Source of the DNA: Acidimicrobiia bacterium
GTDB lineage: Bacteria; Actinomycetota; Acidimicrobiia; Acidimicrobiales; Bin134
Length of the DNA: 33,271 bases
Direction of reading: 5' to 3'
NCBI GenBank assembly: GCA_022821105.1
Contig: JAJEEH010000177.1
Span: 1 to 33,271, forward strand
Each line of letters starts with the position of its first letter. The first letter of the stretch is position 1. Position numbers and translations under genes: made by a program. Below are positions 1 through 33,271 of the stretch, one piece after another. The notes beneath the pieces are model-generated. The model saw only the letters and a list, made by a program, of their open reading frames with translations, was not told where the DNA came from and searched no databases.

Positions 1-396
1 GGCGTCGGGCTCCGACCAGCCCTGAGCCCAGATCTCGTCGCCCCGGGCCATGGGCCGCAGGAAGCGGTCCTGCTGCTCAGGGGTGCCGAAGTCGAAGATG
101 GTGGGGGCCAAAAGACTCACCCCGTTGGACGAAACCCGCCCGGGCGCACCTGACGCCCAATACTCCTCCTCGAAGATCAGCCACTCCACCAGCGACGCCT
201 CGCGGCCGCCGTAGCGCTCGGGCCACGACACCACCGCCCACCCGGCGTCGAACAAGATGTGCTCCCACGCCCGGTGTTCCTCAAAACCGTCCAGGGTGTC
301 CATGGAGGCCAGCGGCTCGGCGGGCACATTCTCGGCCAGCCAGGTGCGAGCCTCGTCCCGGAACTCCTCTTCCGCCGGGGTGAACGACAGATCCAT
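1..396 (-). CDS. Acyl-CoA dehydrogenase, N-terminal part (runs off the left edge)
   Basis: Reverse translation from ATG at 396: MDLSFTPAEEEFRDEARTWLAENVP...GWAVVSWPERYGGREASLVEWLIFEEEYWASGAPGRVSSNGVSLLAPTIFDFGTPEQQDRFLRPMARGDEIWAQGWSEPD, typical acyl-CoA dehydrogenase N-terminal domain. No stop inside window, so absent from the ORF track. Confidence 0.9.
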   Translation of the reverse strand, partial: MDLSFTPAEEEFRDEARTWLAENVPAEPLASMDTLDGFEEHRAWEHILFDAGWAVVSWPERYGGREASLVEWLIFEEEYWASGAPGRVSSNGVSLLAPTIFDFGTPEQQDRFLRPMARGDEIWAQGWSEPDA

Positions 397-408
397 CAGC
401 GCAGAACT

Positions 409-1491
409 CTACGGATTGCTGGACGTTGGGCCCGAACCGGCCAAGCGATCCAAGACCTCGGTGGCTTCGGCGACGACGGAGTCGATGATCTCCTGGCAAC
501 TGGGGAGGGCGTCGATGCTGCCCACCACCTGGCCGGTGGGGAGGATGCCGACCTCGGGGTGGCCGTCCACCATGGCGGCCTTGGTCATCATGGGCGCGTT
601 GGCCGCCATGGCCATCTGGGCCCAGGTGAGGCCCAGGCTGCGGCGCATGGCCAACCCCTCCGAAAGGAGCTGGCGGTAGCCCACGCCGGTGAGGGCTCGG
701 AACTTCAGCGCATTGCGGGCGGCCCGGATAAACGAGAGCGGTCCCGACCGCTCCAACCGGGAGATCACGTCGGTGTTGATCACCCGCTGGGGCACGCCGT
801 CCACCGCGGTGGTGACCACCGTGCCGGTGAGCTTTGTGTCGAGATAGAGGGCCTTTACGTGGTCGGGCACATCGCTGTCGGACGACAGCAGGAACCGGGT
901 GCCCATGGCCACGCCGTCGGCCCCGAAGGCCAGGGCCGCGGCCAGCGAGCGGCCGTCCACCATGCCGCCGGCGGCGATGACCGGGATGTCGACGGTGTCG
1001 ATCACTGCGGGCAAAAGCAGCGTGGTGGCGATAGGGCCGGTGTGGCCTCCGCCCTCTGCCCCCTGGGCAATCACCGCGTCGACCCCCCAGGCCGCCACTT
1101 TCTCGGCGTGGCGGGGGGCGCCGATGGTGGGAACCACAGCCACGCCGGCGTCCTTCAGCTTCATGACGATGGCCTCGCCGGGAGCCTGGGCGAAGCTGGC
1201 CACCGGGATCTGCGCCGCGATGATGTGGTCGACCCGGCGGTCGATGTCAGCGGCGTCGGTGCGGAGGTTTACACCGAAAGGCCGGTCGGTGGCACCGGCC
1301 ACGGCATCGATGGTCTCCACCATCTGATCGAACGTCAGTGGGGCCGCGGCGATGATGCCCAGGCCGCCAGCGTTGGAGGTGGCCGCGGTCAGTCGGGCTC
1401 CTGACACCCAGCCCATTCCGGTTTGCACGATGGGGTACTCCACCCCGAACAGCTGGCACACCCGGGTCTGGAGTCGGGGATCTGCAGCCAT
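409..1491 (-). CDS. ipdC: Nitronate monooxygenase/2-nitropropane dioxygenase-family flavoprotein, IpdC-like by context
   Basis: MAADPRLQTRVCQLFGVEYPIVQTGMGWVSGARLTAATSNAGGLGII...GAEGGGHTG... NMO-family fold; lies directly downstream of ipdA-ipdB as in the mycobacterial ipdABC arrangement. ATG at 1491 (ORF track gives TTG at 1494). Confidence 0.8.
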   Translation of the reverse strand: MAADPRLQTRVCQLFGVEYPIVQTGMGWVSGARLTAATSNAGGLGIIAAAPLTFDQMVETIDAVAGATDRPFGVNLRTDAADIDRRVDHIIAAQIPVASFAQAPGEAIVMKLKDAGVAVVPTIGAPRHAEKVAAWGVDAVIAQGAEGGGHTGPIATTLLLPAVIDTVDIPVIAAGGMVDGRSLAAALAFGADGVAMGTRFLLSSDSDVPDHVKALYLDTKLTGTVVTTAVDGVPQRVINTDVISRLERSGPLSFIRAARNALKFRALTGVGYRQLLSEGLAMRRSLGLTWAQMAMAANAPMMTKAAMVDGHPEVGILPTGQVVGSIDALPSCQEIIDSVVAEATEVLDRLAGSGPTSSNP

Positions 1492-1498
1492 CAAGTGC

Positions 1499-2266
1499 TC
1501 AGCGGAACTCGGCTTTGCGAGCGCCGCCGGGATCGAGCACCTCGCGGATCAGGTGAAGTTCCTCGTCGCTGGGCAGCCGAGTCTCGACTACGTCGTCGGT
1601 GCCGGCCAGCTCGAACGCAGTGGCCTCGATCACCTGCTCCACGGTCACGCCGGGGTGGACCGAAGCGATTCTCATGCGGTTGTCGTCGGTCTGGAAGTCG
1701 AATACTCCGAGGTTGGACACCACCCGGCGCACCTCGTGGAAGCGGTTGCTCGGCGAGCCCAGTTCCCGCATCCGGTCGTAGCCCGGCCCCGACACCACAT
1801 CCACCGACGCCACGAATGAGCGGGTGTAGTGGTTAGGCACCCAATAGCTGGTGGTGTGGTTGACCAGGTTGCCCGGGGCGCCCCGCAAGCCGAGGAGCTG
1901 GGCCTTGGGCTGGCGGAAGTCGCCGATGGCGGCGATGTTCTGGTTGCCCCACTGGTCGATCTGGCTGGCCCCCATCAACACATGGCGCTTGCCCGACCAC
2001 ACGATGTCGAACACGGTGCGGTAGGGCACCCAAGACTCCACCACCTTGGGGGCGTCGGGATCTCCCACCGGAAAGTTGTTGGCGGGCAGCACCGCCACGG
2101 TATCGGTGTACACCAAGTCGGGCTCGAAGGTGGCCCGGGCCAGGCGACCGCCCACGATGGGCACAGTTCCGATCGGGTTGCACAGGATCTCGCCGTCACC
2201 CCGGAAGGCCTCGGCGCAGGCCACCACGCAGATCTCGTCGATGGTTGCTTCGGCGATGCTGCTCAT
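1499..2266 (-). CDS. ipdB: CoA-transferase-family beta subunit, IpdB-like (COCHEA-CoA hydrolase subunit)
   Basis: MSSIAEATIDEICVVACAEAFRGDGEILCNPIGTVPIVGGRLARATFEPDL...; ATG overlaps the ipdA stop (ATGA, 2263-2266). Confidence 0.85.
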   Translation of the reverse strand: MSSIAEATIDEICVVACAEAFRGDGEILCNPIGTVPIVGGRLARATFEPDLVYTDTVAVLPANNFPVGDPDAPKVVESWVPYRTVFDIVWSGKRHVLMGASQIDQWGNQNIAAIGDFRQPKAQLLGLRGAPGNLVNHTTSYWVPNHYTRSFVASVDVVSGPGYDRMRELGSPSNRFHEVRRVVSNLGVFDFQTDDNRMRIASVHPGVTVEQVIEATAFELAGTDDVVETRLPSDEELHLIREVLDPGGARKAEFR

Positions 2267-3117
2267 GACCGGGCCTCCAGCGCCTTCAGGTACTCCGCAT
2301 GGGAGGGAGCGTCGAGGTAGGTGGAGCGGAACGCCTCCCAGGCCTCGGGGTCGCGGGCGGTGGCGGCATACTCCCGCTGGAAGGCCTCGTCGCGCCCGTA
2401 GTCGGGCGGGCATTCGGTGAAGTGCGCTCCTCGCGGGGCCTCCACCACGCCGTCGGTGAAGATGCGCTGGATGCGCAGCGTGTGTACCGATCCCTCGTCG
2501 AGAAGGCTCTCGGTGGGCACGATCTTCTCGGTGCTCAGGTATGTCTTGTCGGCGGCCATGGCGAACAGGTCGTCGAAATAGAGATCGGGTCCCAAGAACT
2601 GGCCGTTGCCGCCGGCGTCGGCCCGGTTCATGTGGATCAACGCGGCATCGAGCTTGAAGGCGGGGATGGCCACTAACTCCTCCCCGTCGTCATAGGGCGA
2701 GGTCACCGTGCGCAGATCGGGGTTCATTACCAGCATGTCGGAGCCCAGACCGGCCCGGGTGGGATAGAACGGCACCCGGTGGGAGGCGGCCAGAAGCCCC
2801 AGGTAGAAAGCGCCCTCGTCCAGTTCGGTGAACTCGATGGCCCCACTCTGGCGGGCCTGGCGAAAGTGGGGCTCCAGCGGGATGGAGTCCAGCGACACAA
2901 ACCCGTACACCGCCCGGCGCACCTTGCCGGCCGCGCACAGCAGCCCGATGTCGGGTCCCCCGTAGGCCACCACGGTGAGGTCCTTCAGATCGGAGCGCAA
3001 TATCGCCCGCACCAGCGACATGGGCTTGCGCCGGGATCCCCAGCCGCCGATGCCAATGGTCATGCCGTCTTTCAGCTCGGAGACGACCTCGTCTTCGGTC
3101 ATCCGCTTGTCGACCAT
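2263..3117 (-). CDS. ipdA: CoA-transferase-family alpha subunit, IpdA-like
   Basis: MVDKRMTEDEVVSELKDGMTIGIGGWGSRRKPMSLVRAILRSDLKDLTVVAYGGPDIGLLCAAGKVRRAVYGFVSLDS...PDYGRDEAFQREYA; strongly recalls mycobacterial IpdA (GMTIGIAGWGSRRKPMAFVRAILRSD). Start at 3117 supported by TATCGT 7 nt upstream. Confidence 0.9.
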   Translation of the reverse strand: MVDKRMTEDEVVSELKDGMTIGIGGWGSRRKPMSLVRAILRSDLKDLTVVAYGGPDIGLLCAAGKVRRAVYGFVSLDSIPLEPHFRQARQSGAIEFTELDEGAFYLGLLAASHRVPFYPTRAGLGSDMLVMNPDLRTVTSPYDDGEELVAIPAFKLDAALIHMNRADAGGNGQFLGPDLYFDDLFAMAADKTYLSTEKIVPTESLLDEGSVHTLRIQRIFTDGVVEAPRGAHFTECPPDYGRDEAFQREYAATARDPEAWEAFRSTYLDAPSHAEYLKALEARS

Positions 3118-3221
3118 GGCGGCGACGATAGCCCGCGCCCGTGACCCGGCCCACACTGGCAGAACAGCCTCCTTCGGTGTGGTCATGGTCCCGAAAGCCC
3201 GCATGGGGCACACTGGCAGCA

Positions 3222-4010
3222 ATGAATGACCTCGATTTCACCGGCAAGACCGCCATCGTCACCGGCGGCACCAAGGGGCTGGGCCGGGGGATGGCCACCC
3301 GCTTTTTGGCTGCGGGTGCCGACGTGGTGATCTGCGCCCGCCGCCCGCCGGAGGAGCCGGTGACCGCCGAAGGCCGTGAGGCGCGGTTCGTGGCCGCCGA
3401 CGTGCGGGATCCCGAGCAGATCGCTGGCGTGGTGGAGGCCGCCGTGGAAAACACCGGGCGGGTCGACACCCTCATCAACAACGCCGGCGGCGCCCCCCCG
3501 GCCGAATCGGCCACGGTGTCGCCCCGGTTCAACGAGAAGATCGTGGCCTTAAACCTGATGGCTCCGATGGCGTTCAGCCAGGCGGTGTATCCGGTGATGC
3601 AGGATCAGGACAGCGGCGGGGTAATCCTCAACATCTCGTCGGTGTCGGGCATCCGGCCCAATCCCATGGGGATCGCCTACGGGGCGGCCAAGGCCGGACT
3701 GTTGAACCTGAGCGAGACGCTGGCGGTGGAGTGGGGACCCAAGATCCGGGTTCTGACCGTGACCGTCGGGCTGATTGTGACCGAAGACGCCCACCTCTAC
3801 TACGGCGACGAGGCGGGAATCGCCGCGGTGGGCGAGACCATCGCTTTGGGCCGCATGGGCCAGCCCGACGACGTGGCCGACGTGTGCCTGTTCTTGGCCT
3901 CGCCCATGGCCCGTTGGATGTCGGGGGCCAACATAAAGGTTCACGGCGGGGGCGAGAAGCCGGCTTATCTGGGCGTATCCACCGGCGAGGTGGCCGCCGA
4001 GGACGCCTGA
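3222..4010 (+). CDS. SDR family oxidoreductase
   Basis: MNDLDFTGKTAIVTGGTKGLGRGMATRFL...NNAGG...ISSVSG...YGAAKAG; Rossmann TGxxxGxG, YxxxK. ATG at 3222 rather than the longer ORF start 3141. Confidence 0.9.
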   Translation: MNDLDFTGKTAIVTGGTKGLGRGMATRFLAAGADVVICARRPPEEPVTAEGREARFVAADVRDPEQIAGVVEAAVENTGRVDTLINNAGGAPPAESATVSPRFNEKIVALNLMAPMAFSQAVYPVMQDQDSGGVILNISSVSGIRPNPMGIAYGAAKAGLLNLSETLAVEWGPKIRVLTVTVGLIVTEDAHLYYGDEAGIAAVGETIALGRMGQPDDVADVCLFLASPMARWMSGANIKVHGGGEKPAYLGVSTGEVAAEDA

Positions 4011-4030
4011 CCGGTCGGGAGAGCCCCACA

Positions 4031-4933
4031 GTGGCGGTGAGCATCCCGTTTGTGACCGAGCCGGAGGTGGACTACGGCGCGGTGGTGGAGATGGCCCCTG
4101 GCCTGCGCCGGGTGGTGGCCAACAACCCGGGCAAGTTCACCTACCGGGGCACCGGCACCTACATCGTTGGACAGGGTCGGGTGGCAATAGTCGATCCCGG
4201 CCCCGACGACGCCGATCACATCGAAGCCGTCCTGGCCGCGGTGGACGGCGAGCAGGTGGAGGCCCTGCTCATAACCCACACTCACCGTGACCACTCCCCC
4301 GCGTCACAGGCGGTAGCCGAGGCCACCGGCGCCCCGGCCTATGGGTTCGGCCCCCATCCACCTGCTGATGACGACGACGGCAAGAGCGAAGAGAGGGGCG
4401 ATCTCCACTTCGCGCCCGACGCGGCAGTGGTCCACGGGGATGTGGTGGAGGGACCGGGTTGGAGCTTCGAGTGCCTGTACACCCCAGGCCACATCTCCAA
4501 CCACATTGCCTACCGCTGGCGAGAAGCGGCCGGGGTGTTCACCGGCGATCACATCATGGGCTGGTCAACCACCATCGTTCCTCCGCCCGACGGCAACATG
4601 ACCGACTACCTGGCCAGCCTGCGGCTCTTGGCCGAGTCCCCCGACGACCGGGTGTACTGGCCTACCCACGGCCCGCCGGTCACCGAGCCCCACGCTCTCG
4701 TGGAGGCCCTCTATGCCCACCGCCTGGACCGGGAGCGCCAGATCCTGGAGTGCCTGGCCACCGGGCCGCAGACCATCACCGAGATGGTGAAGGTGATGTA
4801 CGCCGACGTGGCCCCCGAGCTGCACGAGCCCGCTGCTCGCTCAGTGCTGGCCCATCTCATTGCCATGACCGGCGACGGCCGGGTAGGCACCGACGGCGAG
4901 ACCACCGCCGAGGCGGTGTACTACCGGGAGTAG
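4031..4933 (+). CDS. MBL-fold metallo-hydrolase (LACTB2-like)
   Basis: GTG start; TYIVGQGRVAIVDPGPDD...LLITHTHRDHSPAS...YTPGHISNHIAYRW...GVFTGDHIMGWSTTIVPPPDG, HxHxDH motif and downstream metal ligands. Confidence 0.88.
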   Translation: MAVSIPFVTEPEVDYGAVVEMAPGLRRVVANNPGKFTYRGTGTYIVGQGRVAIVDPGPDDADHIEAVLAAVDGEQVEALLITHTHRDHSPASQAVAEATGAPAYGFGPHPPADDDDGKSEERGDLHFAPDAAVVHGDVVEGPGWSFECLYTPGHISNHIAYRWREAAGVFTGDHIMGWSTTIVPPPDGNMTDYLASLRLLAESPDDRVYWPTHGPPVTEPHALVEALYAHRLDRERQILECLATGPQTITEMVKVMYADVAPELHEPAARSVLAHLIAMTGDGRVGTDGETTAEAVYYRE

Positions 4934-4938
4934 CAAAA

Positions 4939-4961
4939 CGGTAAGCGCTGTCGGCGCACCG
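4939..4961. terminator. Candidate bidirectional terminator hairpin between convergent genes
   Basis: CGGT-aa-GCGC-tgtcg-GCGC-ACCG: 8 bp stem with a 2-nt bulge in the 41-bp gap between stops at 4933 (+) and 4975 (-). No U-tract. Confidence 0.4.
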
Positions 4962-4974
4962 GCGGGCTGTTCAA

Positions 4975-5595
4975 CTACGAGACGCTCGTCGAAGGCTCAT
5001 TCAGGTAGCAAGCAGCCAGAGCCGATGCCACCTCGTCTTGCGCCTCCCCGAAGCCTTCCCCCGTGTCGACCACCATCGCATCCCTCACGACGTCCCGCAG
5101 CCCTTCAACTGAGATTTGGGAGGCGATGCACTCGGCTAGATCCATCGGCTCACCCTCTGCCACCAAGACGTTGACCACAAAGTTCCGCCAGTCGACGCAC
5201 CCCAAAGACAGGTTCTCAAGATCGAACGCCTCACGATCGGTGAGGTCGAACCAGTCCCCGAATACGAACAAACCCGGTTGCTGGTATGCCTCGGCAAACG
5301 ATTCTGGGTTGAGTCCCAGCTCTCCGAGCCGTTCGTCGGTGAAGACAGTGAATGCGCCCTCGGCCAGGCAGGTGATCTCCTGTCGTGTCATGAAACTGGT
5401 GACCAGTTCGTCTTCCAAGACCAGCTTGGCAAACGTGTCGGCCAACTCCTGCCGAGGGGCTTCAACCGCCTCGGTGGGTTGGACCGCGGGAGCCTGGGTT
5501 GTCGCCGCGGACGGTGCACTGTCCTGGCTGTCGCTCGAGCAGGCCGCGCCCATCAGGGATACAAGGAGAATCGGAATAATCCAGCGAGGGCGCAA
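4975..5595 (-). CDS. Secreted lipoprotein of unknown function, paralog of 5646-6515
   Basis: MRPRWIIPILLVSLMGAACSSDSQ: signal peptide plus lipobox (MGAAC); TTG start, with GAGGGGGGA purine tract upstream. Confidence 0.75.
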   Translation of the reverse strand: MRPRWIIPILLVSLMGAACSSDSQDSAPSAATTQAPAVQPTEAVEAPRQELADTFAKLVLEDELVTSFMTRQEITCLAEGAFTVFTDERLGELGLNPESFAEAYQQPGLFVFGDWFDLTDREAFDLENLSLGCVDWRNFVVNVLVAEGEPMDLAECIASQISVEGLRDVVRDAMVVDTGEGFGEAQDEVASALAACYLNEPSTSVS

Positions 5596-5645
5596 CGTTC
5601 ACATCCCCCCTCAGCCGATTTCTACGTTGGTAATCGAGTTCACGA

Positions 5646-6515
5646 CTACTGGAGGCTAGACGACCCGCCCATCGACTCAATTTCTTCGGGGGTCAGGCAT
5701 CGGTTCTGAAGCGCCATCAGCTCGCCCATGAGTTCCAAGGCTGCCTCTTCGTCGTCGAGCTCCGGCCCTTCGAGCATCATCTCGACCAGCTCTTCGGGCA
5801 AGCCGTCGGCGACACAGCGGGCGCTCCCCTCGGAAAGGCCGTCTTGGACGAATGTCTGGAACAGCAGGTCTCGAATGTCGACACAAGCTTGCATTGCTCC
5901 CAAAGCCTCCGACTCGGCGATCCCGAGATCATCCTCCGACTGGGAGATCAACCCGCTCTCCACCGAAGAGCGAATCGACTCATCTGAGAGCTCGGATGCA
6001 ATGCAATTGGCCTGGTCCGCAGGAATGCCCTCCTGCGTGATTGCCGCAGCTATGACGGTTCGCCAGTCCAAGCACTCAATGGAAACGTCCACTACTTGTG
6101 ATGCCTCACTCTCAGTGATGTCGTAGTCATCGCCTAAGGCAAAGGTGCCCCTATCGGTATAGGCGGCGGTGACGCGTGCACCAGTAATGCCCAGTTCATT
6201 GAGCCGATCGGCGGAGAAGACACCGGCAACGCCGTCGCCCAAACAACGGAGCTGGCCTTCCGTCACGGCGGCTGGGCGCTCGTCATCATCCAGCATCGCA
6301 GTGAAGATCGCGTCGGCTAACTCTTGCTGGGCGTTCGAGGGCCCTTCTTCGGCAATCGTCGGTTCCGGGGCAGGAGTTTGGGCAGGCTGAGTGGTCTCAA
6401 CGGAAGGGGATTCGGTAGCGGCCACCGAAGGGGCGCTGTCGTCACTGTCGCTGGAGCAGGCCGCGGCCACGACGCAGGCCAAGACCAAGGGCAATAGCAG
6501 TCTCAAGATGGGCAT
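5646..6515 (-). CDS. Secreted lipoprotein of unknown function with repeated Cys-containing helical modules
   Basis: MPILRLLLPLVLACVVAAACSSDSDDS lipobox; shares with the neighbour the pattern QELAD..F...L.DDE....CL..G...VF...RL.ELG......AY...G.F..GD..D.T..EA......C.DWR......EG.P.D.A.CIAS..S.E..R. RBS-like AAGAGGA upstream. Confidence 0.8.
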   Translation of the reverse strand: MPILRLLLPLVLACVVAAACSSDSDDSAPSVAATESPSVETTQPAQTPAPEPTIAEEGPSNAQQELADAIFTAMLDDDERPAAVTEGQLRCLGDGVAGVFSADRLNELGITGARVTAAYTDRGTFALGDDYDITESEASQVVDVSIECLDWRTVIAAAITQEGIPADQANCIASELSDESIRSSVESGLISQSEDDLGIAESEALGAMQACVDIRDLLFQTFVQDGLSEGSARCVADGLPEELVEMMLEGPELDDEEAALELMGELMALQNRCLTPEEIESMGGSSSLQ

Positions 6516-6567
6516 GATGGCATCCTCTTTCCAATCACCATCTACGACGCCCCAACGGTACTGACGG

Positions 6568-6587
6568 TTCCGCCAAAAGCGGCGAAA
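6568..6587 (-). terminator. Candidate hairpin at the 3' end of the CoA-transferase/racemase gene
   Basis: Minus strand TTTCGCC-GCTTTT-GGCGGAA: 7 bp stem with one G-U pair, nested in an outer imperfect palindrome AACGGTAC(6554-6561)/GTACGCCGTT(6594-6603). Confidence 0.4.
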
Positions 6588-6603
6588 TTACCGGTACGCC
6601 GTT

Positions 6604-7743
6604 TCAGGCCACCGCCCCCGAAGACCGGAGCTCTTTCACATTCTCAGCGGAGTACCCCAACTCAGAGAGCACCGCATCGGTGTCAGCCCCTGCTTGCTGT
6701 GACGCCATTGCGGGCTCAGAAGGGGTGCCTTCGAATCGGGGGGCAGGGCGGGGCTGGTTGACGCCGTCGAACTGGAAGAACGAATCGCGGGCCACAGCGT
6801 GGGGGTGGGCCGGGGTCTGGCCCATGGTCAGCACCGGGGTGACGCAGGCGTCAGTGCCGTCGAACACGGCCACCCACTCCTCTTGGCTGCGCTCGGCGAT
6901 AATCTCGCCCACCCGCTGCTTCATCTCGGGCCACCGGTCCCGGTCCATCTGGTCGGGCAGGTCGTCGGCGTTGGCCAGACCAATCCCGGCCATGAACTCG
7001 GCGTGGAACTGGGGCTCGATGGCGCCTACCGCCAGCCATTTGCCGTCGGCAGTGCCGTACACCTCGTAGAAGTAGGCCCCGGAGTCCAAGAAATTGGCCC
7101 CGTATTCGTCGGTCCAGAACCCGCTGGCGTGGGCCGCGTATAGGGGAGACAGCAGATAGGCGGCACCGTCCACCATGGCCGCGTCCACCACTTGGCCGAC
7201 GCCGCCCCGAGCCACTTCCAACAATGCGGCCACCATGCCCAGCACCAGGAACACCGAGCCGCCCCCGAAGTCGCCGATGAGGTTGAGCGGCACCGACGGC
7301 GGCTGTCCTGTCCGCCCGATGTGGGCCAGCGGTCCGGCCAATGAGATGTAGTTGATGTCGTGGCCAGCCCGGTCGGCCAATGGCCCGGATTGGCCCCAAC
7401 CGGTCATGCGCCCGTAGACCAGGTTGGGATTGCGGTCCAGGCACGCATCGGGTCCGACGCCGAGGCGCTCGGCCACCCCGGCCCGAAAACCCTCGAAAAG
7501 CCCGTCGGACGACTCGACCAGACGGAGCACTGCTTCCACTCCCTCGGGTTGCTTCAAGTCGAAAGCCACGGTGCGCTTGCCCCGCTCCATGGGGCCCGAC
7601 TGCGAGGCCACCGGGTTGCCCGGGCCGCCCACCCGGTCGACCCGGATCACCTCGGCGCCCATGTCCGACAGCATCATGCCGGCAAACGGGGTCGGCCCGA
7701 TACCGGCCAGTTCAATGATGCGCATTCCCTTTAGCGGACCCAT
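6604..7743 (-). CDS. Type III CoA-transferase family protein, alpha-methylacyl-CoA racemase (AMACR)-like
   Basis: MGPLKGMRIIELAGIGPTPFAGMMLSDMGAEVIRVDRVGG...GWGQSGPLADRAGHDINYISLAGPLAHIGRTG; retains the GHDINY Asp of racemases. Confidence 0.9.
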   Translation of the reverse strand: MGPLKGMRIIELAGIGPTPFAGMMLSDMGAEVIRVDRVGGPGNPVASQSGPMERGKRTVAFDLKQPEGVEAVLRLVESSDGLFEGFRAGVAERLGVGPDACLDRNPNLVYGRMTGWGQSGPLADRAGHDINYISLAGPLAHIGRTGQPPSVPLNLIGDFGGGSVFLVLGMVAALLEVARGGVGQVVDAAMVDGAAYLLSPLYAAHASGFWTDEYGANFLDSGAYFYEVYGTADGKWLAVGAIEPQFHAEFMAGIGLANADDLPDQMDRDRWPEMKQRVGEIIAERSQEEWVAVFDGTDACVTPVLTMGQTPAHPHAVARDSFFQFDGVNQPRPAPRFEGTPSEPAMASQQAGADTDAVLSELGYSAENVKELRSSGAVA

Positions 7744-7748
7744 GGCCC

Positions 7749-7755
7749 TACGGTA
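7749..7755. promoter_or_regulatory. Overlapping divergent -10 elements (TACGGTA)
   Basis: Plus strand TACGGT 7749-7754; minus strand TACCGT 7755-7750, 6 nt before the minus ATG at 7743. The heptamer satisfies TANNNT on both strands. Confidence 0.5.
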
Positions 7756-7793
7756 TGCCTGCGAGTCGGAGCAATCGAAAGGCAGAGACCCAG

Positions 7794-8612
7794 ATGAGCG
7801 CCAATGATCGAAAGACCGCCTTGGTCACCGGAGCCAGCCGGGGAATCGGAAAGGGCAGTGCCATCGCATTGGCTAGGGCCGGCTTCGACGTGGCCGTGTC
7901 GGCCCGGACCCTGGTGGACGGAGCAGGCCGGGACATGTACGACCCCAACCTCACCATTCCCGGCGGACTCGACACCACCGTGGCCGCCATCGAAGCCGAG
8001 GGACAACAGGGCGTGGCATTCACCATGGACTTGTTGGACCGAGAAAGCGTAACGGCATGCATCGATGGAGCGTTGGAGCATTTCGGCCATCTCGATGTGT
8101 TGGTGAACAACGCCATCTACCAGGGCAAAGTGAGCATGACCCCGTTCCTGGACCTGGAAGAGCCCGAGGTTCACAAGCTGTTCGAGGGAAACGTGTTCGC
8201 CCAGATGGCGATCACCGAGCGGGTGCTGGCCGCGATGGTGGAGCAGGGCTCGGGAACCATCGTGAATATGATCTCCGCCTCGGCCTACACCGATCCGCCC
8301 GGCCCCATCGGCAAAGGGGGCTGGGGCATGGCCTACGCCATGAGCAAGGGGGCGTTCACCCGCATGACACCGCACATCCACGTGGAGCACGGCCCCGACG
8401 GCATCCGGTGCTTCAGCATCGACCCCGGCTATGTGATCACCGAGGCCGCCCGGGCTCGCAACACTGCGGGATCGTTCCCGTATCCCGGCGGAGAGCCGGC
8501 CACCATCGGCGCGGTGGTGGCCTGGCTGGCCACTTCACCCGACGCCGACGAGCACTTGGGCGGCATTGTGTACGCCCAGAGCGAGTTCAAGAAGCGGGGC
8601 CTTTCGGCGTGA
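7794..8612 (+). CDS. SDR family oxidoreductase
   Basis: MSANDRKTALVTGASRGIGKGSAIALARAG...NNAIYQ...YAMSKGAFTRM; AAGGCAGAG RBS-like sequence upstream. Confidence 0.88.
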   Translation: MSANDRKTALVTGASRGIGKGSAIALARAGFDVAVSARTLVDGAGRDMYDPNLTIPGGLDTTVAAIEAEGQQGVAFTMDLLDRESVTACIDGALEHFGHLDVLVNNAIYQGKVSMTPFLDLEEPEVHKLFEGNVFAQMAITERVLAAMVEQGSGTIVNMISASAYTDPPGPIGKGGWGMAYAMSKGAFTRMTPHIHVEHGPDGIRCFSIDPGYVITEAARARNTAGSFPYPGGEPATIGAVVAWLATSPDADEHLGGIVYAQSEFKKRGLSA

Positions 8613-9565
8613 GGGCAGTGCGCCACACGCCCGAGGGCATCCGCCCGGTGGAGGTGCCGGTGCCCACCAAGGTGGCGGTGGGCGACACCGACGGGGTGCG
8701 GATCCGGCCCCGCTCGGTGGGCATCTGTCAGACCGACCTGAACATGGTGGGCTTCGGTCCCCGCGAGATGACTTTCGGCCACGAGTTCGCCGGAGTGCTG
8801 GACGACGGCACCCCGGTGGCGATCGAGCCGATGGTGCCCTGCGGCGTCTGCGAGTTCTGCGGGATGGGCGATTACCACTTGTGCGAGAAGTCGCACGAGA
8901 TGATTGCCGGAGTGGCCTTCGACGGAGGCATGGCCGACGAGATAATTCTGCCCGAGCGGTGCCTGGTGCGGCTGCCCCACGGATTGGACGTGGCCAACGC
9001 CTGCTTGTGCGAGCCGCTGGCGGTGAACATCCATAGCCTGATGCTGGGCCGGCTGGAGAGCCGCCACCGGGTGGCGGTGGTGGGCCCCGGTATCACCGGG
9101 TTCGGGCTGCTAGGCGGGGCCGCCGCTCGCTGGCGGGGCTGCGTGGTGGACGTGGAGCCCGACAACGACCTGCATACCTCCGCCGCAGAGCAGATGGGCC
9201 TGGGGGTGGGTTTGTCGGGCACCTACGACGTTGTCATCGAGGGTGACGGCTCGGAGCGATCCATTACCCGATCCGCCGAGGTGGCCCGCCCTGGTGGAAC
9301 CGTGCTGCTGGTGGCCGGCTACTACCAAAACAAGCTGTTCGAGGTGCTGCCCTGGGTGCTCAAGGAGCTGACCGCGGTGTGGGGAACGTTCTACGGCCAC
9401 CACGGAGCGGGCCGGGCCTTTGACTCCGCCGCCGCCCTGCTGGCCCATCGCCCTGAGATCGCTGAGGCCATGATTACCCAGCGCTTCCCCCTCGACGCCG
9501 CCGGTGAGGCATTCGCTCTGGCGGCCAGTGACTCCCCCACCCTCAAGGTGGTTGTGGAGCCCTAG
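8609..9565 (+). CDS. Zinc-dependent medium-chain alcohol/polyol dehydrogenase
   Basis: GTG overlaps the preceding TGA (GTGA). GICQTDLNMVGFGPREMTFGHEFAG (catalytic Zn), PCGVCEFCGMGDYHLC (structural Zn), GPGITG nucleotide-binding motif. Confidence 0.88.
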   Translation: MRAVRHTPEGIRPVEVPVPTKVAVGDTDGVRIRPRSVGICQTDLNMVGFGPREMTFGHEFAGVLDDGTPVAIEPMVPCGVCEFCGMGDYHLCEKSHEMIAGVAFDGGMADEIILPERCLVRLPHGLDVANACLCEPLAVNIHSLMLGRLESRHRVAVVGPGITGFGLLGGAAARWRGCVVDVEPDNDLHTSAAEQMGLGVGLSGTYDVVIEGDGSERSITRSAEVARPGGTVLLVAGYYQNKLFEVLPWVLKELTAVWGTFYGHHGAGRAFDSAAALLAHRPEIAEAMITQRFPLDAAGEAFALAASDSPTLKVVVEP

Positions 9566-9571
9566 TCGAGG

Positions 9572-10318
9572 TCAGACCAATAGGGACGCCCGCAGGCGCT
9601 CGATTGTCTGGGGCTTGACCCCGTAGGCCAAGGCATACCCTTCAAGACCGCCCCACCGGTCGTCCACGATGTCCAGAAGCTCGGTAATTGCGCTGATGGG
9701 GGCATTGGTTATGTCGTCGGGCAGCTTCGCCCACACTTTGGCCATATCGGGCAACTCGGCCAGGGACCGTTCTCGGATTGCCGGCACGGCAGGAGCGGTG
9801 GCCGCGTAATCACCCACGATGTCTTGGCGATCTACCCCGGCCAATCCCAGAATCATCGCGGCCAGACAGCCGGTGCGGTCTTTTCCGGCCATGCAGAAAA
9901 ATGCAGTCGGCCACTGATCGGGATCGGCCACCACTTCGATTGCCGCGGCAAACCGCTCTCCCCCACTGCTGATCATGTTCTCGTAGAGCTGGCCAAAAGA
10001 GCGGGTCGCTAAGTCGGGATCGGGTCGCTCATAGGTGTGCATGGTTCGGTCGGTGGTGCCCACGTGATGCTCGACGACACCAAGTGTCGGGTCGAGCACC
10101 CCAACCCGTTCCCGCTCGTCGTTTGCCCGCAGGTCCACGGCGGTGCGGACACCCAACCGGCCCGTTATCACCTCGGCGTCCGCTGGGCTGAGCTGGTGCA
10201 GCGAGTCAGCCCGGAACAGCACTCCCCACTTGGTGGTTCCGCCCAATGAGCTGGCGTAGCCGCCCAGGTCTCGGAAGTTCACGCACCCTTCCAGAGGGAT
10301 GCGCCGCTGATGGTTCAT
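9572..10318 (-). CDS. Tyrosine-phosphatase-like protein (Tyr_phosphatase3/IphP type)
   Basis: MNHQRRIPLEGCVNFRDLGGY...GVLFRADSLHQLSPAD...TAFFCMAGKDRTGCLAA; P-loop CxxGKDRTG present, preceding His replaced by Phe. Confidence 0.85.
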   Translation of the reverse strand: MNHQRRIPLEGCVNFRDLGGYASSLGGTTKWGVLFRADSLHQLSPADAEVITGRLGVRTAVDLRANDERERVGVLDPTLGVVEHHVGTTDRTMHTYERPDPDLATRSFGQLYENMISSGGERFAAAIEVVADPDQWPTAFFCMAGKDRTGCLAAMILGLAGVDRQDIVGDYAATAPAVPAIRERSLAELPDMAKVWAKLPDDITNAPISAITELLDIVDDRWGGLEGYALAYGVKPQTIERLRASLLV

Positions 10319-10377
10319 TGCTCCAATTTCCCGTCTTCCCTCCGGCCCGCAATCTAGGACACCACTAGCGTGAGGGC

Positions 10378-10716
10378 GTGGTCGGGAAGATTCACGTCTT
10401 GGACGAGTTGACTGTCGAGCCCGGACGGCTGGACGAGGTGCGTCGGCTGATGACCGAGGGCTACATGGCGGGGGCCAAAGCGCGGGGCATGACGTTGGAG
10501 CAGACGTGGCTGACACCGCCGATTGAGCTGTTCGACCAGCCCAACACGCTGGTGTACCTGTGGTCGGTGCCCGATGCGGCTGCGTGGTGGGCGATGCGGG
10601 GCGCCGCCGGACGAGATCCCTCCGTGGCCGGGTTCTGGGCCGAGGTGGACGCCTGCTGTGTGGAGCGACAGCGGCGGTTCCTCATTGACGATCAGATTGG
10701 CGAGGTAGAAGAGTGA
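10378..10716 (+). CDS. Small Dabb/NIPSNAP-like alpha-beta barrel protein, unknown function
   Basis: GTG start 6 nt after TAGCGT; VGKIHVLDELTVEPGRLDEVRRLMTEGYMAGAKARGMTLEQTWLTPP...YLWSVPDAAAWWAMRG. Confidence 0.65.
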   Translation: MVGKIHVLDELTVEPGRLDEVRRLMTEGYMAGAKARGMTLEQTWLTPPIELFDQPNTLVYLWSVPDAAAWWAMRGAAGRDPSVAGFWAEVDACCVERQRRFLIDDQIGEVEE

Positions 10717-11294
10717 GCCGAACGCTGGCACTGGTGACCCTGGCCGAAGGGGCTGATCCTTCTCGGGTGGCCGAATTGGAGTCGGCTGCGGTGCTGGGCA
10801 AACACCTGCCGGGAACGGTAGGCGGCGGCCACTTCACCTGGGACGGCATCGACGACCCTATCCCTCCCGGTTTCGAGGATGTGGCCGATGTCGATTTGGT
10901 CGAGCTGGAACTCATCGACGGTTCGCTGGCCGATCCCGATTTCACCGGGGAGATCAAGCGCACCCTCCTGCTTCGGGTTGAGCCCGACGCACCGGCTGAT
11001 TCGGTGGCCGCATTCGAACGGGACCTCATGGCCATGCCCGACCACATCCCGGCCATCGTGAACTGGGCTTTCAGCCGGGTTGTCGGCCCGCCAGGCACCC
11101 GGTGGACCCATAGCTGGGAGCAGGAGTACTACACCCTTGACGGGCTCAAGGTGGACTACATGATGAGCCCCCACCACTGGGGTTTGATCGACGGCTGGTT
11201 CGATCCCGAGATTCCCCGGCAGATCGTGGACCTTGAGCTGGCCCACGTCTATCACGCCACCGCCCGCTCTGTTCTGGCCGCCGCTCTCGGTTAG
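10713..11294 (+). CDS. Dabb-like (stress-responsive alpha-beta barrel) protein, probably two domains
   Basis: GTG overlapping the upstream TGA; LLRVEPDAPADSVAAFERDLMAMPDHIPAIVNWAFSRVVGPPGTRWTHSWEQEYYTLDGLKVDYMMSPHHWGLIDGWFDPE. Confidence 0.65.
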   Translation: MSRTLALVTLAEGADPSRVAELESAAVLGKHLPGTVGGGHFTWDGIDDPIPPGFEDVADVDLVELELIDGSLADPDFTGEIKRTLLLRVEPDAPADSVAAFERDLMAMPDHIPAIVNWAFSRVVGPPGTRWTHSWEQEYYTLDGLKVDYMMSPHHWGLIDGWFDPEIPRQIVDLELAHVYHATARSVLAAALG

Positions 11295-12073
11295 GGGTGC
11301 TGGGAGCTGACCGAGACAATCTCCCCGGTCATATACGTCGAATAGTCACTGGCCAGAAACACCATCACGTTGGCCACTTCCCACGGCTCGGCGGCCCGGT
11401 CGAACGCCTCCAGCGAGATCAAGCTGTCGAGAAATTCCTGGCTGGATGTCTTGGCCAAGAACGGGTGCATGGCCAGACTGGGCGCCACACAGTTGACTCG
11501 GACCCCAGTCTCGGCCGCCTCGATGGCCGCGCAGCGGGTGAGCGCCATCACCCCGGCTTTGGCCGCGGCGTAGTGGCTCTGGCCAGCTTGGGCCCGCCAC
11601 CCCATCACCGAAGCGTTGTTGACGATGACCCCCGAACCCCGAGGCATCATGTGGCGCAGGGCAGCCCGAGTGGTCCGCATGGTGCCGTTGAGGGTGACAT
11701 CGATCACCACCTGCCACTGCTCGTCGGTCATGTCCACCAAGTTGGCGGTGCCCCCCAACCCGGCGTTGTTGATCATCACGTCCACATGGCCCAACTCGGC
11801 CACCGCAGCGTCGATCAGGGCTTGGACCTCCTCCTCAACCGTCACATTGCACAGCTGGGTGGCGGGCCGAACACCAAACTCCTCAGCCAAGCGGTTGGAG
11901 GCCTCGTCCAGGCGCCGCCCATGGATGTCGCTGATGAGCACCTGGGCGCCCTCGGCCAGGCACCGCCGAGCAGCGGCGAAGCCCAAGCCGGTGCCCGCCG
12001 CGGCGGTCACCACCACGGTCTTGCCCTCGAGCAGCCCCCGACCCGGCGGCTCAGCCGGCACTTCCCGGCTCAC
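11291..12073 (-). CDS. SDR family oxidoreductase
   Basis: GTG start at 12073 overlapping the upstream gene stop (GTGA); GLLEGKTVVVTAAAGTGLGFAAARRCL...NNAGLGG...NNASVMGW...HYAAAKAG. Confidence 0.88.
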   Translation of the reverse strand: MSREVPAEPPGRGLLEGKTVVVTAAAGTGLGFAAARRCLAEGAQVLISDIHGRRLDEASNRLAEEFGVRPATQLCNVTVEEEVQALIDAAVAELGHVDVMINNAGLGGTANLVDMTDEQWQVVIDVTLNGTMRTTRAALRHMMPRGSGVIVNNASVMGWRAQAGQSHYAAAKAGVMALTRCAAIEAAETGVRVNCVAPSLAMHPFLAKTSSQEFLDSLISLEAFDRAAEPWEVANVMVFLASDYSTYMTGEIVSVSSQHP

Positions 12074-12963
12074 GGCGATACCGGGACCGGCGGCAGATCC
12101 TTCATGGCCTCGGCCAAATCGGCGATGGTCCAATCCCGCTCTGTATCAAGGAAGTCTTGGCGCAGCCACGGGGTGTACCAACGGACGTCGCCGCCCTTGG
12201 CCATGAACACCCGACCGGTCACACCGCAGTCGGCGGTGGCCAGCCACCCCACTACCGGAGCGGGGTGGAAGGGGTGGTACACGTCGAATCCCTCCGCGGG
12301 CTTGGCCACCATCTCGGCCACTCCCGGCGCCCCCTCAGTCATGCGGGTGCGCCCCGCGGGGGTCACGCAGTTCACCCGCACCCCGTAGCGGCCCAACTCC
12401 TGGGCGATGATCACCGTCATGCCGGCAATGGCGCTCTTGGCTGCGCCGTAGTTCGACTGGCCCACCTGGCCAATCAGCCCCGAAGTAGAGCTGATGTTGA
12501 TCACCGAGGCATTCACCGCCTCCCCGGCCTTGGTCTGGTCGCGCCACCAGCCGGCGCACACCCGGGTCATGCAGAACGTGGACTTGAGGTGGCCGCGGAT
12601 CACCGAGTCCCAGTCGTCCTCGCTCATGCTGGCAAACATCTTGTCCCGCAGGATGCCAGCGTTGTTCACCACCACGTCCACCCCGCCAAAGGCGTCCAGC
12701 GTCTGAGCCAGCACCGATTCGGCCCCAGTCATCTCGGCCACGTCGTCGCAGTTGGCCACTGCTGTGCCTCCGGCAGCAGTGATCTCATCGACCACCGCCT
12801 GGGCTACCTCCGGATCAGCGCCGGTACCGTCGGCGGCACAGCCCAGATCGTTGACCACCACCTTGGCCCCCTCGGCGGCGAACAGCAGGGCGTAGTGGCG
12901 ACCGATGCCCCGCCCGGCGCCGCTGATGACTGCGATCCGCCCCGTGAGCGCGCCGCTGGACAT
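12070..12963 (-). CDS. SDR family oxidoreductase
   Basis: MSSGALTGRIAVISGAGRGIGRHYALLFAAEGAKVVVNDLG...NNAGILRDKMFASM...ISSTSG...NYGAAKSA. Confidence 0.88.
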   Translation of the reverse strand: MSSGALTGRIAVISGAGRGIGRHYALLFAAEGAKVVVNDLGCAADGTGADPEVAQAVVDEITAAGGTAVANCDDVAEMTGAESVLAQTLDAFGGVDVVVNNAGILRDKMFASMSEDDWDSVIRGHLKSTFCMTRVCAGWWRDQTKAGEAVNASVINISSTSGLIGQVGQSNYGAAKSAIAGMTVIIAQELGRYGVRVNCVTPAGRTRMTEGAPGVAEMVAKPAEGFDVYHPFHPAPVVGWLATADCGVTGRVFMAKGGDVRWYTPWLRQDFLDTERDWTIADLAEAMKDLPPVPVSP

Positions 12964-13865
12964 CAGCTGCCCTGAGCTGCCTGGCGCTGGGCGGCCTGCG
13001 CCTCCAATAGCGCCATGGTGGGGTGCTCTTCGAAGCCGATGGTGCGGGGCAGCGACTCCTCGATCCCTTCGGGGGTCCAACTGCTCTCGGGGGCGTACAT
13101 GGAGCGAACCTCACCGAACTGGGCCCACACCGATATGCGGGGACCGACCACGGTGTATACCTGAGCGGTGAGATCCCGAGCAGCATCGCTGAGCAGGTAC
13201 ACAGCCAACGGCGCCACGTCTTCGGGCTCGCCAGCCTCGATCTCGAACGGCACGTTCTCCGACATCCGGGTCTTGGCGCTGGGGGCGATGCAATTGGCGT
13301 TGATGCCGTAGCGCTTCAGAGCCAGCGCCGCGCTCTTGGTGAGCGAGATGATGCCGCCCTTGGCCGACGCGTAGTTGCACTGGGAGGTCGATCCGGTGAA
13401 CGCCCCGGAGGTGATCCCCACCAGCGACCCGCCGGTCTCCTGCTTGCGCATAATGGCCGAGGCGTGCTTGTACACCGTGAAGTGGCCCTTGAGGTGTACC
13501 CGGATCACATCGTCGAACTCTTCTTCGGTCATGTTGAAGATCATCCGCTCCCGCAGGATGCCGGCCACGCACACCGCACCGTCGATGGACCCCCAAGTGT
13601 CCACCGCAGCCTGGACCGCGGCCGCGCCGCCCTCCATGGTGCTGATGTCAGAGGCCAGAGCCAGAGCGGTTCCTCCGGCCGCCTCGATCTCGGCCACCAC
13701 CGCGTCGGCTACCTCCGACGAGGGATCGGAGCCGTCTAGCGACACGCCATAGTCGGCCACCACCACATTGGCCCCGGCGGCGGCGCAGCCCATAGCGATG
13801 GCTCGGCCGATGCCGTTGCCCGCACCGGTGACGACGATGTTCTTGCCTTCTAGATATCCAGTCAC
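12963..13865 (-). CDS. SDR family oxidoreductase with C-terminal extension
   Basis: GTG start; MTGYLEGKNIVVTGAGNGIGRAIAMGC...VAGILRERMIFNMTEEEF...NYASAKGG; stop overlaps next ATG (ATGA at 12963). Confidence 0.88.
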   Translation of the reverse strand: MTGYLEGKNIVVTGAGNGIGRAIAMGCAAAGANVVVADYGVSLDGSDPSSEVADAVVAEIEAAGGTALALASDISTMEGGAAAVQAAVDTWGSIDGAVCVAGILRERMIFNMTEEEFDDVIRVHLKGHFTVYKHASAIMRKQETGGSLVGITSGAFTGSTSQCNYASAKGGIISLTKSAALALKRYGINANCIAPSAKTRMSENVPFEIEAGEPEDVAPLAVYLLSDAARDLTAQVYTVVGPRISVWAQFGEVRSMYAPESSWTPEGIEESLPRTIGFEEHPTMALLEAQAAQRQAAQGS

Positions 13866-13876
13866 GGGGGGAAACC

Positions 13877-14500
13877 CTATCTTTCGGCTTCGGCCAATAG
13901 TAGGTTGAAGTGCCTGGTCAGAATTTCTGGGGGAATACGACCGCTTCCCCTAGACGCCAACGTTCCGTCACTGAACACCAAGACCCAAAATGGTGTGCCT
14001 GCCTGCCCGAGGGCGGCGGCAATCTCGTTGTCGGCACTGTCCACCAGAACAGGGAACGGCCAGTCTTCATCGGCCAGCCATTTGCTGGGCGGGTAATTGT
14101 CCCTGCTGGAGTCCACCAGGGTGACCACGCTGATCAAGTCCACCCCGTCGGGAAGTTCGTTTCCTGCGGCAAGCCAGCCGGTGTACTCAGCGACTTCTCC
14201 CTGACAAGCCGGGCACCAGTGAGCCAGGAACACGAAGACTGCTGGACGCTCACCCGGAGACCAGGAAAGCGGCGTACCGTCGATGGCTGAACCTGAGAGC
14301 CCCGGCACTGGAAGACCGATTGCCGGATCAGCAGCTGGAGAATCTCCTGCCGGCCCTAGAGACTGTCCGAAGATCTGCACTGGGGCAACCTCAACCGCCT
14401 CCGGGGCGGCATCGTCGTCGTTGCCGCCGCAGGCAGCCGCAAACAAAAGAACAGCGGATACCAGTGCCGCGATGCGGTTAACGCTTCGTTTGGACTTCAT
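13877..14500 (-). CDS. TlpA/thioredoxin-like lipoprotein
   Basis: Signal peptide and lipobox (LLFAAACGG); HWCPACQGEV active site. ATG at 14500 lies 6 nt after TAGCCT; alternative GTG at 14506. Confidence 0.85.
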   Translation of the reverse strand: MKSKRSVNRIAALVSAVLLFAAACGGNDDDAAPEAVEVAPVQIFGQSLGPAGDSPAADPAIGLPVPGLSGSAIDGTPLSWSPGERPAVFVFLAHWCPACQGEVAEYTGWLAAGNELPDGVDLISVVTLVDSSRDNYPPSKWLADEDWPFPVLVDSADNEIAAALGQAGTPFWVLVFSDGTLASRGSGRIPPEILTRHFNLLLAEAER

Positions 14501-14520
14501 GGACACAGGCTACGGGCTGG

Positions 14521-15321
14521 TTACAGCGGCATCACCACGCCGCCGTTGGGGCGCATGGTTTGGCCGGTCACGAATCTCCCGGCCTCGGAGCACAGATACA
14601 GAATGGCGTAGGCGATGTCGTTGGGGTTGCCCACATAGCCAAGGGGGTTCATTTGGGCGATGGTGTCGAAGTGGTTCCTCTGGCGCTCGGGGTCCACCTT
14701 GCCGTCGTCGTCAAGGAAATGGCGGTCGTAGATGGGGGTTTCGATGGAACCGGGGGCCACCGCGTTCACTCGGATGGGGGCCATCTCCACCGCCGCAGTG
14801 CGGGTGATCATCTTCACCGCCGCCTTGGTGAGGGCGTACACCGAGATCATCGGCGCGGGCATGTCGGCCCCGGCCGACGACAGGTTCACGATCGACCCCG
14901 ACTTCTGATCGGCCATGGCCCGACCCGCAGCTGCGGTTCCCCAGTAGACGCCCTTGATGTTCACGTTCATCACCCGGTCGAGCTGCTCAGGGGTAGTGTC
15001 CACGATCAGGCTGTCGGTGATGATTCCGGCGTTGTTCACCATGATGTCCAGCCGCCCATGGCGGTTCACCGCATCGGCCACCAGAGCCTCCACCGCGGAT
15101 TTGTCACTCACATCGGTGGGCACCGCCGACCAACTGGCTCCCAACTCGTCCAGCACCCCGCCGGTCTCGCCCATTCCGTCGGCGTCGACATCGCCCAGCA
15201 CCACCGAGGCTCCGGCCTTGGCCAGCGTCACCGCCGTCCCCCGGCCGATGCCGGAAGCTGCCCCAGTGACCACCGCCACCTGGTCGGAAATATCAAACGC
15301 AGCAATGATGTCGTCGTGCAT
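14521..15321 (-). CDS. SDR family oxidoreductase
   Basis: MHDDIIAAFDISDQVAVVTGAASGIGRGTAVTLAKAGASVVLGDVD...NNAGIITD...YALTKAAV. Confidence 0.9.
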   Translation of the reverse strand: MHDDIIAAFDISDQVAVVTGAASGIGRGTAVTLAKAGASVVLGDVDADGMGETGGVLDELGASWSAVPTDVSDKSAVEALVADAVNRHGRLDIMVNNAGIITDSLIVDTTPEQLDRVMNVNIKGVYWGTAAAGRAMADQKSGSIVNLSSAGADMPAPMISVYALTKAAVKMITRTAAVEMAPIRVNAVAPGSIETPIYDRHFLDDDGKVDPERQRNHFDTIAQMNPLGYVGNPNDIAYAILYLCSEAGRFVTGQTMRPNGGVVMPL

Positions 15322-15374
15322 GGCCCCATCATGGCCCGCGTCGGAGAGGGATCAGGAACCGTGATTGAGGTCCA

Positions 15375-15791
15375 TTAGCTCGGTTCCCAGAAGACCATGG
15401 CGTGGGTGTCGTCGTAGGTGCGGGCGTAGGCCGCCACGGGCATGCCGATCTCTACGACTTCGGGGTCGATGCCGGTGAGGCCGCCGAACATTCTCACTCC
15501 CTCGGGAAGATCGATCATGGCAAGGACATAGGGCAGCTCGGCAAAGGAGGGAACTCCGTACTGGCGCACCACGGTGTAGGTGTAGACGGTGCCGGTGCCG
15601 GCGGCCTCCATCCACTCGGGCTCTGCGCCGCAGGCGGTGCATATTGATCGGGGATAGTGCTGGCGATGGCCGCACTCCGGGCACTGCTGGATGAGCAATC
15701 GGCCCTCAGCCGCGGCAGCGAAGAACTCTCCGTACTCGCCCTCGCCAGCGGGGACCGGTCCCTGCCATTCAAGATCGCGCACAACCCTCAT
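15375..15791 (-). CDS. DUF35 OB-fold Zn-ribbon protein (ChsH2/thiolase-partner type)
   Basis: LLIQQCPECGHRQHYPRSICTACGAEPEWMEAAGTGTVYTYTVVRQ; CxxC...CxxC ribbon; ATG overlaps the thiolase stop. Confidence 0.88.
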   Translation of the reverse strand: MRVVRDLEWQGPVPAGEGEYGEFFAAAAEGRLLIQQCPECGHRQHYPRSICTACGAEPEWMEAAGTGTVYTYTVVRQYGVPSFAELPYVLAMIDLPEGVRMFGGLTGIDPEVVEIGMPVAAYARTYDDTHAMVFWEPS

Positions 15792-16966
15792 GACGGCCGG
15801 TCCTTGCCCAAGATCACGGTGGCGATGGCCGACAGCCAGCCGCCCGAGCCGCAGGCCAGGGCCAACTCCGCGTCGGGCACCTGGGCCTCGCCGGCGTCGC
15901 CCCGGAGCTGGCGAACCGCTTCGATCAGCAAGAAGATGCCCCGCATCCCGGGATGGTTGGACGACAGGCCCCCGCCGTCGGTGTTGGTGGGCATAGACCC
16001 GCCCCGGCGCAGGTGGCCCTCCTCCACATAGGCACCGCCCTCTCCCTTGCCGCAGAAGCCCAAGCCCTCCAGCATCAGCATCACGGTGATGGTGAAGCTG
16101 TCGTAGAGCTGGGCAGTGTCGATATCAGCCGGTGTCACCCCCGCTTGGGCAAACGCCGCCGGTCCGCACACCGCGGCGCCCATCTCGGTGAAGTCGGGCA
16201 TCTGGTGGATGTTCCAGTGGGTCTGGGTACCTGCCGCCCCCAGCACGTAGATCGGGGGCTGGCGCAGGTCGCGGGCGATCTCCTCAGTGGTCATCACCAG
16301 GGCACCACCCCCATCGGTGATCACGCAGCAATCAAGCTTGTGCAGCGGATCGGCGATCATGCGGCTGTTCAACACGTCGTCCACGGTGATGGGGTCGCGG
16401 TAGCGGGCATCAGGGTTGAGGCCGGCGAACTCCCGAACCCCCACCGCGATCTCGGCCAATTGCTCCGAGGTGGTGCCGAACTCGTGCATGTGGCGGCGGG
16501 CCGCCAGGGCATAGGCCCCCACCAAGGGCAGGCCGTAGGGGGTGGCCATTTGCATGGCCCCGGTCACGGGCTGGGCGTCGCGCTGAAACCCGCCGGTTCC
16601 CAGCACCCTTCCCATTCGGGTGAGCTGATCAGAGCCGTAGGTGATCAGCACGGTGTCGCACAGCCCCTCCCGGATAGCGGCTGCGGCGTGCTGCACGTGG
16701 AACTCGAATGACGAGCCCCCCACCATGGTCCCGTCTATGTAGCGGTGGTTCACCCCCAGGTACTCGGCCATGGACACGGCGTCGTCGCCCGCTGCCGGCC
16801 CGCCGCCGCTGGTGCTCACATATCCGTCGATGGCCGACTTGGCGATGCCGCAGTCGGCAATGGCACGGCGGGCGGCCAGGGCATGGTGCTGCACCGAGTT
16901 CAGGTGCGGCACCACCGGATAGTCGCTAAGGCCAATGCCGCAGATGACGGGGTGTCGGGAGGGCAC
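15788..16966 (-). CDS. Thiolase-like protein (SCP-x/Ltp-type lipid-transfer thiolase or aldolase)
   Basis: MPSRHPVICGIGLSDYPVVPHLNSVQHHALAARRAIADCGI...GTMVGGSSFEFHVQHAAAAI...GGGLSSNHPGMRG...ACGSGGW. GTG start 6 nt after TAGGCT. Confidence 0.85.
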   Translation of the reverse strand: MPSRHPVICGIGLSDYPVVPHLNSVQHHALAARRAIADCGIAKSAIDGYVSTSGGGPAAGDDAVSMAEYLGVNHRYIDGTMVGGSSFEFHVQHAAAAIREGLCDTVLITYGSDQLTRMGRVLGTGGFQRDAQPVTGAMQMATPYGLPLVGAYALAARRHMHEFGTTSEQLAEIAVGVREFAGLNPDARYRDPITVDDVLNSRMIADPLHKLDCCVITDGGGALVMTTEEIARDLRQPPIYVLGAAGTQTHWNIHQMPDFTEMGAAVCGPAAFAQAGVTPADIDTAQLYDSFTITVMLMLEGLGFCGKGEGGAYVEEGHLRRGGSMPTNTDGGGLSSNHPGMRGIFLLIEAVRQLRGDAGEAQVPDAELALACGSGGWLSAIATVILGKDRPS

Positions 16967-16975
16967 TGGGGCAGC

Positions 16976-18208
16976 CTAGGCGAGCAGGTGGTTGTGCTCG
17001 CCTATGTGGGGGGCGCGGTGGCGGATGCGGTAGGGGGATTTGGGGGCAAGGTACGGCGCTCCCAGATAGGTGAAGCTCCGGCCCAGGTCCTCGTGCTCCA
17101 CTTCGACGGGGAAGCCTCGCTCTTGGAAGTGGGGGTCGGCCAGCACTTCTTCGGGCGAGTAGATGATGCCCACCGCCAAGCCCCGCTCTTGGGCGCCGAT
17201 GAAGAACTCGTAGGCGGTGATGTTCTCGGAGATGAACCGGACTGCCTCTCGGGCGGCACCAAACATGGCGGTCACCTCGGGATCCTGGCCTACCTGCGAA
17301 AGATGCAGATCTTCTTCGAGTTGGGCGCCCATCTCCAAGAAGAAGAACTCTTCAAAGTCGTTCTTCAAACCCAGGCTCTCCATCCACTCCACCACCACGG
17401 CAAAGTCCCGGGCCGAGCGAGGCGGAAAACCGGTGTTCACGTCGATGCCGTCCGCCGACAGTGCCCGGGTGAACGTGGTGGGCTCGATGGCCGCGTGCCG
17501 CCCGGTCTGGCGCTGCACCTCGTCGCCGGCCACCAACCACTGCACCGAGCCGAACTCGGTAGTCACGTTGGCGGCTGCGTGCATGTTGACGTCCACGAAC
17601 TGTCCTTGGCCGGTGTTGTCTCGGGCCAACAGCGCGGTCTGGGCGGAGAGCACCGCGAACACCGAACCGGTCTGGTACCCCTGATTTCCGCCGCCTCGCT
17701 GGGGCGGAATGGCGTGGTCGTCGTAACCGCAGCTCCACACCGGCCCGCCCGCGGCCAGCACGGTCAGGTCGATGCTCTCCTCTTGTGACCGCGGTCCGCT
17801 GCGGCCAAACGGGGTGAGCGATACCCAAATCAACTCCGGATGGTCGGCCCGCAAGGTGTCGTGGTCGATGCCCAGATCGGCCAGTCGACCAGGAGGCTCC
17901 GACTCCAGCACCACGTCGGCGGTGGCAACCAGCGATCGGAACCGGTCTCGAGCATCTTCATCTGCAAGATCCAGGGTCACGCCCAGCTTGGAGGCGTTGT
18001 AGTGCCACCACCACAGGCTGCGCTCGGGATCGGGCTCGTCGTTTAGAAACGGCTCAAATCCCCGGGTGTGGTGCCCATCGGGAGGCTCAACCACTATCAC
18101 CTCGGCCCCCATACCGGCCAGCATCAGGCCGGCATACGCCGACGCTTCACCGGCCATCTCCACCACTCGGATTCCAGCCAGAGCGCCGGGCAGATCGTTC
18201 CCCGTCAT
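16976..18208 (-). CDS. Type III CoA-transferase (CaiB/BaiF family), subunit retaining the expected Asp
   Basis: MTGNDLPGALAGIRVVEMAGEASAYAGLMLAGMGAEVIVVEPPDG...FGRSGPRSQEESIDLTVLAAGGPV...GQGQFVDVNM; ATG overlaps upstream TGA (ATGA, 18206-18210). Confidence 0.88.
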   Translation of the reverse strand: MTGNDLPGALAGIRVVEMAGEASAYAGLMLAGMGAEVIVVEPPDGHHTRGFEPFLNDEPDPERSLWWWHYNASKLGVTLDLADEDARDRFRSLVATADVVLESEPPGRLADLGIDHDTLRADHPELIWVSLTPFGRSGPRSQEESIDLTVLAAGGPVWSCGYDDHAIPPQRGGGNQGYQTGSVFAVLSAQTALLARDNTGQGQFVDVNMHAAANVTTEFGSVQWLVAGDEVQRQTGRHAAIEPTTFTRALSADGIDVNTGFPPRSARDFAVVVEWMESLGLKNDFEEFFFLEMGAQLEEDLHLSQVGQDPEVTAMFGAAREAVRFISENITAYEFFIGAQERGLAVGIIYSPEEVLADPHFQERGFPVEVEHEDLGRSFTYLGAPYLAPKSPYRIRHRAPHIGEHNHLLA

Positions 18209-19437
18209 CAGATCACCCCCTCCGCGGCCAGGTCGGCTAACTCGGCGTCCGAATGACCGAGCAGGCCCCCGAGAATCTGGCGGTTGTGCTGCCCCAATAG
18301 GGGACCTCCTCGCTCCAGCACCCAGTCGGTCTCGGAGAAGTGGGCAGGAATGCCGTCGACCCGGACCCGGCCCATCTCGCCGTGGGTGACGATGGGCCAC
18401 AAGCCCCAGGCCTCGGTGTTGGGGTCGTTGTCGATTCGGTCCTCCGGCTTGGCTACTCCGGCAGCGGGCACGCCGACGGCTTGCAGTTCGGAGGCGGCCT
18501 TGAACCGATCCCGACCCGAACTCCAGGCCCGCACGGCATCGTCCAACTCGTCCTCGTAGGCCAGGCGCCCGGCCAGGTCGTCGAACCGCTGGTCGTTGAT
18601 GCCCATAAGCCGGGCGATGGCCTGCCAATCGCGGTCGTCCCGGGCGGCCAGGGCCAGCCAGGCGTCGTGCCCGTCGGCCTCATAGATGCCGTGGGGGGCC
18701 ATGGCCGGGAACTGGCTGCGGTTGGAGTAGGGCATGCCGTCGCGCCGCAACGGCCGTTCGTTCACGGTGTAGTCCAATGCCACCGGGCCGAGCATGGTGG
18801 CCCCGGCATCGGTACACGACATGTCGATCCACTGGCCCTCGCCGGTGCGGCTGCGGTGGATGAGCCCGGCCATGATGGCCATGGCCATGAAGTTCCCCCC
18901 GTGGTGGTCCATGTAGGAATACCCCCACCCGGCCGAGGGCATGTCGGGGAGCCCGGAGGTGAACGTGAGCCCACAGCAGGCCTGCACGATCGGGCCCCAC
19001 GTCTTGTACTTGCGATAGGGACCGATGTGGCCGAACCCGCAGTTGGACACGTACAAGATGTCGGGCTTGATCTCTTTCAATCGGTCGTATCCGAAACCCA
19101 GGCGCTCCAACACCCCGGCGGCGAAGTTCTCGGTGACGGCGTCGCTCACCGAGATGATCTCGGCCAGCAGCTCTTTGCCCCGCTCGGTGCGGAGGTTGAG
19201 CGTGACTCCCAGTTTCTCCACGTTGTGGTTGTTGAAGCAGCCGCCGAACTCATGGCCTCGGCGGTCGTCCACGAACGGGGACGTTCCCCGGAGCACATCC
19301 CATTTGCCCAGGCGCACTGGATCTTCGATGCGGATGATCTCGGCCCCGAAGGCGGCCATCCACCGGGTGGCCCCTGCTCCGGCCAGCTGTCCGGTGAAGT
19401 CGCAGATGCGAATGTGGGACAAAGCCTCAGATTTCAC
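18208..19437 (-). CDS. Type III CoA-transferase (CaiB/BaiF family), Asp position appears substituted
   Basis: GTG start; SHIRICDFTGQLAGAGATRWMAAFGAEIIRIEDP...GFGHIGPYRKYKTWGPIVQACCGLTFTSGLPD...GEGQWIDMSCTDAG. Confidence 0.9.
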   Translation of the reverse strand: MKSEALSHIRICDFTGQLAGAGATRWMAAFGAEIIRIEDPVRLGKWDVLRGTSPFVDDRRGHEFGGCFNNHNVEKLGVTLNLRTERGKELLAEIISVSDAVTENFAAGVLERLGFGYDRLKEIKPDILYVSNCGFGHIGPYRKYKTWGPIVQACCGLTFTSGLPDMPSAGWGYSYMDHHGGNFMAMAIMAGLIHRSRTGEGQWIDMSCTDAGATMLGPVALDYTVNERPLRRDGMPYSNRSQFPAMAPHGIYEADGHDAWLALAARDDRDWQAIARLMGINDQRFDDLAGRLAYEDELDDAVRAWSSGRDRFKAASELQAVGVPAAGVAKPEDRIDNDPNTEAWGLWPIVTHGEMGRVRVDGIPAHFSETDWVLERGGPLLGQHNRQILGGLLGHSDAELADLAAEGVI

Positions 19438-19522
19438 GGCCCGACCTTATGCGGTTGCACCCAGCCGAATCCGAGCCGGGAATCGCTGACGGCCCCGCCC
19501 GCCGTTCCCTAGGCTCCTCCCC

Positions 19523-20449
19523 GTGCGAGTTCTACACCACATGGAAGACGGGCGGCTCGACCCGATCATCGCCCGATTCGAAACCGTGGAGTTCGTGTGC
19601 GTGCCTCGCCAGGGCGACATCCCCGAAGGGGCGTCCGGCGACGTGTTGCTGACCATCCCCCGGGGCTATCCCAACTTGGCCGAGCTGCTGGACCGGGGCG
19701 TGGAGTGGGTACACGTGACCAGCACCGGGATCGACGGGTTCCCGCTCGAGCTGTTGGGCGACCGGGTGATGACTTGTTCACGGGGGGCTTCGGCTATCGG
19801 TATCTCCGAGTGGTGCCTGGCCATGATGCTGGCCTTCGAGAAGGACCTGCCCAACGTATGGCTCCAGAGCCCACCCGAGCGGTGGTTCACCGCCGACCTG
19901 GGGGCGCTCTACGGCAAAACCCTGGGACTCATCGGGCTGGGCGGCATCGGCACCGCGGTGGCCCGCCGGGCGCTGGCTTTCGTTATGTCGGTACTGGCTT
20001 TGCGACGCACCGCGGCGCCTTCGCCCTTGTCCGGGGTGGAAATCGCCGGGTCGTTGGACGAGCTGCTGGAGCGCTCCGACCACATCGTGGTGGCTGCGCC
20101 AGCCACTGCCGCCACCCATCACCTCTTGGATGCCGACGCCCTGGCCAAAGCCAAGCCGGGCGCGCACATCATCAACATCGCCCGAGGCGACCTCATCGAC
20201 CAAGACGCCCTGCGAGCCTCTCTCGACCGCGGGCATATCGCCCGAGCCTCGCTCGACACGGTGGAGCCCGAGCCCCTGCCCGAGGGCCACTGGCTATACG
20301 AGCACCCCCAGGTCCGGCTCAGCGCCCATGTGTCCTGGTGCATGCCTGAATCCTGGGACTTCCTCATGGCCCCCTTCGCCGACAATCTCCAGCGCCGCCT
20401 CGATGGCCAACCCCTAGCGGGAATCGTCAACCCCGACGAGGAGTACTAG
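19523..20449 (+). CDS. D-isomer-specific 2-hydroxyacid dehydrogenase
   Basis: GTG start; TLGLIGLGGIGTAVARRALAF...IINIARGDLIDQDAL...ASLDTVEPEPLPEGHWLYEHPQVRLSAHVSW; R/E/H catalytic positions present. Confidence 0.88.
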   Translation: MRVLHHMEDGRLDPIIARFETVEFVCVPRQGDIPEGASGDVLLTIPRGYPNLAELLDRGVEWVHVTSTGIDGFPLELLGDRVMTCSRGASAIGISEWCLAMMLAFEKDLPNVWLQSPPERWFTADLGALYGKTLGLIGLGGIGTAVARRALAFVMSVLALRRTAAPSPLSGVEIAGSLDELLERSDHIVVAAPATAATHHLLDADALAKAKPGAHIINIARGDLIDQDALRASLDRGHIARASLDTVEPEPLPEGHWLYEHPQVRLSAHVSWCMPESWDFLMAPFADNLQRRLDGQPLAGIVNPDEEY

Positions 20450-21927
20450 CCGTCGGTTGACAACACTGCCGCCACCACCTCGCGGCGGCGGACTTGGCCG
20501 GTGGCCGGGGTGCGGGGGATGGCATCCATGGCTTCGATCCGGCGGGGGTGTTTGAACCGGGCTAAGCGATCGCTCAAATGGGCTTGCACTGCATCGGGAG
20601 TTGGAAGGGCAACGCCCGGTGTGAGCACGAACACGGCGCACACCACTTCGCCCCAGCGGTCGTCGGGAATGCCCACAACCGCCACTTCGGCAGCACCGGG
20701 GAAATCAGCCAGATGGCCCTCGACCTCAGCGGGCGACACTGTCTCGCCACCGGTGCGAATCACGTCTTTGACCCGCCCGACGATGGAGTAGAAGCCGTCG
20801 TCGTCCACCTCAGCTAGATCGCCGGTGCGGAACCAGCCGTCTTCGGTGAATGCCTCAGCGGTGGCGTCGGGATTGTCGAAATAGCCGTCGAACATGAACG
20901 GGGAACGGGTCTGCAACTCGCCGCGGTCGAGGCGCACTTCGGCGCCGGTGTGGGCCTGACCGCAGCTTCCCGGCCGGGACTCCATGTCGGCGTCGTCCAG
21001 CATCGTGACCGAGCCCGCCTCAGTGGACCCGTAGAAGACCCTTCGATGCGCGTTGGGGAATGCGGCCTTCAAGTCGGCCAGCAGCTCGGGCGGGGTGGCC
21101 GAGGTTCCCGATGTGGCGAAACGCAGCGAGGCCAAATCACCATGGCGACCGGCTTCCAGCACTCGGCGCCACACCGCCGGGATGCAGTTCATGTAGGCGG
21201 CTTGGTGGGTGTGCACAGCATCGATGAGGACATCGGCGTCGGCCCGATCGGTGAACACCACCAGTCCCCGGGCCTGCCAGGCCTGAAGGGCGATGGTCCA
21301 CGCCCCCATGTGGAACATCGGGAAGATGCACACCGTGGCACCTCTCGGTTCCAGCAGTGCCGGAGTGCGGGTGCGGAGCCAATTGCACCGGTGCGACAGC
21401 ACCACGCCTTTGGACTTTCCGGTACTGCCGCTGGTGAAGAACACCACGTGGGGATCGCTCTCCCCCACTCCCGATGGCGTTGGCGCGGCATCCGATGCCG
21501 ACTGGGCCTCAGTCACGAGATCGATCCCCGGACCGGTGCCTCCCAACCGCACCAGAGGCACCCCCACCTCGTCAGCAACTGCCTTCCCGGCCTCGGCATG
21601 TTCAGAATCGACCACCAACAGCCGGGGTCGGGCCAGGCCCACCATTTCGGCGGCCTCCTCGGGCGACAGCCGGGCGTTGGCCGGGGCGAACACCGCCCCT
21701 GCCCGGGCCAGAGCTACAAACAGGGACACCGACGCCAGGTTGTTGTCGCTCCAGGTGACCACCCGGTCGCCCCGACTCACCCCGAGTCCAGCCAGCACAT
21801 GTCCCATCTGATTGGCCTGCCAGCCCAACTCCCCGTAGGTGAGCACTTGCCCGTCCAGCGCCGCTGCCGGGCGATGCGGCACGGTCGCAGCCGCATTGTC
21901 GAACACCGAGCCGATCACCAACTCCAT
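20446..21927 (-). CDS. AMP-dependent acyl-CoA synthetase/ligase
   Basis: MELVIGSVFDNAAATVPHRPAAALDGQVLTYGEL...FTSGSTGKSKGVVLSH...FYGSTEAGSVT...GWFRTGDLAEVDDDGFYSIVGRVKDVIRTGGE. Confidence 0.9.
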   Translation of the reverse strand: MELVIGSVFDNAAATVPHRPAAALDGQVLTYGELGWQANQMGHVLAGLGVSRGDRVVTWSDNNLASVSLFVALARAGAVFAPANARLSPEEAAEMVGLARPRLLVVDSEHAEAGKAVADEVGVPLVRLGGTGPGIDLVTEAQSASDAAPTPSGVGESDPHVVFFTSGSTGKSKGVVLSHRCNWLRTRTPALLEPRGATVCIFPMFHMGAWTIALQAWQARGLVVFTDRADADVLIDAVHTHQAAYMNCIPAVWRRVLEAGRHGDLASLRFATSGTSATPPELLADLKAAFPNAHRRVFYGSTEAGSVTMLDDADMESRPGSCGQAHTGAEVRLDRGELQTRSPFMFDGYFDNPDATAEAFTEDGWFRTGDLAEVDDDGFYSIVGRVKDVIRTGGETVSPAEVEGHLADFPGAAEVAVVGIPDDRWGEVVCAVFVLTPGVALPTPDAVQAHLSDRLARFKHPRRIEAMDAIPRTPATGQVRRREVVAAVLSTDG

Positions 21928-21988
21928 CGCCGGGCACACTACCGGGAGATGGGGGCACCGACCGTGGTGGTCACTACCGTGAGGGGCA

Positions 21989-22666
21989 ATGACGGAGCAA
22001 ACAGGGCCGCGATCTAGGGACACAGAGCTTGCGCTCGAAAAGGCCTACGCAGCCAAGGGCCCGGAGGCCAATCGCGAGCTCTATGCATCCTGGGCTAAGA
22101 CGTACGAGTCGGGCTTTATCGTGGACAGTGGATACGTCTACCACCAAGAGGTGGTCAAGGCTTTCTGCGAAGGTTTCTCTGACTCGAGCCAGCCTGTGCT
22201 GGATGTGGGATGTGGAACCGGAGTCGTCGGGGGCGAGTTGGCCAAGCTGGGCGTGTCCGTTATCGACGGCGTCGACATCTCGCCGGAAATGCTGGCCGAA
22301 GCCGCGGCGAAGACGTGCAACGGCCGCCCGGTGTACCGGCAACTCATTGAAGCCGACCTCACCGGTCAGACCGAATTGGCCGTTGGCGCCTACGCCGGCA
22401 TCGTGAGCTCAGGAGCGTTTACCCATGGGATCTTCGGTCCGGAGACGATCTTGAAACTGATCCGGGCGGCCAGCCCCGGTGCTCGCTTCGCGCTCGGGAT
22501 CAACTCTGCCCATTTCGAGGAGTTCGGATTCGCCGACTGGCTGGGACAGCACCAGTCGGACGGACACATCTCAGAATTGCACTTCGAGTTGCGGCCAATC
22601 TATGGCGACGCCGACGAAGCAGATCCCAATCAGTGGTCCCGCATCGCCGTCTTCTCGGCCTCGTGA
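21989..22666 (+). CDS. Class I SAM-dependent methyltransferase
   Basis: LYASWAKTYESGFIVDSGYVYHQEVV...VLDVGCGTGVVGGELAKLGVSVIDGVDISPEML. Confidence 0.85.
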   Translation: MTEQTGPRSRDTELALEKAYAAKGPEANRELYASWAKTYESGFIVDSGYVYHQEVVKAFCEGFSDSSQPVLDVGCGTGVVGGELAKLGVSVIDGVDISPEMLAEAAAKTCNGRPVYRQLIEADLTGQTELAVGAYAGIVSSGAFTHGIFGPETILKLIRAASPGARFALGINSAHFEEFGFADWLGQHQSDGHISELHFELRPIYGDADEADPNQWSRIAVFSAS

Positions 22667-22708
22667 GCGAAGCCACAAGGGTTGGCAAGACGTGGCACCA
22701 TTAGATCT

Positions 22709-23935
22709 ATGAGCTTGACGTCTGATCCGCTCACGCCATCCGACGAGGACATGGCGTTCGACCCGTTCGCCTATCCCGAGGAGGTGCCCATCGACACGCT
22801 GGCCGAGCTGCGGTCGGAGTGCCCGGTGGTCCGGACACCCACCGGCTGGTACCTCACCAAGTTCGACCATGTCTTGGAGGCGACCAGAGACGTGGAGACC
22901 TTCGTATCCAGCTTCCGCGACCCCGGCGTGGTGGTTCCCGAGGAGGAGAAGCTCATCAGCGAGATCCCCGAGCCACGCCACGGCAAGGTGCGGCGGATCA
23001 TCAACGCCACCGTGGCCCATCACAAGTCGATGCGAGCCGAACCCTTCGTGCGGGATCTGTGCCACCAATATCTCGACCCGATCTTGGAGCGGGGCCAGGG
23101 CGAGTTAGTGGCCGAGTTCATCACCCCGGTGCCCATCAACGTGATTTCCCACCTCATCGGGGTGCCCGCCGAGGACTGGGAGCAGTTCCATGCTTGGACC
23201 GACGAGGTGGTGCTGGGCGACTACCCCCGCACCAACCGCAACGAACGGGGCGAAGGCCTGGCCGGCGCCCATCCCGAGTTCTGCGCCTACATCGACGCCC
23301 TGATCGCCGACCGGCGGGCTAGCGACGAGGCCCCCGACGACCTGGTCACCCGGCTTATCACCACCGAGATCGAGGGCCACCGCCTTACTGACGTGGAGAT
23401 CCGCACCCAGCTGGCCTTCCTCATCATGTCGGGCAACGAGACCACCCGGCACCTGATCGGCAACCTGCTGTGGCGAATCATCGGCGATCCCGAGCTATTC
23501 GCCACCCTCAAGGCCGACCGGAGCCTCTCTGAGCGGGCGGTGGAGGAATCACTGCGGATCGACTCCCCCGCCCACATGCTCATTCGGGATTGCACCGCGG
23601 ACACCGATGTTTTCGGGGCTCCGATGCGCAGCGGCGACAAGATCGTGTTCGGCGTGTCGTCGGCCAACCGGGACGAGGACTATTTCGACCACCCCGACGA
23701 GTTCCGGCTCGACCGGGACCGCCCCAAAGACCACATCGCCTTCGGCGGCGGACCCCACATTTGCCCCGGCGCCAGCCTGGCCCGCCTGGAGGGCCGGGTG
23801 GCGCTGGAGGTGTTCTTGGACCGAGTGGCCGCTGCCGAGCTGGCCCCCGGCTGCGTCCGCAAGAAGACCCCGGTGTTCTGGGCCAACGGACCCGACCGCC
23901 TCGACGCGTTCTTGACTCCCGAACCCGTTGGCTGA
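22709..23935 (+). CDS. Cytochrome P450
   Basis: I-helix FLIMSGNETTRHLIGNLLW, ExxR in K-helix (ERAVEESLRID), heme motif AFGGGPHICPGASLARLEGR. Confidence 0.93.
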   Translation: MSLTSDPLTPSDEDMAFDPFAYPEEVPIDTLAELRSECPVVRTPTGWYLTKFDHVLEATRDVETFVSSFRDPGVVVPEEEKLISEIPEPRHGKVRRIINATVAHHKSMRAEPFVRDLCHQYLDPILERGQGELVAEFITPVPINVISHLIGVPAEDWEQFHAWTDEVVLGDYPRTNRNERGEGLAGAHPEFCAYIDALIADRRASDEAPDDLVTRLITTEIEGHRLTDVEIRTQLAFLIMSGNETTRHLIGNLLWRIIGDPELFATLKADRSLSERAVEESLRIDSPAHMLIRDCTADTDVFGAPMRSGDKIVFGVSSANRDEDYFDHPDEFRLDRDRPKDHIAFGGGPHICPGASLARLEGRVALEVFLDRVAAAELAPGCVRKKTPVFWANGPDRLDAFLTPEPVG

Positions 23936-24749
23936 ACAACAGCCCGAGGGCGAGACTTACACCCACGGTTACCACCAGGTAATCGTGGGATGGCACTCCC
24001 GGCGCACTGCCGAGACTTGCGCGGCCTTCTTGTTGCCTCGACTGCGGCCCGATGCCGAGGTGCTCGATATCGGTTGCGGCTCAGGCACCATCACCGCCGG
24101 CTTGGCCCGCCGCGCTGGCCGGGTGGTGGGACTTGACTTGTCGGCTGACGTGGTGGACACGGCCCGCGCCCATGCCGACGACTGCGGGCTGTCCAACGCT
24201 TCCTTTGAGGTCGGCTCGGTCTACGAACTGCCGTGGGACGACGCCAGCTTCGACGTGGTGTACGCCCACCAAGTGCTCCAGCACCTTTCCGATCCGGTCC
24301 GGGCCTTGCGGGAGGCCCGGCGAATACTGCGGCCCGGCGGGCTGGTGGCTGTACGCGACTCCGACTATGCCACCATGATCCACGCTCCCGTGTTCCCAGC
24401 CATCGAGCGCTGGCGGGACCTCTACCACCAGGTTGCTACCGCCAACGGCGGTGAGGCCGACGCCGGTCGCTATCTGCTGTCGTGGGCAATAGAAGCCGGT
24501 TTCACCGATATCGACGCCACTGCCACCACCACCGCCCACACCGACCACGAGGGTCGGACTGTGTGGGGCGAGATGTGGGCGGTGCGGGCAACCGAAAGCG
24601 ATTTCGCCGAACACGCAGTCAACAACGGATTCGCCACCCGCGATGAACTACAGGAGATCTCCGACGCCTTCCGCCAATGGGCTGTCCAGCCCGACGGCTT
24701 CTGGGCCTGGGTGAACGGCGAGGTGATCGGGGTCTGCCCGCCTGACTGA
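23928..24749 (+). CDS. Class I SAM-dependent methyltransferase (UbiE/Methyltransf_11 type)
   Basis: TTG start overlapping the P450 3' end; AEVLDIGCGSGTITAGLARRAGRVVGLDLSADVV...LQHLSDPVRALREARRILRPGG. Confidence 0.85.
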   Translation: MAEQQPEGETYTHGYHQVIVGWHSRRTAETCAAFLLPRLRPDAEVLDIGCGSGTITAGLARRAGRVVGLDLSADVVDTARAHADDCGLSNASFEVGSVYELPWDDASFDVVYAHQVLQHLSDPVRALREARRILRPGGLVAVRDSDYATMIHAPVFPAIERWRDLYHQVATANGGEADAGRYLLSWAIEAGFTDIDATATTTAHTDHEGRTVWGEMWAVRATESDFAEHAVNNGFATRDELQEISDAFRQWAVQPDGFWAWVNGEVIGVCPPD

Positions 24750-24759
24750 CGGGCCGCCG

Positions 24760-25686
24760 CTATTCGACCGGCGGGCTCTCGATGAGCTCGACGCAGGTGC
24801 CGTCGGGGTCCTCGAAGAACAGGGCTCGAAGGTCGGACGGCAGCCCGGGGCCCATCTCCAGCTCCACCGGTGGGGAGTAGCACGTCACCTCGGCATCAAC
24901 GAGCGCGGCATAGTCCCGGTCGATGTCATCGGTGAGCAGGGCCATACGGAAGATGCCCAACTCGTTGGCCTGCCGTCGAGCAGTGCCGGTGGGTCGGGGC
25001 TGCTTCCACTCCACCAAGTCGAGAATGAACCCAGAAGGACTGGCGTTGGGGGCGCCGATAAACCAGGCATCCCAGGCCACGTCTCCGTCCACCCGGAACC
25101 CCGAGCCGGGCTGAGGCTCAGACGGGCAAGAACGAACCCGGGCGTTCAGTCCGAGCACGTCGCAGTAGAAGTGGCGGGAGCGCTCCAAGTCGGAGCAATT
25201 GACGTTGACATGGGCCAGCCGGGTGCTGTCGGCCTGCACGAACTGCACCGCGGTGCCATCGGGATCAGAGCACAGAAACAGCTCAGGTGCCGACATTCCC
25301 TCAGCCCCGAGATTCACCCGAATCGGCGGCGACCACACGTCGTGTCCGGCCTCGGTAAGCCGCCGGTGCAAACCGGCCAAGTCATCGGTGAGAATGCACA
25401 GCCGACCGAAACCCAATTCAGTGACCGAGCTTGGCGGCGACCCTGCCGGCCCAGGCACCTGCCACTCCAACAGATCCAGCACCACCCCATCGAGAGCGTC
25501 GTCACCAGCCATGATCCACGCGTCCCACTGCACCTCATCCAACCCGAACGCCCCACCCGGCTGAGGCCGCTCCGGCCGAGTACGAACCGTGGTCCGCAAC
25601 CCCACCAGATCCCGATAGAACCCCAGTGATCGCTCCAGATCAGAGCAGTTCACATTGACATGAAAAAAGCGCAGCGGTCCCACCAT
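24760..25686 (-). CDS. Tandem two-domain VOC/glyoxalase-like protein
   Basis: Two homologous halves: RFFHVNVNCSDLERSLGFYRDLVGL... and RLAHVNVNCSDLERSRHFYCDVLGL..., each ending DPDGT.V. Confidence 0.88.
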   Translation of the reverse strand: MVGPLRFFHVNVNCSDLERSLGFYRDLVGLRTTVRTRPERPQPGGAFGLDEVQWDAWIMAGDDALDGVVLDLLEWQVPGPAGSPPSSVTELGFGRLCILTDDLAGLHRRLTEAGHDVWSPPIRVNLGAEGMSAPELFLCSDPDGTAVQFVQADSTRLAHVNVNCSDLERSRHFYCDVLGLNARVRSCPSEPQPGSGFRVDGDVAWDAWFIGAPNASPSGFILDLVEWKQPRPTGTARRQANELGIFRMALLTDDIDRDYAALVDAEVTCYSPPVELEMGPGLPSDLRALFFEDPDGTCVELIESPPVE

Positions 25687-25689
25687 TGA

Positions 25690-26094
25690 TCAACCCTTGA
25701 TGGTGAGGAGTTCTAGGAGATTGCCGTCGGAGTCGCGGAAGTAGACGGACTGGCCGCGTTCGCCGTTGCTGGCGGGGCGGGGGGCGGGGCCTTCGATGAC
25801 CTCGACGCCGCAGTCGGCCAGGTGAGCCTGGGCCTCGGCGATGGTGCCACCCCAGCGGAAGCACAGGTCTACCGAGCCAGGGGTGGGCAGGCGGGCGTGG
25901 GGGGAGGCCGGGGCGACCGCGGGGTGCACGTTGATGCGGTTGGCGCCCACCTGCATCATCACGATGGGCATCTTCCCGGCCCGGAACTCCTCCAAATACA
26001 TGGGCTCAGCGCCCAGCACCTCGCCGTAGAAGGCGACGGTGGCCTCAACGTCGGCCACGGTGATGGCCAGATGGTCGAATCCCTCAACGCTCAT
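25690..26094 (-). CDS. VOC family protein
   Basis: MSVEGFDHLAITVADVEATVAFYGEVLGAEPMYLEEF...GQSVYFRDSDGNLLELLTIKG. Confidence 0.9.
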   Translation of the reverse strand: MSVEGFDHLAITVADVEATVAFYGEVLGAEPMYLEEFRAGKMPIVMMQVGANRINVHPAVAPASPHARLPTPGSVDLCFRWGGTIAEAQAHLADCGVEVIEGPAPRPASNGERGQSVYFRDSDGNLLELLTIKG

Positions 26095-26099
26095 GATGC

Positions 26100-26846
26100 C
26101 TACCCTCGTATCGCCATACCGGCGGTGGAGCCCCCGTCGATTATGTACTCGTGGCCAGTCTGGTACGACGAGGCGTCCGACACCAGGTAGCAGGCCAGAT
26201 CGGCAACCTCGGAGGCCACCCCGGCCCGGCGCAGCGGCACATGGCCGAACAGCTCGGGGCGCCCGTGGCGGTCGGCAGACAGCATGGCGGTCTCGATTGG
26301 GCCGGGGTGTATGGAGTTCACCCGAATACCCTGCGGTCCCAGCTCAATGGCCGCCACTTTGGTCAGCCCCCGCACCGCCCATTTGGTGCCCCCATAGGCG
26401 GCGTGGTGGGAGATGCCCTCCATCCCGGCGATGGACGAAATGTTGACGATCCCCCCGCCGCCGGCCTCGGCCATGGAGTCGGCCACGCTCTGGATGCCCA
26501 GGAACGTGCCCAGGTAGTTCACCTCCCAAATGCGACGCAGGCTCTCGGGGTTCTCATCGGCAATCGGGGCGGTCCAGTGGATGGCGGCGTTGTTCACCAG
26601 CGCCCGCAGCGGCCCCTGCTCCACCGCGGCGGCCACCACCCGGGCCCAATCCTCGGGCGACGACACGTCGTGGTGGAGATACACGGCCTGGTCGCCCAGA
26701 TCGGCAGCCACCGCCTCTCCCGCCTCGTCGAGCACGTCGCCCATCACCACGTACGCGCCTTCGGCGACAAACTTCCGGGCCTCGGCCTCGCCCTGCCCCC
26801 GAGCCGCCCCGGTCACGATCGCTACTCGTCCATCAAGACTTCCCAT
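26100..26846 (-). CDS. SDR family oxidoreductase (3-alpha/20-beta-HSD-like)
   Basis: MGSLDGRVAIVTGAARGQGEAEARKFVAEGAYVVMGDV...NNAAIHW...ISSIAGMEGISHHAAYGGTKWAVRGLTK. Confidence 0.9.
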   Translation of the reverse strand: MGSLDGRVAIVTGAARGQGEAEARKFVAEGAYVVMGDVLDEAGEAVAADLGDQAVYLHHDVSSPEDWARVVAAAVEQGPLRALVNNAAIHWTAPIADENPESLRRIWEVNYLGTFLGIQSVADSMAEAGGGGIVNISSIAGMEGISHHAAYGGTKWAVRGLTKVAAIELGPQGIRVNSIHPGPIETAMLSADRHGRPELFGHVPLRRAGVASEVADLACYLVSDASSYQTGHEYIIDGGSTAGMAIRG

Positions 26847-26883
26847 GGCGAAGTTCTAGCCCAGCATCACCGCCCAGGACGGA

Positions 26884-28482
26884 TCAGCTGACTGGAGGCG
26901 ACTCCCGGAGGGCGGCGGCCTCGGCTCGCTCCTCCTCAGAGCGGATCTCTTGGCGAAGCGGGATCTGTCGGACCAACAGCGCGGCCAAGATTCCCAAGGC
27001 GATGACCGGTGCTCCGAAGATGAAACAGCGACCCACCCCCACCGTGAAGGACTCCAGCACCGCGTCCACTATCGAGGGATCCTGAATGGCTCGGATCTGT
27101 TGGGGGCTGCCCAACAGCTTGTCGGGATCGGGCAGAGCGGCCAACTGCTCGGGGGTGACCTTCGACTCCAGGGAGGACTGGAGCCCGTTGGCGTAGATGG
27201 CGCCCATGACGGCCGCGCCGATAGTGCCCCCCAGCGAACGTACGAAGTTGGTGGCCGCGCTCACCATGCCGATGTCGCGGTGAGGGCTGGCGTTCTGCAC
27301 GACTAGCACCAGCACCGGCATGGTCATCCCCAGCCCCAAGCCGATTACGAACACCATGACACCCACCTGAACCTGGGTGGTGTCCCGGTCCAAGAACAAG
27401 GCCAACAGCGCCATTCCCACAGTCATGAGCACTGTTCCGAGCACGATGAACACTTTGTAGTTCCCAAACCGGGTGAGCATTTTGCCCGACAACACCGACG
27501 TGAAGATGATGCCGATGAACATGGGCATCATGTTCAGACCCGAACCGGTGGCGCTCACCCCCGACACCACCTGCAAGAACACGGGGATGAAGAGTGTGGC
27601 CCCGAACATCACCAGCCCGATGAGCAGCATTACCACCATCGACCACCGCACTACGTCGTTGGAGTACAGCCGGGGAGGGAGGATCGGATCGGCTGCCTTG
27701 GTCTCCCACCAGAAGAACGCAGGGAGCAGCACGGCCGACACCGCCAGGATCAGAACCATCCCCGGCGACGACCAGGCCAGCTGGTCTCCCCCAATGCTGA
27801 GGGCGATCAGCAACGGGGTGAATCCGGAGATGAGCAACCCCGCCCCCAGCCAGTCGATGGGGCGGGACACGACGTCGAGGCGCACGTTGAACAGCACCGC
27901 AATGGCCGCCATTGAAATCAAGCCCACAGGAATGTTCACGTAGAACACCCAGCGCCAGCTCAGGTGGTCGACAAAGAAGCCGCCGATGAGGGGTCCGGCC
28001 ACGCTGGCCGTGCCGAATGTGGCCGCGATGTAGCCCTGATATCGGCCCCGCTCGTTGGGGGCGACGATGTCGCCCACGATGGCCATGGGCAGCGCCAGAA
28101 GGCCGCCGCCGGCCAACCCCTGCAAGGCCCGGAACAGCACCAGCTGCAACATTGTCTGCGACAGGCCGGCCAACCCCGAGGTGATGATGAAGAAGCCGAT
28201 GGTGAGCTGGAAGACCAGCTTGCGGCCATAGATGTCGCTGAGCTTGCCGATGATTGGCGTGGCGATGGTGCCGGTCAGCAGATAGGAGATGATGATCCAC
28301 GCCACTTGGTCCTGGCCACCCAGTTCGCCGGCGATAGTGGGCACCGCGGTGGCCAGCACCGAGTTGTCCAATGCCGCCAGGAACATGCCCGTCATCAGGG
28401 CGATCATGATGATGTGGACTTGACGGGGGGCGAGCTCCTCCGGCTCCACCAACTCGGGATTGAACAAGCGGGCCATCAGCAC
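26884..28482 (-). CDS. MFS transporter, DHA2 (EmrB/QacA) drug:H+ antiporter-like
   Basis: Polytopic; [41 protein letters not shown], many hydrophobic segments consistent with about 14 TM helices. Start could be an ATG 2 codons in (MARLFNPE). Confidence 0.9.
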
Positions 28483-28512
28483 TACCAGTCTTCGGCTACA
28501 ACCTGCCCACCT

Positions 28513-30078
28513 TCAGATAGACCGGGTCTTGCCCTCCCAGTAGGGGTCCCGCAGGCGGCGCTTGTACAGCTTGCCGTTGGGATCGCGGGGCATTTCGTTG
28601 GTGAAGTCGATGGAGCGGGGCCACTTCTGCTTGGCGATCTGATCCCGGAGGAACTCCATGATGGCCCCCCGGGTGTCGTCGTCGGCAGCCACCCCGGCAG
28701 CCGGCTCGATCACCGCTTTGATCTCCTCGCCGGTGTCCTCGTTGGGAATCCCGAACACCGCGGTGTCGCCCACCAGCGGGCTCTGGAGCAGGGCGCCCTC
28801 GATCTCGGCTGGGTAGATGTTCATCCCGCCCACGATGATCATGTCGTTGGAACGGTCGTTGAGGAACAGGTAGCCGTCGTCGTTGAAGTAGCCCACGTCG
28901 CCCACGGTGAAGAACTCCTCCCCCAGGCGGGCCTTGTCGGTCTTGTCCTTGTCTTTGTAGTACTCAAAGGTCTGTCCTTGGGGCATCTTCATGTAGATGG
29001 TGCCGCTGGCGCCGGGGGGCAGGCGATTGCCGTCGTCGTCCACCACGATGACTTCCGATCCCGGCCACGGGCGACCCACCGTGCCGGGGTACCGGCGCCA
29101 CTCGTCGGGGGGGATATAGGTGCCGCCGCCTTCGGTGGCCGCGTAGTAATCACAGATGCAGTCGCCCCACCAGTCGAGCATCTTCTGCTTGGTCTCCACC
29201 GGGCAGGGCGCGGCGGCGTGGATCATCCGCCGCAGCGACGACACGTCGTAGCGCTCCTTCACCTCGTCGGGCAGTTGGAGCAGGCGGTGGAACATCGTGG
29301 GCACCATGTGGCTCTGGGTGACCTTGTAGCGGTCGATGCGCTCCAGCGCCCCCTCTGCGGTCCAGCGGCCCATGAGGACCGCGGGATGACCCATGTGCAG
29401 CGTCGTGGTGGTCCAGATGTTCACCTCGGTGTGGTAGAGCGGGGCCTGCGTGATGTGGACGTTGTCTTGGTGGGGCATGATGCCCAGCAGCATGAACAGC
29501 CCGCCGGAGCCGGCGGCAGACTCGTCGGGGTGAACACCGGGCAATGCCCGCCGCACGCCCTTGGGCCGACCGGTGGTACCCGAGGTGTAGAACATGAACG
29601 ACCCGGTGGTGAGGTCGTCGGGCCGATTGGCCGGCTGGGAATCGACCAGCTCGGACAGCGGACGGAAGCCGTCGATTCCCCCCACCGAGAAACGGTTGGC
29701 GGCAGGCACATCGCTCTCCTCCAGCACCCTGGTGGCCTGATCGGCAAAGTCCTCATGGACGATGAACGCCTTGGTCTCACTGTCGTTGACGATGTAGGCG
29801 ATCTCGGGACCGGCCAAGTGCCAGTTCACGGTGGTGAGGTAAAAGCCCCCCTGGTAGGCGGCCAAGGACACGGCCGTCTGCTCGATCCCGTTGGGCAGCA
29901 CGGTGGTCACCTGATCGCCCACCTTCAACCCGGCAACCCGCAGGCCGTGCACGATGCGGTTGGTCAGCTCGGCCAGCTCCCGGTAGGTGATCTCGTTGTA
30001 GTCAGGGTCCACTACCGCCAGGCGCTCAGGATCGGCCTCGGCGATCTTCCAAAACCCCAGCACGTCGGTCTCAGCCAT
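28513..30078 (-). CDS. AMP-dependent acyl-CoA synthetase
   Basis: MAETDVLGFWKIAEADPERLAVVDPDYNEITYREL...FYTSGTTGRPKGVRR...YYAATEGGGTYI...GDVGYFNDDGYLFLNDRSNDMIIVGGMNIYPAEIE...MPRDPNGKLYKRRL; RBS GGAGGG. Confidence 0.92.
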   Translation of the reverse strand: MAETDVLGFWKIAEADPERLAVVDPDYNEITYRELAELTNRIVHGLRVAGLKVGDQVTTVLPNGIEQTAVSLAAYQGGFYLTTVNWHLAGPEIAYIVNDSETKAFIVHEDFADQATRVLEESDVPAANRFSVGGIDGFRPLSELVDSQPANRPDDLTTGSFMFYTSGTTGRPKGVRRALPGVHPDESAAGSGGLFMLLGIMPHQDNVHITQAPLYHTEVNIWTTTTLHMGHPAVLMGRWTAEGALERIDRYKVTQSHMVPTMFHRLLQLPDEVKERYDVSSLRRMIHAAAPCPVETKQKMLDWWGDCICDYYAATEGGGTYIPPDEWRRYPGTVGRPWPGSEVIVVDDDGNRLPPGASGTIYMKMPQGQTFEYYKDKDKTDKARLGEEFFTVGDVGYFNDDGYLFLNDRSNDMIIVGGMNIYPAEIEGALLQSPLVGDTAVFGIPNEDTGEEIKAVIEPAAGVAADDDTRGAIMEFLRDQIAKQKWPRSIDFTNEMPRDPNGKLYKRRLRDPYWEGKTRSI

Positions 30079-30144
30079 TTGCCCTCCAATCGGCGCGCGC
30101 TGGGAGGATGGTAGGCGCAGTCTGCGGAGAGGCCGAAACCGTGC

Positions 30145-30918
30145 TTACATGCCAGTGAAGTCGGGCGGGCGCTTCTCCATGAAGGCAGAGATGGCCTCCA
30201 CATTGGCCGGCGCTCCCATCAGGCGGCCGAAGGCGGCGTTCTCCCGCTCGCGTGCCGAGGCCACCCCGTCATGCCAGCAATGGGTGATCAGCACCTTCGA
30301 CTCCATCAGCGACGACACCGGCAGCGCGGCCAGCTTCTGAGCGTGGGCCAGGGTGGTATCCAACAGCTCGTCGGGAGGGCACACCTTCCATACCAGGCCC
30401 ATCTCTTTGGCCTCCTCGGCGGTGATCCACTCGGCGCTGAGCAGGGTCCAAATGGCCTGCTGGCGGCCCAGCAGCAGCGGGAAGGTGTAGCTGCTGGCTG
30501 CTTCGGGGGCCACGCCCAGGCTGGAGAACGGACACCGCAACCGGGCCTCCGAGGACATGAAGGCCAGGTCGGCGAACCCCAACATGGTGGCCCCTACCCC
30601 GATGGCCAAACCGTTCACCGCAACGATGAACGGCTTGGCGAACGAGTCCATCTGGTCGATCATCCCGGCGAACCCATGGACGCCGGGCTCCACACCGCCC
30701 CCGCCAGGGTTGCGGGCCCCCATCTCCACCAGGTCGGTGCCTGCGCAGAACGCCCGTCCATTTCCGGTGAGCACCACCACAGCCACATCGGAGTCAGCGG
30801 CGGCATCGATCAGGGCTTGGGCAGTGGCGTCGTACAGGGCCTCGCTGAACGCGTTCAGCGCATCGGGGCGGTCCAAGGTCAGCAGCCGAACCCGCCCGTG
30901 GTCTTCTATCTTGAGCAT
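30145..30918 (-). CDS. Enoyl-CoA hydratase/isomerase
   Basis: VRLLTLDRPDALNAFSEALYDA...VVVLTGNGRAFCAGTDLVEM...FIVAVNGLAIGVGATMLGFADLAFMS. Confidence 0.9.
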   Translation of the reverse strand: MLKIEDHGRVRLLTLDRPDALNAFSEALYDATAQALIDAAADSDVAVVVLTGNGRAFCAGTDLVEMGARNPGGGGVEPGVHGFAGMIDQMDSFAKPFIVAVNGLAIGVGATMLGFADLAFMSSEARLRCPFSSLGVAPEAASSYTFPLLLGRQQAIWTLLSAEWITAEEAKEMGLVWKVCPPDELLDTTLAHAQKLAALPVSSLMESKVLITHCWHDGVASARERENAAFGRLMGAPANVEAISAFMEKRPPDFTGM

Positions 30919-30930
30919 CGGTCTGGCAGC

Positions 30931-31749
30931 CTATAGCGGGTTCCAGCGGGGCTCACGACCCTCGCGGAAGGCCTCAGAAGCCTCGGCCATGTTTCCGGTG
31001 AACGTGCCCAGCACCTGGGTGCGGTTTTCCAGCTCCATGGCGTGACGCAGGCTGGGGGCGTCGAGGGTGGCGTTGGCCCCCAGCTTGGTCATCCACACCC
31101 CGTACTCGTTGTTGGCGGCGATCTGCCGAGCCACTTCAAGAGCCGCTTCCACTACTTGGCCGTCGGGCACCACTCGCGAAACCAGTCCAATGCGGTCGGC
31201 TTCCGCGGCATCGAAGATCCTCCCGGTGAGCATCAGCTCCCGAGCCCGACCGGCCCCGATAATCCGGGGCAGCAGATAGCTGTTGCCCACGTCCAGCGAC
31301 GACAGGCCCACCTTGATGAACACCGAACCGAACCGGGCCGACTCCGCGGCCAACCGAACGTCGCAGTGCAAAGCGATGGCGAAGCCCCCGCCGACGGCCG
31401 GACCGTTCACCGCGGCGATCACCGGCACCCGGAGTTCGTAGATCTTGAGCATGAGGTTGGCCAGGTCGAGCTGCATGTCGTAGATGGCGCCTACCCTGCT
31501 CCGGTCGGGCGCCTCGGCGAAGTCCTGCTCGCCCCCGGCCTTGAGATCGGCACCGGAGCAGAACCCCCGGCCGGCGCCGGTGAGAACCACCGCCCGCTGC
31601 GAGCGGTCCCGCTCCACCTCCTCAAGGGCTCCGTTCAGATCGTCGATGAGGTCTGGGCTGATGGCGTTGAGCCGCTCCGGGCGGGACATGGTGATCTGGG
31701 TGATGCCCGCTTCGGGCGTTTCAATCGTGACAGTAGAAGCGTCGCTCAA
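30931..31749 (-). CDS. Enoyl-CoA hydratase/isomerase
   Basis: ITQITMSRPERLNAISPDLIDDL...AVVLTGAGRGFCSGADLKAGGE...VPVIAAVNGPAVGGGFAIALHCDVRLAAESARFGSVFIKVGLSSLDVGNSYLLPRIIG; TTG start. Confidence 0.9.
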   Translation of the reverse strand: MSDASTVTIETPEAGITQITMSRPERLNAISPDLIDDLNGALEEVERDRSQRAVVLTGAGRGFCSGADLKAGGEQDFAEAPDRSRVGAIYDMQLDLANLMLKIYELRVPVIAAVNGPAVGGGFAIALHCDVRLAAESARFGSVFIKVGLSSLDVGNSYLLPRIIGAGRARELMLTGRIFDAAEADRIGLVSRVVPDGQVVEAALEVARQIAANNEYGVWMTKLGANATLDAPSLRHAMELENRTQVLGTFTGNMAEASEAFREGREPRWNPL

Positions 31750-31847
31750 CGCCTGTTCACCGCCTAACTAGGGAAAGAGGGCAGGGAGAAAGAGCAGGGA
31801 TTATAGACACTGGACACCGTCAGGTTGTGGATTTCGCTGTGATCCAG

Positions 31848-31876
31848 TTGTGGACAGAGCTAATCGTCTCTATAGT
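31848..31876 (+). promoter_or_regulatory. Sigma-A-type promoter: TTGTGG - 17 bp - TATAGT
   Basis: -35 TTGTGG 31848-31853, spacer 31854-31870 (17 bp), -10 TATAGT 31871-31876, ATG at 31889 about 12 nt downstream of the -10. Confidence 0.6.
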
Positions 31877-31888
31877 GCCTGTTCCGGC

Positions 31889-32155
31889 ATGACTTTGGGC
31901 ATTGTAGTAGGGGCCTATCTCGTCGTGCATTTGCTCGGCGCCTACTTGCTGCGCGCGTCCGGGGTTGCAACCGATCTGTTCGGCCGATTCCGCAACGTCC
32001 CCGACCTGCCCGAGCCGAAGCAGCTGTCCGAGTTCACCGCCTTCGTGGAGTCCCACTCCTTCTGGGACACCGAGGATGATGAAGCCCTCGACGACGTCGA
32101 CGAGTTCGAGCTCCAAGCGGTCTTCTGGAACGAGAGGCGGCGCAGAAGCGCCTAA
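31889..32155 (+). CDS. Small single-pass membrane protein with acidic cytosolic-type tail, unknown function
   Basis: MTLGIVVGAYLVVHLLGAYLLRASGVATDLFGRFRNVPDLPEPKQLSEFTAFVESHSFWDTEDDEALDDVDEFELQAVFWNERRRRSA; good promoter directly upstream; not antisense to another gene. Confidence 0.6.
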   Translation: MTLGIVVGAYLVVHLLGAYLLRASGVATDLFGRFRNVPDLPEPKQLSEFTAFVESHSFWDTEDDEALDDVDEFELQAVFWNERRRRSA

Positions 32156-32161
32156 GTTCGC

Positions 32162-32174
32162 ACGCCCTTGGCGT
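32162..32174. terminator. Weak candidate hairpin between convergent genes
   Basis: ACGCC-ctt-GGCGT, 5 bp perfect stem in the 27-bp gap between stops at 32155 (+) and 32183 (-); no U-tract. Confidence 0.25.
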
Positions 32175-32182
32175 CCAACCTC

Positions 32183-32962
32183 TCAATTCGACTTGGCGTG
32201 GAGGCCGCCGTCTACCAGCACGACTGCGCCGTTGATGAATGAGGCGGCGGGCAGCACCAATGACAGAGTGACCTGGGCTACCTCTTCGGGATCTCCGTAG
32301 CGGCGAGCGGGCACCCGGCGGCGAGCGTATTTCTGCTTGTCCTCTTCGGGGATGTCGCCGGTCATTGCGGTGCGGATCGGGCCGGGGCAGATCGCGTTGG
32401 CGGTCACCCCCCACTGGCCCAGCTCCACGGCCAGCGCCCGGGTGAGGCCCACCACACCGTGCTTGCTCACCGTGTAGGGCGATGTGTTGGGTGTGGCCAT
32501 CACCCCCTCGGTGGAGGCCACGTTGACGATGCGCCCGTCGCCGTTGCGCTTCAGGTCGTCCAGGCAGGCCCGCACCAGGCGCATCTGTGCGGTGAGGTTC
32601 ACCTCCATTGTGGCGGCCCACACATCCTCGTAGTCGGGGGCCTCCACCGGCCCGCCGGCAACCATGCCGGCGTTGTTGATCAGGATGTCGATCGGGCCCA
32701 ATTCGGCCTGAACTCGCGCTACTGCTTGATCTATGGCCTCGGGATCGGCCAAGTCGCAGGCCATCGCCAGGGCAGTGCCTCCCGCTTCGACGATTGCAGC
32801 CACCGTCTCCTCCACCCCCAAGCGATTGACGTCCAGCGCGGCCACCTTGGCCCCCTCGTCGGCCAGAAGCCACGCGGTGGCTCGGCCCATGCCGGAGGCC
32901 GCGCCGGTGACCAAGGCCACCCGACCGGCCACCGAACGGTCCAACTTGCTAAGACGAGCCAT
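32183..32962 (-). CDS. SDR family oxidoreductase
   Basis: MARLSKLDRSVAGRVALVTGAASGMGRATAWLLADEGAKVAALDVN...NNAGMVAGG...YTVSKHGVVGLTR; ATG overlaps the MGMT stop. Confidence 0.9.
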   Translation of the reverse strand: MARLSKLDRSVAGRVALVTGAASGMGRATAWLLADEGAKVAALDVNRLGVEETVAAIVEAGGTALAMACDLADPEAIDQAVARVQAELGPIDILINNAGMVAGGPVEAPDYEDVWAATMEVNLTAQMRLVRACLDDLKRNGDGRIVNVASTEGVMATPNTSPYTVSKHGVVGLTRALAVELGQWGVTANAICPGPIRTAMTGDIPEEDKQKYARRRVPARRYGDPEEVAQVTLSLVLPAASFINGAVVLVDGGLHAKSN

Positions 32963-33271
32963 CAGACCCGGTGGGCGCTCTCGTGCTCCAACAACCAGGC
33001 CTTCACATCGGGGCGGCCTCCGTACTCCCCCACCGACCCATCGCTGCGCACCACCCGGTGACAAGGCACCACCAAGGGGATCGGATTGCTCGACATGGCC
33101 GTCCCCACCGCTCGAGCCGCACCAGGAGAGCCGGCCATGAAGGCCAGTTCCCCGTAGGACACAGTGGTGCCGTAGTCCACGGTCATCAGAGTGTCGAGCA
33201 CCCGACGGTAGAACCCGTGGCTCAGCCGCCAGTCCAAAGCCACGTCGAACTGGTGTCGGCGACCCTCGAAG
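32962..33271 (-). CDS. ogt: Methylated-DNA-protein-cysteine methyltransferase (MGMT), N-terminus off the right edge
   Basis: In-frame from window edge: FEGRRHQFDVALDWRLSHGFYRRVLDTLMTVDYGTTVSYGELAFMAGSPGAARAVGTAMSSNPIPLVVPCHRVVRSDGSVGEYGG; PCHRV active site. Confidence 0.92.
   Translation of the reverse strand, partial: FEGRRHQFDVALDWRLSHGFYRRVLDTLMTVDYGTTVSYGELAFMAGSPGAARAVGTAMSSNPIPLVVPCHRVVRSDGSVGEYGGRPDVKAWLLEHESAHRV

Follow-up and report, generated by a model that had tools for sequence, protein, structure and literature searches.

Most solved family III CoA-transferases are homodimers, and among these formyl-CoA transferase (YfdW) and human SUGCT carry a nucleophilic Asp in each chain. 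Heteromeric members of the family are also described, one of them being the succinyl-CoA:L-malate CoA-transferase SmtAB. In BbsEF, from toluene degradation, there are two related subunits of which just one possesses the catalytic Asp (D178). The family III nucleophile corresponds to Asp169 in CaiB and Asp165 in Mct (PMC9196870), a further heteromeric enzyme, the succinyl-CoA:phthalate CoA-transferase SptAB, is cited as such in PMC11659651, and DddD, a two-domain DMSP CoA-transferase/lyase, contains two CaiB domains (PMC7174347). Here we compare these systems with a tandem gene pair from a marine Acidimicrobiia lineage, located within a stretch of 33,271 nucleotides that was analysed as a whole and is referred to as the window. 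The pair, and a third member of the family from the same window, are as follows.

18208..19437, minus strand: upstream gene, GTG start, 409 aa, family III CoA-transferase, predicted Asp-bearing catalytic subunit; PF02515 E 5.4e-83
16976..18208, minus strand: downstream gene, ATG start, 410 aa, family III CoA-transferase, predicted non-catalytic subunit; PF02515 E 1.8e-63
18210-18206, minus strand: TGATG sequence, in which the stop of the upstream gene overlaps the ATG of the downstream gene
6604-7743, minus strand: third CaiB/BaiF member, alpha-methylacyl-CoA racemase type, with the motif GHDINY; 1x74 E 1.9e-115

Both tandem genes are full-length and overlapping, as the original prediction had stated, with CoA_transf_3 (PF02515; family III, CaiB/BaiF) covering its whole profile in each chain, and the predicted third member is likewise present. 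The last base of the upstream TGA is also the first base of the downstream ATG, and this overlap at 18206..18210 makes translational coupling likely. The two chains share 26% identity and are encoded as two overlapping frames rather than as one fused polypeptide. No NCBIfam equivalog model reached its cut-off for either tandem chain, or for the fused CoA-transferases of the same genome.

To locate the nucleophile, the window proteins were aligned with YfdW, the racemase MCR and the two BbsEF chains, the latter as aligned in the PDB search. A single column holds the Asp of the YfdW 'GDSNTG' motif, MCR D156 and the Asp of BbsEF chain B, which is residue 178 by counting along that chain and corresponds to the 'D178-CoA adduct' named in the title of PDB entry 9fol. 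In this column the upstream chain has D177 (YMDH; GAC, 18907-18909), whereas the downstream chain has Tyr178 (NQGY; TAC, 17675-17677). Scored at the Frc/CaiB Asp169 position, the nucleophilic Asp is thus found in the upstream chain and in the pair as a unit, and is lacking from the downstream chain. The expectation that just one tandem chain bears the catalytic Asp, and that alignment to formyl-CoA transferase and racemase structures would not place it in both, is borne out, and the upstream chain resembles YfdW and SUGCT in fold and nucleophile, although those enzymes are homodimers with an Asp in every chain. However, the roles had been assigned the wrong way round, with 16976-18208 taken as active and 18208-19437 as inactive.

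That assignment relied on the Asp of 'EESIDLTV' in the downstream chain, which is D147 (codon 17768-17770) and lies ~30 residues ahead of the nucleophile column, beside the column of the racemase His126. In the same column as D147, MCR has D127, E. coli YfdW a Glu, and chain A of BbsEF, which lacks the nucleophile, an Asp. Conservation of this residue could be taken to favour catalysis by 16976-18208 through the SIDLTV Asp, with 18208-19437 inactive, as it is Asp in 80/80 downstream orthologues and Gly in 75/75 upstream ones. We regard this reading as extremely improbable, given that YfdW, an established transferase, has Glu at that position, and that the column shared by YfdW GDSNTG, MCR D156 and BbsEF D178 holds D177 of the other chain. 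The D147-column Asp is instead, on the basis of these same counts, a conserved mark of the putative non-catalytic subunit, and the two BbsEF chains have Asp and Gly there in the respective subunits. The nucleophile column itself contains Asp in 75/75 upstream chains and in 0/80 downstream chains, where it is occupied by Y (64), F (11), A (2), M (1), T (1) and L (1), and because Asp is constant upstream and never found downstream, the one-Asp asymmetry is not a product of chance.

We also considered alpha-methylacyl-CoA racemase identity for the tandem chains, as MCR belongs to the same superfamily. The His126/D127 columns read ID and WG in the two chains, a His126 equivalent is absent from both, and the His126/Asp156 racemase pair is not found in either, so that this identity was rejected; only 6604-7743 has the equivalents of both residues in place.

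Each chain was found to be closest to its own BbsEF counterpart by sequence, fold and tree. For the upstream chain the best solved match is 9fn0_B, the D178-bearing BbsEF chain (2.2e-57; next match 4.7e-41; other BbsEF chain 8.4e-26), while for the downstream chain it is 9fn0_A, the Asp-less chain (8.4e-50; next match 8.4e-33; other BbsEF chain 2e-17), with identity to the BbsEF chains being only ~31%. Single-chain models were predicted with moderate mean pLDDT values of 84.7 and 77.7. A fold search with the upstream model ranked 9fn0_B/D first (TM 0.82-0.84), and the downstream model gave 9fol_A/9fn0_A first, although here the TM of 0.66 was similar for several homodimeric enzymes and the order is decided by E-value. 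Model quality was low at residues 134-176 of the upstream chain and 158-172 of the downstream chain, which are active-site and interlocking segments, and this may be what is expected of interlocked chains folded singly. As in BbsEF, the pair consists of co-encoded paralogous subunits, one with and one without the Asp. The likeness to SmtAB and SptAB, which have different substrates, lies in their description as heteromeric family III enzymes and not in sequence comparison.

A scan of GTDB genomes recovered 80 loci with the downstream chain (53-97% identity), which fall in Acidimicrobiia (Actinomycetota), Chloroflexota, Myxococcota and other former Deltaproteobacteria, Pseudomonadota and Binatota. 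The upstream chain adjoins it on the same strand, and in the same upstream-downstream order, in 75/75 scorable loci, with the unscorable remainder of the 80 being mostly contig ends or broken upstream frames. Among 60 related genomes, the upstream chain is present wherever a full downstream chain was found. In one of them (G045) the subunit genes are separated by ~5 kb on contig C13, where several further CoA-transferase matches also lie, and another (G039) has two adjacent pairs. Pairwise distances of the two chains correlate in a mirror-tree comparison (r 0.85, 64 pairs), a value obtained without a species-background control and weak evidence alone. The spread of the pair is patchy, since the gene was found in only 2/297 genomes of a wider phylum sample.

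The genome containing the window (G000, 3.28 Mb) yielded 42 CoA_transf_3 matches. Family III CoA-transferases are hugely expanded in it, with similar candidate numbers in several relatives of the same genus and few or none in others. Nine of these matches are double-domain open reading frames of ~770-880 aa. The Asp is present in every C-half, and the N-half residue at this position is S, E, Y or H, and D in a single protein. A maximum-likelihood tree places the downstream chains in one clade (99/98) together with six fused N-halves and the BbsEF chain that lacks the Asp, and the upstream chains in another (100/98) together with the C-halves of those six fusions and the D178 chain of BbsEF; the other three fusions make up a second set of their own. 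These unnamed ~800-aa fusions and DddD resemble the window pair in having two CaiB domains per functional unit, although the window has two genes in the opposite order, with the Asp-bearing chain first. Loss of the Asp in the non-catalytic clade is not universal, as one fused N-half has Asp (L014, 990-3491) and two have Glu in the catalytic column (L011, 851-3304; L017, 832-3330), and these three proteins may possess two acidic sites. Fused and split forms also occur on plasmids. That of Mycolicibacterium madagascariense encodes an 863-aa fusion of a downstream-type half, with Phe in the column, and an upstream-type half, with Asp, followed by thiolase and OB-fold genes, and that of Rhodococcus sp. 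DMU1 encodes upstream-type, downstream-type, lipid-transfer/thiolase and OB-fold genes, unfused and in the order of the window.

That the two chains function together is well, if indirectly, supported by the natural fusions, which also bear on whether the genes could instead encode two homodimers, the upstream one an ordinary CoA-transferase and the downstream one having an Asp-independent activity, such as that of an isomerase, racemase or thioester hydrolase. Homodimers are the rule among solved enzymes of the family, many residues of the downstream chain (D147, WSCGYDDH and NQxY among them) are invariant and perhaps serve a function particular to it, and the same genome encodes a lone Asp-less member, L029 (913-2157), a CaiB-family protein with Ile at the catalytic Asp position and no obvious pair. 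However, obligate pairing across phyla with matched phyletic presence, two clades mirrored with the two BbsEF chains and the existence of a fused version all speak against separate homodimers, which we judge improbable. The heteromeric arrangement put forward by the original prediction is well supported by the subunit-specific BbsEF matches, the 75/75 adjacent pairs, the mirrored clades and the natural fusion. We consider it highly likely that the pair encodes a BbsEF-type heteromer, a family III CoA-transferase with a catalytic upstream subunit, a non-catalytic downstream subunit and one Asp per pair, and the natural fusion lends indirect support to a physical assembly of the two chains.

The genes that follow the pair, and a group from the far end of the window, are listed below.

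15788..16966, minus strand: thiolase-fold protein resembling the Ltp2/Sal aldolases, with Gly replacing the nucleophilic Cys and YDSF at the HDxF site
15375..15791, minus strand: DUF35/OB-fold partner, best solved match the ChsH2 DUF35 (6ok1_B, 3.6e-22), BbsA weaker (6.2e-6)
14521..15321, minus strand: SDR dehydrogenase belonging to this run of genes, kept in the genus
12963..13865, minus strand: SDR dehydrogenase, PRK07791-like, (3R)-hydroxyacyl-CoA dehydrogenase type, kept in the genus
12070..13080, minus strand: SDR dehydrogenase, PRK07791 above cut-off, true start probably within the open reading frame, kept in the genus
11291..12133, minus strand: SDR dehydrogenase, PRK07831 above cut-off, kept in the genus
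409-3222, minus strand: IpdC/FabK-like flavoprotein, then close homologues of IpdB (6co6, E 2.2e-84) and IpdA (6co6, E 2.1e-97)

A thiolase-fold/OB-fold pair and SDR genes accompany both BbsEF and the window pair. The thiolase/DUF35 neighbours that had been predicted are indeed there, although the label 'thiolase' is doubtful. A catalytic Cys of the BbsAB type was not found in 15788..16966, the HDxF site reads YDHF in Ltp2 and YDCY in Sal (PMC12329534), and the NCBIfam BbsA model scored far under its cut-off against the DUF35 protein at 15375..15791. As the Cys is replaced by Gly, the motif is YDSF and the DUF35 partner is nearest ChsH2, an aldolase-like lyase is a more probable assignment for 15788..16966 than a thiolase. 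The essential Cys304 of Sal corresponds to a Ser in this protein. Unlike the Bbs lyase, this neighbour is nearer to Ltp2/ChsH2 than to BbsAB, and on the aldolase-like reading the parallel with the Bbs operon is one of layout, not identity. The run of thiolase-fold, DUF35/OB-fold and four SDR genes is kept in the genus and not in other phyla, with the thiolase/OB-fold link on actinobacterial plasmids as the exception outside the genus. Three of the SDR genes overlap, at 12070-13865 and 11291-12133 on the minus strand (two of PRK07791 and one of PRK07831 type). A BbsCD-like asymmetry among the neighbouring SDRs was considered and rejected, as all keep the YxxxK motif (by eye).

The substrate is very probably different from that of BbsEF. 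A search of the window's own genome (~90% complete) gave no match to Gly_radical, the glycyl-radical enzyme family of benzylsuccinate synthase, and since such an enzyme was not found there, this synthase appears to be missing and benzylsuccinate was ruled out as the substrate. IpdA, IpdB and IpdC are genes of steroid C/D-ring degradation (PMC5380842), and their counterparts in this marine Acidimicrobiia lineage lie at 409-3222. Because the IpdA/IpdB homologues and the IpdC-like flavoprotein share the window with the pair, the acceptor could plausibly be an acid of steroid or terpenoid origin, although this is a guess from the gene neighbourhood; the same substrate had been guessed in the original prediction and is made somewhat likelier by the IpdAB homologue.

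By analogy with family III dimers, the two subunits would interlock as alpha-beta rings, and each heterodimer would thereby have a single working active site. D177 would attack the acyl-CoA donor to form an aspartyl anhydride and then aspartyl-CoA, from which CoA would be handed to the acceptor acid, with the Asp-less subunit completing and shaping the pocket. The acyl-CoA product would probably be oxidised by the SDRs of the operon and then cleaved by the aldolase-like thiolase-fold/DUF35 pair.

An assembly of the same kind could also serve another chemistry, either intramolecular CoA transfer or a lyase- or hydrolase-like reaction, as in mesaconyl-CoA transferase and DddD. Intramolecular family III transferases are known (PMC9196870), DddD combines transferase and lyase functions in two domains (PMC7174347), IpdAB, which has homologues in the window, is related to type I CoA-transferases and is a known hydrolase (PMC5380842), and acyl-CoA ligases that are also encoded in the window offer a possible alternative means of acid activation. 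Such a chemistry seems rather unlikely, however, given that the intermolecular BbsEF chains are nearest by both sequence and fold, and that the match to Mct is far weaker.

The arrangement proposed for this pair is known already from BbsEF, and what is new here is a widespread further member. Annotation pipelines label both chains 'CoA transferase', which masks their probable obligate pairing and the presence of one chain that is predicted to be non-catalytic, and the Asp test together with the two clades gives a simple rule for spotting such pairs and their fused forms. The conserved operon of transferase pair, aldolase-like lyase/DUF35 and SDRs in marine Acidimicrobiia, the core of which is also carried on Rhodococcus and Mycolicibacterium plasmids, points to an undescribed route of acid degradation. 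We tentatively suggest, as a possibility and not as the expected outcome, that family III CoA-transferases split long ago into catalytic and demoted subunits, and that a large class of heteromeric and fused enzymes, most of them unnamed, may derive from this split. On this reading one marine Acidimicrobiia genome would contain at least ten such pairs (nine fused, one or more split), and the present conserved subfamily would couple the transfer of CoA to a thiolase-fold/DUF35 lyase of the aldolase type, as an aerobic analogue of benzylsuccinate beta-oxidation for steroid- or terpenoid-like acids.
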